NCBI GenBank assembly: GCA_903842345.1
Contig: CAIMLR010000035.1
Location: 1-64,000, forward strand
DNA length: 64,000 nucleotides
DNA from: an uncultured Myxococcales bacterium
Lineage (GTDB): Bacteria > Myxococcota_A > UBA9042
Direction: 5' to 3'
Shown here: positions 1-64,000 of the stretch, in pieces
Layout of the letters: every line of letters begins with the position of its first letter
How positions within the stretch are numbered: position 1 is the stretch's first letter
The notes under the pieces: model-generated
Told to the model about the DNA's origin: nothing
The model's database searches: none
Seen by the model: only the letters and a program-made list of their open reading frames with translations
Made by a program: the position numbers and the translations under genes

Positions 1-1
1 C

Positions 2-175
2 CGGCGAAATCAGGGCGAGCATGGAGGGCTGGGATGGAACGTGACCGCGCATGGTGGAACCTCAGGCAACCTGCTGAGATTCTATGCGATCTGGGGATTG
101 GAGTCGATCTTGTTGGCGGAGATTTTCAACAGCCTGCTAGAAGGCCGATGCCAAAGAATCAGACGAACGATCTGA
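2..175 (+). CDS. 3' end of an unidentified phage gene (partial)
   Basis: An open frame enters from the left edge and stops at a TGA at 173-175. It encodes about 57 residues ending in an amphipathic, leucine-rich stretch (residues such as LLRFYAIWGLESILL) and a basic tail. It reads more like protein than the competing upstream extension of the terminase frame. If real, it overlaps the small terminase start by 28 nt, as is common in phage late operons. The family is not recognisable from this fragment. The alternative is that this stretch is non-coding leader and only the terminase frame is used. Confidence 0.4.
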   Translation, partial: RRNQGEHGGLGWNVTAHGGTSGNLLRFYAIWGLESILLAEIFNSLLEGRCQRIRRTI

Positions 176-591
176 TTCAGCCCCTTCCTGTGCCGGTCAA
201 GCGGACACGGGCAAACACGCAGTCACGACAGCAACACAAGCACGGCTTTGTCAGCATGTTGTTGGATGACCCACGGCTAGACGACGGGGACAAGAAGGCG
301 ATCCGCCATGCGTCTGACGTGGGTCTTACGGCGGGTGACGTGGCTGCTCTGGTGGCGTACGAACTGCGGCTTGCACAGAAATTCTACGGGGACGGGATCA
401 CGGGGTCGTTGGCAAGCAAGGACTTCATTGTAGCCCTGAACAAGATCGCCAGTCAGGCAGCCGCAGCCGCACAGATGGCAGCAGCCAACGTGGCCACGAA
501 CCTACCGAGCAAACTTGAAGTGACCTTCACGTCAGCCGGGGCTTCTGCGGATGTGGACGCGGTTCTTGGTAATGCCTTGGACGCGGATTAG
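148..591 (+). CDS. probable terminase small subunit
   Basis: The protein has 147 residues and lies immediately before the large terminase, which is the main basis for the call. Small terminase subunits bind the packaging start on phage DNA and hand it to the motor. The N-terminus is basic and polar. The middle (DGDKKAIRHASDVGLTAGDVAALVAYELRLAQKF) looks like a helical DNA-binding or oligomerisation segment, and the C-terminus is Ala-rich and acidic. The frame is open further upstream to 34, but ATG 148 was chosen because the earlier part reads poorly as protein and overlaps another plausible frame. Only two bases separate it from the next start. The family was assigned from position, not from a clear motif. 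Confidence 0.6.
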   Translation: MPKNQTNDLIQPLPVPVKRTRANTQSRQQHKHGFVSMLLDDPRLDDGDKKAIRHASDVGLTAGDVAALVAYELRLAQKFYGDGITGSLASKDFIVALNKIASQAAAAAQMAAANVATNLPSKLEVTFTSAGASADVDAVLGNALDAD

Positions 592-593
592 AT

Positions 594-1946
594 ATGGCAT
601 CCATCGCACACATTGACCTTGACGCCATCCTAGATCCGACACCCCCTCAGCGTCGGTTCATAGGCTCAGATGCCCTAATGCTTATGTTCTGCGGAGGCCG
701 GGGCAGCGGCAAATCCCAGGCACTGATCGGGTGGATCTTGCGGAAGGTGTTGCAGAATCCTGATTCACTCGGGGCACTACTTGGCCGAACTTCCCGTGAC
801 CTTCTGCTGCTCTGTGATGAGAAACTATTCCCCATGGTGCAAGCCATTCAGGACGCCACGGGAATTTGCATAGTCAAGGAATTCGACCGGGGAAATGCTC
901 GCATTCGGTTCATCAACGGGACGATGCTTTACCTTCGCCCAGCAAATCGCGTTGGCAAATTGCGGGGAATGTCCTTAGGCTTCATTGGCCTAGACGAATC
1001 AGATCACGGCGAGTGGGATCACGCTGAAATGTGGTCAGTAGTTACGGGCTGTCTGCGATCCAAATGCCCGCACCCCGGAATTGCGTTCTGCACAAGCCCT
1101 CAGGGCTTGAAGGGGACTGTAAAGCAGTTCTATGACGCCCAGAATTCCTACAAGAAGGCTTTGCAGACAGGAGACATAGACGGCATTCGCCAGTGGTCAC
1201 AGTACTACACGGTTACCGCGACCAGTTTCGAGAACTACCATAACCCGCCCCACTTCTATGACTCGCTTAAGTCAATGAGCAAGCGGCGTTACGATCAGGA
1301 AGTGCTGGGCAAGGTCTTGAAGCCGTTGAACACGGTTCTTGACCTGCAAGCACGCCACCTGATTGATTGGGATTGGAAGACGGACGGCAAGAATCTGCCT
1401 TGGATACTGGCCGTTGACTGGGGCGGTCAAGACCACCACATTGCGTTGCAAATTCAGATTGATAGAAAGAACAACCGCTATGTGGTGGCGGACGAATTAG
1501 TCGGGGACGGCATGCCCCGTGGCAAGTTTCAAGAACTGCTGAGACTGTGGATAACGGCCAAGGGGCTTGACCCAATCGTGGCAGGCGTTGACCGAGCAGC
1601 CCCGGTGGAGAATCAGAAACTGCAAGCACAGTTGCGGCACACCCAGATCCTTTGGATGCATAGTCGGGATCAGCAGAAGGTGGCCAACGGAATTTCACAT
1701 TGTGCCGACCTTCTAGATCCTCTGACGGTTGATCCCAAGTTGGTGTTTAGCAAGTCGTTAGCCCAGGTCACGACCGGACCAACAGCCCCGATCCTTCCTG
1801 CAATGCGTAATTATGTTTACCACTTGGACAACCAAGGAATTCCCACGGGCTACCCGAACAAAGACAACACGAATGACCACGCGATCGATGCGATGCGGTA
1901 TGGCCTGATGGTTGCCAAAGATCACCCCCACGCCCGCATTGTCTAG
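594..1946 (+). CDS. terL: terminase large subunit (packaging ATPase-nuclease)
   Basis: This is the DNA packaging motor, 450 residues, which pumps the genome into the prohead and cuts it. The ATPase domain has a Walker A motif GGRGSGKS at residues 34-41, a Walker B segment LGFIGLDE at 128-135 and a coupling-type CTSPQG at 166-171. The C-terminal RNase H-like nuclease is visible as AVDWGGQD near residue 273, a GVDRAAP segment, and the closing DHAIDAMRYG with its last acidic residue. Length fits the family (about 420-550). The gene follows the small terminase by 2 nt. The stop codon is followed one base later by the repeated 11-bp phage element described separately. Confidence 0.95.
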   Translation: MASIAHIDLDAILDPTPPQRRFIGSDALMLMFCGGRGSGKSQALIGWILRKVLQNPDSLGALLGRTSRDLLLLCDEKLFPMVQAIQDATGICIVKEFDRGNARIRFINGTMLYLRPANRVGKLRGMSLGFIGLDESDHGEWDHAEMWSVVTGCLRSKCPHPGIAFCTSPQGLKGTVKQFYDAQNSYKKALQTGDIDGIRQWSQYYTVTATSFENYHNPPHFYDSLKSMSKRRYDQEVLGKVLKPLNTVLDLQARHLIDWDWKTDGKNLPWILAVDWGGQDHHIALQIQIDRKNNRYVVADELVGDGMPRGKFQELLRLWITAKGLDPIVAGVDRAAPVENQKLQAQLRHTQILWMHSRDQQKVANGISHCADLLDPLTVDPKLVFSKSLAQVTTGPTAPILPAMRNYVYHLDNQGIPTGYPNKDNTNDHAIDAMRYGLMVAKDHPHARIV

Positions 1947-1947
1947 C

Positions 1948-1958
1948 GGTGGCTATCG
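1948..1958 (+). promoter_or_regulatory. phage intergenic element GGTGGCTATCG, copy 1
   Basis: This exact 11-mer begins one base after the terL stop and ends 23 bases before the portal ATG. Identical copies lie in three other phage gaps (4138, 10651, 18847), always directly after a stop codon and ahead of the first gene of a new module. It contains an in-frame GTG that would extend the portal N-terminus. Its recurrence in front of unrelated genes argues that it is a signal rather than coding sequence. A late promoter part, activator site or mRNA element are all possible. Confidence 0.6.
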
Positions 1959-1981
1959 ACCCTCAGCAAATAGGGGGTTAC

Positions 1982-3472
1982 ATGGCTGACGAACTGGCAC
2001 TTTCAGACTACGAAGCGGCGGCTGAAGGGCTGCAATCTGCGGCAGATGCGAGCAGCGGTGTAGCCTACGCCACAACCCGTGTACGCAATCGCAACATGAC
2101 CGATCTGCGTGACAGGTCGTTGCAGATCGCACAGATGCTTGACGGGGACTTCTCCAGTCTCAAGAAGGCCATGCGGGTCACCTTCCCTACGTCCTACAAG
2201 ACGATGCCGATCAGGGTCTACCCGCTAATTCAACGTGTAGCCCACGAACTGGCCACGATTTACAGCCGAGATCCTCAGAGATGGTTCAACGCCCCCACGG
2301 GCACCATAGACCCTTTGGCCTTCCAGAAGTACCGTGACGTGTACATCCGATCCAACGTCAACGATGTCCTGTTGAAGGCATCCCGCCAGTTGATCCCGCA
2401 GCAGACGCAGGTGTTGATGGTTCTGCCAGCGGGTGCCCGTCGTGTGAACGTGCAAGCCCTGTCCCCGTACCAAATCGTTGTGACCCCAGGTAACGCGATG
2501 ACGGCTGACGACATCACGACCGCCAAGGAAGTCCGGCTACGTCTGCCCGTTGCTGCGGATGACCGATGCGTCCTGTTGGGCTGGGCTGTGTTCACCCCGA
2601 CCCTGTGCTACTGGGACGTTGACGGGACACGTTCAAGCATCTTTGACACCAAGAACCCCGACAACTTGGCGAACCCATGGCCGGGTTCAATCCCCTTGGT
2701 CGGGGTTCACGCCGTTTCGCCCCCACCTGGGTGTTTCCTTTCCAGCCTTGCCGACAACATCTTGTCCGAGCAGATCGGCCTGTGCTTGGCCGTGAGCCAA
2801 CTTGAACACATGGCACGCCACAGCAGCCCGGTCAAAGTCATTCAGCCCGGTCCAGATGGCAGCCTGTTGCAGGAAATGGCAGAGGGCATGCCATCGGGTG
2901 CTGACACCTGGGTTGCCCTTCCGGGGCAGGGTTCAAGCCTGTCCGTGGTTCAGCCGCAGCCGATGCTTGCCGAGTATCGGAACCTGTTGGACTGGCAGAC
3001 GGGCTTGACGGCAACCATGTTGGACGTGGCACCCGATGCGTTCAGCAAGTCCCCAGCGGCGAAGACTTCTGTTAGCCGTGCCTATGACCGAGCGGACAGG
3101 GCTGACCATCGGATGAGGTATCAGAGGATTTGGGAACCCGTTGAAACCGAACTTGCCCAACTGATTGCCCGTGTATCGAACCTGAACAACAACGACGGGA
3201 TCAGGCTGCCTGAGGATGTCGTGATCAACGTGTCCTACGCAGAACCCGATGACAGCCCCGCTGATCCCGTTCACGAGATGCAGGCGATGTTGATGGCGTT
3301 CCGTTCAGGCCTAGACAGCCCCGTTGACTACCTTGCCCGCCAGCAGGGGATCAGCAAGGTGGCAGCCTTGGCCAAGGTGACGGACAACCTGACACAGTGG
3401 GGCAAACTGGCAGCCTTGATGCCATCCGATGCGATGAACATTGACGCCCCGATCCCCAAGGCCGATCAGTGA
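1982..3472 (+). CDS. portal protein
   Basis: The protein has 496 residues and directly follows terL, the usual place for the dodecameric portal through which DNA enters and leaves the head. It fits the family in length and in its mixed alpha/beta content. Helical stretches near the C-terminus (VSRAYDRADRADHRMRYQRIW) match the stem and wing of siphophage portals. The start was set at ATG 1982, which has a strong AGGGGG ribosome site 4-5 bases upstream. The frame is open to GTG 1949, but that GTG lies inside the repeated intergenic element. The last codons overlap the next gene (GTGA). The assignment rests on position and size more than on a single motif. Confidence 0.8.
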   Translation: MADELALSDYEAAAEGLQSAADASSGVAYATTRVRNRNMTDLRDRSLQIAQMLDGDFSSLKKAMRVTFPTSYKTMPIRVYPLIQRVAHELATIYSRDPQRWFNAPTGTIDPLAFQKYRDVYIRSNVNDVLLKASRQLIPQQTQVLMVLPAGARRVNVQALSPYQIVVTPGNAMTADDITTAKEVRLRLPVAADDRCVLLGWAVFTPTLCYWDVDGTRSSIFDTKNPDNLANPWPGSIPLVGVHAVSPPPGCFLSSLADNILSEQIGLCLAVSQLEHMARHSSPVKVIQPGPDGSLLQEMAEGMPSGADTWVALPGQGSSLSVVQPQPMLAEYRNLLDWQTGLTATMLDVAPDAFSKSPAAKTSVSRAYDRADRADHRMRYQRIWEPVETELAQLIARVSNLNNNDGIRLPEDVVINVSYAEPDDSPADPVHEMQAMLMAFRSGLDSPVDYLARQQGISKVAALAKVTDNLTQWGKLAALMPSDAMNIDAPIPKADQ

Positions 3473-4134
3473 TCACCGTCCGTGTTGCGTCCCCTCTGCT
3501 GAAGGAGGACAGCGATCCCGCAGTCCTTGAAAGGCTGCGACCGTGGATCAACGCCATGGTGCCCTTGGCTTTGGCTGTCAAACAACGGGTGCAGCAGCAG
3601 GGCAAGGTAGTAGGCACGCAACCGACCTACAGCCCTACCACGGGGGGCTACAAGGTCACTCCCGAGTATGCATCGGCTGCGGGTGCGGGTGATGGTCACT
3701 GGTGGAAGTCCAGTCTCGCCTTCCACGAAGCGGCGGGTGCAAAGGCCGGGACAGGTTCAGTTACTGGCGGCATGTGGCGTGGCTTCCAAGTGCGGACATA
3801 CGGTCAGAACGCCGTGGTCATCGACTTCGCCGGATCTTCCCTTGGCCGTGAAGGTGTAGCCCGTATCAGCGGGACTATGGACAAGAAAGCGGGCAAGAAC
3901 GGCAAAGCGATCAAGATGTTGAACTCGGACAAGGCTGGCAGCATTTGGGCAGGCTGGGGCATCAACGTCACGCAGCCTTCTGACGATGAACAGGACGCCT
4001 TGACCGCAGCAGTCCTGACGCAGGCACAGATTGCCGTCTCTGTGGCGTTTGGTGTCCGCCCTGAAGGTGGCGTGCCCCCCGGCGTCAACCAACAGTTGTA
4101 TGACGCCATCACACGGGCTTGGGTCGTCAAATAG
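3469..4134 (+). CDS. phage head morphogenesis protein, function unknown
   Basis: The protein has 221 residues and starts with a GTG that overlaps the portal stop (GTGA), so translation is probably coupled. It lies between portal and scaffold, where minor head or head-completion proteins are usual. The sequence begins with a helical segment (AVLERLRPWINAMVPLALAVKQRV) followed by a beta-rich Gly-rich part and ends in a helix. No catalytic motif of an HK97-type prohead protease is seen. It could be a virion morphogenesis protein related to head-tail factors, but this is inferred from position. Confidence 0.6.
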   Translation: MITVRVASPLLKEDSDPAVLERLRPWINAMVPLALAVKQRVQQQGKVVGTQPTYSPTTGGYKVTPEYASAAGAGDGHWWKSSLAFHEAAGAKAGTGSVTGGMWRGFQVRTYGQNAVVIDFAGSSLGREGVARISGTMDKKAGKNGKAIKMLNSDKAGSIWAGWGINVTQPSDDEQDALTAAVLTQAQIAVSVAFGVRPEGGVPPGVNQQLYDAITRAWVVK

Positions 4135-4137
4135 AAG

Positions 4138-4148
4138 GGTGGCTATCG
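4138..4148 (+). promoter_or_regulatory. phage intergenic element GGTGGCTATCG, copy 2
   Basis: Exact copy of the 11-mer seen at 1948. It starts three bases after the stop of the preceding head gene and lies 49 bases upstream of the scaffold ATG at 4198. The gap also holds GAGAGGTATGGGTCAAG and the scaffold ribosome site AAGAGG. Confidence 0.6.
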
Positions 4149-4197
4149 CTTCAGAGAGGTATGGGTCAAGTGATCCACACCACCAAGAGGCGAAACA

Positions 4198-4803
4198 ATG
4201 ATCGATGCGGCTAACCCCACTCCCCTGATTGAAACCACGTTGCCCGCAGCCACGGAGCTGCTTGCGGCAATTGCAGCCGTTCAGGCCATGCAGGCTGAAC
4301 TTGCCACGATGCGTGCCGAGTCTGCGACGCGGGCAGAGGCAGAGGCAGTCAAAGCGGCAGAGGCAGAAGCCAAGGCCACGGCAGAAGCCACGGCCAAGAT
4401 GACCGAGGCACAGAAGACCATTCAGGAAGTCGAGGGTCTGAAGGCACGGATTGCGGCACAGGAAGCCCGTGAGATTGAACAGGCACGCAACGCGATGTTG
4501 GACGCCTTGGGGGCTGACCCTGCCTACCGTCGTGTGTTCCCCGAAGGTGACTGCCGTGACCCCAAGGTCAAGGCACAAGTTGAGAAGTTTGCGGCGGATC
4601 ACCCCCGCTTGCTGACCCGTCAGCCCGGTCCCCCACAGCCGAACGTGCCTGACCTGGCTTCCAAGATGCAAGGCCGTCCCCTGTCCAAGTTGGTCAACCC
4701 TGAGGCAATGCGGGCTTCGTATGAATCCGCAGCAGCGGCACTTGGGGGAATGAAGGCGGGCAAGTCTGCCTTCGAAACCTCAGAGCCACGCACCGATCGA
4801 TAA
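4198..4803 (+). CDS. probable capsid scaffolding protein
   Basis: The protein has 201 residues with a long Ala/Glu/Lys coiled coil at about residues 25-100 (AELATMRAESATRAEAEAV and following). A short, possibly capsid-binding C-terminal half ends LSKLVNPEAMRASYESAAAALGGMKAGKS. Such a coiled coil placed just ahead of the major capsid gene is typical of scaffolds that shape the prohead and then leave it. No protease domain is fused to it and none is seen nearby, so scaffold removal may not need a phage protease, or the protease may be an unrecognised neighbour. The ribosome site is AAGAGG. Confidence 0.65.
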   Translation: MIDAANPTPLIETTLPAATELLAAIAAVQAMQAELATMRAESATRAEAEAVKAAEAEAKATAEATAKMTEAQKTIQEVEGLKARIAAQEAREIEQARNAMLDALGADPAYRRVFPEGDCRDPKVKAQVEKFAADHPRLLTRQPGPPQPNVPDLASKMQGRPLSKLVNPEAMRASYESAAAALGGMKAGKSAFETSEPRTDR

Positions 4804-4831
4804 CCCACCACGAAACGAGAGGATCTAGACA

Positions 4832-5197
4832 ATGGCAAATAACACCACCAAAGCAAACCAAGCCCCTGATCTTGAAGTCAAGTCTGACCGCGTTGCGGCT
4901 GCCTTGGCCAAAGCACAGGCGTTCGTAGAAGGGTCGCATGACTTGATGGGCACCATATTGGGTCTGTCTGACGATTGCACGGCCTCTTGGTTCGTCCCCG
5001 CCGAAGTAGGCCAAGGGCAAGCAGATGCGTTGCGGCGTGACCTTTCGGCACGCGGTTACGAACTCGCCCCCCAAGCCAGTATCTCAGGCGTTGGAAATGC
5101 CGAAGTGTGGGAAGTGCCCAATGAAGTTGCAGCCTTGTTGGATGCAGCACGTACGAAACGCAATCGAATGGCGATGGGGCTGACCCCTATTTCCTAA
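4832..5197 (+). CDS. small phage head protein, function unknown
   Basis: The protein has 121 residues and lies between the scaffold and the major capsid gene. The N-terminus is polar (NNTTKANQAPDLEVKSDR) and is followed by a helical segment, then a compact alpha/beta part containing CTASWFVPAEVGQGQADAL and EVWEVPNEVAALL. It is placed where decoration or head-stabilising proteins are often found, but no known decoration fold can be recognised by eye. A GAGAGG ribosome site lies upstream of ATG 4832. Confidence 0.6.
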   Translation: MANNTTKANQAPDLEVKSDRVAAALAKAQAFVEGSHDLMGTILGLSDDCTASWFVPAEVGQGQADALRRDLSARGYELAPQASISGVGNAEVWEVPNEVAALLDAARTKRNRMAMGLTPIS

Positions 5198-5240
5198 CCG
5201 ACTGCCCATTGCGGGATAAATACCCGCCCGGGAAGTGACC

Positions 5241-6143
5241 ATGGCTAATGTATTTGATGATGTTCTGCCTACAGCGATTGACCTGTTCTGGCAGCAAGTT
5301 ACGTCCAAGTCCCTTGACTGGAACGCCGTTGCACGAATCCGCACCGATGCCGTTGCAAGTTTGAAACTTGCAGAACTTCGTACGGGTGGATCTGCGGGGT
5401 TTGGTGCTTGGAGTGGTGGATCTGTTACCCCTACGGACATCATCGGTGTCCCAGGCACCCCCCACAGCAGCGTTGCCTACAAGAAGCAGGTTGTGATCAG
5501 CCGCTACGATGCCGAGGATAACCCATTGGTTGTCAGCGACATCGCGAGCAAGTTGGCACAAGATGCGTCCTACAAGTTGGGGTCTTTGGTCTGGGCTGCC
5601 GTTGGTGCTGCAAGCACTACGGATCACCCGACGATCAGCGGCAAGAAGATCTGTGACTCGCATGCCTTTGGCACGAACAAGGGCACGGGGGCTTTGTCGG
5701 CTTCCACCCTGAACGCTGCCCGCGTTGCCATGCGTTCTTACCGCAATCACGACGGCGATATCATCCCGTTTGAAGGCTTCAAGTTGTTGGTTCCCAACGG
5801 TCTTGAGACCATGGGTAAGCAGTTGACCCGCAGCCTGAGTTACCCGAACGCCCCGACCAACGGTGGTGAATCGGATTTGATCAACACGTTCCTGGGCATG
5901 GATTCTGGCCTGTCGGATGTGCTGGTTTGCCCTCAACTTTCGGACGCCAATGACTGGGCGTTGGTCTGCACGGCAAGCGATGCCCGTAAGCCTTTCGATA
6001 TGTGGATTCGTTCACCGATCGAATTGATCTCGGCTATCGACCCTTCCACGGGTGCGTTGATCTTCAACTGCCAGTTCCGTGCTCAGGTGCTTGCCAAGCC
6101 TGATTGCGACACCGGGATCTACTACTCGGCCTTCTCTGCGTAG
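5241..6143 (+). CDS. major capsid protein, Mu gpT-like
   Basis: The protein has 300 residues and probably has the HK97 fold forming the icosahedral shell. The central part resembles the Mu gpT family: CDSHAFGTNKGTGALSAST, then AMRSYRNHDGDIIPFEGFK, then LLVPNGLETMGKQL, matching the gpT order of a DHPN-like loop, a counting helix and the VVPPALE-type strand. The C-terminus has a strand-rich segment (FDMWIRSPIELISAID). The frame is open from GTG 5235, but ATG 5241 is preferred because GGGAAG lies 5-6 bases upstream. A short GCGGG/CCCGC hairpin sits just before the ribosome site at 5211-5227. Two strong hairpins follow the gene. Confidence 0.85.
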   Translation: MANVFDDVLPTAIDLFWQQVTSKSLDWNAVARIRTDAVASLKLAELRTGGSAGFGAWSGGSVTPTDIIGVPGTPHSSVAYKKQVVISRYDAEDNPLVVSDIASKLAQDASYKLGSLVWAAVGAASTTDHPTISGKKICDSHAFGTNKGTGALSASTLNAARVAMRSYRNHDGDIIPFEGFKLLVPNGLETMGKQLTRSLSYPNAPTNGGESDLINTFLGMDSGLSDVLVCPQLSDANDWALVCTASDARKPFDMWIRSPIELISAIDPSTGALIFNCQFRAQVLAKPDCDTGIYYSAFSA

Positions 6144-6156
6144 TCGCTTCTGAACG

Positions 6157-6190
6157 CCCCTGTGACGGTCTGGTGGGGCTGTCACAGGGG
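6157..6190 (+). terminator. hairpin 1 downstream of capsid gene
   Basis: A perfect 10-bp inverted repeat, CCCCTGTGAC at 6157-6166 and GTCACAGGGG at 6181-6190, with a 14-base loop. It begins 13 bases after the capsid stop. No T-run follows, so it may be a processing or partial termination signal rather than a classical intrinsic terminator. It would limit transcription downstream or protect capsid mRNA from 3' decay. Confidence 0.7.
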
Positions 6191-6200
6191 CAGTGACTAG

Positions 6201-6245
6201 CCCCCGCTGTCTGCCAAATCCCGAAAGGAAAGCAGACAGCGGGGG
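6201..6245 (+). terminator. hairpin 2 downstream of capsid gene
   Basis: A perfect 14-bp inverted repeat, CCCCCGCTGTCTGC at 6201-6214 and GCAGACAGCGGGGG at 6232-6245, with a 17-base purine-rich loop. It lies 10 bases after hairpin 1. The tandem arrangement directly behind the most abundant virion protein suggests setting of the capsid-to-tail mRNA ratio. There is no downstream T-run. Confidence 0.75.
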
Positions 6246-6279
6246 CACCCACCCCAGACTTTCTAAGGGGTAATTCACC

Positions 6280-8184
6280 GTGGCAAAGACACTACGATTC
6301 GATTGTGCAGCCACCGTGACCCACAGTGACCCAACGGCCATTGTCCCCACTTCTGCTACCTGCAAGTTCATGACCGCAGACGGCAAGGACGCAGCCCTTA
6401 CAGGTAGCGTCACCTTGCCCACGGTCTCAACTACGGTTGGCCTTCCCGTGCCCCCTGACACCTTTGCCGTGTCCAACCCCTACAACTTCAACGGGGGTGG
6501 CAGTGGCGATCCAATGTACACCGTGCCCCCGAGCGACGGGATCACCTTTGCCTTTGGTGCAGATTCGTTTGCCCTCTCAGGGTCATCCGGTGGCACGCCC
6601 AACAACGGGGACGGCTTCACGGTCGCCTTTGACGCGGCTGACCACACAGCCACCTACACGTCAGGCACCTTGGCTGACCTGTGCACGGCCTTGGCTGCCA
6701 CGATGTCGGCAGACCCGAACTATGACGCCACGGGCAACAGCAGCAGCCTTACCCTGACGGCCAAGAACGAAGGGGTGTCCGTTGCCACCGTGACGGCTAC
6801 CACTTCAAGCAACAACACGACCGTTGCCGTTGTCCACACGACCCCAGGTGTTGATCCCGTTTCTGCCGTTGCAGACTCTTGGACAATCAGCCCAGGTGGA
6901 TCAGGTTCACCCGCAGACGGCAACACGTTCACGGTCGCGATTGACGGCACGCCCTACGTTGCGACCTACCACGCCCCCGATGACCCGTCCGTACTCTTCA
7001 ACGACTTGGTGACGGCCATTGCGGCTGATCCCAACTACTCGGCTTCCCTTGGTCAAGGTGTCCTGTTCGTCACGGCCAAGGTTGCTGGTGTCCGCAGCAG
7101 CGTGATCACGTCGGCAACAGACGCCATTGACGTGACCTTCACGTCTGACCACACGACCCCAGGTGTTGACCCCGTTGCAGGGGTTCACGACGTTTGGACG
7201 GTCAGCCTTACGGTGTCTGACAGCGGTGTCCCTCCCGACCTGTCCACCAACGGCTTCTTTGTCGGCTACTGGCTACAGGCAGGGACTCAGTACAGGCGGG
7301 TCAGCAGCCACACCTACACGGACATTGCGGGCACGTTCACGATTGCCCTGGGTTTGGACACGACCTACGCAGCCCCCTACGATGCGTGGCAGACGGGCAC
7401 GCCCAACAACACGACATCGATCAGCCTGTACCAACACGGGGGCTTGGTCGCAGGTGTTGCCCCTGCCAGCGGGTCTACAAAGGCCGTCGTCAAGGTAGTT
7501 GACCCCTCGGGTGTGACCGTAGGTGATCCCTACCTGATCGTTTCCAATGGCGTCCCCGTGGTTGTCATCGCCACCCGTCTGACGGGGCACGCGGTAACAA
7601 TCAGCCCCAGCCTTGACGTGATCCCCTCAGACGGTTGCACGTTTCAGGGCTTGAAGATGTCCGTGGCGATTGCAGCCCCGACCAAGTCCCTGTTGGGTAC
7701 GGGTCACAGGCTGCAATGGGAATACACGGACGGGGACACCAACAGGCAACACGTTGAAACCGTGACCGTAGCCCGTTGGATTCCCGACCCACCTATCACG
7801 GCAGAAGCGGTCAAAGCCCTGTTGGCTGCCTATCAGCCGTCATCGGCCAACGTGCGGGATCAGGTCTACCTGCAAGGCATCGCAGACCGAGTAGCGGCGA
7901 AGATTGAACAAGCCCTGAACGCCACGGGACGTAGGCAAGCCTGCTACGGAGATCCCAACGCTTTCAGCGAACCCGGCAGGACGTGTGCACGCCTCTACTT
8001 GGCGGATGACGCCTTCTTTCCTGCGGGGGCTTCGCCAGATGCCTACCTGAAAGAATGCCAGATGAGGCTTGAACAGGAATTGAGGCTTGCCGTTGCAGGT
8101 CTTCAGTATGACGACAACGGGGACGGGGCAATTACTGGGGATGAGAAACGCCCCAAGTTCTTTACCTTCAAGGTGTCCCTGTGA
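6280..8184 (+). CDS. large virion protein with duplicated beta domain and EF-hand loop
   Basis: The protein has 634 residues and starts at GTG 6280. Residues about 105-205 and 205-305 are two copies of one module: DGxTFTVAxD, an ATY strand, ADPNY, an LTAK/VTAK strand, and HTTPGVDPV. A related module occurs in the 18885 gene, so the phage reuses it. The C-terminal third is helical and Gln/Leu-rich, like head-tail connector proteins, and ends with DDNGDGAITGDE. That is a full 12-residue EF-hand loop with acidic ligands at positions 1, 5, 11 and 12. It is likely a head-tail connector fused to surface-exposed beta domains, with calcium perhaps stabilising the joint. The function is inferred from position between capsid and tail genes. 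Confidence 0.7.
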   Translation: MAKTLRFDCAATVTHSDPTAIVPTSATCKFMTADGKDAALTGSVTLPTVSTTVGLPVPPDTFAVSNPYNFNGGGSGDPMYTVPPSDGITFAFGADSFALSGSSGGTPNNGDGFTVAFDAADHTATYTSGTLADLCTALAATMSADPNYDATGNSSSLTLTAKNEGVSVATVTATTSSNNTTVAVVHTTPGVDPVSAVADSWTISPGGSGSPADGNTFTVAIDGTPYVATYHAPDDPSVLFNDLVTAIAADPNYSASLGQGVLFVTAKVAGVRSSVITSATDAIDVTFTSDHTTPGVDPVAGVHDVWTVSLTVSDSGVPPDLSTNGFFVGYWLQAGTQYRRVSSHTYTDIAGTFTIALGLDTTYAAPYDAWQTGTPNNTTSISLYQHGGLVAGVAPASGSTKAVVKVVDPSGVTVGDPYLIVSNGVPVVVIATRLTGHAVTISPSLDVIPSDGCTFQGLKMSVAIAAPTKSLLGTGHRLQWEYTDGDTNRQHVETVTVARWIPDPPITAEAVKALLAAYQPSSANVRDQVYLQGIADRVAAKIEQALNATGRRQACYGDPNAFSEPGRTCARLYLADDAFFPAGASPDAYLKECQMRLEQELRLAVAGLQYDDNGDGAITGDEKRPKFFTFKVSL

Positions 8185-8594
8185 ACGCCGCAAGCATCCT
8201 GCAAGGCATCCAAGATCGTTTGGAAGCCATTGAACCCTTTGACATGGCTGGTCCCGACGATCGGTTTCACGGTCACATCGGGTCAGAACCTCCCTTGGTC
8301 ATTGACCGGACATTCTCGGTCGGTTCAAGCCTGCCCGCCCGTGACAACGACTTCCTAGATCCCACTGCCTACGTGATCACGGTGGCTATCGCGATTGCCT
8401 ATTTAGACGGGGATGGTGCCCTTGCACGCATCCTGACCGACGCCGAACAAGTCTGTGAAGCCATTCACGAAATGGGTAGCGACTTGGGGGTGGTAATCGA
8501 TCAGGTAGCGGAAGGCCAAGTGCACCAAGGCCCAGTCCAGAACACGCTTCTTGCAGCCCGAATGTTCAGGTTGCGTTATACACTGGGGGACTAA
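8181..8594 (+). CDS. probable tail terminator / head-tail joining protein
   Basis: The protein has 137 residues and overlaps the preceding stop (GTGA). An N-terminal helix (AASILQGIQDRLEAIEPF) is followed by strands and a long central helix. Size and place, just before the tail tube gene, match tail terminator or neck proteins that cap the tail. An in-frame copy of GGTGGCTATCG lies inside it at 8381-8391, where it encodes part of VITVAIAIAY. That copy may be chance. The stop codon directly abuts the next ATG. Confidence 0.6.
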   Translation: MNAASILQGIQDRLEAIEPFDMAGPDDRFHGHIGSEPPLVIDRTFSVGSSLPARDNDFLDPTAYVITVAIAIAYLDGDGALARILTDAEQVCEAIHEMGSDLGVVIDQVAEGQVHQGPVQNTLLAARMFRLRYTLGD

Positions 8595-9860
8595 ATGGCA
8601 CGTTGGTTGAAGCGGGATTCGTCCCTTGGGTTTGCAGTTCAGTCAAGCGGTTACACTGTGGCTGAAACCACTGGGTTTACCTACTTGCTGGCAGGGGATG
8701 ACGTGAGCGTTGACCTTGCCCGTGAGAATCAGGCGATCCAACTTCTTGAGGGTGTCGCAGGTGCTAACAGTGCCCCGCTGGCAGGCAGCAAGCACGGCGG
8801 GAAGGTGAAATTCAAAGTGCCTTTGCGTGGTTGCAAGGTTGCCTATGACCCGACTTCTACCATTGTCGGCAACACCCCGCCTGAGTTTGCCCTGATGGCG
8901 ATTGCCCTGGGTTCAGGCGTTGCCAATGCCCCGTTCACTTCTGCCTACGTTGCCGCTGCCTGTGACACGGGGGCTACCTACACGAGCGTGCCAACCACGG
9001 CGGGCACGTTCGTGCCGGGTCAGTTCTTTGTGTCTGACTCTGACGGCCTTGGGGGCAATCTGGCTACTGGCTGGGTCAAGTCCAAGTCGGGCACCCCTGC
9101 CACGTTGGTTCTGCATGACGCCACGATGTACCGTCCCGCCAGCGGGGACAACATCTATCCAACGGCTACGGCCTGTCTGACAACGACCCAGCCCAGCCCC
9201 TTGACCATCCGCTACGTCGGCACGTCTGGCCTTGGCTACGTCCTTGTAGGCTGCGTCTGCGAGTCTGCAACGATCTCCGCTGGTGCCCGTCAGGTGCCCG
9301 TGCTTGAACTGTCCTACACGTTCACAAGCCACACCCGTGACGCAACCATCGGCGGCATGCAGGTGCCTGTTGGCTATGAGAGGGTCGCACCTTCCATTAG
9401 TTCCAAGGGTTCCCGCCTGTTGGTCGCCGGAGCGGTCAAGGATGGCGTTGCCGACCTGAAGATTGACTACAAGGCCACGCTTGCCTTTGTGGACAGCCAC
9501 AACGCCCTACAGGGTGTGTCTGAATGCGTGGTTACGTCCAAGACCGTCAAGATCACCTGCTCTATCCCGATTGACAGTCTGGACACGTTGACCAACGGAT
9601 CTAGCCCGTATGAAACCAGCCTTGAGACCGGGGCAACCATCGGCGGGATCTGCCTGACTACGGGCACGATGCCGGGCAAGATTTGCAGCATCTTTGCCCC
9701 CGCAGTCCGTGTGTCTGCACAGCCAAAGTTGACCGACAAGGGCGGCTTCCTGTGTGAGCAGCTCGAATTTGAAGCCGCTGCCTACACGTCGGACGGCACA
9801 AGCACCACGACCGTTGACGCTTCGCCAGCAGACACCGTGTTTCGCGTCGCACTGGCTTAG
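8595..9860 (+). CDS. tail tube (major tail) protein
   Basis: The protein has 421 residues and is beta-rich, starting MARWLKRDSSLGFAVQSSGY. It lies between the presumed tail terminator and the tail assembly chaperones, the standard place for the tube protein whose hexamers stack to form the tail. It is longer than the typical 150-250 residues. This suggests an added surface domain, perhaps the middle part with TGATYTSVPTT and GQFFVSDSDGLGGN. Segments such as GKVKFKVPLRG and QLEFEAAAYTSDG resemble tube strands. A strong hairpin follows the gene, as behind the capsid gene, consistent with high expression. No sheath gene accompanies it, so the tail is probably non-contractile. Confidence 0.7.
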   Translation: MARWLKRDSSLGFAVQSSGYTVAETTGFTYLLAGDDVSVDLARENQAIQLLEGVAGANSAPLAGSKHGGKVKFKVPLRGCKVAYDPTSTIVGNTPPEFALMAIALGSGVANAPFTSAYVAAACDTGATYTSVPTTAGTFVPGQFFVSDSDGLGGNLATGWVKSKSGTPATLVLHDATMYRPASGDNIYPTATACLTTTQPSPLTIRYVGTSGLGYVLVGCVCESATISAGARQVPVLELSYTFTSHTRDATIGGMQVPVGYERVAPSISSKGSRLLVAGAVKDGVADLKIDYKATLAFVDSHNALQGVSECVVTSKTVKITCSIPIDSLDTLTNGSSPYETSLETGATIGGICLTTGTMPGKICSIFAPAVRVSAQPKLTDKGGFLCEQLEFEAAAYTSDGTSTTTVDASPADTVFRVALA

Positions 9861-9870
9861 CACCTGAAAC

Positions 9871-9913
9871 GGGATTGCGTGCCTCTCAGGGCATCCTAGG
9901 GGCACGCAATCCC
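9871..9913 (+). terminator. hairpin downstream of tail tube gene
   Basis: A perfect 13-bp inverted repeat, GGGATTGCGTGCC at 9871-9883 and GGCACGCAATCCC at 9901-9913, with a 17-base loop. It begins 10 bases after the tube stop and ends 35 bases before the next ATG. Like the capsid hairpins it lacks a T-run. Confidence 0.75.
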
Positions 9914-9948
9914 AAGTCCCGACACCATCCGCCACCAAGGAAACCACC

Positions 9949-10305
9949 ATGGCAATCATTCTCGCAACGACCAAGGACACGGTCACTCTTGTCCACTGCA
10001 ATGACCCCGACGTGAAGGCAAAGGAAGGCCAAGAGGGCTTCATTCCTGTTGGCGATGCTGCGGAAGTGGGCAAGGACGCTACCCGCGTCACCATCCGCCC
10101 CCTTGCAGGACACGAGATCCTTGCTACCTGGGGTGGCTCTGACTTTGGGGCTAAGTGCGTCACCATCGTCCTGAAGGCCGTGGTCAAGGTGGACGGGCAG
10201 ACGCCTGACGAAATGGCGATCAGGGAGTGGGGTTGGGATGTCCTCCGGGACTTGAAGGTCATCATTGAAGACCTCTCCACGGGCCCTACGGTAGCCCGCC
10301 TCTGA
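9949..10305 (+). CDS. tail assembly chaperone, short (zero-frame) form
   Basis: The protein has 118 residues and lies between the tube and tape measure genes, where lambda gpG-type chaperones are encoded. These coat the tape measure and recruit tube subunits and are absent from the mature tail. The sequence is mixed alpha/beta and ends VIIEDLSTGPTVARL. Near its end is a GGGCCCT slippery heptamer and a hairpin that should send a fraction of ribosomes into the -1 frame, giving the long form. The ribosome site is AAGGAAA before ATG 9949. Confidence 0.75.
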   Translation: MAIILATTKDTVTLVHCNDPDVKAKEGQEGFIPVGDAAEVGKDATRVTIRPLAGHEILATWGGSDFGAKCVTIVLKAVVKVDGQTPDEMAIREWGWDVLRDLKVIIEDLSTGPTVARL

Positions 10306-10649
10306 TTCTGGACGGTGGGCTTGAACCTGTAGATTGGGTTGAAAGATGGCGGCTTACGGCTGACCTAGCGGCTGACTTGGCCATGGTCAAGATGGATCAC
10401 CGCTGCGACCCAGACCAACCGTGTGACGGTCAAGGCTGGCAGTTTGACGGGCACGTCTTCAACGTCTGCCCGTATGACGCCCTGCAAGATCCCTACTTCG
10501 CAACGGCAAGCCACTTGGCCGATGCACAGGAAACGCAACCCTTGGCGGATTGGCCTGTGGGCTTCTCTTGGGGGATGTCATTCGCCATTCAGGTAATCAG
10601 GGCGGGCAGAATCCGAAAGGCTAGACGGGACGCAGCGGGGAACCTCTAA
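9949..10649 (+). CDS. tail assembly chaperone, long form made by -1 frameshift
   Basis: Slipping at 10281-10287 joins residues 1-113 of the short form to 120 residues read in the -1 frame, giving about 233 residues, the gpGT pattern. The -1 frame is open from 10269 to the TAA at 10647. It crosses the gap between the two annotated-looking frames with protein-like sequence (LEPVDWVERWRLTADLAADL). The region from TTG 10377 or ATG 10383 could also be read as a separate 90-residue gene, but it has no good ribosome site. The extension carries a Cys-rich patch, CDPDQPCDGQGW, then NVCPYD. The long form is expected to bridge the chaperone shell to the tape measure. Confidence 0.75.
10281..10321 (+). 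promoter_or_regulatory. -1 programmed ribosomal frameshift signal
   Basis: The slippery heptamer G GGC CCT lies at 10281-10287, in register with the zero frame, so both tRNAs can re-pair on GGG and CCC. After a 5-base spacer comes an 8-bp stem, AGCCCGCC at 10293-10300 with GGTGGGCT at 10314-10321 (one G-U pair). Its 13-base loop contains the zero-frame TGA (10303-10305). Order, spacing and location match known tail chaperone frameshift sites. Confidence 0.75.
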
Positions 10650-10650
10650 C

Positions 10651-10661
10651 GGTGGCTATCG
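10651..10661 (+). promoter_or_regulatory. phage intergenic element GGTGGCTATCG, copy 3
   Basis: Exact copy of the 11-mer, one base after the TAA of the chaperone long form and 24 bases before the tape measure GTG. The gap also holds the tape measure ribosome site GGAGGT. Confidence 0.6.
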
Positions 10662-10685
10662 TGCCCCTGATTTGGAGGTATCTCA

Positions 10686-13100
10686 GTGGCAATCCCAGCG
10701 GCAAAGGTAGAGACCCGAATCAGCCTTGACGTAGAGGATCGGGCTTCCAAAGGAATTCGGGACGCACACGGGGCAGTCCGGGACTTTGGCCATGAGGCTG
10801 AAGGCCTTGGGGGCAAGTTCCACGAAGCGGGAGAACAGGCCACGGGTGCAATGTCCAAGGTGTCACGCCTTGGCCGTCCCCTTGCAGGCTTTGCAGGCGA
10901 AGCAAAGGGAGAAGTCCAAGAACTTGCCCACGGTTTGCACGGCTTTGCCCTCATCACTGAACTAGTCCCAGGTCCGATCGGCATGGCCGTTGGCGCTATC
11001 GCAGGCTTGACCGCTGGCATGTACCTGCTTGGCAAGCACTTGGAAGAGGGCGAAGCCAAGATGAGGCTGATCGGGGCAACGGGTGGCTCTGAACTCAAGT
11101 CCAAGTTTGACCTGTCGGCAGACGGTGCCGTGAAGTTGTCCAACTCCCTTGAGACGTTGGCAGCCAAGGGGATCACCCCGACCAATGAACTACTTGAGCA
11201 AATCAAACAGAACGCAGAAGCCATGGGTAAGGATGGCGGGGAAGCGATGGCTGCTTGGGCACTTGCTGCGGCAAAGGGTCCCGAGGAACTAAAGAAGTGG
11301 TCTGAGGAATTCGGCAAACTGGCAGGAATGATTGACAGCCGTAAGGACGTGGCGATCAGGCTTGGCCTTGACGCGACAGCCCTGGGTATCGCCAAGGAAC
11401 TGACGGCTGAACAGCAACAGCAGAAGGAAATTGAGGATGCGGTAGACAAGGCAGCGGTTGCACACACTGAGGTAATGACCCTCTACAACACCCGCAATGC
11501 CCAACTGGCAGAAGCCAGCAACACGTCCAACAGCATTGATAAGCACAACCACGAAGTTGCGGCAGAAGAACTACAGAAGATCCTCAGGACGCAGGAAGAC
11601 ATTGAAGCCCAGCAGAAGGCCAAACTGGAGACAATCCAGAAGACCCGCGATGCATCCAAGCAGGCAGCCCTTGAACAGGGGATGTTTGACCGTGAGATGA
11701 GGGACAAGGCTTCTGAGGCTCTGTCTACTTCCGACAAGAGGGAAGCCAACCAAATCCGTATGAACATTGCCAAGCGGGAAGAGGGACGGGCAACCGTCCA
11801 ACTGACTGCCTTTGACAAGGCACACGGGGATGTCCTTGACGCGAACTTGCAGAAGGATCGGGACGCCATCGTGTCCAAACTGGACGCGGGCAAAGCCGCA
11901 GAAGCCGCAGCCATTGCCGAGCGGAAGGCACTTGCCAAGGCAGCGGCAGACGCAGGCAAGAAGCACCGGGAAGAGGCAGCGGCACACGAGATTGCCTTGG
12001 CCAAGGCCGTGGCTGAGACCAAGGCAGGCTATGCCAACCTTGCAGCCCGTTCACAGGGGCCCGAGGCGATGGCAGACGCCAACCTTGCCAACATTCGAGC
12101 TGCTGCAATCCGTGAACTTGACGCAATCCGTGCCGACACCAAGAAGAAGGGTGACGTCAAACTTGCAGAGTCCAAGGCCGTTGAAGTCAAACTGATTCAG
12201 CAGGAAGCCGACCTTGCACAGGAAGCCGTCACCCGCAAGATCGGGTTGGAACGTGGGGCACAGGATGCTGAGGGGAACTTGGCAACGACTCGGCTACAGG
12301 CCGAACGGGATCAGGCTGAACGGTCTGGGGACATCGACAAGACCCGTGCTTTGGACAAGGAACTGAACAGCCGCAGTCTGAACGCTGAACTACTCGGGTT
12401 GGAACGGGAACTGAATGACGCCAAGCAGCAACTGTATGGGGCTGACCTTGAGGCGTTCAAGCGTACCAATGACGCCAAGGTCAACGATGCCAGGGCGAAG
12501 AACTCATCCAAGAACGCAGGGGATGAGGACAAGAACTATCACGATGATTTGTCCAAGGCAGCCGACAAAGCCTCCGGGGCAATCAGTGCCGTGGAACGTG
12601 CCGGGGGCAAGTCGGGGGCTGCCCTTTCAAGTGCGGCTAAGTCTGCACAGCAACTAACAAAGGACTGGAAAGGTATCACCGCTGCTGGGCCTGACATGAT
12701 CAGTGCTGCGGGTGGCGTTGCGGCTTCCTTTGTGGACGGGGAGAAAGAGAAAGCAGCCATCATGGCAATCACTGAGGCTGCGGCTGCGGCTGCAAGTTTC
12801 GCTACGGGCAACATCCCCGGTGGTGTCGGACATGCCACGTCAGCAGCCCTGTATGCCTCTGTGGCGGGTGGTCTGATCGGTGGGGGTTCGTCTGCGGCAG
12901 GTGCCCCAAGCGGGGCTTCTGGGGGCACGTCTAGCAATGGCAGCGGGAACCCGTTCAGCCCCTCGGGTGGTGGTGCCAATAGCCCGCCCGTCGTCAACGT
13001 CTACTACGGGGTTCTTGGCACGCAGCAACAGCAGGGCTTGATGCTGCAACAGGCCATTGCGGCTACCAAGGGCACTGGATACAGCGGCAAGGGGATCTAA
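10686..13100 (+). CDS. tail tape measure protein
   Basis: The protein has 804 residues and is the longest helical virion protein here, following the tail chaperones. Tape measure proteins set tail length at about 1.5 angstrom per residue, so the tail should be near 120 nm. The N-terminus (VETRISLDVEDRASKGIRDAHGAVRDFG) is typical. A hydrophobic segment lies near residues 88-120 (LVPGPIGMAVGAIAGLTAGMYL). Residues about 230-640 are a nearly continuous Ala/Glu/Lys coiled coil. A Gly/Ala membrane-like stretch and a Gly/Ser-rich tail follow. The start is GTG 10686 with GGAGGT six bases upstream. No lysozyme or peptidase domain is seen in it. Confidence 0.9.
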   Translation: MAIPAAKVETRISLDVEDRASKGIRDAHGAVRDFGHEAEGLGGKFHEAGEQATGAMSKVSRLGRPLAGFAGEAKGEVQELAHGLHGFALITELVPGPIGMAVGAIAGLTAGMYLLGKHLEEGEAKMRLIGATGGSELKSKFDLSADGAVKLSNSLETLAAKGITPTNELLEQIKQNAEAMGKDGGEAMAAWALAAAKGPEELKKWSEEFGKLAGMIDSRKDVAIRLGLDATALGIAKELTAEQQQQKEIEDAVDKAAVAHTEVMTLYNTRNAQLAEASNTSNSIDKHNHEVAAEELQKILRTQEDIEAQQKAKLETIQKTRDASKQAALEQGMFDREMRDKASEALSTSDKREANQIRMNIAKREEGRATVQLTAFDKAHGDVLDANLQKDRDAIVSKLDAGKAAEAAAIAERKALAKAAADAGKKHREEAAAHEIALAKAVAETKAGYANLAARSQGPEAMADANLANIRAAAIRELDAIRADTKKKGDVKLAESKAVEVKLIQQEADLAQEAVTRKIGLERGAQDAEGNLATTRLQAERDQAERSGDIDKTRALDKELNSRSLNAELLGLERELNDAKQQLYGADLEAFKRTNDAKVNDARAKNSSKNAGDEDKNYHDDLSKAADKASGAISAVERAGGKSGAALSSAAKSAQQLTKDWKGITAAGPDMISAAGGVAASFVDGEKEKAAIMAITEAAAAAASFATGNIPGGVGHATSAALYASVAGGLIGGGSSAAGAPSGASGGTSSNGSGNPFSPSGGGANSPPVVNVYYGVLGTQQQQGLMLQQAIAATKGTGYSGKGI

Positions 13101-13768
13101 TGATCTGCCTGAATACTAAAGACAACTGGGCACTTGCACAGGTGACGGTCACGGTCAGCGGCACGCCGCACAACTGGGCTTGTCCGTCCAACATCCTGTG
13201 TGCGTCAGAAGCCATCTACGACTTCACGAACTGGTTTGACGGTGCCTTCTACCCCAAGAACGCCACCCCGAACTTTGACCGCAACGCCACGGACGGCGGG
13301 ATCAAACTCACGGTGGCATTCACAACGTCATGGGGCGGATCACCGCAGACGGTCACGATTGCCCCGAACGCCACGGCTACGGCCTTGCTGGGCTTCGTGA
13401 CGGCTACGGGCAACACCCTGACTGCGGCAAGTTCTGCTGCGGGGACGTGGGCACCTGCACAGGCTGGCGGGCTGATCACTTACGGCCTTGACTACCCGAT
13501 GCTTGAGGGCACCGGGGACGCAGCGGGAGCGGGTGCGATCCGTAGTGGTGTACCTGGGTTGGCGAACTGTAAGCCCGTGGTTGAAGCCGTCTGCAATCCG
13601 ACCGATGCAGCCCGTTTGGCTTCTGTCCTTGCCCGTCTGCCGACATACCGCAGGGGCTTGATCTACAAGCCCCTTGATCAGACGTGGCACTACCTGTCCT
13701 TTGGTGCCGTCAGCCGTGCCAACGCAGGACACACCCTCTACAAATTCTCCTTTGACGTGAGCAGGTAA
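13100..13768 (+). CDS. probable distal tail protein
   Basis: The protein has 222 residues. Its ATG shares one base with the tape measure stop (taATG). It is beta-rich with aromatic strands (YDFTNWFDGAFYPKN, RGLIYKPLDQTWHYLSFGAV). The first gene after the tape measure in siphophages normally encodes the distal tail protein that starts the tail tip, and the size fits. This is positional inference only. Asn- and Thr-rich loops suggest surface exposure. Confidence 0.55.
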   Translation: MICLNTKDNWALAQVTVTVSGTPHNWACPSNILCASEAIYDFTNWFDGAFYPKNATPNFDRNATDGGIKLTVAFTTSWGGSPQTVTIAPNATATALLGFVTATGNTLTAASSAAGTWAPAQAGGLITYGLDYPMLEGTGDAAGAGAIRSGVPGLANCKPVVEAVCNPTDAARLASVLARLPTYRRGLIYKPLDQTWHYLSFGAVSRANAGHTLYKFSFDVSR

Positions 13769-13772
13769 CGCT

Positions 13773-14537
13773 ATGGCCGGTGCACGAATCCAGAGTTACG
13801 CCTATTCCGAGGGTCCGTCAGCCGTTGGGGCTGCGGCACCTGCTACGGCAAAGTACCAAGGCGTTCAGACCTTGGCCGTCATTGAACAGGCCTACCCCGC
13901 AGACACGACCTATGCACGCCCGTCCACCGCGACGCTTTGGGATGACCTGTTGGTGTCCTGGGGTGTGTCCCTTTCGTCTGCCTATCCGATGGGGGGACAT
14001 GCAGGGCACTACGCCATCACCTACAGCACAACGACCCAGAGGGTCACGATTGCAAGCACCAACGGGGTTGCCTTCCGTCCTGTCATGGTTGGGCAAGGCA
14101 ACGTCTACCTGGGTTTCACTCAGGATCTATCGTCGGCTGCGGGGTGGGCAACGACTTGGACGGGTGCCAGTGCCCCCCGTGGTGTCGTTGAACTTGTCGG
14201 CTTGACCGTCAAGCCCGCAGAGGATGGGGCAAAGGTCACGTTGACCCGCTATCGCCATGGCCGGGGCGTGGCTACTGGCTGGGGCAATACCTACGTTCAC
14301 CACGTCACGATTTGGATGAGGGCAGAGGACGGCATCACGGGCAACCTGAACAAGGGTTGGTGTGTGACTGGCCGTGTCCGCTTCTACCAAGGTGCCACGT
14401 TGACCGCCTACAGCCCAACGAACCTTGCAGGCTACTTGGACGGCTACGTGGTCAACGCCAGCGGTCTGAAAGCCTACGGGACTTCTGAGGACTTTCTAAC
14501 GATGGATCTGACCATTGCAACAGGCAGGACGCCATGA
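13773..14537 (+). CDS. tail tip protein, function unknown
   Basis: The protein has 254 residues and is predominantly beta, with many Tyr, Trp and Thr residues (STATLWDDLLVSWGVSL, YVHHVTIWMRAEDGI). It lies between the presumed distal tail protein and the large tail hub, so it probably belongs to the tail tip or baseplate. Its stop overlaps the next start (ATGA), indicating coupled synthesis with the hub. No enzymatic motif is seen. Confidence 0.6.
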   Translation: MAGARIQSYAYSEGPSAVGAAAPATAKYQGVQTLAVIEQAYPADTTYARPSTATLWDDLLVSWGVSLSSAYPMGGHAGHYAITYSTTTQRVTIASTNGVAFRPVMVGQGNVYLGFTQDLSSAAGWATTWTGASAPRGVVELVGLTVKPAEDGAKVTLTRYRHGRGVATGWGNTYVHHVTIWMRAEDGITGNLNKGWCVTGRVRFYQGATLTAYSPTNLAGYLDGYVVNASGLKAYGTSEDFLTMDLTIATGRTP

Positions 14538-17167
14538 TTTGGAACGCCTTACAGTACGGATGGGGTGTCAACTGGTGGCTGACCATTGGGGGCATCGATT
14601 GTGCGTGGTCAGAAGCGAGTTACAACGGCACGTTGCCCGCTGGATTCAGTCACGGCCTGCGGGCTTTGGAGATCGGCAAGTCAGCAGAAGTTGGCCAAGC
14701 GGTTGACCGTGACACGGGTATGGGTCAAGGGCTTCCACTCACGTTCAGCCTGTTGTCTCAGTACGGGGCAGCGGCTTGGATGCAGGCACCTACGGCAACC
14801 ACCGTGTTGACCGCCAATTGCATCAAGACCGATGGCACGTTGACGGTCAAGGACACGTCGGCATTCCCGGCTGCGTCCTACGGTGCCCCCGTGACGATCT
14901 ACATTGGCCTTGAGGCAATCACCTACACGGGGAAGACTTCCACGACCTTCACAGGCTGTGGACGGGGCTGCTTTGGTTCGTTGGCCACGGCACACTTCTA
15001 CGGAACCCAGGGTGGGACGGTCACGGACAAGCCCCGTGTCTGGCGTGGTCGGGAGATCCGCCTGTATGCAGCCCCAGTCAGCCCGGACGGCCACACGACC
15101 GGGGCTGTCTTGACGGATGAGTCCTTGGAAGTCTGGCGGGGTTTCATCGATCAGGGCCCGTACAGGGACAAAGCCGACAAGTTCACGATTGAAGCCTTGG
15201 CTTTGGATCGCATCTTGACCAATCCCCTGCCTGCGGGCTTGACGGGCACTGTCCTTGGTTTGGATGCACGGGCACCTATCGACCCCGCATCGTACCTACA
15301 CGTTGCGGTCAACGCCTATGACAACAGCAGCCCCACGCCGTTGGTCGTGACGGGCTACCCTTGGGAAGTTCTGATCACTCCCTTTGCAGGCCTTGCCCCG
15401 GGCACGTTGCTGTCCTTGGCAGAGCAGAAGGATCTGATCCACACGGCTTGGACTCAGGCACTGATCGATGTCGGGGCACCTGCTGTCCTGTTGCAGTGGC
15501 ACGATACGGGCACGGTTGACCCGTCTGCGGACATCGGGGGCTTCCACAGCACAGCCGTGTTTGTCTACCCCGCCAACAGTGCGATCTACAAGACGATCCT
15601 AACGGTCAACGTCAACGGGCACTTGAAGCGGGATCAGTTTCCCCAGTGGTGGACGGGTGGCCTTGGTGCCTACGTCGGGGGCAATCCTGAGACCTTTGGG
15701 ATCAACTGGGTGACGGGGCTACGGCTGCTGCCACCTTCCAACGTGAACTTTGACTATGTTGACTTCCCCTACACCTTGAAGGTCAGCCTTGATTCAGCAG
15801 CCGATGCCGTGCCCGCCTACGGCACGGTCAAGATCGGGGACGTTGAACTTCTCTACAAGTCGTCTGTGACCGTGGGCAACGTGGCCTACCTGAACGGCCT
15901 AAGCCCTGTGTCCAACACGACGGGCTATGACTGGGTGCCCCCGAATGACACCGTGACGCAGAAGGCATCGATCCAGTTCAGCCGTACAGGCTTGGCACCC
16001 GATGTCATCTTGCACTTGCTGCAATCGTCCGGTGGCTTGATGGGGGGCGGCTACTGGGACTCTTGGGGCTACGGGGAAGGCTACGGGCTTCCTGACTCTG
16101 CCGTTGATCAGACAAGTATGTCCGTCCTGTTGGGCGGGATTGAAAGCGATCTGAATCTGCGGGTAGGGGGATCTGCCGTCAGCCTTCAGGACATGATGTC
16201 GGGCATGCTGGCGTTGACTCAGAGGGGGCTTGTAGCCCGTCCTGATTCGTCCGGTTCTGTCCGCCTTGGTGTCGTCAGCACGAACGTCAACGGCAGTTGG
16301 TACAAGACCAAGATCACCGATGACCACCTGTTGGCCTTCAACGGCGATCCGATCACGGCGATCCGCAAACGTGACCCTGTGACGCAGATCAAGGTTGCCT
16401 TGACGACCGATGCAGCAGGCAAAGGCGGGTCACAGCCCTACACGATGCAGGAAACGGCGGGAGTCCTTGAGTCTGGCGGGCAGACGCTTGACCTAACCCT
16501 GTCGCTTGACGGGGCACAGGCACACGCAGACAGCCTGATCAAGATCTGGGGTGCGGCAATCCTTGCACAGACCCACTCGGTTCAGACCGTGGAAGTCCGT
16601 GTGGTTCCGTGGCTTGACGTGGTTACGGGTGACCTGTGCCGTCTGGAAACGACCCACCCGGCGTTGTGGAACTGGGCAACGGCAACGGAAGGGTACACGG
16701 GGCAAGCCCGCTGCATGGGTGCCCGTCGTGACCTGGGTCAAGGTGCCCTGATTCTGACCCTGCTGATCCAAGGTGGTCCGACCGTGGCGGGTATCTCTCC
16801 CGCTGCCCAGATCGCTTGGTTTGACAGCGGATCTGCCCCTACCTTGGTCAACATTGAAGCCCGTTTCAACGCCTACATGCAGCAGGCGATCACCGAGAAC
16901 GCGGGCAACCCGATCGTGCTCACGCACTACATGCCGGGCTACGGCACAGAAGCCAGTGGTGGCTATCTGACTGTCAGTGCAGCGGCTTTGGTGAACGTGT
17001 CCGGGACGGACTACTGCCAGTTGACGATCAGCAGCCACGCAGGCCTTAGCGGGTCACTGTCCACTTCGCAACGGTCAACCTTGACCCTGCCCGCTGGGGG
17101 CTTTGCAGGTTGCACGGACTGGCAGCGGATGTTTGCACACGCCGATGACGGCACGTTCTGGGGGTAG
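14534..17167 (+). CDS. large tail hub / tip protein
   Basis: The protein has 877 residues. It is the largest tail-tip gene and the best candidate for the hub that closes the tube and carries receptor-binding parts. The N-terminal 90 residues (ALQYGWGVNWWLTIGG, EIGKSAEVGQAVDRDTGMGQGLPLTF) resemble the curved strands of hub proteins. Further on are repeated beta segments, a Gly/Tyr loop (GGGYWDSWGYGEGYGLPDS) at about residues 513-531, and a C-terminal part containing VRVVPWLDVVTGDLCRLE, a pattern seen in hub proteins. Length is normal for such proteins. It overlaps the upstream gene by four bases. Confidence 0.6.
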   Translation: MIWNALQYGWGVNWWLTIGGIDCAWSEASYNGTLPAGFSHGLRALEIGKSAEVGQAVDRDTGMGQGLPLTFSLLSQYGAAAWMQAPTATTVLTANCIKTDGTLTVKDTSAFPAASYGAPVTIYIGLEAITYTGKTSTTFTGCGRGCFGSLATAHFYGTQGGTVTDKPRVWRGREIRLYAAPVSPDGHTTGAVLTDESLEVWRGFIDQGPYRDKADKFTIEALALDRILTNPLPAGLTGTVLGLDARAPIDPASYLHVAVNAYDNSSPTPLVVTGYPWEVLITPFAGLAPGTLLSLAEQKDLIHTAWTQALIDVGAPAVLLQWHDTGTVDPSADIGGFHSTAVFVYPANSAIYKTILTVNVNGHLKRDQFPQWWTGGLGAYVGGNPETFGINWVTGLRLLPPSNVNFDYVDFPYTLKVSLDSAADAVPAYGTVKIGDVELLYKSSVTVGNVAYLNGLSPVSNTTGYDWVPPNDTVTQKASIQFSRTGLAPDVILHLLQSSGGLMGGGYWDSWGYGEGYGLPDSAVDQTSMSVLLGGIESDLNLRVGGSAVSLQDMMSGMLALTQRGLVARPDSSGSVRLGVVSTNVNGSWYKTKITDDHLLAFNGDPITAIRKRDPVTQIKVALTTDAAGKGGSQPYTMQETAGVLESGGQTLDLTLSLDGAQAHADSLIKIWGAAILAQTHSVQTVEVRVVPWLDVVTGDLCRLETTHPALWNWATATEGYTGQARCMGARRDLGQGALILTLLIQGGPTVAGISPAAQIAWFDSGSAPTLVNIEARFNAYMQQAITENAGNPIVLTHYMPGYGTEASGGYLTVSAAALVNVSGTDYCQLTISSHAGLSGSLSTSQRSTLTLPAGGFAGCTDWQRMFAHADDGTFWG

Positions 17168-17170
17168 TTC

Positions 17171-18187
17171 ATGGCCGTAACATCGCCCAGCAAGTTGACC
17201 ATCACCAAGGAAGGGGACTTCTACTTCACGGCGATGTCGGCAAACCCGTTGCAGACGGCCTTGGCCAACAGCAACCACCTGTACAAGTTCCACACGCCCA
17301 ACCTGCTGTCCTTCAGCCCTCTGGGCGTGCCCGTCAACTTCGCACAGACCTACGTTGTCCCCGTCATGCCCTCGGTTGACGGGCTTTCCTATGACTTCTG
17401 GTATTCAATCCTCCCAGTCAACAGTGGCACGATGACCGTCACGGTGGAAGCCAACACGGGCACGAACCCAAGCGGCGGATGGGGCAGCCCGATCTACCCC
17501 GCCACGGCAACGGCAAGCCTGACTGCGAACGTCTGGAATAGCACACGGCACACCACCACGATCGCATCCAATGTCAGGATGCTGCGAATCACCATTGGCA
17601 GCCCACGGGGCAACTACACCCTTGGTCACGTTGCCGTTCAGCCTTCCCGCGTCAACGTCACGTCTGGCTTCAAGACATCGGGCTTCATTCCCTTTGATGA
17701 CTCCCTGATCACGTCCAGTAGGGCAGCGATCAACACGGAGATGATCAACCGCTGCAAGACCAACGCCCTGTCTGTCCTGAATGACCGTCAGCAGTGTTTG
17801 GCATCCTTGGTGCAGCCCTACGTTGTCAGCCCCTTCACGAACGGGCCCTATGTCGTGACGACACCGGGGGGCTACACCTACGTTGCCAACAGGCTGATCG
17901 GCATGGCTACGGCACACGTCCCCGGTCAGAACAAGATGACGGCACACGTCTATTGCCTTGCCTCAGTGGACGGCGGGTCAACGGCTGACCTTGTCACCAT
18001 TTGGGGATCAGGTAGCGACTCAGTGACCTTGGACGCCACGGGGCATCTTGTGTCCAAGCCTCTGCACTTGCAGGGCAACGGCACGCAGACATCACAGGTG
18101 TCCTTCACAGTGCGGGTCAAGGCGAACCCAGGTCAGAAGACCTACTTGCACAGCCTGATCGTCCTGTGGCAACCGGGGGAATTCTAA
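17171..18187 (+). CDS. tail tip or fibre protein, function unknown
   Basis: The protein has 338 residues and starts three bases after the hub stop. It is strand-rich and Thr/Asn-rich (SGTMTVTVEANTGTNPSGGW, RMLRITIGSPRGNYTLGHV) and ends with FTVRVKANPGQKTYLHSLIVLW. Such composition and place suggest a tail-side receptor-binding or tip accessory protein. No known family is recognised by eye. The stop shares one base with the next ATG. Confidence 0.6.
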   Translation: MAVTSPSKLTITKEGDFYFTAMSANPLQTALANSNHLYKFHTPNLLSFSPLGVPVNFAQTYVVPVMPSVDGLSYDFWYSILPVNSGTMTVTVEANTGTNPSGGWGSPIYPATATASLTANVWNSTRHTTTIASNVRMLRITIGSPRGNYTLGHVAVQPSRVNVTSGFKTSGFIPFDDSLITSSRAAINTEMINRCKTNALSVLNDRQQCLASLVQPYVVSPFTNGPYVVTTPGGYTYVANRLIGMATAHVPGQNKMTAHVYCLASVDGGSTADLVTIWGSGSDSVTLDATGHLVSKPLHLQGNGTQTSQVSFTVRVKANPGQKTYLHSLIVLWQPGEF

Positions 18188-18837
18188 TGCCTAGGAACTG
18201 CAAACTACGGGACTGGCACGGGATCACCACGCCTTACAGCCCTCTGTGTGGCCTTGACGTGGCACCACCTGCCAACAGTGCCCTGCTGCGGGAAGCCGAT
18301 GACATTCAGATTGCCGTGGGGATGACCTACGCACAGACCGCAATCATGACCGAGTGCAACACGGCAACGGCAGGGACTACACGGCGATTCTTGGCCGTCA
18401 TTCCCCCAGGTCGGAACCATGCCTATCTGGCCGTGACCCGTTGTGCAGCAGGGCAGTTTGCCGCACAGGTTGACCACACGGCGGGGTCTGATTCGTCTGG
18501 CTTTGGTGCCGTCCTTGGCGTGCCGACACCCGCCCTTGACCCTGTGAAGGGCAACAGCACCGCAATGGGAACGGAAGTCTACTTGGACATGACGACCAAC
18601 GGCATAGCGATGCAGTTGGGCTTTGCCAAGGCTTGCGTCACTGACGACAAGGTCAACGATGTCCTGATCCCGCCCGCAGCACCGGGTACCTTGGACGTGA
18701 CAATGGGCAGCCTCTATCGGGCTTTGAAAGTCGCAGAAGACAGGGTCAGCACGTTGGAATGGATTCAGGCCAGCCACCACGCAGGCGTTGGGCTGATCGT
18801 TCACGGGGTCACGACCGACCTTGAACTGCTGCCCTAG
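18187..18837 (+). CDS. tail-associated protein, function unknown
   Basis: The protein has 216 residues. ATG 18187 was chosen because it overlaps the preceding TAA by one base (taATG), the same coupling as at 13100. The longer GTG-started frame from 18166 would overlap the upstream gene by 22 bases. The N-terminal half is beta-rich. The C-terminus has a helix (MGSLYRALKVAEDRVSTLEWIQ) that could trimerise. A role in the tail tip is inferred from neighbours. Confidence 0.6.
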   Translation: MPRNCKLRDWHGITTPYSPLCGLDVAPPANSALLREADDIQIAVGMTYAQTAIMTECNTATAGTTRRFLAVIPPGRNHAYLAVTRCAAGQFAAQVDHTAGSDSSGFGAVLGVPTPALDPVKGNSTAMGTEVYLDMTTNGIAMQLGFAKACVTDDKVNDVLIPPAAPGTLDVTMGSLYRALKVAEDRVSTLEWIQASHHAGVGLIVHGVTTDLELLP

Positions 18838-18846
18838 GTCGGGACG

Positions 18847-18857
18847 GGTGGCTATCG
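18847..18857 (+). promoter_or_regulatory. phage intergenic element GGTGGCTATCG, copy 4
   Basis: Exact copy of the 11-mer, nine bases after the preceding TAG and 27 bases before ATG 18885. In the same gap AGGAAGG serves as ribosome site for the next gene. Confidence 0.6.
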
Positions 18858-18884
18858 GGAACCTTCTAACAGGAAGGTGTACCC

Positions 18885-19925
18885 ATGAATCAGCCCCGCA
18901 TTCTGTACCGTCACGGTCAACCCGTCAGTGCCAAAGTCATCGCCCTTCACGGCACACGGACTGCCTCAGGTGGCGTTCAGAACGTCGTTTGGGCTGGCAG
19001 TGGTGTGGCACGTCCTGTGCCCGCTTCTGCCGAGTTGTTCCACGTCGTTTCTGATTCTGCGGTTGACGCCTTCCCCGTTGCCTTGGTGCCTGCGACCCCT
19101 GAGGTTGTAGAAGTCACCTTGGCAGGCGTGCCCGTTGATGGCGTTTCGGTCGCATCGGTCACGGACGGGACACACACCTACTCGGTCACGCACACGACGG
19201 GCACCCTTGACGACCTGGCTACGGCCTTGGCCGGGGCGATTGACGGCAACGACGGCTACACGGCTTCTGCCGTTGGTGCCGTTGTGACCGTGAGCGGGGC
19301 AACTGGCTACACCCTGACTGACCTGTCGTCCGATGGTGTCACGGCTTCCTTTGCCGTCATTGTGGCAGGAAGTGCCGAGATCCCCGCCGTTCTTGGCACG
19401 GGCATTCAGACGGTCAAGGTCTACTACCTCAACAACGGGAACCCCGCTTCTGAATCGATCAACCTGAACGGCACAACCCCTGTTGAATCGACCTACCCCG
19501 CCACGGCGATCCTTGCCGTCGTTGCAACTGCGGTTGGCACGGGTGGCAAGGCTGCGGGCAACGTCATCGTGACCGACCCGACCGACACCACGGCTTACGA
19601 AGCGATCGCCGTTGGTGCCACGGAGTCAGCATCGGTTGCCTACACGGTGCCCACGGGCAAGACCTTCTACATTGACCGTCTGACCGTCAGCCCAGGTAAC
19701 GCCACCGTTGGCCGTGTCCGTCTGACTGCAACGGCACGTCCTGAGGCAGAAGAAGCCACGGGGATCACCTACACGATTGCCGACTTCTACGCCGCACAGT
19801 TGACCGCGTTGGACTTCCACGATGCCCCGCTGGGTCCGTTCCCCGCTGGCACACAGATTGCCGTGACCGTTGCAGGTGACGGGGCTTTGGTTGCCGTGGA
19901 TCTGCTTGGCTACCTAGACGACTAA
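18885..19925 (+). CDS. virion surface protein sharing a module with the 6280 gene
   Basis: The protein has 346 residues. Residues about 75-150 (GVPVDGVSVASVTDGTHTYSV, HTTGTLDDLATALAGAI, DGNDGYTASAVGAVVTVSGA) repeat the module found twice in the 634-residue protein near the capsid, including the TGTLxDLxTALA helix. The N-terminus is basic (RILYRHGQPVSAKVIALHG). The C-terminal half has a strand pattern typical of fibres or decoration proteins (VPTGKTFYIDRLTVSPGNA). It is probably a virion surface or tail protein. It starts the last structural unit before the lysis genes and is preceded by element copy 4. Confidence 0.6.
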   Translation: MNQPRILYRHGQPVSAKVIALHGTRTASGGVQNVVWAGSGVARPVPASAELFHVVSDSAVDAFPVALVPATPEVVEVTLAGVPVDGVSVASVTDGTHTYSVTHTTGTLDDLATALAGAIDGNDGYTASAVGAVVTVSGATGYTLTDLSSDGVTASFAVIVAGSAEIPAVLGTGIQTVKVYYLNNGNPASESINLNGTTPVESTYPATAILAVVATAVGTGGKAAGNVIVTDPTDTTAYEAIAVGATESASVAYTVPTGKTFYIDRLTVSPGNATVGRVRLTATARPEAEEATGITYTIADFYAAQLTALDFHDAPLGPFPAGTQIAVTVAGDGALVAVDLLGYLDD

Positions 19926-19962
19926 CACCCCTTGCGCTTGACCCACTACCTAGGGGACGGAA

Positions 19963-20337
19963 ATGGAACCAGAAGAACTGAAGGAAATGCGGACGAAGTT
20001 GGACGATGTCCACACCGACGTTGCCGTCATCAAAGACCGCCTGAACATGACGGGCAAGATCTTCATGTTGTCTTTGCCCTTCATTCTGACCTTCGCAGGT
20101 TGGCTGACGTTGCGGGTGGTGGATCTGCCGACCAAGGCTGACCTTTCGCCCCCAAAGACAGCCATTGCCGTGACCGTGCCTTTGCCCAAAGAAGCAACGG
20201 CTTCAATCGACTTCGTGGGTCCGCCACACAAGCAGGTTCAACATGATCCGCCCCTTGATCCGCCACCTGATCCCCGTCCTTGTCCTTCTGACTTCCTGTG
20301 TGACGTTGCAATGCCGCTACGTCCTGCGGGGTCCTGA
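19963..20337 (+). CDS. XhlA-like membrane protein (lysis cassette)
   Basis: The protein has 124 residues. An N-terminal amphipathic coiled coil (ELKEMRTKLDDVHTDVAVIK) is followed by one membrane segment at about residues 31-52 (GKIFMLSLPFILTFAGWLTL). This is the layout of haemolysin XhlA-type lysis proteins. A proline-rich tail of 70 residues is unusual for XhlA and would lie in the periplasm or cytosol depending on topology. It could instead act as the inner-membrane half of a spanin pair, because a lipoprotein gene starts inside it in another frame. It heads the lysis cassette with an ATG preceded by GGGGACGGAA. Confidence 0.6.
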   Translation: MEPEELKEMRTKLDDVHTDVAVIKDRLNMTGKIFMLSLPFILTFAGWLTLRVVDLPTKADLSPPKTAIAVTVPLPKEATASIDFVGPPHKQVQHDPPLDPPPDPRPCPSDFLCDVAMPLRPAGS

Positions 20338-20446
20338 GGCGGGGCAAGTCCTGCCCTTTGCCCGCTATCTGCAATGCGATCGGGAAGTCTGCCGTTCAGC
20401 GGTCAAGATCCCGAACCCAACCACTCAGGCCGATGCCTGCGAGTAG
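20243..20446 (+). CDS. small lipoprotein, possible outer-membrane spanin
   Basis: The protein has 67 residues with a short signal sequence and the lipobox LLTSC near residues 15-19. The predicted mature peptide of about 49 residues has four cysteines counting the lipidated one. It begins 95 bases before the end of the preceding frame, in a different register. Overlapping small lipoprotein genes of this kind are the hallmark of Rz/Rz1 spanins, which fuse inner and outer membranes at lysis. The spanin role is inferred from the lipobox, size and overlap. Confidence 0.55.
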   Translation: MIRPLIRHLIPVLVLLTSCVTLQCRYVLRGPEAGQVLPFARYLQCDREVCRSAVKIPNPTTQADACE

Positions 20447-20455
20447 GACTAACAC

Positions 20456-20644
20456 ATGAGCACTGTTGAGATTGTCACCGCTGTCGTTGCTGCCGTTCAC
20501 GGCTTCAACACCCTGATCCGCCCCAACATCCCGGCTGACCTTTGGACACGTCTAGGCGTGGCTGGGCAACTTGTAGACATCGTGATCTGCGGCAACTACG
20601 GCAACACGGCGAACAAGATCCCCGTAGTGGACGAACAAGCCTAG
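20456..20644 (+). CDS. small phage protein, function unknown
   Basis: The protein has 62 residues, starting MSTVEIVTAVVAAVHGFNTL. The N-terminal 20 residues are mildly hydrophobic, and a second mildly hydrophobic part (LGVAGQLVDIVICGNYG) follows. It sits in the lysis cassette nine bases after the lipoprotein. Its charge pattern is not that of a clear holin. It may be membrane-associated. Confidence 0.5.
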   Translation: MSTVEIVTAVVAAVHGFNTLIRPNIPADLWTRLGVAGQLVDIVICGNYGNTANKIPVVDEQA

Positions 20645-20667
20645 GAAACAAGTAGGGGATCACCTTG

Positions 20668-20841
20668 ATGGATCTTGCTGACAACCTTGATGACCGAGTT
20701 GTTGACCATCGATCCCCCGACGTGCCCGCTAAAGAACCGACCGAGGCAGAGAAAGCCCGCTACTGGGCTGAACAGGAATGGCTTGAGGTTCTGCCCCAAG
20801 TCTGGCAGCGGGTGCCAACGAAGCCCCAAGGGACACCATGA
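20668..20841 (+). CDS. short phage protein of 57 residues
   Basis: The frame runs from ATG 20668, with AGGGGATCACC upstream, to a TGA at 20839-20841 that overlaps the next ATG (ATGA). The product is acidic and helical in the middle (PTEAEKARYWAEQEWLEVLPQVW). The overlap with the following gene and the ribosome site support translation. Function is unknown. Confidence 0.5.
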   Translation: MDLADNLDDRVVDHRSPDVPAKEPTEAEKARYWAEQEWLEVLPQVWQRVPTKPQGTP

Positions 20842-21071
20842 GCCGAGACACCTACCAAATCATTGATAACGTGGGCTTTGAACGATCCTCGGGCACGCGA
20901 TGGAAATTCGTTTGCTGCGATTGTGCCCTGACTCACGACGTTGCCCTGATTTCCGAGGATGGCAAGCCGATCGGGATTGCCATGGCACGAAACAAGCGGG
21001 CAACGACCTTGCGACGCAAGGCCAAGAAGGCTGCGGCAGAAGCCGACAAGGGGCAACATGAACTACGATGA
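20838..21071 (+). CDS. small basic phage protein, function unknown
   Basis: The protein has 77 residues. A compact N-terminal part holds the cysteine cluster FVCCDCALTH, perhaps a metal site, and a basic helical tail (RATTLRRKAKKAAAEADKG) follows. It overlaps the previous gene by four bases and the endolysin by 14. Placement between short lysis genes suggests co-translation with the endolysin. It could bind nucleic acid or be an endolysin regulator, but nothing decides this. Confidence 0.5.
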   Translation: MSRDTYQIIDNVGFERSSGTRWKFVCCDCALTHDVALISEDGKPIGIAMARNKRATTLRRKAKKAAAEADKGQHELR

Positions 21072-21534
21072 ACTTCTGACACGGGCACGGTCAGCCATTG
21101 GCCACGGCATCACCTACAAACTCGGTCACGGCGGGCTACACCCCGCCGATCCTCTGCCAAGTCGTGACGGGCAGTGTGACTGTAGCGGCTTCGTGGCCTG
21201 GGTTCTTGGACGCAGCCGTAACCCTGCGACAGCCCCAAAGTTGCCGCACTGGCCTTGGTGGCTGTCCACTGACTCTGTCTTTGCCGATGCCAACGGGGCT
21301 AACGTCCTGTTCACCAAGTTGGATCACGCCGTCCCCGGCTGCCTTGTCGTCTATGCAGACTGGCGGGATGCAGACGGTACGCACCACGAAGGACACATAG
21401 CGATCGTGGCTGACCCCGACAAGCACACGGTGGTTGACGCCTGCTCCAGCCAGAACGCGATCAGTGAGCACGTTCAGCCTGTGTTCTGGTCGGGACACCA
21501 TCCCGTGACCTTCTGCCAGTTCAAGGCAGCCTGA
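21058..21534 (+). CDS. endolysin, NlpC/P60-type cysteine peptidase
   Basis: The protein has 158 residues and is likely the peptidoglycan hydrolase that ends infection, cutting peptide stems. The catalytic Cys lies in DCSGF (Cys42), followed by the AWVLGR helix. The His is in EGHIAIV (His113), and the VVDA strand after it matches the NlpC/P60 fold. Length is typical of a stand-alone catalytic domain, and no cell-wall binding domain is attached. ATG 21058 was chosen because the longer frame from 20959 lies wholly inside the preceding gene. There is no signal peptide, so export depends on a holin. Confidence 0.8.
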   Translation: MNYDELLTRARSAIGHGITYKLGHGGLHPADPLPSRDGQCDCSGFVAWVLGRSRNPATAPKLPHWPWWLSTDSVFADANGANVLFTKLDHAVPGCLVVYADWRDADGTHHEGHIAIVADPDKHTVVDACSSQNAISEHVQPVFWSGHHPVTFCQFKAA

Positions 21535-21541
21535 TCCTGTG

Positions 21542-21575
21542 CATTGAATCGTCTAAATGCTGTCCATTGAATCGT
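21542..21575 (+). repeat. direct repeat pair CATTGAATCGT
   Basis: Two identical 11-mers at 21542-21552 and 21565-21575, 23 bp apart start to start, just after the endolysin stop. They lie directly upstream of the 20-bp repeat array and may form one regulatory or origin-like site with it. Confidence 0.6.
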
Positions 21576-21583
21576 GCTGAATA

Positions 21584-21600
21584 CCCCTAAGTAGTAGGGG
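21584..21600 (+). terminator. short hairpin after the lysis genes
   Basis: Perfect 6-bp stem CCCCTA at 21584-21589 with TAGGGG at 21595-21600 and loop AGTAG, followed by CTTCCTT. It could act as a weak terminator for the late operon. It overlaps the first unit of the 20-bp array. Confidence 0.4.
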
Positions 21601-21668
21601 CTTCCTTCAAGTAGACGGGCTTACCACGAAGTAGACGACCCTTCCCGAAAGGATGGGGGCTTACTTCC
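21589..21668 (+). repeat. iteron-like array of four 20-bp direct repeats
   Basis: Units start at 21589, 21609, 21629 and 21649, exactly 20 bp apart. The first three begin AAGTAG (two of them AAGTAGACG). All four continue with a C/T-rich half such as GGGGCTTCCTTC or GGGCTTACCACG, and the fourth is diverged (AAGGATGGGGGCTTACTTCC). A 20-bp period places units on the same face of the helix, as expected for protein-binding iterons of an origin, a packaging site or a multi-operator. No function is proven. Confidence 0.55.
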
Positions 21669-21723
21669 TGCCCTGACTGCGTAGATGGCTCTGAGGGCAA
21701 CAACAGCCCCGACAGGTACCAAG

Positions 21724-22005
21724 ATGATCAAGTTGACTGCGTTTCTGATTCTGTTCACGGCCTGTGCCTCTGAGGCTGGCAGCCCCAACTACGATGCGGG
21801 CAACGACGCACAAGGGGACGGCGGATCTGCGGATGTCGCGGTCACGTCCCTTTGGAACTGCCAGACCAACGTCTGCGGGGCTGCACACACGGCAACCTGT
21901 GGCTGTGTCCCAGCGGGCTATGTTGCCCCACCGGACACGGCATGCACGTCAACGACACTCACGGCCTGTCAGAAGGGCTGCGGCCAAGTGAACGGGTGCC
22001 TGTAG
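21724..22005 (+). CDS. phage-borne small Cys-rich lipoprotein
   Basis: The protein has 93 residues. ATG 21724 starts a short signal sequence with lipobox LFTAC near residues 10-14. The mature protein opens with an Asp/Gly/Ser-rich linker (GSPNYDAGNDAQGDGGSAD) and then has about eight cysteines in a compact module ending CQKGCGQVNGCL. The style copies the large host lipoproteins of this window. The gene stands alone after the lysis cassette, typical of a lysogenic-conversion cargo gene. It may alter the host surface or block superinfection. Upstream ATG 21685 in the same frame has no signal logic and was rejected. Confidence 0.6.
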   Translation: MIKLTAFLILFTACASEAGSPNYDAGNDAQGDGGSADVAVTSLWNCQTNVCGAAHTATCGCVPAGYVAPPDTACTSTTLTACQKGCGQVNGCL

Positions 22006-22007
22006 TG

Positions 22008-22553
22008 CTAGTCGATGACTTTGGCGTGCGTGAAGGTGATCTTGGCCTTTGATGCAGCACCTTCAATCGTGCCAGCGGCCAACGTGCCCGAGTCAGTGCT
22101 GAATGTGACCGAGTCCCCAGCCTTGATCGTGCCCTTCAACGTGAAGGGGGACGATCCAACGGGGTCACCGTTGGCCGTCTGCCATTCCACATTGCCTTTC
22201 AGATCGGCAACCTTGAACTGCGACTTGTTGTCAACGGTCAACTTATTCAACTGGCGATAGTCGTTGATGATCCCCTTGTCAAAGTAGCCTAGATCCCGTT
22301 CGTCAAGGTACTTATCGGGGTTGGCAGCAAGATCCTTCTTGGCGGCTTCCTTGGCGTCGGCTTCTGCCTTGGCCTTTGCAGCCGCAGCGTCTTCCATTTC
22401 CTTGCGGACACGGGCAGCGATAGCGGCTTCTTGGTCTTCCTTGGCCTTGAATTCGGCCTGTGCCTTGGCCTGGGCTTCTGCCCGTTCTTTCGCTTCGTCC
22501 TTGCAGCCCGCTACCAGCACAACCGCAACAGCACACAACAGAATCTTCTTCAT
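22008..22553 (-). CDS. lipoprotein with Ala/Lys/Glu coiled coil
   Basis: The protein has 181 residues. The signal sequence MKKILLCAVAVVLVAGC carries a lipobox. Residues about 20-85 are a charged Ala-rich helix (EAQAKAQAEFKAKEDQEA). The C-terminal half is a beta-rich module (GNVEWQTANGDPVGSSPFTL, TFSTDSGTLAAGTIEG). It is transcribed against the late genes, three bases from the end of the other phage lipoprotein. The start was set at 22553 by the lipobox and by GGGGAAGT just upstream. Codon use matches the phage, not the host. It is probably a surface or periplasmic cargo protein expressed from the lysogen. Confidence 0.65.
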   Translation of the reverse strand: MKKILLCAVAVVLVAGCKDEAKERAEAQAKAQAEFKAKEDQEAAIAARVRKEMEDAAAAKAKAEADAKEAAKKDLAANPDKYLDERDLGYFDKGIINDYRQLNKLTVDNKSQFKVADLKGNVEWQTANGDPVGSSPFTLKGTIKAGDSVTFSTDSGTLAAGTIEGAASKAKITFTHAKVID

Positions 22554-22638
22554 ACTTCCCCCAATGAGTTGACCTGAACAGGGCGGATCCGAACACAGCT
22601 TGCCGCATGTGTCCAGCCCCTTGCCTTTCGTGACCCGA

Positions 22639-23466
22639 TCAGTCCGCCTTGGTCGGGTTGTAGTTGATGTCACTCAGCAACTGAACGATCAGGGTGCCGA
22701 TGGCTTCTGAATCAGCGGGATTCGCGTTCAGATAGGCAGCCTTGACCTTGTCCAACTCGGCTTGAACACGTTCAACGGCGGTCTTCTTGACGGGTGCGGG
22801 CTTGTCCGCCTCGACAGCATCGGGATCAATGCCCTTGACGATCTTCAGCTTGGCGTCACGGGCAACCCAAGCAATGGGACGATCCAAGAAGTCAACGGGC
22901 AATTCTGTTGCCCATTGGTTCATCGCCTTCGCGGCTGCCAACAGGTACTTGATCATCCGATGTTGAAGGCCTAACCGTTCAGCCTGTGCCTTCTGCCACG
23001 CTTCCACGTTCTTCTTGCCCGCTTCCCGTTTCGGCACGGTCAAGGCTTGCACCATCTTGATACGGACAAGGTTGCTTTGGATCTGCGTCGTGTGACTCTG
23101 TTTCGCCAAGGCTGCCGTGTACTTCGCAACAGACTCCCCGTCGTACCTCACCCGTACACTGTTGATCAAGGCATGGGCTATCGTGCCCCAGGGCGGATCG
23201 GCTGCGGCGGGTGGCGTTGCGGGCTGTGTCTCTGCCAAGGCTTCCTGCTTGAGTTTGTCCGTGATCGGGCTGGCAGACACGGGCTTCTTGGCGGGCACAG
23301 CCTTTGCTGACTTGGACTTGACGGGCGTTCCACCCGCCTTCACTCCCTTGGCAGGCTTGCCTCCTGCCTTGACGGGCTTTGCAGGCTTGCCCGCCAACTG
23401 GTCAACCAAGGGTTGCAGCCCTGCGTGAATGCGTGCCTCTAGCGACTTGTCGTGTGTCACGGTCAT
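22639..23466 (-). CDS. phage Lys/Ala/Pro-rich protein, function unknown
   Basis: The protein has 275 residues. Residues about 25-75 are a flexible basic linker with repeated KPAK, KAGGKPAKG and KSKSAK units. The middle (GTIAHALINSVRVRYDGESVAKYTAALAKQ) and the long helical part after it resemble a DNA- or RNA-binding helical domain. The basic histone-like tail points to nucleic acid binding. It is divergent from the BRCT gene across a 181-bp gap that should hold both promoters. No family is recognised. Confidence 0.6.
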   Translation of the reverse strand: MTVTHDKSLEARIHAGLQPLVDQLAGKPAKPVKAGGKPAKGVKAGGTPVKSKSAKAVPAKKPVSASPITDKLKQEALAETQPATPPAAADPPWGTIAHALINSVRVRYDGESVAKYTAALAKQSHTTQIQSNLVRIKMVQALTVPKREAGKKNVEAWQKAQAERLGLQHRMIKYLLAAAKAMNQWATELPVDFLDRPIAWVARDAKLKIVKGIDPDAVEADKPAPVKKTAVERVQAELDKVKAAYLNANPADSEAIGTLIVQLLSDINYNPTKAD

Positions 23467-23647
23467 GATCGTGTCCCCTTGTTTGCCCGTGTTCAGATCA
23501 GGGCAGGCGAAGCAGTGGACACGAAAGATCGCGAAAGGTCAATCTGGCGACCTAGTCGCATAAATCATTGAAACTACATCATAACTGCGTGAATTGCCAA
23601 ACGGTCTGAGTGGGTCTAGGCTGCTGCGACCAACCACGGGGCAGGCA
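23467..23647. promoter_or_regulatory. divergent intergenic region at right end of phage
   Basis: The gap is 181 bp between two divergent phage genes and is A/T-richer than its surroundings. It contains a small inverted repeat AGGTC-N8-GACCT at 23536-23553 and the A/T-rich stretch CATAAATCATTGAAAC (23559-23574). A TTGAAA at 23569 could be a -35 box, but no good -10 follows at 17 bp. It is the most plausible operator/promoter zone in the phage segment. Confidence 0.35.
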
Positions 23648-24160
23648 ATGACGGACAAGATCAAGCGGTTCATTTACGTTGACAGCAAGGGGCACGTCAC
23701 CTTTCGGGAAGTGGGCAACGCTTCCAAATCAGGCGACTACCTACAGGCGATCGATCTGGCTACGGGCGGGGTCAAGACCTTCAGAACCGATCGCATCCTT
23801 GAACACGTCACGGACACGGCGGATGTCCTTGAACGTGTGCAGCATTGGCAGAGTCAGTACACCCGCAAGTCCGAGTCCGATCGTCCTGGGGGACGGCGGG
23901 CAATCAATGGCGTGCCTGAAGTGTGTTTCACAGGTTTCAAGGCAGCGGACAAGACACGGCTGACGGAACTTGCCGTTGCCTCTGGCTACATGGTGCGGGG
24001 TGCCGTGTCCGTGTCCTTGGAAGTGCTCTGCTACGGCTACAACGCCGGACCCAGCAAGATGCAGCAAGCCCGAGACATGGGCATCCTGATCTTGACCGAA
24101 CCGCAGTTCTTGGCCTTCAAGGACTCAGGCGAGATCCCGATCGAAGCCGATCACGGGTAA
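23648..24160 (+). CDS. phage protein with C-terminal BRCT domain
   Basis: The protein has 170 residues. The N-terminal 55 residues (IKRFIYVDSKGHVTFREVGN to KTFRTDRILEHV) are a small beta barrel ending in FRTDRI, reminiscent of the WYL domain pattern, which often binds nucleic acid or nucleotides. Residues about 90-158 (VCFTGFKAADKTRLTELAVASG ... ARDMGILILTEPQFLAF) match a BRCT domain of the NAD-dependent ligase type, with the GF, the AxxxG helix and the closing W/F position. BRCT domains bind DNA ends or phosphopeptides. ATG 23648 was chosen over the upstream frame because of the domain start and position. Possible roles are DNA-end recognition or counter-defence. Confidence 0.65.
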   Translation: MTDKIKRFIYVDSKGHVTFREVGNASKSGDYLQAIDLATGGVKTFRTDRILEHVTDTADVLERVQHWQSQYTRKSESDRPGGRRAINGVPEVCFTGFKAADKTRLTELAVASGYMVRGAVSVSLEVLCYGYNAGPSKMQQARDMGILILTEPQFLAFKDSGEIPIEADHG

Positions 24161-24215
24161 CCGCTTACGATAACGGGCTGAAACTAAACGACTGTGCCTG
24201 TTGTTGCGAGGCTGA

Positions 24216-24262
24216 TCATTGTGGAACACCGCAAGTGTTCCCATCTTGACGCTTCTCGTGGT
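24216..24262. other. phage/host junction, candidate attachment site
   Basis: Codon use in the msrBA gene changes here. From about 24,263 rightwards codons are host-like (G/C third base). The last dozen codons use CGT, CAA, GAT, GGG, ACT, GGT and CAA, which is phage-like. The stretch contains a perfect inverted repeat GGAACAC-CGCAA-GTGTTCC at 24223-24241. A phage that inserts into a gene end often supplies a replacement 3' end. No matching left copy is in the window, so this remains an inference. Confidence 0.4.
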
Positions 24263-25280
24263 AATCCTGGTGGTAATCCTCCGCCGGCCAGAACGGCTTG
24301 GCCGTCTCCACCGTCGTCGCAATCGACCGCCCCGCGAAGCGCGGCTGCCGGCCCAGTTCGCGCAGGAATCCCTCCGCCACGCGCTTCTGGTCGGCATCGG
24401 CGGCAAAAACCACGCTGCGGTACTGCGTGCCGACGTCCGGACCCTGCTGGTTCAGCGTCGTCGGGTCAATCTTGGCGAACAGGACCTCCAGCAGATGGCG
24501 GTAGCTCACGCGGTCAGCGTCAAACTGCACTTCCACGGATTCCGCGTGCCCCGTGTCGCCCGAACTCACCTCGTGATAGCCCGGCCGCGCCTTGCGTCCG
24601 CCCATGTAGCCCGAAGTCGCCTCGATGACGCCCGGCGTGCGCTGCATGATGTCCTCCACGCCCCAGAAGCAGCCGCCGGCGAAATACGCCTTCTGCAGGT
24701 TCACCGGCTGCGACTGCGGCGGCAACGGCTGGCCATCGGGCACGAAGAGGAGCGCCGCGGAATTGAGGCAATAGCGCTTGCCCGTCGGCCGCGGACCGTC
24801 GTCAAAAACGTGGCCCAGATGCCCGCCGGACCGCGCGTCCAGAATCTCCACGCGCTCCATGCCGCCGGAATTGTCGACGCGTTCGATCACGTGCTCCGGG
24901 TCAAAAGGCGCAAAGAAACTGGGCCAACCGGTGCCAGATTCAAACTTGGTGTTGGAGCGAAACAGCGGCAGACCGCCCAGCGCGGAGATGTAGATGCCGG
25001 ATTTCTTGTTGTCCAAATGGCCGCCACAAAAGGGCGGCTCGGTGCCAGCTTTGAGGAGCACGTTGCGCTGCTCCGTCGTCAGATTGCGCGCGAGCTTGGC
25101 GACTTCCGCGGCGGAAAGCGGCGTGACGTCGTAGCCTGACGCGCTGATTTTGCGGTGGACGTAGGGACTCTGCGGCCCAGCCTGGCGGGAGGAATCGGGA
25201 GACGCGGCAGCCGCCGACGGCGTTTGCTGACACGCCGCAACCAGAACCATCAGACACAGGGCCATTTGGCGCACGGGCAT
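24216..25280 (-). CDS. msrBA: MsrB-MsrA fusion lipoprotein, methionine sulfoxide reductase
   Basis: The protein has 354 residues and repairs both R- and S-methionine sulfoxide in envelope proteins. It has a signal sequence with lipobox LVAAC (Cys17). The MsrB domain (about 45-182) has SGTGWPSFF and the catalytic Cys171 in RYCLNS. The usual zinc CxxC pairs are absent (SALGG in place of a CxxC), and Cys85 in PPFC may be the resolving residue. The MsrA domain (about 196-354) has GGCFWG with Cys204 and DTGHAE. The start was set at ATG 25280, with GGAGG five bases upstream. A TTG at 25292 lies in that ribosome site. It is last of three - strand genes. The 3' end lies at the phage junction. Confidence 0.9.
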   Translation of the reverse strand: MPVRQMALCLMVLVAACQQTPSAAAASPDSSRQAGPQSPYVHRKISASGYDVTPLSAAEVAKLARNLTTEQRNVLLKAGTEPPFCGGHLDNKKSGIYISALGGLPLFRSNTKFESGTGWPSFFAPFDPEHVIERVDNSGGMERVEILDARSGGHLGHVFDDGPRPTGKRYCLNSAALLFVPDGQPLPPQSQPVNLQKAYFAGGCFWGVEDIMQRTPGVIEATSGYMGGRKARPGYHEVSSGDTGHAESVEVQFDADRVSYRHLLEVLFAKIDPTTLNQQGPDVGTQYRSVVFAADADQKRVAEGFLRELGRQPRFAGRSIATTVETAKPFWPAEDYHQDYHEKRQDGNTCGVPQ

Positions 25281-25442
25281 GAGAACCTCCAACGGCGAAA
25301 TCGGCCAGAATTGGCCATTGCGCCTTCGCAGTCTGTGTACGCCACTGCGCCTGACAAGCGCACACCGCGCAAGCGGACGAAATCGCAGCGTTCAAGCGAC
25401 GCAAACAGCCACCGTTCCTGTGCAACCGCGAGGCCGCGGCAG

Positions 25443-26060
25443 TTATTCCGTACGGAGCTGCAGCCGCCCTGCCCGCACCAGGCGCTGCAACGTGCGCTGG
25501 AGGATGGGCCGCTCGCGCGCGGTGAAGCCGATCTGCCACGGCGGCGGCCAAACGCGCGGCGCCTTGTTCATGATCGACGCCGCTTCCCGGCTGTGCGCCA
25601 GCCCCAGCACGTGCCCGAGCTCATGCGCGAGCACCCAGCGCATCCCGGTCTGCGACTCGATCACCCAGAACGCATCGCCGTTGCGCCAGGTCACGCCCTT
25701 GCGGATCGCCGCCGGATCTTCCGCGTCCGCCAAGTGGCGCACCACGAACCAGCGAAGCGGCGTCTGCCGCCCCAATTGCCCCAGGCGATTGCGCTGCGCC
25801 ACCGTGTCGATTTGGCCAAGCTCAGCGGGCAGCTGGTGGATGGCCGCGACCTGGACGCCCGCTTGGATGACCGCGAGCCGATCGTTGGCGACTTCAAGCT
25901 GCGTCGTCAGCCAGCCGGTGTCGGCAAAATCCGGCGGCAACCAGAGATCGAGCGCGAGGCAGGTGCGCGCCTGACAGCGCGGGAGCGCGGCGGGATCCAG
26001 CGCGTGCAGGCGGGCGGGCCACAGGGCGAGGAGCAGCAGAAAGGCGCGCACGAACTTCAT
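25443..26060 (-). CDS. secreted metzincin-type zinc metalloprotease
   Basis: The protein has 205 residues with an N-terminal signal peptide (about residues 1-20, FLLLLALWPARLHA). The zinc site HELGHVLGLAH (His146, Glu147, His150, His156) is followed by a Met-turn, ASIMN, with Met164. That is the HExxHxxGxxH metzincin pattern. Two cysteines near the N-terminus (Cys29 and Cys34) may form a disulfide. It is predicted to be exported, and the substrate is unknown. It lies between the msrBA gene and a lipoprotein gene on the same strand, suggesting an envelope-related unit. Confidence 0.85.
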   Translation of the reverse strand: MKFVRAFLLLLALWPARLHALDPAALPRCQARTCLALDLWLPPDFADTGWLTTQLEVANDRLAVIQAGVQVAAIHQLPAELGQIDTVAQRNRLGQLGRQTPLRWFVVRHLADAEDPAAIRKGVTWRNGDAFWVIESQTGMRWVLAHELGHVLGLAHSREAASIMNKAPRVWPPPWQIGFTARERPILQRTLQRLVRAGRLQLRTE

Positions 26061-26108
26061 CGGCGGGAGCGTACGCCAAAGCGCGCGGGTCGGACACTGG
26101 CGCGGCAG

Positions 26109-26624
26109 TCAGCGCAGGTGGACCGTCGCCGTCGCGCCATCGGCCAATTCCACGAGCCGCACGTCGTTGCGGTGGTGGACGTCGACGACCTGATAAACCG
26201 GGAGGCTGCGCGTCGGCACCGGGTCGCTCCAACTGGCCTCCAGCCATTCAAACGGCGCGGCGACGAGGTAGCGACCCGCCGGGCGATCGTTGAAGGCAAA
26301 ATGGCCGTGCGGGTCGACGTCCGCCCGCCAGACGATGAGCTCATGCTCATCTGGCAGAAAAAACACGTCGTTGTCATTGAGCGCATTCATGAATTCGACG
26401 TTGTACGGCGTCGCGGGAAACAGCCACACGTGGGCGCCCATGGGCAGGTGCGGCTCGCCGCGCACGGTCTCCATGATCGCGTCGCCCTCAATCGTGCCGG
26501 TCCCGGCGAGCCGGTAGGGCGCGACGTCGGCTTCGCTGAAGATTTCCCGCCGCACCGCGCCGCTGCACGCCACGAGGGCGACCAGGGCGACGAGGAGCAG
26601 AACTCGGGTGCACGCGCGATTCAT
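26109..26624 (-). CDS. lipoprotein with transthyretin-like beta domain
   Basis: The protein has 171 residues. ATG 26624 begins the signal sequence with lipobox VALVAC. The mature part holds HLPMGAHVWLFPATPYN and VDPHGHFAFNDRPAGRYLVAAPF, a pattern like carboxypeptidase-regulatory or transthyretin folds in surface proteins (a D-x-x-G-x-F loop followed by PAGRY). The frame continues upstream past 26624, but only the lipobox start makes sense. It is divergent from the aconitase gene and probably heads the - strand unit that includes the protease and msrBA. Confidence 0.7.
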   Translation of the reverse strand: MNRACTRVLLLVALVALVACSGAVRREIFSEADVAPYRLAGTGTIEGDAIMETVRGEPHLPMGAHVWLFPATPYNVEFMNALNDNDVFFLPDEHELIVWRADVDPHGHFAFNDRPAGRYLVAAPFEWLEASWSDPVPTRSLPVYQVVDVHHRNDVRLVELADGATATVHLR

Positions 26625-26730
26625 GAGCGGCAGCTTACACCAGACCGCCAACAGGTGACACTGGCGCGGCGCGTGGTAAAGTCCGCCCGCCCGCGCGACG
26701 GGTCCCCTTTTGCCTTCCTGCGAGTTCGCC

Positions 26731-28716
26731 ATGACCGACCAGCACATCCAGTTCAGCACGCTTGCCGACGGCCGCCCGGCTGTCCGCTTCACCGGCCGCT
26801 TCTTGTTCCTCTATGAGGACATCGAGCTGATTCGCCGGCAGTTGGCGGGCGAAAACGTGCCGTGGGATCCGACCCTGCCGCTCATCGACAACATCTCGAC
26901 GGACGAAATCACGCCGGCGTGGGTGTGCTTCTACTTTGACGAGACGCTGGGTGACTACAGCCTCGTCGGCCTGCGCGGCGGCGCCATCGAGCGCAACAGC
27001 ATCAAGAACGGCGACTTCGCGGTCATCGTCAGCGGCAAGTCCAAGGGCTGCGGATCCTCGCGTGAGACCGCACCGTTCTCCGAACAGGCCGCGGGCGTGC
27101 GCCTCGTGATCGCCCAGACGATCGAGAAGATCTACGGCCAGAACAGCCAGAACATCGGCCTCCTGACGTCCAACGACTTTGGCCTCATCCACCGCATCCA
27201 GGCGGGCGAGGCGATTCCGTTGGCAGAATTCGTCACCGGTCTGGATCCCGTGGCCAGTGAAATCGTCAAACGCGGCGGGCTTTTTGCCTACAACACCGCG
27301 CGCCTCAAGGGCGAAATCGCGACGCCGGCCGTGACGACCGCGCCGCGGCCGATGACGCTCGTCGAGAAGATTATCGCGCGCAAGACGATCGTGGACGCCA
27401 AGACGGCCAAGCTCGGCGTGCCCGCGGTCAAGCCGGGCGACGCGGTTTTTGTGCGGACGGACGTGCGCTTCAGCCACGACTACACGACGGCGATGGCGCA
27501 GGTCGCGTTCAAGCAGGGCGTCGGGGCAACGGCCAAGGTCACGGATGCCAAGAGCATTTTCGCGTTTCGCGATCACCTGACTTTCCTCTCGCAGGTCATG
27601 TCTGAGAAACACAAGGCGATGCACCTGGACGAGCAGGCGGCGCTGCTGCCGTTGATCCAGCGGCAGTTTTGCGCCGAGCAAGGCATCCGGCTCTACGACG
27701 AAACCGCCGACGGCTCGGGCAGCGAAGCCATCTGCCACAACGCCGTGCTGGAAGACATCGCGATGCCCGGCGACATCGTCGTCGGCACCGACAGCCACAC
27801 GTGCACCGCGGGCGCGCTCGGGACGTTCGCGTTTGGCGTTGGCAGCACGGACATGGCCAACACTTGGTACACAAAGGACATCCGCGTATCCATCCCCGAG
27901 AGCGTGCGGTTCCACGTGACCGGCACGCTGAAGTCCGGCATCGCCGCGAAGGACATCATGCTGCGGATCATGGCAACGCCGTTCATCAAGGACGGCAAGG
28001 CCATCGGCAAGGTGCTCGAGTTCTGCGGCCCGGGCGTGGAAGCGCTGTCCATGGACGAGCGCGCGACGCTGGCCAACATGGCGGTGGAAGCGGGCGCGAC
28101 GACGGGCGTCATCGCCGCGGACGCCACGGTGATCGAGTACCTGAAGCGCAGCCGCCCCGGCGTCGACACGTCAGGCGTGGAATTCCTGCGCAGCGACCCC
28201 GACGCCGAGTACCTCGCGAGTTTTGAAATCGACCTCGATCACCTGGACCTGATGGTCGCGACGCCGGGCGATCCGCGCAACGGCGTGCCGCTGAAGGATT
28301 TGGGCGAGCGCGTGGCGATCCAGGTCGCGTACGGCGGCTCGTGCACCGGCGGCAAGATGGCCGACATGGACATGTACGCGTCCGTGCTGCGCCACGCGGT
28401 GGACAAGGGCCTGCACGTTGCGGACGGCGTCGATTTGTACATCCAGTACGGCAGCCAAAAGATCAAGGAATACGCGATCAAGCAGGGCTACCCGGCGATT
28501 TTCGCCAAAGCCGGCGCCAAGGTCATCGACCCGAGCTGCGGCGCGTGCATCAACGCCGGACCGGGCGTATCGACCCGGCCGGATCAGGTGACGGTCAGCG
28601 CGATCAACCGCAATTTCCCCGGCCGTTCGGGCCCCGGCAAGGTGTACCTCGCCAGCCCGTTGGTGGTAGCGGCTTCAGCGGTGAAGGGGTACATTGCTTC
28701 CCCGGATGACCTGTAA
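26731..28716 (+). CDS. aconitase-family hydro-lyase with swivel domain first
   Basis: The protein has 661 residues, a [4Fe-4S] dehydratase of the aconitase / isopropylmalate dehydratase superfamily. The swivel domain comes first (GCGSSRETAPFSEQA at about 107-120, GQNSQNIGLLTSNDF at 136-150). The catalytic domain follows, with DVRFSHDYTTAMA, GTDSHTCTAGALG (Cys358) and DPSCGACINAGPG (Cys603, Cys606), the three cluster cysteines. In aconitase the swivel lies last, and in LeuCD it is a separate subunit. The substrate cannot be told from sequence; aconitate, homoaconitate or 2-methyl-cis-aconitate are options. ATG 26731 was chosen as the first Met before the conserved part. It stands alone on the + strand. 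Confidence 0.85.
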   Translation: MTDQHIQFSTLADGRPAVRFTGRFLFLYEDIELIRRQLAGENVPWDPTLPLIDNISTDEITPAWVCFYFDETLGDYSLVGLRGGAIERNSIKNGDFAVIVSGKSKGCGSSRETAPFSEQAAGVRLVIAQTIEKIYGQNSQNIGLLTSNDFGLIHRIQAGEAIPLAEFVTGLDPVASEIVKRGGLFAYNTARLKGEIATPAVTTAPRPMTLVEKIIARKTIVDAKTAKLGVPAVKPGDAVFVRTDVRFSHDYTTAMAQVAFKQGVGATAKVTDAKSIFAFRDHLTFLSQVMSEKHKAMHLDEQAALLPLIQRQFCAEQGIRLYDETADGSGSEAICHNAVLEDIAMPGDIVVGTDSHTCTAGALGTFAFGVGSTDMANTWYTKDIRVSIPESVRFHVTGTLKSGIAAKDIMLRIMATPFIKDGKAIGKVLEFCGPGVEALSMDERATLANMAVEAGATTGVIAADATVIEYLKRSRPGVDTSGVEFLRSDPDAEYLASFEIDLDHLDLMVATPGDPRNGVPLKDLGERVAIQVAYGGSCTGGKMADMDMYASVLRHAVDKGLHVADGVDLYIQYGSQKIKEYAIKQGYPAIFAKAGAKVIDPSCGACINAGPGVSTRPDQVTVSAINRNFPGRSGPGKVYLASPLVVAASAVKGYIASPDDL

Positions 28717-28752
28717 CTGCTGCGTTTCGCCAAGTTGAAAGGGGAGTTGCCC

Positions 28753-30246
28753 GTGAAAGTCGCGCATGTGCTGACCTTGGGTCTGACCCTCCTTGCCGCG
28801 CCCGCGCTTGCCGCCGGCCTGCCCGCCTCGGCAACTGCGACGGCGGCCACGTCGCCAACGGCGGCGGAATCCATTGACGCTGGCCTGGAAGCGCTGACGC
28901 GGGGCGACAACAGCGCGGCCGTCGCGGCGTTTCGACTCGCAGTCCACGCCGATCCCGATGACCGCGCTGCGCGGCGCCTTCTGGCCGATTCCCTGCGCCG
29001 CGTCGACCGCTGCCAGGATGCGCTGACGCAGTACCAATTGCTGCAATCGTCAGGGACCGATGACGACGCGCGCCGCGGGGAAGTCGGCTGCCTGCGGGCC
29101 CTGAACCAGAACGAGACCGCGCTGCGGATCGTCCAGGACGTAGCGGCGCGGCATCCGGCCCAAGATGGCCAACGCGACGCGCTGGGGCAATGGGCGGCGG
29201 CGGAGCTCGCGTCCTTGGCGCAGGCGCCGCGCGGTGCGCCAGCCCCAGGAGCGGCGACGGCCGTTCCGGTCGTGTCGGTCCCAACGGCGGCGGGTGATGC
29301 GCCGCAGCGCGCCGACTCCGACTCGCCTGAAGCCATGGACGCGCAAGGCGAAGCATTTTTTGCCGCGGGAAAGTACGGCGACGCGGCAGCGTGGTTCGGC
29401 CTGTCGTCAGAAGCGGCGCCAACTGCGGAGCGTTCCTGGCGGCTGGCAATGGCGCGCTTGGGTGCTGGCGACCTGCTGGCGGCGCTCGTGGCGGTGGATC
29501 AGACGCTGGCGCGCGATCCCAGGCATGCGGGCGCGCTCAAGACCCGGCCGATGCTGGCGGAGTGGGTGCGCAATCGCGGCAAGAGCGGAACGGCCGTGCC
29601 CATGGTGCCGATGGGCCGGTCGATCCGCATGGCCGTGCTGCAGGCGCTCGTGGACGGCGACGACGTGCTGGCGCGGCAGCTGCTGCCGTTGTGGCGAAAC
29701 GGCCCGGAAAAGGGCATCGTCGCTGAGCTTGTCCAGGCGGAGCTGTGGCTGCGCGACAATCGCCTCGCGGACGCCGACAAGGTGCTCCGGGCGATCCTCG
29801 CGCGGAAGCCGGGCCATCCGGGCGCGCTCAAGGCGCTGGCGGAGGTCGTCATCTTGCGCGGCGAGTTCATGCAAGCGCGCGCCATGCTCAACCTGCCCAT
29901 CCTGCGCAAGACGCCAGGCGAGGATCCCAACGCGGACCTCTACCGCTTCATGCTCCGGCGCCGCGGCGAGTGGCAGCAGCAGATCCGCATGGCCGTTGAC
30001 CCGGGCGTGAAGCCGCTGCCGGCGCTGAGCCAGCAGTTGGCGGAGATGCAGCCGCCGCCGCCGCCCGAAGAGCCCGTCGCGCCGCCGCCCCCGCCGCCGC
30101 CGCCCGAGCCGGTCAAGGCCAAGCACGTGGGCAAGAAGCTGGATCGGACCATCCATCGCCCGGCAGTGCCCAAGGCGCTGATGACGCACGTGCAGAAGTC
30201 GGCGACGGGCAAGCACGCCAAGAAATCAAAGAAATCAGGAAAGTAG
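28753..30246 (+). CDS. secreted TPR-repeat protein with proline-rich tail
   Basis: The protein has 497 residues and starts at GTG 28753, seven bases after AAAGGGGAG. A signal peptide (VAHVLTLGLTLLAAPALAAG) is followed by TPR-like helix pairs. One set is near residues 40-130 (ESIDAGLEALTRGDNSAAVAAF) and another at about 200-400 (AQGEAFFAAGKYGDAAAWFG, LADADKVLRAILARKPGHP). A run of prolines with Glu and Val (about 425-455) precedes a Lys-rich end (HAKKSKKSGK). It is likely a periplasmic scaffold. The proline stretch could span periplasm and the basic end could bind peptidoglycan or nucleic acid. Confidence 0.75.
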   Translation: MKVAHVLTLGLTLLAAPALAAGLPASATATAATSPTAAESIDAGLEALTRGDNSAAVAAFRLAVHADPDDRAARRLLADSLRRVDRCQDALTQYQLLQSSGTDDDARRGEVGCLRALNQNETALRIVQDVAARHPAQDGQRDALGQWAAAELASLAQAPRGAPAPGAATAVPVVSVPTAAGDAPQRADSDSPEAMDAQGEAFFAAGKYGDAAAWFGLSSEAAPTAERSWRLAMARLGAGDLLAALVAVDQTLARDPRHAGALKTRPMLAEWVRNRGKSGTAVPMVPMGRSIRMAVLQALVDGDDVLARQLLPLWRNGPEKGIVAELVQAELWLRDNRLADADKVLRAILARKPGHPGALKALAEVVILRGEFMQARAMLNLPILRKTPGEDPNADLYRFMLRRRGEWQQQIRMAVDPGVKPLPALSQQLAEMQPPPPPEEPVAPPPPPPPPEPVKAKHVGKKLDRTIHRPAVPKALMTHVQKSATGKHAKKSKKSGK

Positions 30247-30252
30247 GCGCGC

Positions 30253-31473
30253 ATGACCGGCCAACACACGCCAGCCCACGGCACGCTGCGCGGCGCGGCG
30301 CTGTTGCCGCAGCCCGATGGCGAGGTCGAATTCCTGCCGCACGCTGAAATCGCTTGGCAGGACGGGCGATTCACTGCGATCCGCGCTTTGCCGACGCCGC
30401 GGGCGACGGACGCGCCGCTGCTCCTGCCCGGTTTTGTCGATCTGCACTGCCATTGGCCGCAATCGCACGTGCGGGGGCAGTTTTCCGGGCAACTGCTGCC
30501 GTGGCTGCGGGAGTCGATTTGGCCGGCTGAAGCGGCGTTTCGCGATCTCGGGCTGGCGCAGCAGCGGGCGGACGCCTTCCTCGCAGACGTCACGCGCGCG
30601 GGCACTTGCGCGGGGCTGTTCTTTGGCGCGCCGTTTGCGGAAGCGACCGCGGTCTTTCTGAACGCGACGCCAGAGGGCTTTTTTGAGGGCCCGGCCATCA
30701 TGAGCCAGAACGCGCCGGAGACGCTGCTGCGGCCGGCGGAGACGACCCTGGAGCTGCTGCGCGCGCTCAACCATCCGCGCGTGGCCATCGCGCCGCGTTT
30801 CGCCCCAAACGTCGACGCCGCGGGGCTGGCGGCGTGTGGAGAAGCCGCGCGGGCGACGGATTGGCCGGTCCAGAGTCATCTGGCGGAGAACGGCGAGGAG
30901 CTGGCCTGGGTGCACGCGCTGTTTCCGGATGCGCGCGACTACACGGACGTGTACGACCGCGCCGGGCTGCTGGGACCGCGCACGGTGATGGCGCACGGGA
31001 TCCATCTTTCCGACCGCGAACTGGCGCGGCTGGCGGAGGCGCAGACGCTGATTGCCCACTGCCCGACGAGCAACGAGGCGCTGGGTTCAGGGCGCATGCC
31101 GCTGGAGCGACTGCGGCGCGCGGAAGTGCCGTGGGTCCTGGCTACGGACGTGGGCGCCGGGCCGAGCCTGAGCCAACTCCACGTGATGCAGCGCTTTCTC
31201 GCGACGCACGCGGGCCACGCGGATGCGCGCGCGACCGAGGCGCTGGCACGGGCGACCGCGATTCCGGGCGCGTGGCTGGCCCAGTTTGATCCCAAGCTCG
31301 CAGGGCTGGGCACGCTGGCGGTGGGTGCGCCCGCGCATCTGGTGGCGCTGCCGCTGCGGCCGGACGGCGAGGACGCGCCAGAGGCGCTGTTGCGGGCGAT
31401 CCTGACGCGCGCCGCCGATGCCTTTGAGCACCTGCCGGTGGCCGTCGTGCGCTGGGGCATCGCGGTCGTTTGA
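30253..31473 (+). CDS. guaD: guanine deaminase-like amidohydrolase
   Basis: The protein has 406 residues and belongs to the zinc-dependent amidohydrolases. Likely reaction: guanine to xanthine. Motifs in order are PGFVDLHCHWPQ (metal His pair and the Gln that reads the purine), QSHLAEN, MAHGIHLSD, IAHCPTSNEALGSGRMPL and ATDVGAGPSLS, closely following guanine deaminases. Length is slightly short of the usual 430-440. It starts six bases after the TPR gene, and its role in purine salvage is independent of neighbours. Other purine or pterin deaminases are less likely. Confidence 0.85.
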   Translation: MTGQHTPAHGTLRGAALLPQPDGEVEFLPHAEIAWQDGRFTAIRALPTPRATDAPLLLPGFVDLHCHWPQSHVRGQFSGQLLPWLRESIWPAEAAFRDLGLAQQRADAFLADVTRAGTCAGLFFGAPFAEATAVFLNATPEGFFEGPAIMSQNAPETLLRPAETTLELLRALNHPRVAIAPRFAPNVDAAGLAACGEAARATDWPVQSHLAENGEELAWVHALFPDARDYTDVYDRAGLLGPRTVMAHGIHLSDRELARLAEAQTLIAHCPTSNEALGSGRMPLERLRRAEVPWVLATDVGAGPSLSQLHVMQRFLATHAGHADARATEALARATAIPGAWLAQFDPKLAGLGTLAVGAPAHLVALPLRPDGEDAPEALLRAILTRAADAFEHLPVAVVRWGIAVV

Positions 31474-31489
31474 CCGTTTGCGCGCGGCC

Positions 31490-31999
31490 CTACTTCGTCG
31501 CGCCGCAGAACTTGTTGATGCCGTCGACAATCCCGTCCTCGGGCGCCGTCGCCTTCTTGATTTCAGCCTCAGCCGTCGCCGCATCCGTCTGCGCCTTGGC
31601 CACGTCCGCCTGCGCCGCTTCCGGATTGGTCTCCGCGGCCTTCTGCGCGGCGGCGATCTTCTGCGTCACGGCGACCATGTCCTTGAACGCCTTGGACGAC
31701 CCCGCGCACATCGTCTGGTAGTCCTCCGCGAATTTCTTGAGCTCCGGCGTCTCCACTGCCAGCTTCTTGACCTCCGAGGCGCCTGCTTCCACTTCAGCCG
31801 ACATCGCCGTGAACGCCTTGGCGGCGACCTCCAGCGACGCATCAGCCGGCATGTCGTCAGACAGCTTGCGGACCTTCGTCGTGTGCGGATTGATCGCTTC
31901 GATCAGAGACTTGCACTCGGCCTGCTTCTTGGCCTCCGCGCAACCGGTGAAGGCAAGGGCCGCGGCGATGAGCGCGCAGGAGAGAGAAGTGAGCTTCAT
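31490..31999 (-). CDS. small helical lipoprotein
   Basis: The protein has 169 residues. ATG 31999 begins a signal sequence with lipobox AFTGC. The mature part is almost all helix (SLEVAAKAFTAMSAEVEAGA, AAAQKAAETNPEAAQADVAK) with three further cysteines, including one near the C-terminus (KFCGATK). It ends 16 bases from the guanine deaminase stop (convergent). Function is unknown. The frame is open upstream to 32050, but the lipobox fixes the start. Confidence 0.7.
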   Translation of the reverse strand: MKLTSLSCALIAAALAFTGCAEAKKQAECKSLIEAINPHTTKVRKLSDDMPADASLEVAAKAFTAMSAEVEAGASEVKKLAVETPELKKFAEDYQTMCAGSSKAFKDMVAVTQKIAAAQKAAETNPEAAQADVAKAQTDAATAEAEIKKATAPEDGIVDGINKFCGATK

Positions 32000-32248
32000 G
32001 GGAACTCCAGCGCTCCAAGGCGCGAGGCAGATGAAAAGGACGCACTGCATTCGCAGGACGGCGCCTGATCAGAGACCACCAGCAAAAGGAGGTCAATCGC
32101 CAGGTGGCGGGATTTGTCACGGAAACGCAACGCGGGAGCGCCATCGCCGACGGCAAAGTGGCCGCGCCGGATTGACACCTCGCCCCAAAATCGAGTCTCC
32201 TACGGCCGCCGAAGTGGCATACAAACGCGCCACAGGGAGATTCACGTC

Positions 32249-33175
32249 ATGGCCCTCACCCCCCGCGTCAAGAAGATCCTCTCCTGGTACCAGAGCGACA
32301 ACCCCGGCACGCGCGCCAACCTGGTGCGGATGCTCAACCACGGCAAGCTGAAAGGCACCGGAAAGATGGTGATCCTGCCGGTGGATCAGGGGTTTGAGCA
32401 CGGCCCCGCGCGCTCCTTTGCGCCCAACGCGCCGGGCTATGACCCGCTGTACCACTTTGAGCTCGCGCTGAAGGCCGGCTGCAACGCCTACGCCGCGCCA
32501 TTGGGCTTCATCGAAGCGGGCGCGGCGGAATACGCCGGGCAAATTCCGCTGATTCTCAAGCTGAACAACTCGGACAGCGTCGGCGGACCGTCCGATCCGT
32601 GCTCTGCCATCACCGGCTCGGTCAATGAGGCGCTGCGTCTCGGCTGCGCGGCGATCGGCTACACGATCTACCCGGGCTCCAACAACCGCAACACGATGTA
32701 CCAGGACCTCCGCGAATTGACGGAAGAGGCCAAGGCCAAGGGCCTCGTCGTCGTCACGTGGTCGTATCCGCGCGGCGGCAATTTGTCCAAGGCCGGCGAG
32801 ACCGGCATCGACATCGCCGCCTACGCCGCCCAGATCGCCGCGCAGCTTGGCTCGCACATCATCAAAGTGAAGCCGCCGACGGCGCACATCGAACAGGACG
32901 CGGCGCGCAAGGTCTATGAGAAGTACAACATCCCCATCGCAACGCTGAGCGATCGCGTGCGGCACGTGGTGCAGTCGGCGTTCGGCGGCCGGCGGATCGT
33001 CATCTTCTCCGGCGGCGAGGCCAAGGGCACGGACGCGGTCCTGGAAGAAATCCGCGGCATTGCAGCCGGTGGCGCGTTCGGGTCGATCATGGGCCGCAAC
33101 GCGTTCCAGCGCCCGGAAGCGGAAGCCGTGGAGCTGCTCCAGCAGGTCATGGCGATCTACCGCGACGCGCCGTAA
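32249..33175 (+). CDS. fbaB: class I fructose-bisphosphate aldolase, archaeal type
   Basis: The protein has 308 residues. It cleaves fructose 1,6-bisphosphate to triose phosphates through a Schiff base, of the DhnA/FbaB family. The barrel is recognisable from MVILPVDQGFEHGPARSF, LILKLNNSD, AIGYTIYPGS, VVTWSYPRGG, HIIKVKPPT with its likely Schiff-base Lys, RRIVIFSGGEAKG and GSIMGRNAFQRP. ATG 32249 has GGGAGA upstream. The frame is open 135 bases further but reads as leader. It is metal-independent, so suited to oxidative conditions, and a PFK-2/FBPase-2-like gene lies further along. An EamA transporter follows after 9 bases. Confidence 0.92.
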   Translation: MALTPRVKKILSWYQSDNPGTRANLVRMLNHGKLKGTGKMVILPVDQGFEHGPARSFAPNAPGYDPLYHFELALKAGCNAYAAPLGFIEAGAAEYAGQIPLILKLNNSDSVGGPSDPCSAITGSVNEALRLGCAAIGYTIYPGSNNRNTMYQDLRELTEEAKAKGLVVVTWSYPRGGNLSKAGETGIDIAAYAAQIAAQLGSHIIKVKPPTAHIEQDAARKVYEKYNIPIATLSDRVRHVVQSAFGGRRIVIFSGGEAKGTDAVLEEIRGIAAGGAFGSIMGRNAFQRPEAEAVELLQQVMAIYRDAP

Positions 33176-33184
33176 AGGCAGCCG

Positions 33185-34009
33185 ATGCCGAAAATCCAAG
33201 GCTCCGCGGCGATCCTGCTGGCCGCCCTGCTCTGGTCTTCCGGTGGCTTGTTCATCAAATGGATTCCGCTGCCGACGTTGGCGATAGCCGGCGGTCGCGC
33301 GACGGTCACCGCGCTCTTCTACCTGCTGATCCTACGGCCCAACCTGCGGCTGGCGCGCGTGTCCACCGCGCTCGCGTACGCGGGCATGATCCTGACTTTC
33401 GTCGCCGCCAACAAGCAGACAACCGCGGCGAGCGCCGTCCTGCTCCAGTACACGGGGACTGCGTGGGTGCTCATCGCCGGCTACCGCCTGTTTGGCGAGC
33501 GCGTCACCCGGATCGACGTGCTCGCGGTCCTTGGCTGCCTCGGCGGGATGGCGCTCTGCCTGCTGGACGACACCGCGGGAATCACGTGGCAAGGCAACGC
33601 GCTGGGCGCCATCTCCGGCGTGTTCTTTGCGATTGCTGTGCTCCTGATGCGGCGGGACGCCCAGGCCGGCAGCGGGTCGGCGCAGGCGTCGATCACGCTG
33701 GGCAACCTGCTCGCCGCGGCGTTTGGACTGAGCCTCGCCGGCGGCGACTTGATCCACGGCCTGACGCTGCAATCCAGCGGCGGGCTGCTGTGGCTGGGCT
33801 TGATGCAGATGGGCGCGGCTTACCTGCTGTTCCTGCGCGGGCTTCGCACCGTGACTGCTTCCACGGCGAGCCTGCTGTCGCTGCTTGAGCCCGCGGTCAG
33901 CCCGATCTGGGTGTGGCTCGGCACTGGCGAGCGACCGGGGCTGGCGACGATGGCCGGCGGAGCGCTGATGCTCAGTTCGCTGGCGGCGCGCGCGGTGCTG
34001 CAACGCTAG
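33185..34009 (+). CDS. EamA/DMT-family transporter
   Basis: The protein has 274 residues with about ten membrane helices in two EamA halves, each beginning with a helix that has W/G motifs (AAILLAALLWSSGGLFIKW; GNALGAISGVFFAIAVLLMRR). The pattern ends with LLSLLEPAVSPIWVWLGTGE, characteristic of the family that exports or imports metabolites and amino acids. Substrate is unknown. It starts nine bases after the aldolase, so may be co-transcribed. No special regulation is visible. Confidence 0.9.
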   Translation: MPKIQGSAAILLAALLWSSGGLFIKWIPLPTLAIAGGRATVTALFYLLILRPNLRLARVSTALAYAGMILTFVAANKQTTAASAVLLQYTGTAWVLIAGYRLFGERVTRIDVLAVLGCLGGMALCLLDDTAGITWQGNALGAISGVFFAIAVLLMRRDAQAGSGSAQASITLGNLLAAAFGLSLAGGDLIHGLTLQSSGGLLWLGLMQMGAAYLLFLRGLRTVTASTASLLSLLEPAVSPIWVWLGTGERPGLATMAGGALMLSSLAARAVLQR

Positions 34010-34057
34010 CGACCCGGCGGTTTGCGCGAAACTGCGCAAATGCGAGGTCAGAACCGG

Positions 34058-34318
34058 CTACTTCGACGCCTTGCGAAAGTACAGGATGAACGTGTCCAGC
34101 TGGATGTCATTTTCCTTGTTGGGCAGCAGGCCAAACAGGCACGTTCCCTTCACGCACATCGACATCACCTCGGACAGCTGCAACTCATACCCACGCGCCG
34201 CCCATTCCCGGACCTTGAGTTCAACTTGCGCCGCAATCTGCTCACCCGCCGTTCCGTCGAGGACGGAGCGCTCCGTGACTTGCGCTCGGACCGAATCCAC
34301 CCGGTAGTCGTACGCCAT
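34058..34318 (-). CDS. small conserved-looking protein, DUF4177-like
   Basis: The protein has 86 residues. The start is ATG 34318 with GGAGG seven bases upstream. It reads as a beta-alpha-beta unit: YRVDSVRAQVTERS, a helix IAAQVELKVREWAARGYELQL, then KENDIQLDTFILYFRK. This resembles small DUF4177-type proteins (a KV strand, an E/LN helix with GWEL, then a FxR strand), though that is a weak match. Two cysteines (SMCVKGTCLFG) flank a hydrophobic loop. It lies downstream of the redox operon on the same strand, separated by a hairpin. Confidence 0.55.
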   Translation of the reverse strand: MAYDYRVDSVRAQVTERSVLDGTAGEQIAAQVELKVREWAARGYELQLSEVMSMCVKGTCLFGLLPNKENDIQLDTFILYFRKASK

Positions 34319-34562
34319 GAGGGCCTCCCCGCCGCGGTTCAATCCGCGCACGTCACGGCGACGAAGTTGGCAACCGCTGCGGATACAGCCGCAGTAGCCT
34401 GTTGGTTGCGCGATTCGAAGCCAGTGAGGCAAGGATGGGCGCCCCGAGCGGAGGAGTCAAGACCTTTCACTCGCACGATTTTGGCGAAACGTCTTGGAAC
34501 CGGAGGCAAACCGCACAAACGATAGCGATTTTTGGCCAACCATACGAACGGTCGCTCGTTTA

Positions 34563-34576
34563 TTGACGCTTATCAA
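34563..34576. promoter_or_regulatory. FNR/CRP-like palindrome
   Basis: TTGACGCTTATCAA matches 9 of the 10 defined positions of the anaerobic regulator box TTGAT-N4-ATCAA. It lies in an A/T-rich patch beside a redox operon. It could instead be a stem of the operon's 3' end. Confidence 0.3.
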
Positions 34577-34582
34577 TAATGT

Positions 34583-34598
34583 AAAAGCCGCTGCTTTT
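34583..34598 (-). terminator. terminator of the redox operon
   Basis: Six-base-pair stem AAAAGC / GCTTTT with a 4-base loop, 59 bases beyond the last gene of the leftward operon. The T-run on the - strand follows the stem directly. Confidence 0.5.
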
Positions 34599-34656
34599 CC
34601 CGACGCGGTTTGGCCCATTTGTCTGGCCACCGGCGGCGCGGAACTGCGGCGCGCCG

Positions 34657-34851
34657 TCACGGGGGCGTGCGGGCCGTCGTCGTGTGGAGCGGCGCAACCC
34701 GCCGACTTTCATGCTCAGCCACGTCCAACGACTGGTTCAGCTTCTTGGCCTTGCCCAACGGCATGACCAGGACTGCCAGCCCCATGATGATGATGCCCGG
34801 CGCGAAGAAGAGCATGCTCATGCCCCACTCTTGCAGATAGTTCCAGTTCAT
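34657..34851 (-). CDS. small one-helix membrane protein of the redox operon
   Basis: The protein has 64 residues. ATG 34851 has GGAGGG six bases upstream. The ATG at 34863 directly precedes that ribosome site. One membrane helix, about residues 14-34 (MLFFAPGIIIMGLAVLVMPL), is followed by a basic and then polar tail. Small single-helix subunits occur in Hmc- and Dsr-type electron transfer complexes, and being last in this operon suggests a similar structural role. No haem or cluster motif is present. Confidence 0.65.
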   Translation of the reverse strand: MNWNYLQEWGMSMLFFAPGIIIMGLAVLVMPLGKAKKLNQSLDVAEHESRRVAPLHTTTARTPP

Positions 34852-34982
34852 GACGCCCTCCACTCAAAGGCTTCGCCAACCGCAGCGAAGCGGCCGCCCC
34901 ACGCGGCGGTGTTGTGCTTGGAAACGCCCCCCCGGGCATCCCCTCCCCTATAGCCTGAAACGCCTCACGAAGAGGCCGACTT

Positions 34983-36257
34983 TCAGGCCCCGGCGTGCGC
35001 CCCATGCGCATCGCTGCTCTGCGCGCTGACGTCCGCTCCAGGTCCTGTGGACTTGTATTGGAGCTGGCCGAGCGCGACTGGAATGGCAACCTTGATCATC
35101 AGCGTGAACGCGAGGAAGCCGAGGCCGAAGATGCCCGCGGCGACCTGCACTTCATGCGCGGTCGGTTGGTACGGATAGATCTCGCCCAGCGTGTCCGGCG
35201 TGAGACCGGGGATCACGAGGCCGATGCCTTTCTCAATGTAGACGCCGATGTACAGCAGGACGCAGCCGACGTTCATCGTGAAGAAGTTCTTGCGCGTCGT
35301 CGGGACGACGAACAGCACGAAGGCAATCACCGTCGAAATGACGCTCGTCCAGGCATAGATGGCGAGGCCGCCGCTCTCACCCAGGCCAAAGTACAGGTAC
35401 TGCGTGTGAACGAGGTGATGCGTGTCGCTGTAGTACTCCTTGAAGACTTCCGCGACGAGGAAGAAGAGGTTGAGCGCGATGGCGTAGGCCATGAGCTCGG
35501 CGATCTTCCAGATGGCTTCATTCTTGATCTGCAGGCCCGCGGTCTTGCGCAGGATTTGCAGCAGGACCAGGATGATGGCGGGCCCAGAGCAGAACGCCGA
35601 CGCGAGGAAGCGCGGCGCAAGGATCGAGGCGTTCCAGAATGGACGGCCAGCGAGGCCGCTGTACAGGAACGCGGTGACGGTGTGAATGCTGACGGCCGCG
35701 GGAATCGAGAGGAGCACCAACGGCACAACGAAGTTGTTGTTGGGCTTGCGACCGTGGAAAGACGAGTACAGCAGGTACGACACAATCGTGATGTTGAGGA
35801 TGAGGTACAGGTTCAGGACCATCACGTCCCAGGACAGCAGCGACCGCGGGAAGTTCGGCGAGCCGAAGAACGGAAACAAGTGGAGGAAGCGGTCGGGCCG
35901 ACCGACGTCGACGCTCACGAATCCGAGGCACATGATGATGGCGGCAATGGCCAGGAGTTCGCCGATGATGGCGATCTCGTAGATAGGCCCCCAGTGGTAG
36001 ATATACGCCGGGATGACGAGCACGACCGCGGCGGCAGCAACGCCGACAAGGAACGTGAAGTTACCGATGTAGAAGCCCCACATGACCTGATCGCGCATGC
36101 CCGTGAGGATCAGGCCTTCCTGGTACTGGTGCGCATAGCCCCAGGCGCCAAAGGCGATGAGACAGCACAGGAATGCGACCCAGATGAAGTAGGTGCGCGA
36201 ACCGTGCGTCACGTGGCGGATGGCACCGGCGATGAATTGCAGAAGCTGGTGAAACAT
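34983..36257 (-). CDS. NrfD/DsrP-type integral membrane quinol oxidoreductase subunit
   Basis: The protein has 424 residues with about ten membrane helices. It opens like HmcC/DsrP proteins: GSRTYFIWVAFLCCLIAFGA, then GMRDQVMWGFYIGNFTFLVG. The conserved helix with FVSVDVGRPDRFLHL and the central HTVTAFLYSGLAGRPFWN loop follow. These subunits exchange electrons with menaquinone and pass them to the ferredoxin subunit on the periplasmic face. The C-terminal tail is His/Ala-rich. ATG 36257 has GGAGG upstream. It lies between the ferredoxin and the small membrane protein. No molybdopterin enzyme is encoded nearby, so partners are electron carriers rather than a fixed reductase. Confidence 0.88.
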   Translation of the reverse strand: MFHQLLQFIAGAIRHVTHGSRTYFIWVAFLCCLIAFGAWGYAHQYQEGLILTGMRDQVMWGFYIGNFTFLVGVAAAAVVLVIPAYIYHWGPIYEIAIIGELLAIAAIIMCLGFVSVDVGRPDRFLHLFPFFGSPNFPRSLLSWDVMVLNLYLILNITIVSYLLYSSFHGRKPNNNFVVPLVLLSIPAAVSIHTVTAFLYSGLAGRPFWNASILAPRFLASAFCSGPAIILVLLQILRKTAGLQIKNEAIWKIAELMAYAIALNLFFLVAEVFKEYYSDTHHLVHTQYLYFGLGESGGLAIYAWTSVISTVIAFVLFVVPTTRKNFFTMNVGCVLLYIGVYIEKGIGLVIPGLTPDTLGEIYPYQPTAHEVQVAAGIFGLGFLAFTLMIKVAIPVALGQLQYKSTGPGADVSAQSSDAHGAHAGA

Positions 36258-36275
36258 GAGCGACCTCCGGTGCGG

Positions 36276-37253
36276 TCAAATGCCAAAGAAGTAGAAGAAC
36301 TTGGGCTGCGTATTCAGGTCCTCTTTGAGGATGAACACGCGCTTGGACTCGAGCACGGCGCGGATTTCGCTCTTTGGGTCCAGCAGGTTGCCGAACTTGC
36401 GGGCGCCGACCGGGCAGATTTCCACGCACGCCGGATACCGGCCCGCGCGCGTCCGCTGGATGCAGAACGTGCACTTTTCCACGACGCCCTTGGGCCGCGG
36501 CCGATTGCCGAGGATGTGGGTGTTCGTGTTGACCTGATCCGCCGGGAGATTCGGCTCGGCCCAGTTGAAGCGGCGGGCGCCGTACGGGCACGCGACCATG
36601 CAGTAGCGGCAGCCGATGCACCATTCGTAGTCGATGACCACGATGCCATCGGGCTCTTTCCACGTCGCCTGCACCGGGCAAACCTTGACGCACGGCGGGT
36701 TCTCGCACTGCTGGCACTGCACCGGCATGTAGAAATGGCCTTCGCGCGGCACTTCTTCCGGGTTGTAGTAGGCGTTGGCTTCGGTCAGGTCGATGCCCTT
36801 GTCCTTCTCCATCTCCAGGACCTTGATCCACTGGATGGGATTGTTGTGCGGCCCTTCCGGCGTCGGCCGCGACTGGTTGTTTTCCTTGACGCAGGCGTGC
36901 ACGCAGCGGCGGCAGCCAACACAGCGCGACAGATCCAACGCGTAGCCGAACTTGACGCCTTCCGCAGCCGGAGTGGCGCGCACATCCACGTCTTTCTTGA
37001 ACTTCTTCTTGTAGTCGGCCTCCATGCGCTTGATGAGCGCCTGCAGCTCCGGCTGGGACAGCTCGCGCAGCCGCTTCTGGGTGAACTTTTCCAGTTCCTC
37101 CGTGCTGCAAGCCGCCGCCGTCGCCGCACCCGCGACAATCGCGCTGTGCTTCATAAAGTTGCGCCGACTCATCGACAGCTTCTGTTCCGGCGTCTCCGCA
37201 ACTTCGCCTGATGGCGCGCTACTGGAGTCAATTTCAGTATTCTCGGTCAACAT
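36276..37253 (-). CDS. TAT-exported ferredoxin with four [4Fe-4S] clusters, DsrO/HmcB-like
   Basis: The protein has 325 residues. ATG 37253 has GGAGG. The N-terminus carries a twin-arginine signal (SRRNFMKHSAIVAGAATAAAC), so it is exported folded, and the Cys after AAA may even be lipidated. Four cluster motifs are CVGCRRCVHAC, CQQCENPPCVKVCP, CIGCRYCMVACP and CTFCIQRTRAGRYPACVEICP. This is the standard set for the electron-transfer subunit paired with NrfD-type proteins. Between the first two lies an unusual insertion mentioning MEKDKGIDLTEANAYYNPEE. It links the tetraheme cytochrome upstream to the quinol subunit downstream. Confidence 0.92.
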   Translation of the reverse strand: MLTENTEIDSSSAPSGEVAETPEQKLSMSRRNFMKHSAIVAGAATAAACSTEELEKFTQKRLRELSQPELQALIKRMEADYKKKFKKDVDVRATPAAEGVKFGYALDLSRCVGCRRCVHACVKENNQSRPTPEGPHNNPIQWIKVLEMEKDKGIDLTEANAYYNPEEVPREGHFYMPVQCQQCENPPCVKVCPVQATWKEPDGIVVIDYEWCIGCRYCMVACPYGARRFNWAEPNLPADQVNTNTHILGNRPRPKGVVEKCTFCIQRTRAGRYPACVEICPVGARKFGNLLDPKSEIRAVLESKRVFILKEDLNTQPKFFYFFGI

Positions 37254-37278
37254 CACGTCCTCCGTGCATTCCATCGTT

Positions 37279-37932
37279 TCAGCGAATTGACTGCGGCCGC
37301 ACCGGCGGCGCTTCAGGCTTGAGCGGCTTGAAGTGCGGCGAATGCGGGTTGTGGCAGTGCACGCACAGCAGGTACTGCTTCTCGCCGTTCCACATCCCCG
37401 TGCGCTTGCCGTGAATGCCACTCTTCCAATCGCGGTACTGCGTGCCATGGCACTGGCCGCACAGCCGGTACGACTCATCAAACGTGATGGTCACGCCGCT
37501 CGCGAGGTGCAGCGCGTCGCGGTTCTCCGCGTCGTGACAGTCCAGGCACCAGCGGTTGGCTTCATCGTGGTGGAGCTTGATGTTGGTGTGGTCGTCCTTG
37601 AGCTCACGGCGCGTCCGGTTGGGCGGCTGGCTCTCGTTGTGACAGTCGCTGCACGGCCAGTATTCCTTGGACAGCGGCGGCTTGGGCACAGGAAAGCCCT
37701 TGGTCTCCTCCTTTTGCCCATGGATCGGATCCGGCGGCAATCCCAACTGCGCGGGCGGCAGCTTCACGGGACCGCTGTGCACCGGATCGGGCAGGTCGAT
37801 GGCCGCCTTCCCCGCCGGCGCGGACTGACAACTACCCACAAGCGCTATCGCCAAGGGCGCCATCAGGAACGCGCGGAGGAGCGGATCAAACCGCAGGGAG
37901 AAAAATTTCTTTGGCGACTCAGCGGCGGCCAT
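37279..37932 (-). CDS. tetraheme cytochrome c lipoprotein
   Basis: The protein has 217 residues. The start was placed at ATG 37932, which has AGGA five bases upstream and lies 33 bases downstream of the predicted transcript start. The frame is open to a TTG at 37992, but that codon is part of the -24 element. Signal sequence with lipobox LVGSC. Four CxxCH haem sites (CSDCH, CLDCH, CGQCH, CVHCH) and several extra His (LHHDEAN, HGKRTG, HSPHFK) are present to serve as second ligands. A proline-rich segment of about 60 residues separates the anchor from the haem domain. It is probably the periplasmic electron exit or entry of the complex. Confidence 0.9.
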   Translation of the reverse strand: MAAAESPKKFFSLRFDPLLRAFLMAPLAIALVGSCQSAPAGKAAIDLPDPVHSGPVKLPPAQLGLPPDPIHGQKEETKGFPVPKPPLSKEYWPCSDCHNESQPPNRTRRELKDDHTNIKLHHDEANRWCLDCHDAENRDALHLASGVTITFDESYRLCGQCHGTQYRDWKSGIHGKRTGMWNGEKQYLLCVHCHNPHSPHFKPLKPEAPPVRPQSIR

Positions 37933-37974
37933 GGCAATCCTCGGGCCCTCAACATGCGGGCTGCCCAAGTAGCG

Positions 37975-37992
37975 ATGCATCAAGCGCGCCAA
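37975..37992 (-). promoter_or_regulatory. sigma-54 promoter of the redox operon
   Basis: On the - strand the sequence TTGGCGCGCTTGATGCAT matches the -24/-12 consensus TGGCACG-N4-TTGC, with GG at 37990/37989 and GC at 37978/37977, exactly ten bases apart. The predicted transcript start is near 37965. An NtrC-type activator is encoded next upstream. Confidence 0.6.
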
Positions 37993-38063
37993 GTTACCGA
38001 ATATTCGCTTTCAGCCTTTACAATCAATGCCTTAATACCCATGCACACCACCCTGCGATCCGC

Positions 38064-38154
38064 CTGTCAACCTGACAGTTTGGCATGACAGATTGTCCTG
38101 GATTCGCCACTTCATCGTGATTTCAGCATGTTGAATCGCATGACAGGCTGACAC
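38064..38154 (-). promoter_or_regulatory. candidate activator-binding sites (TGACAG repeats)
   Basis: The perfect palindrome CTGTCA-ACC-TGACAG at 38064-38078 is accompanied by further TGACA(G/C) copies at 38086, 38141 and 38149. The palindrome centre is about 106 bp upstream of the predicted start, the normal distance for enhancer sites of sigma-54 activators. Confidence 0.5.
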
Positions 38155-38163
38155 GCGTGGCAG

Positions 38164-39510
38164 TCAGCTTTCCGGGTCCAGGCCGTAGTCGCTGAGCTTG
38201 CGATAGAGCGTCCGCTCGCTGATGCCCAGGACGCCCGCGGCCTGCTGGCGATTGCCCGCAACAGCCTGCAATACGGAGACAATGTGCTCGCGCTCCAGAG
38301 AATCCAGCGTCCGCATCACCGTCGACTCCGCCCGCTTGGGACCGCGCATGTGCCGCGGCAGGTCCTCGACGTCCAGCACTTCACCCGTCGCCAGCACCGC
38401 CGCCGCTTCCACCGCGTGCAGCAGCTCCCGCACGTTGCCCGGCCACTGCCACGCCTGCAGCCGCGCAAGCGCCTCGGCCGAAAAGCGCCGCGTCAGGCCA
38501 TAGCGCGCGTCAATCCGCGCCAGGAAATGCCGCGCCAACGTCGGAATGTCGTCCACGCGGTCGCGCAGCGGCGGCATCTCCACGTGCAGCGTACCCAGCC
38601 GGTAGAACAAATCACTGCGAAATTGGCCGCGGGCAATCATCTCCTCCAGGTTGCGGTTTGTCGCCGCCACCAGCCGCGCATCGACGTGAATCTCCCGCGT
38701 CCCGCCCACGTGGCGGAAACAGCCGGTCTCCAGCACGCGCAGGAGCTTCTGCTGCAAACCGAGGCTCAAGTCGCCGATTTCATCCAGGAACATCGTGCCG
38801 CCGTCGGCAACCTCAAACAGCCCGTGTTTGCGCTCCGTCGCGCCGGTGTAGGCGCCCTTCTCGTGGCCAAAAAGCTCGCTGTGCAGCAAGTCGTCGTGCA
38901 GCGTGGTGCAGTCCACCACCACGAACGGCTGATTGTGCCGCGGGCTGCCTTCATGCACGCGCCGCGCCACCACCTCCTTGCCCACACCGGTCTCACCCAG
39001 GATCAGCACGCTGGCCTCGCTCGCCGCGACGCGGTCAATGAGCGCCCGCACCTGGGCAAATGGCGCGCTGGAGCCGATGAAGACGCTCGTGGACGGCGGC
39101 GGTTGCAGACCGGCGCGCAGAATCGCGTTGCGCTCCACAAGCCGGCGCCGCTCCAGCGCCTTGTCAATCACGACCCGCAACTCCTTGATCGAGCACGGCT
39201 TGGCCACGTAGTCATACGCACCCGCGCGCATGGCCGCGATCGCCGTGTCGATGGTCCCGTGCCCCGTGAGCACAATCGCCTCAGTCTGCGGGCTGACGCT
39301 GCGGAGACGCTTGAGCACGTCCATCCCGTCGCCGTCGCTGAGGTGCAGATCCAGGACCGCCGCGTCAAAGCTCTCCTCCGTCGCCAGCACGCGGAACGCA
39401 TCTTCACGGCCGGTCGCCGTCGTGACGCGGAAGCCTTCATGCTGCATCTCATCGGCGAGCAGCGAGCGGTAGACATCGTCGTCATCGACGACAAGCAGGT
39501 GCGATTTCAT
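38164..39510 (-). CDS. NtrC-family sigma-54-dependent response regulator
   Basis: The protein has 448 residues. The receiver domain (1-120) has the acidic pocket DDDD and phospho-acceptor Asp54 (VLDLH), with the Lys in AKPCS. The AAA+ domain has Walker A GETGVGKE and the sigma-54 loop GAYTGA, the Tyr variant of GAFTGA, followed by [15 protein letters not shown] Fis-type helix-turn-helix closes it ([21 protein letters not shown]). It activates sigma-54 promoters from upstream sites. It overlaps the histidine kinase by four bases (ATGA), so the two are a coupled pair. The cytochrome operon with a matching promoter follows on the same strand. Confidence 0.95.
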
Positions 39511-41426
39511 GCGCTGTCTCCAGGAGTGGCGGCGCCGCGTTCAACGGTGGTGCGCACCGGAAAGCTGACGCCAAACGTGGTGCCCTCGCCCACGCGCGTG
39601 CGGACGATGCGCAAGTCGCCGCCCCATCCGCGCGCGAGATTGAGCGACACAAAGAGCCCCAGGCCGCTGCCGCGCTGACGGCGGCTGAAGAATGGCTCAA
39701 AGACGCGCGCCGCGTCCTGCGGCGAGATACCGGAACCGGCGTCCACAACGTGCGCCTCCAGCGTCTCGGGCGCGGTCGCGTTCCCGGGCACGCGCACAAA
39801 CACGACGCGCACCTGCGTGCCGGCCTCGCTCGCTTCCGTCGCATTGATCAGCAAATTCAGCAGCACCTGCTGCACCGCGGACCCATTCGCCAGCACCGGC
39901 GGCAGGTCGTCGGTCGCCGCCACCTCGATCGTCACGCCGCGGATCTGCGCGGTCGACCGCGCCAGCCGCGCCACGAGCTCAGCCGTCGCCCGCACATCGA
40001 CGATCTCCCGCTCCGGTGTTTGTCCCCGCGCGAGATTCATGAACTGCCGCGTAATCGTCCCGCAGCGCCGCACTTCTGACGCCGCGAGTTCCGCGTAGCG
40101 CCGGACCCGCTGCGGATCCAACGGCGTCTCAGAAGTACATTGCCGCTCGATCGCCTCGAGGCAGGTCCCAATCGAGCCCAGCGGCGTGTTCAGCTCATGG
40201 GAAATGCCGGACGCCAGCATGCCCACGGACGCCAACCGCTGGTATTCAGCCAGCCGCGCCTCGGCACTCCGCCGGTCGGTGATGTCGCGCCAGACCTCCA
40301 CCACGCCGTCCATCGTGCCATCCGGCGCGTACACCGGGGACGCGCGCAGCTCCTCATGGTGCGTCAGCCCGGCCTCGTCCACGCGCGTGCGCACGGCGGT
40401 CATCGTCTGCCCCGATTTCAGACAATTCGCCCCCGGACAGTCCGCCACGTCGCAGCCGATGCCCGCGTGCCCCGCGACCTGCACGCAGTTGTGGCCAATC
40501 AGCGCCGGACCCGCATCGCCCATCCGGCGCTTGAACGCATCGTTGGCTACGACGACGTTGAAGCTGCGGTCCAGCACGACCATCCCGTCGTCCACCGCGT
40601 TCATCGTCCGCTCCAGCTGCTTGCCCTGGGCTTCCACGCGCCGCAGCAGGTCCCGCCCGGAATCCACCATCGCGTTGAACGCGATTTGCAGCCGCGTCAC
40701 CGCGTCATTGCCCTCCACCGGCACGCGCTGCGCCAGATCCCCTTCCGCAATCGCGTTGGCGACCCGCTCAAACCGGTACAGCCGCTGCAGCAGAAAGCGC
40801 CGGAACGCCAGGCTGATCCCGCCAATCAGGATGAGGCCAAACATCGACGTGCCAATCGCCAGCCGTGACACGGACTTCTCAATGTGGGCGATTGTCGCGC
40901 CGACGGGCACGTCCACGATGAGGATGCCGTTGATTTTGTTCTCCGGCTTGTGGCACTCGTAGCACGCCTCGCGGTTGGCGATGGGCTGCACGGACCGCAG
41001 CACCGTCCCGTCCGCCATCTCCAGCAGCGCTGACCGCTGGCGATCCGCCGCCGGATGGGCATGGCACACCTGGCAAGCCGGCTCCGTGAGCTGGAACTGC
41101 CGCTTGCGGAAGCTGGGATCGCTGCTGAAGCGGACCTTGCCTTTGCGGTCCAGCACCAGGATGCGCTCGGCGTCCTTGTCCGCGGCAAAGCTCTTGACCA
41201 TGCCCGCGACGAGGCTGCTGTCCCCGGCCTCCAGCATCTGGTGCGTCAGCGCCAGCCGGACCAGCTGCGCCTCGCGCTCCGCGTGCGTGCGCGCCTCCGC
41301 CAGCATCTCCTCGCGGTAGGCCAGGTACGTCAGGTGAAAGCCGAGCCCGAGGCCGGCGAACACGACGACGGAGACCCCGAGCGCGAGGCGCCAGCTGAGC
41401 GATTCAAAGACAAAGAAGCGGCGCAT
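39507..41426 (-). CDS. haem-binding sensor histidine kinase
   Basis: The protein has 639 residues. TM1 is at about 13-34, a periplasmic domain at 35-185, TM2 at about 188-208, then HAMP, a PAS domain (about 270-385), HisKA with His410 (SHELNTPLGSIG) and a HATPase (VLLNLLINATEA, RGSGLGLFVSL). The periplasmic domain has two c-type haem motifs, CQVCH (118-122) and CYECH (155-159). The kinase should therefore carry covalent haem outside the membrane and sense redox state or a gas. The PAS also carries a Cys set (Cys314, 325, 330, 335) that might bind a metal. Its partner regulator is the next gene. The cytochrome/NrfD operon is the obvious target. Confidence 0.92.
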   Translation of the reverse strand: MRRFFVFESLSWRLALGVSVVVFAGLGLGFHLTYLAYREEMLAEARTHAEREAQLVRLALTHQMLEAGDSSLVAGMVKSFAADKDAERILVLDRKGKVRFSSDPSFRKRQFQLTEPACQVCHAHPAADRQRSALLEMADGTVLRSVQPIANREACYECHKPENKINGILIVDVPVGATIAHIEKSVSRLAIGTSMFGLILIGGISLAFRRFLLQRLYRFERVANAIAEGDLAQRVPVEGNDAVTRLQIAFNAMVDSGRDLLRRVEAQGKQLERTMNAVDDGMVVLDRSFNVVVANDAFKRRMGDAGPALIGHNCVQVAGHAGIGCDVADCPGANCLKSGQTMTAVRTRVDEAGLTHHEELRASPVYAPDGTMDGVVEVWRDITDRRSAEARLAEYQRLASVGMLASGISHELNTPLGSIGTCLEAIERQCTSETPLDPQRVRRYAELAASEVRRCGTITRQFMNLARGQTPEREIVDVRATAELVARLARSTAQIRGVTIEVAATDDLPPVLANGSAVQQVLLNLLINATEASEAGTQVRVVFVRVPGNATAPETLEAHVVDAGSGISPQDAARVFEPFFSRRQRGSGLGLFVSLNLARGWGGDLRIVRTRVGEGTTFGVSFPVRTTVERGAATPGDSA

Positions 41427-41729
41427 GCGGCCCGTCCTTCACGCGCCGGACCGACCCTGCGAGGAGGTCGGCGTCTCAGTCCGTTGCGGGATGCTCGAGG
41501 GCGGTTGCAGGCACAGCCGCCAGATCCGCAATAATCCGGCGATTCTGACCGTACCCCCGCGGCCGGACCACGGCAAGGTGAAGTCGGCCGTGAATGTCAC
41601 GACGTTGCCACAGGCCGCGGCGAAGAAGAGGTGTGTACAGGCCATTCCGTTGTTGCCGCGCCGCCATGGGATCGCTACAGTTCAAGGCGCAACGGAAGTT
41701 GCCACCTCCGCGACAAAAGGCTCACGAAA
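41427..41729. other. divergent intergenic region between kinase and MopE-like genes
   Basis: This 303-bp region should contain promoters for both divergent genes. No gene is convincing in it. No clear -35/-10 or -24/-12 pair could be identified by eye. The translated frames on either strand are G/C-driven and lack domain-like sequence. Confidence 0.5.
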
Positions 41730-45845
<4,116 letters not shown>

Positions 45846-45955
45846 CCAAAAACTTGCCTCCCCCATCCTCCCTCTTTACCCTGCACGCGACCGCCAAGGC
45901 CGCGTTGGCCTTGGCTTTCGCCACCATCCCGCAGCAGTAGACGGAGGAATCCCAC

Positions 45956-46294
45956 ATGGCCAAGAAACTCACCGCAAACCTTGAAGTCATCGCCGACACG
46001 CGCAACCTCGCCAACGTCCTGGCGGGGATGAAGGTGAAGCTGCCCAATGGCCTCGATTCGGCCAAGGTGCTGACGCATGTGGCCGCGACGCAGGCGATTC
46101 ACGACAAGCTGGAGGCGCTGAACCTGCAGGTCGCCAAGGCGGTGGACGAGCAGCGCGCGGCGGTCCTGCAGTTGCGCAAGGACACCAAGGAGATCCGCAC
46201 GGGCGTGAAAGCGATGTTCGGCGACGATTCGGCGGAATACGCGATGGTCGGCGGCACGCGCGCCAGCGAGCGCAAGAAGCCCGGCAAGAAGTAG
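45956..46294 (+). CDS. small helical protein, function unknown
   Basis: The protein has 112 residues. ATG 45956 has GGAGG eight bases upstream. It is mostly helix (LTHVAATQAIHDKLEALNLQV, VDEQRAAVLQLRKDTKEIRTGVK) with a short C-terminal segment (GDDSAEYAMVGGTRASERKK) rich in Lys. No domain is recognised. It stands alone between the MopE-like gene and a repeat cluster. A good ribosome site and host-like codons support it as a real gene. Confidence 0.6.
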   Translation: MAKKLTANLEVIADTRNLANVLAGMKVKLPNGLDSAKVLTHVAATQAIHDKLEALNLQVAKAVDEQRAAVLQLRKDTKEIRTGVKAMFGDDSAEYAMVGGTRASERKKPGKK

Positions 46295-46350
46295 GACGCG
46301 TCGGGGGCGGCGTGGGGCGCTCAGGATGCGGTGGGCGTTCGGGATGCCGT

Positions 46351-46460
46351 GGGCTGAAGCCCGCAGCTATTGTTCAAGAAACCCCTACGGGGTTGGGGCC
46401 CACGGCCCGAGTCCGCCCCTGGGGCGGACATCTTGAACCGTAGCCCGGGAGTTCACTCCC
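46351..46460. repeat. REP-like cluster of strong hairpins
   Basis: Within 110 bp lie five perfect inverted repeats: GGGCT-GA-AGCCC (46351-46362), ACCCC-TAC-GGGGT (46381-46393), GGGCC-CAC-GGCCC (46396-46408), GTCCGCCCC-T-GGGGCGGAC (46411-46429) and GGGAGT-TC-ACTCCC (46447-46460). An outer pair TTCAAGA / TCTTGAA (46373-46379, 46431-46437) encloses three of them. This architecture is like the REP/BIME elements scattered in intergenic regions of large genomes. Confidence 0.6.
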
Positions 46461-46490
46461 AGGTGCCAACGGGAACGGCAACATAACGTC

Positions 46491-46721
46491 GCGGACGCCG
46501 TCTTTTGCCCGACCGACGTTGTCTTTTGCCTCGCGGACGCCGTCTTTTGCCCGACCGACGTCGTCTTTCGCCTCGCAGACGAAGTCTTTTGCTCGACCGA
46601 CGTCGTCTTTTGCCTCGCAGACGAAGTCTTTTGCCAGACAGACGAAGTCTTTTGCCATGCAGACGTCGTCTGCGACGTCACGGACCTCGTCTTTTGCCAC
46701 GCGGACGTCGTCCAGCCGTCA
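46491..46721. repeat. 21-bp tandem repeat array, 11 units
   Basis: Eleven units of exactly 21 bp, consensus RCVGACGNNGTCTTTTGCCNN, run from 46491 to 46721 and end at the stop of the CYTH-like gene. The first units alternate as a 42-bp higher order repeat. The core GACGTCGTC is itself palindromic. Because 21 is seven codons, every frame stays open. One - strand frame reads as AKDxVxx heptads. A real gene here is not supported by a ribosome site. Confidence 0.85.
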
Positions 46722-47453
46722 CAGGTTCTCGATGGACTCGATGCCGGTCGCGTATTTGGAGTTGCGACCCACGCGCCACGGGATGTCGCGCAGCGCCTCG
46801 GACGCGTAGTCGCGGTCCGCCACGGCGCACTTGATCTCAATCACCAGCGCGTCAACGGTATGCGCGGGACGCCCCAGCCGCGGCCGCGCGGCGCCCAGCT
46901 GCGGCCAGGACTGCACGTTGCGATCCACCGTCAGCCGCAGCTTGCCGTCGCGGGAGCCGTAGTAGCTGCGTTCATAGCGGTTGATGAGCGCCGGCATCGG
47001 CCGGGCATCCAGCAGCATGCGGTGCGGTCCGGGCAGGAAGGGCCGCAGGCCATCGCGCCAGCCTTGCCAACTGCGCCGCGTCAGGTCAAACGGCCAGTCG
47101 ACGCGGGCGTTCCATTTCCAGCCGATGCTGTCCTTGCGGCATTTCACTTCCAGCGTGCCGCCGTTCGCGCCCGCCCACGTCGCGCCGTACCAGCGGAACC
47201 GCAGCTTGCGCCGCTCGCTGTCGCCGGCCTGGTTCTGGACGTAGGCCTGGAGGTCGCACGTGTCGAGGTAGACGTTGTTGACGACGCGGTCCGGGTGCAA
47301 GGTCGTCCAGCCGCAGCGGCTGCTGACAAGCCAGGCCTGAAGGCGGACTTCCTCGCGCGGCGCGGCCACGAACTTGATCTCGTAGCGCACGTCCTGCGGC
47401 ACGGGCCAGGAGCAAATCTCCACGTTTTCAGCGAGGAACCGGCCGGCGCTCAT
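46719..47453 (-). CDS. VTC/CYTH-type polyphosphate polymerase domain protein
   Basis: The protein has 244 residues and belongs to the tunnel-fold family of the VTC polyphosphate polymerase. Recognisable parts are RYEIKFVA near residue 23, NNVYLDTCDLQAYVQN near 59, RRKLRFRWYG near 81, GGTLEVKCRKD near 98, then INRYERSYYGSRDGKLRLTVDR and VIEIKCA. The basic and acidic residues alternate to line a tunnel for triphosphates and metal. ATG 47453 overlaps the CotH gene stop (ATGA). With CotH-like and DUF4956 genes it forms a recurrent triad. The product may make or sense polyphosphate, but the exact substrate is unknown. Its 3' end touches the 21-bp array. Confidence 0.8.
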   Translation of the reverse strand: MSAGRFLAENVEICSWPVPQDVRYEIKFVAAPREEVRLQAWLVSSRCGWTTLHPDRVVNNVYLDTCDLQAYVQNQAGDSERRKLRFRWYGATWAGANGGTLEVKCRKDSIGWKWNARVDWPFDLTRRSWQGWRDGLRPFLPGPHRMLLDARPMPALINRYERSYYGSRDGKLRLTVDRNVQSWPQLGAARPRLGRPAHTVDALVIEIKCAVADRDYASEALRDIPWRVGRNSKYATGIESIENL

Positions 47454-49393
47454 GGCTTGGCCTCCGCGGCGGCGTCGCATGCGTGGCGGCGCCCGTCGAT
47501 TTCCAGCTTGACGCCGGTGCCGCAGAGCACGATGGCCGGCAGGACGGCGGTGAATTGCCCGGCGCGCGCGAGCACGCTGCCGCCCTGCTCCACCTGCAGC
47601 TGCGTCAACTGCGCGCGGACGTCATCCAGCCGCAGCGCCACGCCGGGGATGTCGGTAAACCGCAGGTCCGCGCCCTGGAAATGGCCACCGACGAGGCGCA
47701 TGCCAGCGTTCTGCTGCGACGCGCCGGTCACGGTCAAACCCGCGACGTCGACGTCGCCATCCAGCCACACAAGCGCGGCGCCCGGCTGCCAGACGTCCCG
47801 ACCTTGGCCGTTGGCACCGGAGACGTGCAGCGCCTGGATGTGCGACTGGTGCGCGCCCAGCACGACGACGCCGCCCCACGCCTGCGTTCCTTCCGCCGCG
47901 AGTTCCACGGGCGCATCCACCGTGCCGGCGACCGTCAGCCCGCCGTGCAGGACCAGCCACGCGTTCGCGCCAAACCGCAGCTTGGCGCCCGCCGCAATCT
48001 CCAGCCGCCAGCCCTCGGGCAGCGCCACCGTCGTCGGCACCGTCCAGACGCCCGCGGGCACCAGCAGCGCATGGCCGCCCACCGGCCCCACGTCCACCGC
48101 AAAGGGCAGCGCGAGGTGGGCATCGGTCGCTTCCTGCGGCAGAAAAACCACCGGCGGCGGCAGCATCGGCTCCACCGGCACGCGCTCGGCGGCCAAGAGC
48201 CGCATCGCCCGCTGGCGGACGACGAGCCACTGCTGCTGCCACGTCGCGGCGGCCAGCGTCGGCCACACGGCGTTCAGGTGGCGCTCCAGGCGCTGGTGGG
48301 TATCGGGCGCCAGCAGCCTTTCCGCCTCGGCGCGCAGCATCGTCTGGAACACCTGGCGAATCGGCGCGGCCGCCAACAGCCGCGGCAGCAGCGCATCCGC
48401 GCGCACGTGCGGCCCGGCGCGATCCGCGTCCAGATGGACAACCGGCTCCAGCCGCAGGGAAATCGGGTTCAGATACCAGCGCAGGGTCTGCCAATCCAGC
48501 ACGCGGTCGGCCAGCCCGGTCAGCTCCGCCAGCGCCATCAGCCGCGCGGTCGCCTCAATGTCCAGCACCGCCTCGGGCGCCAGCGTACCTGCGCGCAGGC
48601 CATCCAGCCGCGACTGCGCCCACGCGGTATGCGCCTCCAGCGGCGTGCCTTGCAGCCCCCGCGCGCTCGTGCTCCAGCGCGCCGCCTGCGGCGTCAGCAA
48701 CCAACCCGCCGCGTCCAAATCGACGCCCGCCGGCAGCACGGCTTCCCAGCCGACCAGCGCGCCCAGCGGCCGGTGCGCCGCGCGCAGCATCGCGCTGGAA
48801 GGTTCCTCGACGAGCACCGCCGCGCCCCAGCGCGCACCATTGACCCGCACGCCCACAGCCTGGATCCGCGGCGCAATGGCGCCCACCCGATCCAGCGCGT
48901 GGTACAGCATCAGCTCGCGCAGCAGCGACGGCTGGTTGGGATCCTCCAGCCGGAACGCGCGCATCCCGGCGTAGTCGCCCTCACCGCGCAGCTCCACCCG
49001 CAGCCGACCCAGCTCGCCCGGCGCGCGGCTCTGCGCCGGCCCCAGGAGAGACAGCGCCGCTTCCACCTGCCGCGAACCTTGGCGGATGCCAGCAAGCACC
49101 GCGCTCGGCTCCGGCGACGGCCGCAAGCCCTGCGTGCGCAGCGCCTGACGCCGGTCGCGCAGGGTCTGCAGTTGCCGAAAATGCACGTCGAGGAGGAGCT
49201 GCGGCAAGCGATCGTCGGTCGGGCCATCCACCAGCGTGCGGGCCATGCCGGACAGCGTGCCTTCCGCCGCCGGCCGCAGCCCACCGAGCGCGGCGCCCAG
49301 CACGACGCCAATCGCCAGGATGACGGCCATCACGGCGACGCGCTGCGGCCGCGTGCCACGGCGAATCTGCTTGGGGGAGACGTCGATGCGCAT
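47450..49393 (-). CDS. CotH-like kinase-fold protein with beta-helix
   Basis: The protein has 647 residues. One membrane helix lies near residues 21-43 (VAVMAVILAIGVVLGAALGGL), so the rest is probably outside the cytoplasm. The CotH pattern appears as RLRVELRGEG, MRAFRLEDPNQPSLLRELMLYHALDRVGAIAPR, VGVRVNGARWGAAVLVEEP. The C-terminal 150 residues (GGLTVAGTVDAPVELAA, GVVVLGAHQSHIQALHVSG) form a right-handed beta-helix. CotH proteins are atypical kinases that phosphorylate coat proteins. The substrate here is unknown. It lies between the DUF4956 and VTC-like genes. Confidence 0.8.
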   Translation of the reverse strand: MRIDVSPKQIRRGTRPQRVAVMAVILAIGVVLGAALGGLRPAAEGTLSGMARTLVDGPTDDRLPQLLLDVHFRQLQTLRDRRQALRTQGLRPSPEPSAVLAGIRQGSRQVEAALSLLGPAQSRAPGELGRLRVELRGEGDYAGMRAFRLEDPNQPSLLRELMLYHALDRVGAIAPRIQAVGVRVNGARWGAAVLVEEPSSAMLRAAHRPLGALVGWEAVLPAGVDLDAAGWLLTPQAARWSTSARGLQGTPLEAHTAWAQSRLDGLRAGTLAPEAVLDIEATARLMALAELTGLADRVLDWQTLRWYLNPISLRLEPVVHLDADRAGPHVRADALLPRLLAAAPIRQVFQTMLRAEAERLLAPDTHQRLERHLNAVWPTLAAATWQQQWLVVRQRAMRLLAAERVPVEPMLPPPVVFLPQEATDAHLALPFAVDVGPVGGHALLVPAGVWTVPTTVALPEGWRLEIAAGAKLRFGANAWLVLHGGLTVAGTVDAPVELAAEGTQAWGGVVVLGAHQSHIQALHVSGANGQGRDVWQPGAALVWLDGDVDVAGLTVTGASQQNAGMRLVGGHFQGADLRFTDIPGVALRLDDVRAQLTQLQVEQGGSVLARAGQFTAVLPAIVLCGTGVKLEIDGRRHACDAAAEAKP

Positions 49394-49539
49394 CTATGCA
49401 CTCTGACCGAAGTTCGAGATCAAGCTGCTTCCATCCGCCGCGCGCCGGCCCGCAGGAACGCAAGCCTGGCGACCCAGCTGACGGCGTAAACAGGCCGGAA
49501 CGTCGCGCTGGATGTGGAGCGGATTGGGTGGCGGCATGG

Positions 49540-50235
49540 TTACAAGCTCGGCATGCGGCCCTGATCGAGCAGCGTCACGCGCACGGTCGGGTACTGCTGC
49601 TCCAGCTCTTCCGCCAGACGCGCAACCATCGCAATTTCACCGATGTCGACGAAATAGGTGAGCTCCACGTGGCGGTGCTCGGTGTCCATGCGCCGCAGGT
49701 CGATGCGCTTGCAGTGCTTGGCCAGCACGCTGTTCACCGGCTCCACGACCGACGCCGCCGTGTGGCCTTCCGCCGCGTCCAGGCCGATGTTGACGTACAG
49801 GTTGCGCGACGACAGGCGCCGCGACCGCGTCTGGATGAGCGTGACCATGCCGAGAATCAGCGCGACCGCCGCGGGCGTTTCCCGGCGAAAGCCCGCGCCA
49901 AGCCCGAGGCCGATGGTGATCGACAGGAAGACGTAGGCGAGCTCTTCAGGCTCTTTCACCGGCGTCCGAAAACGCACGATGGAAAGCGCGCCGACAAGGC
50001 CAAGCGAGAGCGCCAGCGAGCTCTTGATGATGCTGATGAGCAGGCAGGTCGTCAGCGCGACGAACGGAAAGACCCGCGTGAAGGTCTCCCGGCTCGCCAG
50101 CGTCGCGCCAAAAGTGCGGTAGTGCAGGCCCACGCCAAACGCCAGCGCGCCGGCAATCACCAGGTTCATCGCCAGGTCGGTGATCGAGAGCGGAGCGGCG
50201 GATTGAGCAGCGAACAGGCTCTGTACTTCGTTCAT
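49540..50235 (-). CDS. DUF4956 membrane protein
   Basis: The protein has 231 residues. The start is ATG 50235. Four membrane helices lie in the first half (LAMNLVIAGALAFGVGLHY, FPFVALTTCLLISIIKSSLALSLGLVGALSIVRFRTPVKEPEELAYVF). The segment LSIVRFRTPVKEPEELAYVF is the signature of DUF4956 proteins. The cytosolic C-terminal half (RRMDTEHRHVELTYFVDIGEI) resembles a small regulatory domain. These proteins almost always sit next to a VTC-domain gene, and a role in polyphosphate handling is suspected. The family's activity is not established. Confidence 0.82.
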   Translation of the reverse strand: MNEVQSLFAAQSAAPLSITDLAMNLVIAGALAFGVGLHYRTFGATLASRETFTRVFPFVALTTCLLISIIKSSLALSLGLVGALSIVRFRTPVKEPEELAYVFLSITIGLGLGAGFRRETPAAVALILGMVTLIQTRSRRLSSRNLYVNIGLDAAEGHTAASVVEPVNSVLAKHCKRIDLRRMDTEHRHVELTYFVDIGEIAMVARLAEELEQQYPTVRVTLLDQGRMPSL

Positions 50236-50362
50236 GTCCTCAGATCCAACGTTGGCAATGGCAAACTGGGCGCAGCGTGGCAACGACGGCTGCGCGTGCT
50301 ACTCTAGCCGCCCAAGACCCGGACCGCCAGATTCCTGTACACAATTGCGTGTTTCATTCCAA

Positions 50363-51304
50363 ATGGTCAAATTCCCGATGCTCGCACAACTCCGCGCCCT
50401 GCCCAATCGCCTCAAACTGCAGTTTCCGCTCATCGCCGATGCGCTCCACCTGGCGGGCGAGGTCGACATGGTGGACCGCGCCGCCGCGCTCGCGCTTTTC
50501 TGCATGTTTGCGGCGGTGCCGACGCTGTTTGTCGTGCTGGCGGTCATCGGTTTTCTGCTGGGTCGCGTGGAGCAGGCGGGCGAATTGACCGGCGACGGGC
50601 CCGTGCACGTGCAGGGCCGGGCCATCGAACAGATCCAGACGTGGGTGCACAACGCGCTGCCTGGCGTGACGTGGAATCCCGCGGAGTTCGCCGAGACGCT
50701 CGTGCAGCACAAGGCAGCGCACGGTGTTTTTGGCACGCTCCTGGCGATTTCCCTGGCGCTGACCGTGCTGAGTCGGCTGGATCACGCGATTCGCGCGTTT
50801 TTTTCCCTGCCGGAGCGTTCGACGTTCAAGGCCGCCGGCTTCCTGTCGCTTCTTACCCTGGCCGCGGCGCTGACGGCGATGTTGGTGACGGTGCTGAGCC
50901 CGGCGTTTGAATGGGGCGCGCGGATCGCCGGCAAGAGCGTCACGGCGGTGTCGCTGGGGCAACTGGACGGCATCGCGCTGCTGATCGCGGCGTCGCAGGT
51001 GCTGCCGGTCGCGTTCGTGTTCTTCGCGCTGGTGCGCTGGTCCGCGGGCAAGGACGTCTCCAAGCGGCGGTTGAGCAAGGCGTCGCTCGGTTTTGGCGTG
51101 CTGTGGTTCCTCGGCCAGCGGATCTTCAGCGCGTACGTGCAGAACGTCGTGAAGATGGACGCCGTCTACGGCGCGCTGACCGGCATCGTGGCGCTGATGA
51201 TGTGGCTGTTCTACGCCAACCTCGCCTTCATGATGGCGGTCGCGCTGCTGGCGGCACGGGAGAAGCGCGTCAAGCAGGTTGCTGCACAAAAACGCGCGGA
51301 GTAG
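50363..51304 (+). CDS. YihY/UPF0761-family membrane protein
   Basis: The protein has 313 residues with about six membrane helices and the family features: an early DRAAALALFCMFAAVPTLFVVLAVIGFLLG, a periplasmic loop with WVHNALPGVTWNP, then ALTVLSRLDHAIRAFFSLPE and a C-terminal YGALTGIVALMMWLFYANLAFMMAVALLA. These proteins were once called ribonuclease BN, but that activity belongs elsewhere, and the true role is unclear. ATG 50363 was chosen as the first Met of the conserved frame. No strong ribosome site is seen. It leads a tight operon with queD 12 bases away. Confidence 0.8.
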   Translation: MVKFPMLAQLRALPNRLKLQFPLIADALHLAGEVDMVDRAAALALFCMFAAVPTLFVVLAVIGFLLGRVEQAGELTGDGPVHVQGRAIEQIQTWVHNALPGVTWNPAEFAETLVQHKAAHGVFGTLLAISLALTVLSRLDHAIRAFFSLPERSTFKAAGFLSLLTLAAALTAMLVTVLSPAFEWGARIAGKSVTAVSLGQLDGIALLIAASQVLPVAFVFFALVRWSAGKDVSKRRLSKASLGFGVLWFLGQRIFSAYVQNVVKMDAVYGALTGIVALMMWLFYANLAFMMAVALLAAREKRVKQVAAQKRAE

Positions 51305-51316
51305 ACTCCGCCGCCC

Positions 51317-51688
51317 ATGCCTTTTGAGCTCGCCAAAACCTTCCGCTTTGAATCCGCCCACCGCCTGCCGCATGTGCCCGATGGCCACAAGTGCGGGCGT
51401 TTGCACGGCCACTCGTTCCGCTTTGAGGTCGTCGTCACCGGCGATTTGGACGCGCACACCGGCTGGGTCGTGGACTACGGCGACATCAGCGACGTCGTGC
51501 GGCCCATCGTGGACGCGCTGGACCACCGCTACCTGAACGACATCCCCGGCCTTGAAAATCCGACAAGCGAGGTGCTCTGCGCCTGGCTGTGGCAGAAGCT
51601 GGCGGGCGGGCTGCCGGGGCTGTCCGCGATCACGGTGCGGGAAACCTGCACGACGGCCTGCACGTACCGCGGTCCCAAGCACACCTGA
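51317..51688 (+). CDS. queD: 6-carboxy-tetrahydropterin synthase QueD
   Basis: The protein has 123 residues and makes 6-carboxy-5,6,7,8-tetrahydropterin from dihydroneopterin triphosphate, an early step to queuosine and other 7-deazapurines. Zinc ligands are His15 (SAHRL), His30 and His32 (RLHGHSF). The catalytic Cys26 lies in HKCGRLHGH. WVVDYGDISDVVRPIVDALDHRYLND and PTSEVLCAWLW complete the family pattern, and the C-terminal Glu (VRET) binds pterin. Length is typical. It sits eight bases before a second member of the fold. Confidence 0.9.
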   Translation: MPFELAKTFRFESAHRLPHVPDGHKCGRLHGHSFRFEVVVTGDLDAHTGWVVDYGDISDVVRPIVDALDHRYLNDIPGLENPTSEVLCAWLWQKLAGGLPGLSAITVRETCTTACTYRGPKHT

Positions 51689-51696
51689 GGCAACGC

Positions 51697-52197
51697 GTGA
51701 AAGAGCGATTTGGCATCCGCCTGGACAAGCAGTATTTCAACTTTGGCTGCGCGCATTTCCTGATCTTCGCCAACGGCGACCGCGAGGAACTGCACGGCCA
51801 CAACTACCGCGCGACGCTGGAGATCGACGGCGATCTGGACCATGGCCACGTCGTCGCCGACTTCATCGAGGTCAAGCCGCTGTTCAAGGCGTGCTGCGAT
51901 GAGCTGGACCACCGGACGCTGCTGCCCAAGTACAACGTGCATTTGCGGCTGGAAGAGCGGGACGACGGCATGCACGCGTTCTACCGCGAGGACCACTACC
52001 AGATTCCCAAGCGCGACGTGAAGCTGCTGGAATTGGCCAACACGTCGTCAGAACTGCTGGCGCGCTGGCTGTGCGACCGCCTGATGGAGCGCGTGGCGGA
52101 ATCCCTGCCGACGCTCGTCGTGCACCGCGTGCTGGTGACGGTGCAGGAGTCTCCGGGGCAGTCCGCCGTCTATGAACGGACGCTGACCCGGGAATGA
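51697..52197 (+). CDS. PTPS-III-like pterin enzyme, second copy of the fold
   Basis: The protein has 166 residues and starts at GTG 51697. It has the same T-fold as QueD with zinc ligands His20 (GCAHF), His33 and His35. In place of the catalytic Cys before LHGH it has DREELHGHNY, with Glu at 30-31. Replacement of the Cys by Glu before HGH marks the PTPS-III subfamily, known to yield 6-hydroxymethyl-dihydropterin and bypass FolB in folate synthesis. VVADFIEVKPLFKACCDELDHRTLLP and the closing VQESPGQSAVYER match the family. Insertions of about 40 residues account for the extra length. It ends ATGA with the DUF2723 gene. Function is inferred. Confidence 0.7.
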   Translation: MKERFGIRLDKQYFNFGCAHFLIFANGDREELHGHNYRATLEIDGDLDHGHVVADFIEVKPLFKACCDELDHRTLLPKYNVHLRLEERDDGMHAFYREDHYQIPKRDVKLLELANTSSELLARWLCDRLMERVAESLPTLVVHRVLVTVQESPGQSAVYERTLTRE

Positions 52198-54185
52198 CGG
52201 ACGCACGCGCAGGCGCCGCGGTCGCGCCTGTGAACGCCTGGTGGCGCGATCGCGTGGCGTGGCTGGCGGCTGCAGTCGCCACCGCGTTGACGGCCTGTTG
52301 CGCGGCGCCGGCCAACAGTTGGCTCGATTCCGCAGAACTCGTCGCGTGCGCCGCTGAATTGGGCAACATCCATCCGCCCGGCCATCCGGCGTGGCTCTCG
52401 CTCGCGCAAATCGTGCGTTTCATTCCGATTGGCCCGTTTCCATGGCGCGTCGCGATCTTCTCCGCGCTGGCGATGGGCGCGGCGCTGTTCCTGCTTGTGC
52501 GGCTCGTGCGCGCGCAGCTGGCCGACCACGGCTCGCGGCAAATGACGTCGACGTGGGCGCTGCTGGCGGCGGGCACGCTGTTGGCTTCCGGTTCGCTCTG
52601 GCAGGTCACGGTGCGCGCGGAGGTCTACACGCTCGCGCTGGCGACAAACATCTGGGCCATGCACGCGGCGCTGCTCGCCGGGCAGCTCGCGCGGCGGCCC
52701 CATGCGGAAGTGCGCCTCATCTTTGGCTATCTCGCGTCGTGGACGATGGCCGTGTGCCTCGGCCTGCTGAATCACCACTACGTCGCGCTGTTCGCCCTGC
52801 CCGCGGGGCTCGTTGCGGCGTGGCCGGCGATCGTCTGGCTGCTGCGCCACCACAAGCGGCTCGTGCTGGCGCTGCTGCTGGGCGGCGCGTGGCTGGGCTT
52901 TGGCTACCTGGCGCTGGGGCTGCGCAGTCACGCGGATACGGAAATGCGCTGGGGCGATCCGTCGACGCTGCCTGGCCTCTGGGACACGCTGACGGCGAAA
53001 CATTTCCAAAAGAACCTGACGCAGATCCACGTGGACTACCTGGACAACGCGCTGGTGCTCTTTGGCATGGTTGCGGAAGGGATGTCCCTGCCGGTGGCGG
53101 CGCTGGGGGCGCTGGGGCTGGCGTTGGCGGTGCTGTGGCGCGATCGGCTGCAGGTGACGCTGTGGCTGGCGCTGCTGGGCGGGCTGGCGACAAAGGCCGT
53201 GCTGCAAATCGACACGCGCAATCCCGATGACCACGGCTACGTGCTGATGGCGCCCGCGGTGCTGGCGATCGGCGCGGGGCAGTTGGGCGCGTTTGTGGCG
53301 GGGCGGCGCGGGCTCCTGAGCGCGTGGCCGGAGGCGCGGCGGCTGCGGCTGGCGCAGGTGACGCTGGTGCTGGGACTCGTGCTCGCGGTGGGGCAACTGT
53401 CCACGCTGCTGGAGCAACCGGCGACCAATCTCGCGGGGCTGCGCGCGGCGGATGCGGTCGACGCACAACTGCGCAATCAGGCGCCGCCTGGCGCGCTGTA
53501 CCTGTCCAACTATTACGGGCTGGGCTTCAACGAACAGGCGTTTCGCATCGCGGAAGGTCGCCGCCCGGACATCGCGGCGCCGCATCTGTCGTTCCGCACC
53601 GGGGACACGGACCATGGCGCGGCGTGGCAAGCGTGGTTTGCCGCGCGCTATCCGCAGTACGCGGATCTGGCCAAGGCCGCGCACGCGCTGGGGCGCGCGC
53701 CCGTGGGCAACCTGCTGGCGCGCGTGGAACAGCAGCCGGTGTGGGCAGAGCAGGACCCGGACCTGCGCATTCCGCCGGGCGTGTACGGTTTTGCCGGCGT
53801 GGCGCAGCGTCTCCTGCCGCAGGCGGAGCGCGGGATTGACTACGACGTGGCGGCGATCCTCCAGAAGCATCAGACGATGTGGCCGGAACTGGCCGCCGCG
53901 ATGGGGCCAAGCGGGCTGCTGGACGGTCCGACGCGCGCCGTGCTGCTCTGGCAACACGCGCTGCAGGCAGCCCACGCGCTGCGGCGTGGCTGGTTGACGG
54001 TGGCGCAGGACGAACTCACGCGCGCCCGCACGCTCAGCGCCCATGACGCGCTGCTGACGACGCTGCAAGCGCGCGCCCTGAAGCTCGACGCGGCGTACCG
54101 CGCGGGCGATGCCAAACAATTCCGCGACCTGTGGCAGCACTGGCAGACAATGGATTTTGCCGCGCTGGCTTCAGACGCACCTTGA
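52194..54185 (+). CDS. DUF2723 integral membrane protein (GT-C-like)
   Basis: The protein has 663 residues with about ten or more membrane helices in the first 450 residues. The family signature is at the start: WLDSAELVACAAELGNIHPPGHPAWLSL, with the Asp-x-x-Glu pair and PPGHP of GT-C glycosyltransferases related to TMEM260/DUF2723. It then has VRAEVYTLALATNIWAMHAALL. The C-terminal 200 residues are soluble, with TPR-like helices. It may transfer a sugar from a lipid carrier to protein. The start overlaps the preceding stop by four bases. Confidence 0.78.
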   Translation: MTDARAGAAVAPVNAWWRDRVAWLAAAVATALTACCAAPANSWLDSAELVACAAELGNIHPPGHPAWLSLAQIVRFIPIGPFPWRVAIFSALAMGAALFLLVRLVRAQLADHGSRQMTSTWALLAAGTLLASGSLWQVTVRAEVYTLALATNIWAMHAALLAGQLARRPHAEVRLIFGYLASWTMAVCLGLLNHHYVALFALPAGLVAAWPAIVWLLRHHKRLVLALLLGGAWLGFGYLALGLRSHADTEMRWGDPSTLPGLWDTLTAKHFQKNLTQIHVDYLDNALVLFGMVAEGMSLPVAALGALGLALAVLWRDRLQVTLWLALLGGLATKAVLQIDTRNPDDHGYVLMAPAVLAIGAGQLGAFVAGRRGLLSAWPEARRLRLAQVTLVLGLVLAVGQLSTLLEQPATNLAGLRAADAVDAQLRNQAPPGALYLSNYYGLGFNEQAFRIAEGRRPDIAAPHLSFRTGDTDHGAAWQAWFAARYPQYADLAKAAHALGRAPVGNLLARVEQQPVWAEQDPDLRIPPGVYGFAGVAQRLLPQAERGIDYDVAAILQKHQTMWPELAAAMGPSGLLDGPTRAVLLWQHALQAAHALRRGWLTVAQDELTRARTLSAHDALLTTLQARALKLDAAYRAGDAKQFRDLWQHWQTMDFAALASDAP

Positions 54186-54194
54186 AGGATGACG

Positions 54195-55421
54195 ATGGGA
54201 CCCAATAGCCCGCATTCAACGCGGCTGGTGATTGTGATGGTGGGCCTGCCGGCCCGCGGCAAGACGTACATCGCCCGCAAAGTGGCGCGGTTCCTGTCGT
54301 GGCTGGGCTACCGGGCGCGCGTGTTCAACATCGGCGACTACCGCCGCGCGCTGCTGGGCGCCAATCACCGCCACGATTTCTTTGACCCGGGGAACGCGGA
54401 AGGCAATCGCGCGCGCAGTGAAATGGCGGAAGCCGCGCTGGGCGACCTGCTCGCGTGGATGGATGCCGGCGGCGAGGTGGCGATCTACGACGCGACAAAC
54501 AGCACGCAGAAGCGCCGCGCCACCGTGCGTGCGCGCTGCGTGGCGGCGGGGCTGCAGGTCGTGTTCATCGAGTCGGCGTGCGAGGATCCGGCCATCATCG
54601 AGGCGAATATCCGCGAGACCAAGCTCACGTCGCCGGACTACGCCGGCATGGATCCGGAGGAGGCGGTCGCGGATTTCCGCGCGCGCATCGCCCACTACCA
54701 GAGCCGCTACGAGCCGCTGGCGGAGGCGGACGCGGAGGGGGCGAGCTACATCAAGCTGATCGACGTCGGTCGCGTCGTCGTCGTGCATCGGCTGGATGGC
54801 TATTTACCGGCGAAGCTGCTGTTTTACCTGTTGAACCTCCACGTCGTGCGCCGGCCGATCTACCTGACGCGCCACGGCGAATCGACGCTGAACGAGGAAG
54901 GTCGCATTGGCGGGGACGCGCCGCTCTCGCCCGCGGGCACGCAGTACGCGCAGGCGCTCGCGGCGTTCGTCGCGAAGCTGGAGCCGATGCCGGAGGTGTT
55001 TACCAGCACGCTCCAGCGCACGATGCAGACCGCGGCGCCGCTGCCTGTCGCGTCCACGCCGTGGCGCGCGCTGGATGAGATTGACGCCGGCATTTGCGAC
55101 GGCATGACGTACGCGGAAATCGCCGCGAAGATGCCGCAGGAATATGCGGCGCGGCAACGCGACAAACTGCGCTACCGGTACCCGCGCGGTGAGAGCTATC
55201 AGGACGTGATTGCCCGGCTGGAGCCGGTGATTATCGAGCTGGAGCGCCAACGGCTGCCGTTGATGGTGATTGCCCACCAGGCGGTGCTGCGGGCGCTGTA
55301 CGCGTATTTCATGGACAAGGCGCCGGAGGACGTGCTGCGGATGGAGATTCCGCTGCATACCGTCATCCAGCTCGCGCCGGGACCGTACGCGTTTGTGGAG
55401 ACGCGGCATCGGTTGGTGTGA
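54195..55421 (+). CDS. bifunctional 6-phosphofructo-2-kinase / fructose-2,6-bisphosphatase-like enzyme
   Basis: The protein has 408 residues with the fused layout of the eukaryotic enzyme that makes and breaks the regulator fructose 2,6-bisphosphate. The kinase half (about 8-215) has Walker A GLPARGKT (17-24), FNIGDYRRALLG, DFFDPGNAEGNRARSEMAE and IYDATNSTQKRR. The phosphatase half has LTRHGESTLNEEGRIGGDAPLSPAG with His227, EIDAGICDGMTYAEI, YPRGESYQDVIARLEPVI and IAHQAVLRAL. ATG 54195 was chosen because GAAGG lies six bases upstream. ATG 54189 abuts that site. The gene follows the DUF2723 gene closely. Bacterial examples are few, and the effector target is not known here. Confidence 0.85.
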   Translation: MGPNSPHSTRLVIVMVGLPARGKTYIARKVARFLSWLGYRARVFNIGDYRRALLGANHRHDFFDPGNAEGNRARSEMAEAALGDLLAWMDAGGEVAIYDATNSTQKRRATVRARCVAAGLQVVFIESACEDPAIIEANIRETKLTSPDYAGMDPEEAVADFRARIAHYQSRYEPLAEADAEGASYIKLIDVGRVVVVHRLDGYLPAKLLFYLLNLHVVRRPIYLTRHGESTLNEEGRIGGDAPLSPAGTQYAQALAAFVAKLEPMPEVFTSTLQRTMQTAAPLPVASTPWRALDEIDAGICDGMTYAEIAAKMPQEYAARQRDKLRYRYPRGESYQDVIARLEPVIIELERQRLPLMVIAHQAVLRALYAYFMDKAPEDVLRMEIPLHTVIQLAPGPYAFVETRHRLV

Positions 55422-55448
55422 ATCGGGGGCGTCTTGCCCGCGGCGCAA

Positions 55449-57854
55449 TCAGATGCACACGCCGGAGGTGCAGTTCTTGCCCGCGGCGCACTTGTTGCCG
55501 CAGTTGCCGCAGTTGTTGCTGTCGGTCTGCTTGTTGACTTCGCAGCCGTCGCCGACTTGGCCGTTGCAGTCGGCAAAGCCAACCGCGCAGATTGTACCGC
55601 AGGTGCTGTTGCTGCACACGGCCGTGCCATTGGCCGGGACAGCGCACACCTTGCCGCACTGGCCGCAATTCGCAGTCGAGTTGCTCGTGTTCACTTCGCA
55701 GCCGTTGGGGCTGTAGTTGTCGCAGTTCGCAAAGCCCAGGTTGCAGGACCCCAGGCTGCACGCGCCGCTGGAACAAGCCGGTTTGCCATTGGCGAAGGCC
55801 GGGCACACCTGCCCGCAGGCGGAGCAGTTTTGCGGGTCGGACGCGGAGTTGATTTCGCAGCCGTTGGCGCCGTTCTTGTCGCAATCGGAATATCCGGTTT
55901 GGCAGAGGAAGCCGCACGTTCCGCTGCTGCACGCCGCGGACCCGTTGGTGACGGTCGGGCAGACCTTGGAGCACGATCCGCAGTGGCTGGGGTCGCTCTG
56001 GGTGCTCGTCTCGCAGCCGTTGCCGCTATTGCCGTCGCAGTCCAGATAGCCGCTTGCGCACAGGCCGAGGCCGCACGTGCCAGCCGAGCAGACCGCGCTG
56101 CCGTTGGGTGGCAGGGGGCACGCCGTCTCGCAGTTGCCGCAGTGGGCGATATCCGTCTTGAAATCAACGCAGGCGCCGGCGCACAGCTGCTTTCCCTGGT
56201 TGCAGACGATTTCGCACGTGAACGCGGAGCAAACGGAAATTCCGCCAGCGGGCGCGCTGATGCACATCGTCCCGCAGGAGCCGCAGTTCTGGATGTCCTG
56301 GCTGATGTCGACCTCGCAGCCATCGGCCGCGGACATGTTGCAGTCGACAAAGCCGTTGCTGCAGGAACCGACCTTGCAGATCCCGGACGAACAGGCGCGC
56401 GTGCCGTTGGCGATGGGTGCGCAGCTCGCCCCGCATCCGCCGCAGTTGTCGGGATCGGCGGCGGTGGCGACTTCACAGCCGTCACTGCGCTTATCGCCGT
56501 TGCAGTCATTCCAGCCCGTGTTGCAAGGGCTCGTGCAGACGCCGGCGGTGCAGGTCGTCGATGCGACGCCAGTGGTGGAGCAGGCTGACCCGCAGCTGCC
56601 GCAATGCGTGGGGTCGTCGGACGTGTCGATTTCACAGCCGTTTGCCGGCGCACCATCGCAGTCGGCGAACGTCCCGGCGCACGTGCAGGTGTAGCTGCCG
56701 ATGGAATTCCCGCAGTCCATGTGCGGCGCGCAAGGGTTTGTCGCGCACTCGTCGACGTCGCTGCAGGTGAAGCCGGTGCCCGCGTAGCCCGTGTTGCAGA
56801 TGCACTGCGTGGCCAAGGCCCCGGGCGCGCATTGGGCGTTGCTGTCGCACGTCGCGCCGGGCTTGCACAGGCCGCCGCTGCACGCATCGCCCTGGGTGCA
56901 GCCGTTCTGGTCGTCGCACGGCAGCGCGTTGGGCGTGAAGCTGCAGCCCGCGACGACGTCGCACGCGTCATCCGTGCAGGCGTTGCCGTCGTTGCACGCA
57001 ATGGCCGGACCCGCCACGCAGCTGCCAGCGGCGCACACGTCGCCGCCGGTGCACACGCTGCCGTCGCTGCAGCTCGCGGCGTTGTCGACCTTCTGGCAGC
57101 CGACAAGCGGATCGCAGACGTCGTCCGTGCACGCGTTGCCGTCGGCGCAGTTCTTGGCCGCGCCGGGCTTGCACGCGCCGTTCTGGCAGGCGTCGTCGAC
57201 CGTGCAAACGTTGTCGTCCGAGCACGCCGCGGTGGCAGCTTTGTGCGTGCAGCCGGTGACGGCGTCGCAATCGTCCAGCGTGCACGGGTTGCCGTCGTCA
57301 CACGGCTGCACGCTGCCGGGGATGCAGTCGCCCGCGTTGCATACGTCGCCCACGGTGCACACGCTGCCGTCCGAGCACGGCGCGCTGCCCTGCATATTGA
57401 CGCAGCCGCTGGCCTGCACGCACGCGTCCGCGGTGCACGGGTTGCCGTCGTCGCAGAGAAGCACGGCGCCCAGACATTGGCCTTCCTTGCACGCGTCGTT
57501 TGTCGTGCAGCTGTCGCCGTCGGTGCAGGTGACCTCGTTGGCGAGCAGCGCGATGCCGCAGGCGCCGTTTGTGCACGTCGCGGCCTGACAGGGCGTGTTG
57601 GCCTGCGGGCAGTCAACCGCCGCTTCGCACCCGCCGGCGTCCTTGGCCACGTCGGTGTCCTGCACGACCGTATCCTGCTGCAGTCCCTCCGTGGCCACAG
57701 CGACGTCGTGCGCGCCGAGATCCGTCGGTTCCACATCCCCCTGCGCCAAATCCTCGACAACAGACGCATCGTCGCCACCCGCGGCCGTTCCACAGGCGCT
57801 CAGCGCCACCAGCAACAACACAGTGATCCGAACAGTCAACAGGCTCGTTTTCAT
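55449..57854 (-). CDS. giant Cys-rich lipoprotein with EGF domain
   Basis: The protein has 801 residues with signal sequence and lipobox LSAC. After a 60-residue acidic linker come three zones. About residues 75-330 hold CDDGNPCT / CSDGSVCT units, a known bacterial Cys-rich repeat. A calcium-binding EGF module follows (DVDECATNPCAPHMDCGNSIGSYTCTC). About 390-801 hold repeats of the form CNxGxxDCNxxxxDGCEVxxxxDxxNCGxCGxxC. With well over 100 cysteines it is surely secreted and disulfide-bonded. It is likely a surface adhesin or matrix protein. The start has a GGGAGGG ribosome site. It ends convergent with the PFKFB-like gene. Confidence 0.85.
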   Translation of the reverse strand: MKTSLLTVRITVLLLVALSACGTAAGGDDASVVEDLAQGDVEPTDLGAHDVAVATEGLQQDTVVQDTDVAKDAGGCEAAVDCPQANTPCQAATCTNGACGIALLANEVTCTDGDSCTTNDACKEGQCLGAVLLCDDGNPCTADACVQASGCVNMQGSAPCSDGSVCTVGDVCNAGDCIPGSVQPCDDGNPCTLDDCDAVTGCTHKAATAACSDDNVCTVDDACQNGACKPGAAKNCADGNACTDDVCDPLVGCQKVDNAASCSDGSVCTGGDVCAAGSCVAGPAIACNDGNACTDDACDVVAGCSFTPNALPCDDQNGCTQGDACSGGLCKPGATCDSNAQCAPGALATQCICNTGYAGTGFTCSDVDECATNPCAPHMDCGNSIGSYTCTCAGTFADCDGAPANGCEIDTSDDPTHCGSCGSACSTTGVASTTCTAGVCTSPCNTGWNDCNGDKRSDGCEVATAADPDNCGGCGASCAPIANGTRACSSGICKVGSCSNGFVDCNMSAADGCEVDISQDIQNCGSCGTMCISAPAGGISVCSAFTCEIVCNQGKQLCAGACVDFKTDIAHCGNCETACPLPPNGSAVCSAGTCGLGLCASGYLDCDGNSGNGCETSTQSDPSHCGSCSKVCPTVTNGSAACSSGTCGFLCQTGYSDCDKNGANGCEINSASDPQNCSACGQVCPAFANGKPACSSGACSLGSCNLGFANCDNYSPNGCEVNTSNSTANCGQCGKVCAVPANGTAVCSNSTCGTICAVGFADCNGQVGDGCEVNKQTDSNNCGNCGNKCAAGKNCTSGVCI

Positions 57855-58267
57855 ATTCCCTCCCCCAGGCTGGAATCAGCTTGGAGTCGTGGCGGCGGCG
57901 TGTCAATGGAGCGTCAGCGCGCGTGATTGCGGGCTGGAACGGCGTCTGAGGCCCGATTTGCGTTGTCCCGACCGCATTCTTCCACGGCGAATCGGCCGCG
58001 CGACGGACACGGACAACGACGACGCCGGACGAAACGTCGCCAGCAGGCGCAATCACCGCGCGCCGTGACACTTCCGTGATGGAGCCAGGGAATCGGCAAA
58101 CGCGCGCCAGCGCCGGAATCGCCAAGGCTTCCCAAACGCTCGGTCGCGCGGCGTCCACAGCAAGCGCGACGAACGCGTGACGAAACGGCCGCGCAGGAGA
58201 TAACGCATCGCGTCGTTTTGCGTCACAATCGCAAGACCACGGGCCAAGGACTGCCCCGGAGCACGCC
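57855..58267. other. divergent intergenic region upstream of the acyl-CoA synthetase
   Basis: This 413-bp region separates the Cys-rich lipoprotein and the synthetase genes and must hold both promoters. It is G/C-rich and no gene is convincing. The clearest element is the inverted repeat TTGCG-N7-CGCAA at 58218-58234, 34 bases before the synthetase ATG, a possible operator. Confidence 0.5.
58218..58234. promoter_or_regulatory. palindrome TTGCG-N7-CGCAA
   Basis: Perfect 5+5 inverted repeat with a 7-base centre (TCACAAT) in front of the acyl-CoA synthetase gene. Spacing fits a dimeric regulator over one helical turn. Confidence 0.35.
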
Positions 58268-60385
58268 ATGGCCGCCGCGACCCTCGATTCCATCCTCGCC
58301 CCGCGCACGGTCGCCGTTATCGGTGCCTCACGGCGGCGCGGCACCATTGGCGGGGAACTGCTGCACAACCTGCTGGCGCGGGGTTTTGCCGGCGCGATCT
58401 ATCCGGTCAACCCGGCGGTCCACGCGGTGCAAGGCGTGCGCGCCTGGCCGTCGATTGAGGCGGTGCCCGATGACATCGACCTCGCGGTGCTCGCCGTGCC
58501 AGCGGCCAACGTGCTGGCTGAGGTGGAAGCGTGCGGGCGCAAGGGCGTGCGCGGACTCGTCGTGATCACCGCGGGTTTTGGCGAACTGGGCGCTGCGGGC
58601 AAGGCCATGCAGGACGAGCTGGTGCGGCTGGTCAACCACTACGACATGCGGATGGTCGGACCGAACTGCCTCGGCGTCCAAAACCGCGATCCGGAAGTCT
58701 GCCTGAACGCGACGTTCTCCCCCGCGTGGCCAGCGTACGGCGGCGTGTCGATTGCCAGTCAGTCGGGCGCGCTGGGTCAGGCCATTTTGGAACACGCGCG
58801 GGAGCTGGGCTTGGGCGTGCGGCACTTTGTCAGCATGGGCAACAAGGCGGACGTCTCGGGCAATGACCTGCTGGAGTATTGGGCGACGGACGCCAAGACC
58901 CGCGTCATCCTGCTCTACCTGGAGTCCTTCGGCGACGCGAAGCACTTCCACGAGGTCGCGCGACGGGTGACCCGGCAGAAGCCGATCCTGATGGTGAAGT
59001 CCGGTCGCAGCGAGGCGGGTGCGCATGCCGCGTCGTCACACACGGGCGCGCTGGCGGGCCTGGACGTGGCGGCGGACGCGCTGCTGGGCCAATCGGGCGT
59101 CCTGCGCGCCGATACGCTGGAGGAGTTGTTTGACCTGGCGATGCTGTTGGCCAACCAGCCGGTGCCGCGCGGTCGGCGCGTGGCGATTGTCACCAACGCC
59201 GGGGGTCCTGGCATCATGGCGACCGACGCGTGCGTGGCCCAGGGCCTGAACTTGCCGCCTCTCTCCGCTCACACGGAAGCGGCGCTCCGGGCGTTCCTGC
59301 CGCCAGAAGCCTCCGTGCGCAACCCGGTCGACATGATTGCCAGCGCCAGCGCGGAAGGGTATCGCAACGCGGTGCAACTGCTGTGCGCCGATCCGGCTTT
59401 TGACGCGGTCCTGGCGATCTTCGTGCCGCCGATCGTCACGGACGCTGCGGACGTGGCCGCGGCGATTCGCCTGGGCGCCCAGGGCGCGGAGAAGCCGGTC
59501 GTGACCTGCTTTCTGGGCAAGCACGGGATGACGGAAGCGCTGTCCTCCTTGCGCGAAGGCCATTTGCCGTCCTACGCATTTCCGGAGTCGGCGGCGATCG
59601 CGCTGTCGCGGGCGGCGCGGTACGGCGACTGGCTGCGGCGGCCCAACGGCGTGCCGTTCGCGCTGGCCAACCATCAACTCGATGCGGTGCGCGACGTGCT
59701 GGCGCACGTGCCGGCAGGCGAGTGGCTCAAACCGGCGCAAGTGCGGCAGGTGCTGCAGGCGATCGGCATTCACGTGCTGCCAGAGACGGTCGTGCCGGGG
59801 CGCGACGCGACGCCCGACGAACTGGCGGCGGCGGCACAGAAGCTGGGCATGCCCGTGGCGCTCAAGGTCCAAAGCGCGGCCATCCTGCACAAGACGGACG
59901 TGGGCGGCGTGGCGCTGGGGCTGGCGGACGGCGAGGCGGTGCGGGACGCGCTCGCGACGATGCGCGCGCAACTGGCGGAGCATGGGCTGCTCGACAAGGT
60001 CGAAGGCTGGCACTTGCAGCAGATGGCGCCGAAAGGCATCGAGTGCTTCGCCGGGTTGACGACCGACCCTGTGTTTGGACCGCTCGTGGCTTTTGGCTTG
60101 GGTGGCGTCGCGGTGGAAGTGTGGCGCGATGTGGCGTTTCGCGTCGCGCCGCTGGATGACGTCGATGCCGCAGCGTTGATCGAGTCGATCCGCGGCGTGA
60201 AGATCCTGGATGGCTGGCGCGGCGCCCCGGCGGCGGATCGGCTGGCGTTGCGCGATGCCCTGCAGCGGCTGGCGCGGCTGGGCGCGGAGGTTCCGCAGAT
60301 CGCGGAGGTCGACTTGAATCCGCTGCTGGCCCTGGCGCCCGGTCAAGGCGTCGCGGCCGTGGATGCGCGCATTCGCAAGGCCTGA
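58268..60385 (+). CDS. ADP-forming acyl-CoA (acetate-CoA) synthetase, alpha-beta fusion
   Basis: The protein has 705 residues. It converts acyl-CoA, ADP and phosphate to acid, CoA and ATP, or the reverse. The CoA-binding Rossmann domain leads (VAVIGASRRRGTIGGELLHNLL), followed by MVGPNCLGV, SIASQSGALG and the phosphorylated His258 in SSHTGALAG. The ATP-grasp beta part follows from about residue 480, with PVALKVQSAAILHKTDVGGVALG and EVDLNPLLAL. No acetyltransferase domain is attached, so this is the 700-residue type. In anaerobic or energy-poor growth it can gain ATP from acetyl-CoA. CGGAG lies upstream of the ATG. Confidence 0.9.
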   Translation: MAAATLDSILAPRTVAVIGASRRRGTIGGELLHNLLARGFAGAIYPVNPAVHAVQGVRAWPSIEAVPDDIDLAVLAVPAANVLAEVEACGRKGVRGLVVITAGFGELGAAGKAMQDELVRLVNHYDMRMVGPNCLGVQNRDPEVCLNATFSPAWPAYGGVSIASQSGALGQAILEHARELGLGVRHFVSMGNKADVSGNDLLEYWATDAKTRVILLYLESFGDAKHFHEVARRVTRQKPILMVKSGRSEAGAHAASSHTGALAGLDVAADALLGQSGVLRADTLEELFDLAMLLANQPVPRGRRVAIVTNAGGPGIMATDACVAQGLNLPPLSAHTEAALRAFLPPEASVRNPVDMIASASAEGYRNAVQLLCADPAFDAVLAIFVPPIVTDAADVAAAIRLGAQGAEKPVVTCFLGKHGMTEALSSLREGHLPSYAFPESAAIALSRAARYGDWLRRPNGVPFALANHQLDAVRDVLAHVPAGEWLKPAQVRQVLQAIGIHVLPETVVPGRDATPDELAAAAQKLGMPVALKVQSAAILHKTDVGGVALGLADGEAVRDALATMRAQLAEHGLLDKVEGWHLQQMAPKGIECFAGLTTDPVFGPLVAFGLGGVAVEVWRDVAFRVAPLDDVDAAALIESIRGVKILDGWRGAPAADRLALRDALQRLARLGAEVPQIAEVDLNPLLALAPGQGVAAVDARIRKA

Positions 60386-60405
60386 ACGCGGCTACGCGGC
60401 CACGC

Positions 60406-61167
60406 TCAAGGTCCGTTCCCGCTGCAAATCCCTGCAACCTTGCCCACCTGCGCGGCGACCTGCGGATTGCCCAGGTACGGCGCGACAATCGCCACCAAGG
60501 CCGCCACGTCGCCCGTCGCCAGCGCGCAGAAGGAATCATCCGGCGCCGTGTAGCACGTCGTGTGGGACGCATACGCTTGGGCGGACAGCGCGTCGCACGA
60601 CGTAGCCGGTTGCGCGAGTTGCACCGCGAGTTCGCGTTGCAGGCAGGCGCGGACGCTCTGGAGCCAGTGTTGGCCGGCGGGCGAGAAATCGGCGCGATGC
60701 TGCAAGAAGACGTAGCAGAGCGGCTCGCCAAACGCGAGCGCGTAGCCCTCCGCGCCGCACGGATCGGCGACTTCCAGGCAGCCCCGGTAGAAGCTGCACG
60801 TGTCGCCAACCGGTGAGGTGCACGCACTGGCGCTGCTGTAGGTCGGTCCAGCGACGCACGGACCGGCGAGCGCCGGGCTGTAGAGCGTCAAGCAGCCAAG
60901 CGCGGCGTCACAGGTGGCCCGATCCGCGGCCGACAGGCGGGCGATGCATGCTGCGCGCGCGGCCAGCGCGTCGGCGGCACTGCAGTAGGTCGCGGCAAGC
61001 TCGGCGGCACACGGTCCAAGCGGCGCGGATGAAGTGGGGACGAGGATGACCGCGGCGTCCGCAGCGCCCACGGGGACGGCCGGCGCGGTGGATGCGCATG
61101 CAACAGCGCCGGCAACGAGCAAAGCGGCGGCCAGATGCGTTGCACGCCGGGAATGGGCTCGGGCCAT
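60406..61167 (-). CDS. secreted Cys-rich lipoprotein with stanniocalcin-like domain
   Basis: The protein has 253 residues. ATG 61167 starts a signal sequence with lipobox AVAC. Residues about 120-250 have 10 or more cysteines in this order: CSFYRGCLE, DPCGAEGYALAFGEPLCYVFL, FSPAGQHWLQSVRACLQ, SCDALSAQAYASHTTCY, FCALA. The spacing, FL-(x)n-F-x-x-x-G-Q-x-(W/F) then xxxC, and the later CY pair resemble the animal hormone stanniocalcin and its fungal and protist relatives. It is probably a disulfide-rich extracellular protein. The similarity is by eye only. It is convergent with the synthetase gene. Confidence 0.6.
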   Translation of the reverse strand: MARAHSRRATHLAAALLVAGAVACASTAPAVPVGAADAAVILVPTSSAPLGPCAAELAATYCSAADALAARAACIARLSAADRATCDAALGCLTLYSPALAGPCVAGPTYSSASACTSPVGDTCSFYRGCLEVADPCGAEGYALAFGEPLCYVFLQHRADFSPAGQHWLQSVRACLQRELAVQLAQPATSCDALSAQAYASHTTCYTAPDDSFCALATGDVAALVAIVAPYLGNPQVAAQVGKVAGICSGNGP

Positions 61168-61312
61168 GACTGCCTGCGATTGGGTTGATCGGTGGAGGAC
61201 CGGCACGGCCAGCAGCCCGCGACGGCCCGGCAGTGTGCGAGGGGCGTCTGGACGCGTCAAGCCCGCCGGGGACGCGCGCGCGGCGCATGGCCAGCCTGCC
61301 GGCGATGTCCGC

Positions 61313-61804
61313 TCAAATGCGCGCCAGAATGACCACGTGGTTCTTGCCGTACTTGCGCGCGCACTTGGGGCAGGTCGGGTAGTAGAAATAGACCTGCTGG
61401 ACCTTCTTGCCCTTGGCCGCCGCATCGGCCAACGTCTCCTTCACCCAGCCGCCGATCTTCCCGTACGGTCCCTCAAAGACCTTGGAGAGGAAAGTGCCGG
61501 AGAGCGTCGCCATGCGCGCGCCGGGAACCGCCTTGGCCACTTCAATGAACACGTCCGCTCCCCAAGCCGAGTTCTCGTCCGCGAGTACGATGCCGTCGGC
61601 CAGCTTGGCGCCGGATGCCTCGATCCGTTTCATGTTGCGCGTCATCACCGCGCCGAAGTTCAACGGCATGTGCAGGATGCTGCGCACCCGATCCTGCACG
61701 AATCGCTTGCCGTCCCAGACAATCTCGCGATCCCGCCACGGCTCGGGGTTGAAGGGCGGGCAGCATTGAGCTTCTGCGTTGTGTTCGGTCACGGGGAACC
61801 TCAT
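61313..61804 (-). CDS. conserved Cys-pair protein
   Basis: The protein has 163 residues with start ATG 61804. Notable motifs are QCCPPFNPEPW at residues 13-23, HMPLNFGAVMTRNMKRIEASG, DENSAWGADVFIEVAKAVPGA, LSGTFLSKVFEGPYGKIGGW and, at the end, YPTCPKCARKYGKNHVVILA. The paired cysteines at both ends look like a metal or redox site. Related proteins are, to memory, widespread and often labelled 'hydrolase' without evidence. The reaction is unknown. The frame extends upstream to 62134 but overlaps another gene there, so the internal Met is preferred. Confidence 0.6.
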   Translation of the reverse strand: MRFPVTEHNAEAQCCPPFNPEPWRDREIVWDGKRFVQDRVRSILHMPLNFGAVMTRNMKRIEASGAKLADGIVLADENSAWGADVFIEVAKAVPGARMATLSGTFLSKVFEGPYGKIGGWVKETLADAAAKGKKVQQVYFYYPTCPKCARKYGKNHVVILARI

Positions 61805-61914
61805 TTGACGTGAAGCGGCGACCGCGGCTCGACCACCAAGCCGTGGCGCGCCGCGCCGCGAACGCGTCCATGGTAGGTGCGGAAATGCGGGACGCCAGTG
61901 GCCGGTCCAAGCGC

Positions 61915-62574
61915 TCAGTACCCGTCCGGCGACACGTGCATCAGGTCCTTCATTGTGTCGGTACGCTCGCCGCCCCAATGCCAGCCCAGCACGCGCCGAA
62001 ACGCCGCGACGATGGCACCATCGGGCGTCAGGCTCACCGCCGGGAGACTCCCGGGGCGCCAGAAACCGCCCAAGCGTCGCCGACAGGTGCCCAGCTCCAT
62101 TTCCGTCCGGGGCGCGGGCGTGTTCCGCTGGCAATGGTGGTACAGGCCATTGGCGTTTGGGTTGATGTCGAGCGCCTCGCCAAAAGCGTGCCAGCCAAAT
62201 TGCGTGCGCTTGCCACGGACGACCGGTCCGCCCGACCGCCCGACGCGATAGCCGACGAGGGTCTCAATCCGTGCGCCCGCTTTGGCCGCCGCGTGGAGCG
62301 CTTCCTCGATGCGTGGCGCGAAGGCGCGGCAGACGAGGACGGGCGGCATCCCCGAGACCGCCACTCGCGCCTGATCCTCGCGGCAGAGCGTGCAGCCGGT
62401 GACGGACCAGTCCGGCGCCTTCTCCCCCGGCGTCACCTGCGCGTACGGCTTGCTGACGTGCCGATGCGCCACCGCGCGGCGCGCGACGACGCTCCAAGTC
62501 CACGTGTCGTACGTGCACATCGACGGCGATGGCGTTGCCAGCAAGGCGAGAAACAGCGCGAGCAAGTGGTGCAT
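61915..62574 (-). CDS. extensin-like / D-Ala-D-Ala carboxypeptidase-fold protein
   Basis: The protein has 219 residues with a signal peptide (about 1-19). The C-terminal domain shows QFGWHAFGEALDINPNANG and, at the end, WHWGGERTDTMKDLMHVSP. These are the H-x-x-G-x-A-x-D and W-G-G/H patterns of the extensin-like (DUF1704/M15-related) zinc peptidase group, with His, Asp and His ligands. The middle has cysteines in SVTGCTLCREDQ. It may cut peptidoglycan cross-links. It lies 28 bases after dnaB on the same strand (downstream). Confidence 0.72.
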   Translation of the reverse strand: MHHLLALFLALLATPSPSMCTYDTWTWSVVARRAVAHRHVSKPYAQVTPGEKAPDWSVTGCTLCREDQARVAVSGMPPVLVCRAFAPRIEEALHAAAKAGARIETLVGYRVGRSGGPVVRGKRTQFGWHAFGEALDINPNANGLYHHCQRNTPAPRTEMELGTCRRRLGGFWRPGSLPAVSLTPDGAIVAAFRRVLGWHWGGERTDTMKDLMHVSPDGY

Positions 62575-62601
62575 CGGCCACCCTGCAGTGAATGACGTGG
62601 C

Positions 62602-64000
62602 CTAGTCGTCGAGTCGGCGTTTGCCCAGGTACTCGTCGCTGATCCGCTGGTCCATCGTGGAAAACCGCGTCAGGCGACCTTCAAAGTGCAGCATGCAATC
62701 GCCGATCGACCCCGCGCGCTGCTTGGCGATGATGAGCTCCGCCATGTGCTCGACCGCCGGATCCTTGGTGTACACGAACTCGCGGTAGATGAACGCGATC
62801 AGGTCGGCGTCCTGCTCGATGGCGCCCGATTCGCGCAAGTCGGACATCATCGGCCGCTTGTTGGGCCGCTGCTCCACGCCGCGATTGAGCTGCGCCAGCG
62901 CCAGCACCGTGCAGTGCAGCTCCTTGGCCAAGCCCTTGAGCGATCGGGAAATTTCGCCGATTTCCTGTTCACGGCTCTGCCGCGGATTGGTGCCCTTGGC
63001 CAACTGCAGGTAATCGACAACGATGAGGTCCAGCGGCCCCTGCATCTGCGCCAGCTTGGCGCGCGCCCGCAGGTCATGCGAGCTCAGCCCCGGCGTGTCG
63101 TCGATCAGGAACCGCGCGTTGGACAGCTCGTCGGCGGCATCGCGCAGTGACACTTCGTCGTCGGCGCTCAGCACGCCCTTGCGCAGCGACGTCAGCTCAA
63201 TCCGCGCGCGCGCCGACAGCAAGCGCTGCACCAGCTCCTCGCGGCCCATTTCCATCGAGAACACAAGCACGCCGTGGTGCATGTTGCCGCGGGCATCCGG
63301 CTCCCGCCGCTCGCGCAGCGCCACGTCCAGGGCGATATTCAGCGCCAGCGCCGTCTTGCCCATCGCCGGCCGCGCCGCGAGCACGATGAGGTTGGTCGGG
63401 TGCATGCCTTGGGTCAGCAGATCCAGATCGCGAAACCCGGTCGGAATGCCCAGAATCTCGCGGCCGCGCTTCTTGGCGTCGAGGATCTGCTGGAACACGA
63501 CCGGCACGATCTCATTCAAGCCCAGCGCCGCCGACCGCACGGAGTTCTTCAACGCCTCGGCGACGTTCGTCTCCGCGCGCTGGATGAACTCATCGGGATC
63601 GTCGCCCAGCTGAAAATCATTCTGGATCTGCTGACTCGCGCGCAGGATCCGCCGCACCGCCGACAGCCGGGCAATCCGCCGGGCGTGGTGCTCCACCGCC
63701 ATCGTCGCGCCGACCGCCTCAGTCAATTCCAGCAGGTACGCGAGGCCAACCTGATCGCCGTGCTTCTGCCGCAGCAGGTCGGTGTAGACCGATACGGCGT
63801 CGATCGGCTGGTGGCGATCGACGAGCGCGAGCATGGCCTGAAAGATCCAGACGTGGCGCTGATCGTAAAAGTCTTCGGGCTTGACCTCCGCCTGCGCCAG
63901 CGGCAACGCCTCGTGATCGACGATGCAGCTCGCCAGCAGCGCGCGCTCCGTCAGAAGATCGGCAGCGGAAACCGCCGGCTGGCCACTGCCCCGCGCCGGA
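62602..64000 (-). CDS. dnaB: replicative DNA helicase DnaB (5' end beyond window)
   Basis: The hexameric helicase at the replication fork, about 465 residues visible and cut off at the right edge. The reading frame continues past the apparent TTG start at 63906 to the edge with LLTERALLASCIVDHEALPLAQAEV, the normal N-terminal domain, so the gene is truncated by the window and not by mutation. The RecA-like C-terminal domain shows ARPAMGKTALALNIA (Walker A), VLVFSMEMGREELVQRLL, LDLIVVDYLQL (Walker B), REQEIGEISRSLKGLAKEL and SDLRESGAIEQDADLIAFIYRE. It ends SDEYLGKRRLDD. Host-like codon use supports a chromosomal gene. Confidence 0.97.
   Translation of the reverse strand, partial: PARGSGQPAVSAADLLTERALLASCIVDHEALPLAQAEVKPEDFYDQRHVWIFQAMLALVDRHQPIDAVSVYTDLLRQKHGDQVGLAYLLELTEAVGATMAVEHHARRIARLSAVRRILRASQQIQNDFQLGDDPDEFIQRAETNVAEALKNSVRSAALGLNEIVPVVFQQILDAKKRGREILGIPTGFRDLDLLTQGMHPTNLIVLAARPAMGKTALALNIALDVALRERREPDARGNMHHGVLVFSMEMGREELVQRLLSARARIELTSLRKGVLSADDEVSLRDAADELSNARFLIDDTPGLSSHDLRARAKLAQMQGPLDLIVVDYLQLAKGTNPRQSREQEIGEISRSLKGLAKELHCTVLALAQLNRGVEQRPNKRPMMSDLRESGAIEQDADLIAFIYREFVYTKDPAVEHMAELIIAKQRAGSIGDCMLHFEGRLTRFSTMDQRISDEYLGKRRLDD

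Follow-up and report, generated by a model that had tools for sequence, protein, structure and literature searches.

A probable −1 ribosomal frameshift at a variant slip site in a myxobacterial prophage gene for a tail assembly chaperone

Introduction

Does a ribosome reading the first of two overlapping phage tail genes pass into the second, and if so, at which codon does it slip? The question is raised by two open reading frames, ORF1 and ORF2, in a 64,000-nt stretch of DNA from an uncultured Myxococcales bacterium, hereafter called the window. Tail-gene frameshifts are usually recognized via a slippery heptamer. The original prediction, made from the sequence of the window, named the heptamer GGGCCCT and proposed a −1 frameshift like that in the tail chaperone gene of phage lambda. 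Here, the two frames, the slip site and its hairpin are compared across related tail cassettes, and the resulting reading is weighed against its alternatives.

Results

The overlapping frames lie in a prophage tail region

Base 1 of the window is the first base of contig C35, which belongs to a 5.85-Mb genome. GC content is 58–60% at bases 1 to ~24,000 and 64–69% in the remainder of the window, and the low-GC part encodes a capsid protein, a terminase large subunit and a protein with a weak tail-tube match. Composition and gene content together mark bases 1 to ~24,000 as a prophage whose left end is cut by the contig end. A weak CHAP-domain match at 20959–21534 (E=0.0048, below the cut-off) is a candidate prophage endolysin. 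In the high-GC part, ARAGORN called a tRNA-Asp of 99 nt at 48206–48304, within long open frames; this is probably a false call because a normal tRNA-Asp is present on contig C24.

ORF1 and ORF2 had been placed between the genes for the tail tube and the tape measure. This position is seen (Table 1), with the tube protein weakly matched and the tape measure presumed. The presumed tape-measure protein has no Pfam match, and its best PHROG match (E=0.014) is to an unnamed family. The profile of the tail-tube family matches exactly the chaperone-bearing loci. Two overlapping ORFs in this position, the second in the −1 frame and with slip-capable sequence within the overlap, form the arrangement of a G/GT cassette, both neighbor assignments being weak.

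Neither ORF1 nor ORF2 matched a curated family above noise in the databases searched, Pfam and PHROGs among them. The predicted fold of ORF1 (pLDDT 82) gave one viral match below 0.001 in BFVD, to an unnamed protein, and many weak ones; named tail assembly chaperones account for 8/50 among the matches listed, only at E values of 0.03–0.3. A fold search of ORF1 against the PDB returned nothing usable. The name "chaperone" is owed chiefly to gene position, architecture and this weak fold match. The predicted fold of ORF2 (pLDDT 85) had no convincing match among viral models. Across the ten relatives described below, ORF2 has two invariant cysteines, a third in 9 of 10 and a conserved WP motif, which suggests a small T-domain that binds metal and resembles no Pfam or PHROGs family.

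The slip site and hairpin in the window

Several elements of the original prediction can be read directly from the DNA. GGGCCCT lies in register with the zero frame, whose codons across the site are ACG GGC CCT ACG GTA GCC CGC CTC TGA. The 5-nt spacer, the 8-bp stem and the zero-frame stop within the loop are all as described, one of the eight pairs being G-U. From 10269 onward the −1 frame stays open until a stop at 10647–10649 and yields the expected 233-residue product. Both frames are open together over 37 nt only (10266–10302), so any frameshift must be located there.

Table 1. Positions of the tail genes and frameshift elements in the window.
Feature	Position	Strand	Remarks
Probable major tail (tube) protein, 421 aa	8595..9860	+	Upstream neighbor; weak match to Pfam Phage_tube_2, E=0.0062, below cut-off
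ORF1, zero-frame tail assembly chaperone (gpG-like), 118 aa	9949..10305	+	AAGGA ribosome site
Slippery heptamer G_GGC_CCT, in register	10281..10287	+	Read from sequence
C_CCT tetramer, conserved slip unit (tRNA-Pro CCT to CCC)	10284..10287	+	The one re-pairing slip that each of the five C-class loci allows
5-nt spacer ACGGT	10288..10292	+	Equal length in C15, C36 and G002
Hairpin 5' arm AGCCCGCC	10293..10300	+	Predicted stimulatory stem
Zero-frame stop TGA, inside the 13-nt hairpin loop	10303..10305	+	Read from sequence
Hairpin 3' arm GGTGGGCT	10314..10321	+	94% of cells paired in four loci, two pairs changed on both sides
ORF2, −1 frame, T-like domain read post-shift	10287..10649	+	Conserved Cys and CP motif; fusion 233 aa
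Presumed tape measure protein, 804 aa	10686..13100	+	Length and position; GGAGGT ribosome site

GGGCCCT is not enriched in the window (6 occurrences against a shuffled expectation of 11.25). Among 6026 codon positions in the prophage genes, 14 (0.23%) carry an in-frame X_XXY_YYZ motif, and ~0.03 are expected in the 12-codon slip window. When the 42-nt stretch is shuffled by dinucleotides, the minimum free energy of the hairpin has p=0.013; in a longer stretch the hairpin is unremarkable (z ~ −1), and when the 3' arm is recoded synonymously P=0.15. The heptamer and stem in the window alone are mildly unlikely by chance, which is locally suggestive and would not convince. The case for a frameshift is strong because of the relatives, not because of these local statistics.

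Ten related cassettes carry two classes of slip site

Ten related tail cassettes were found in eight assemblies. Three are in the host genome, on contigs C35 (the window), C15 and C36; a profile search of the class (52 genomes) found those in G002, G004, G011, G013 and G016; and a tail-tube alignment identified two more contigs in IMG/VR (3300013126_000135 and 3300025848_002206). Within the class, the tail-tube and chaperone profiles agree on 8 loci, which lie in 6 genomes, and the tail-tube profile gave no further loci elsewhere among the 379 genomes of the phylum. Within IMG/VR, no relatives were returned by the chaperone alignments, by the tail-tube proteins of G002 and G013 or by the exact DNA pattern of the site; A4 was left out as too diverse for use. 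Protein comparison with annotated phage records gave no match, and Rfam held no frameshift element at the slip site. Genome matches in G231 and G264 were read through and rejected, with no phage tail loci there.

The three related tail regions of the host genome (G000) lie at C15:30000-42000 (L006), in the window on C35 and at C36:204000-216000 (L007). Chaperone proteins of the C15 and C36 prophages are ~60% identical to the window copy, and the tail-tube proteins 63–70%. Between ORF2 and the tape-measure gene, the C36 prophage has a perfect inverted repeat of 20 bp whose loop is 12 nt long (L007 6676-6727; TTGTTCCCCCAACGGGTCTT / AAGACCCGTTGGGGGAACAA). The repeat is absent from the window copy; it may be a terminator or else a small insertion.

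The gene order tail-tube, ORF1, −1 ORF2 is kept in 10 of 10 loci, and in each a sequence able to slip lies close to where ORF1 ends. Both the frame relation and the presence of a slip site are conserved in all ten, the sites falling into two classes. G_GGA_AAC is present in register in G004, G011, G016 and both IMG/VR contigs, with the zero-frame stop adjoining the site or three codons on. The remaining five loci, the C class, have zero-frame codons GGC CCT ACG (window), GTC CCT ACG (C15), GTC CCC ACG (C36), TCC CCT ATG (G002) and GGC CCT TTA (G013). Their sites take the forms GGGCCCT, GGTCCCT, GGTCCCC, ATCCCCT and CGGCCCT followed by UUA, respectively, and in 5 of 5 the zero-frame stop comes 22 nt past the first heptamer base. 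A maximum-likelihood tree of the tail tube and fusion protein splits the two classes with an ultrafast bootstrap of 100% (FastTree, 1.00); this tree is unrooted and does not give the direction of the site exchange.

The conserved slip unit is a tetramer

Each zero-frame codon in the overlap was examined for whether its tRNA could pair one base upstream. The shift from CCY to CCC is the sole re-pairing slip possible in 5 of 5 C-class loci; a common slip at any other overlap codon is excluded, since none re-pairs in all five. What differs is the codon beside CCY. In the window, both tRNAs of an X_XXY_YYZ site can re-pair (GGC to GGG, CCT to CCC), the P-site partner GGC doing so at two positions plus wobble. 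The partner in G013 is an A-site codon, TTA to TTT, which makes a classical C_CCU_UUA, and no good partner codon adjoins CCY in C15, C36 and G002.

The original prediction had asked for conservation of both frames and of the heptamer in homologous phages, and had named relatives with both proteins but no heptamer as evidence against itself. Both frames are conserved in the ten loci; the heptamer GGGCCCT is not. P-site re-pairing is gone in C15, C36 and G002, which read GGTCCCT, GGTCCCC and ATCCCCT, yet these relatives keep both proteins and C_CCY. In G013, CCU is paired with a 3' UUA instead, and again both frames are kept. The emphasis on a GC-only tandem heptamer has to be shifted accordingly: the conserved unit is C_CCY, and GGGCCCT is one local form of it.

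C_CCY has the properties of a Z_ZZN tetramer, in that it re-pairs cognately on ZZZ and has a candidate stimulator downstream. The tRNA-Pro set of the host genome is GGG, UGG and CGG. In an E. coli reporter study (PMC4066793), functional tetramers rank A_AAG, U_UUC, U_UUU, C_CCU = C_CCC and A_AAA, and their frameshifting is detectable only with a strong downstream stimulator. This need of C_CCU and C_CCC for a stimulator fits the hairpin at the window site.

Four C-class loci have the hairpin in one geometry: spacer 5 nt, stem 8 bp and loop 13 nt, the stop lying in the loop. These four are the loci without a 3' slippery partner codon; G013 is the C-class locus that has one. The alignment of the four stems, with 94% of cells paired, is in the best register of seven, and pairing falls to 28–47% when the partner is slid by 1–3 bases. 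Two of the eight pairs carry changes in both bases (C-G to U-A and A-U to G-C). This covariation is moderate evidence for a conserved stem because 32 of 500 shuffles of the four sequences match it. Synonymous recoding gives P values of 0.03–0.16 per hairpin-bearing locus, none individually beyond chance.

These comparisons suggest, with about an even chance of being right, that one clade of tail cassettes in myxobacterial prophages swapped G_GGA_AAC for a single-tRNA C_CCY site that depends on a hairpin, with no loss of either protein or of their −1 relation. Slippage in the window copy would in that case be chiefly that of tRNA-Pro, and GGC would merely assist. The chief alternative is a classical tandem slip of two tRNAs on G_GGC_CCU, in which the heptamer is the functional unit. 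We regard it as possible, if somewhat doubtful. The window heptamer is in perfect register and tRNA-Gly can re-pair as described; in the same E. coli reporters, 3 of 64 heptamers fall below threshold and G_GGC_CCU is not one of them, being above the positive threshold (PMC4066793). Taken by itself, the window copy does not distinguish tandem from single slippage. The P-site half, however, is lost in C15, C36, G002 and G013, yet both proteins are kept, which argues against the tandem slip.

ORF2 is unlikely to have its own start

If ORF2 were made separately, from its own start or by termination and reinitiation at the ORF1 stop, no shift would be needed. In-frame −1 starts do exist, TTG at 10377 and ATG at 10383 and 10392. 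None is preceded by a Shine-Dalgarno sequence, whereas ORF1 and the tape-measure gene each have one. The good ribosome site at a separate start that the original prediction named as evidence against it was thus not found at these codons. Furthermore, pN/pS in the −1 frame is 0.35–0.49 for the linker that runs from the ORF1 stop to the first −1 start; for the C15/C36 pair the value is 0.36 in that frame versus 0.95 and 1.45 in the other two. By this measure purifying selection acts on the −1 frame of the linker before any start codon is reached, the first one (10377/10383) falling beyond the conserved sequence. The conserved −1 linker and the starts without Shine-Dalgarno sequences together make independent initiation of ORF2 unlikely. 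As for reinitiation, the −1 codon at the ORF1 stop is CTG in the window and CTA in C15 and C36, so there is no conserved reinitiation codon. Separate synthesis of ORF2 by either route has little chance of being the explanation.

Across three loci, 7 of 10 third positions of ORF1 are identical in the last ten codons, compared with at most 4 of 10 elsewhere in ORF1, excluding windows that run into that end. Synonymous conservation in ORF1 is therefore highest at the slip site.

A sequencing error or a decayed gene, with the two frames belonging to one broken gene, is very improbable. The assembly is of metagenome type and the prophage, whose contig starts at the terminase region, is possibly defective, but the same −1 junction recurs in ten loci, eight assemblies and two sequence classes, with purifying selection in both frames, and the relatives refute this reading. 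Transcriptional rather than ribosomal slippage would yield the same fusion and is the most improbable of all, since the 37-nt slip window has no A or T run and its longest homopolymer is three bases.

Ten conserved cassettes, selection on the linker, −1 starts without Shine-Dalgarno sequences and the synonymous peak in ORF1 all point to the same reading. The tail assembly chaperone gene of this long-tailed prophage very probably undergoes a programmed −1 ribosomal frameshift of the lambda gpG/gpGT type. The homologous cassettes give this central claim of the original prediction good support.

Discussion

On the proposed mechanism, slippage would be infrequent, and the majority of ribosomes would stop at the TGA at 10303 to give the 118-aa G-type protein. 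A minority would be stalled by the hairpin 5 nt downstream with CCT in the ribosome and would move back one base, tRNA-Pro shifting from CCT to CCC. In the window copy, the preceding tRNA-Gly could also move, from GGC to GGG. The slipped ribosomes would continue to 10646 and produce the 233-aa GT-type fusion. By analogy with gpG and gpGT, the short and long proteins, in a fixed ratio, would presumably cover the tape-measure protein and bring in subunits of the tail tube.

The clean split between G_GGA_AAC and C_CCY is a natural experiment on how one slip site can give way to another while the fusion protein is kept. Cassettes such as those of C15, C36 and G002 would escape heptamer-only searches. 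Single-tRNA slippage at these sites, and its dependence on the hairpin, is a testable prediction.

The system belongs to a well-known kind, and its slip site is a variant. Its novelty is stated cautiously: PRFect reports several non-heptamer motifs, and the literature covered, in which no natural C_CCY tetramer in tail genes was found, does not include the main survey, Xu et al. 2004. The PRFect motif set, from actinobacteriophage tail chaperones, includes X_XXY_YYZ with any base per position together with motifs such as "twoonefour" (PMC10885494). GGTCCCC of C36 fits "twoonefour" if the name stands for run lengths; GGTCCCT and ATCCCCT have no obvious fit to a listed motif, and the host group differs (PMC10885494). 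Among the Z_ZZN motifs known from E. coli reporters and IS1/IS3, C_CCU and C_CCC are two of six functional tetramers, whereas the natural tetramers named in the text are A_AAG, U_UUY and A_AAA, in insertion sequences and not in tail genes (PMC4066793).

The closest comparison is with G004, G011, G016 and the two IMG/VR cassettes, which have homologous tail-tube, ORF1 and ORF2 proteins in the same order and the same −1 relation. They differ in using the classical G_GGA_AAC, whereas the window clade has C_CCY with the stop five codons on. Phage lambda gpG/gpGT likewise arises by a −1 frameshift in a tail assembly chaperone gene, without detectable sequence similarity to the proteins described here. 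Compared with lambda, where the slip site is of the X_XXA_AAG kind, the window clade has C_CCY or G_GGC_CCU and a hairpin that carries the stop codon in its loop.
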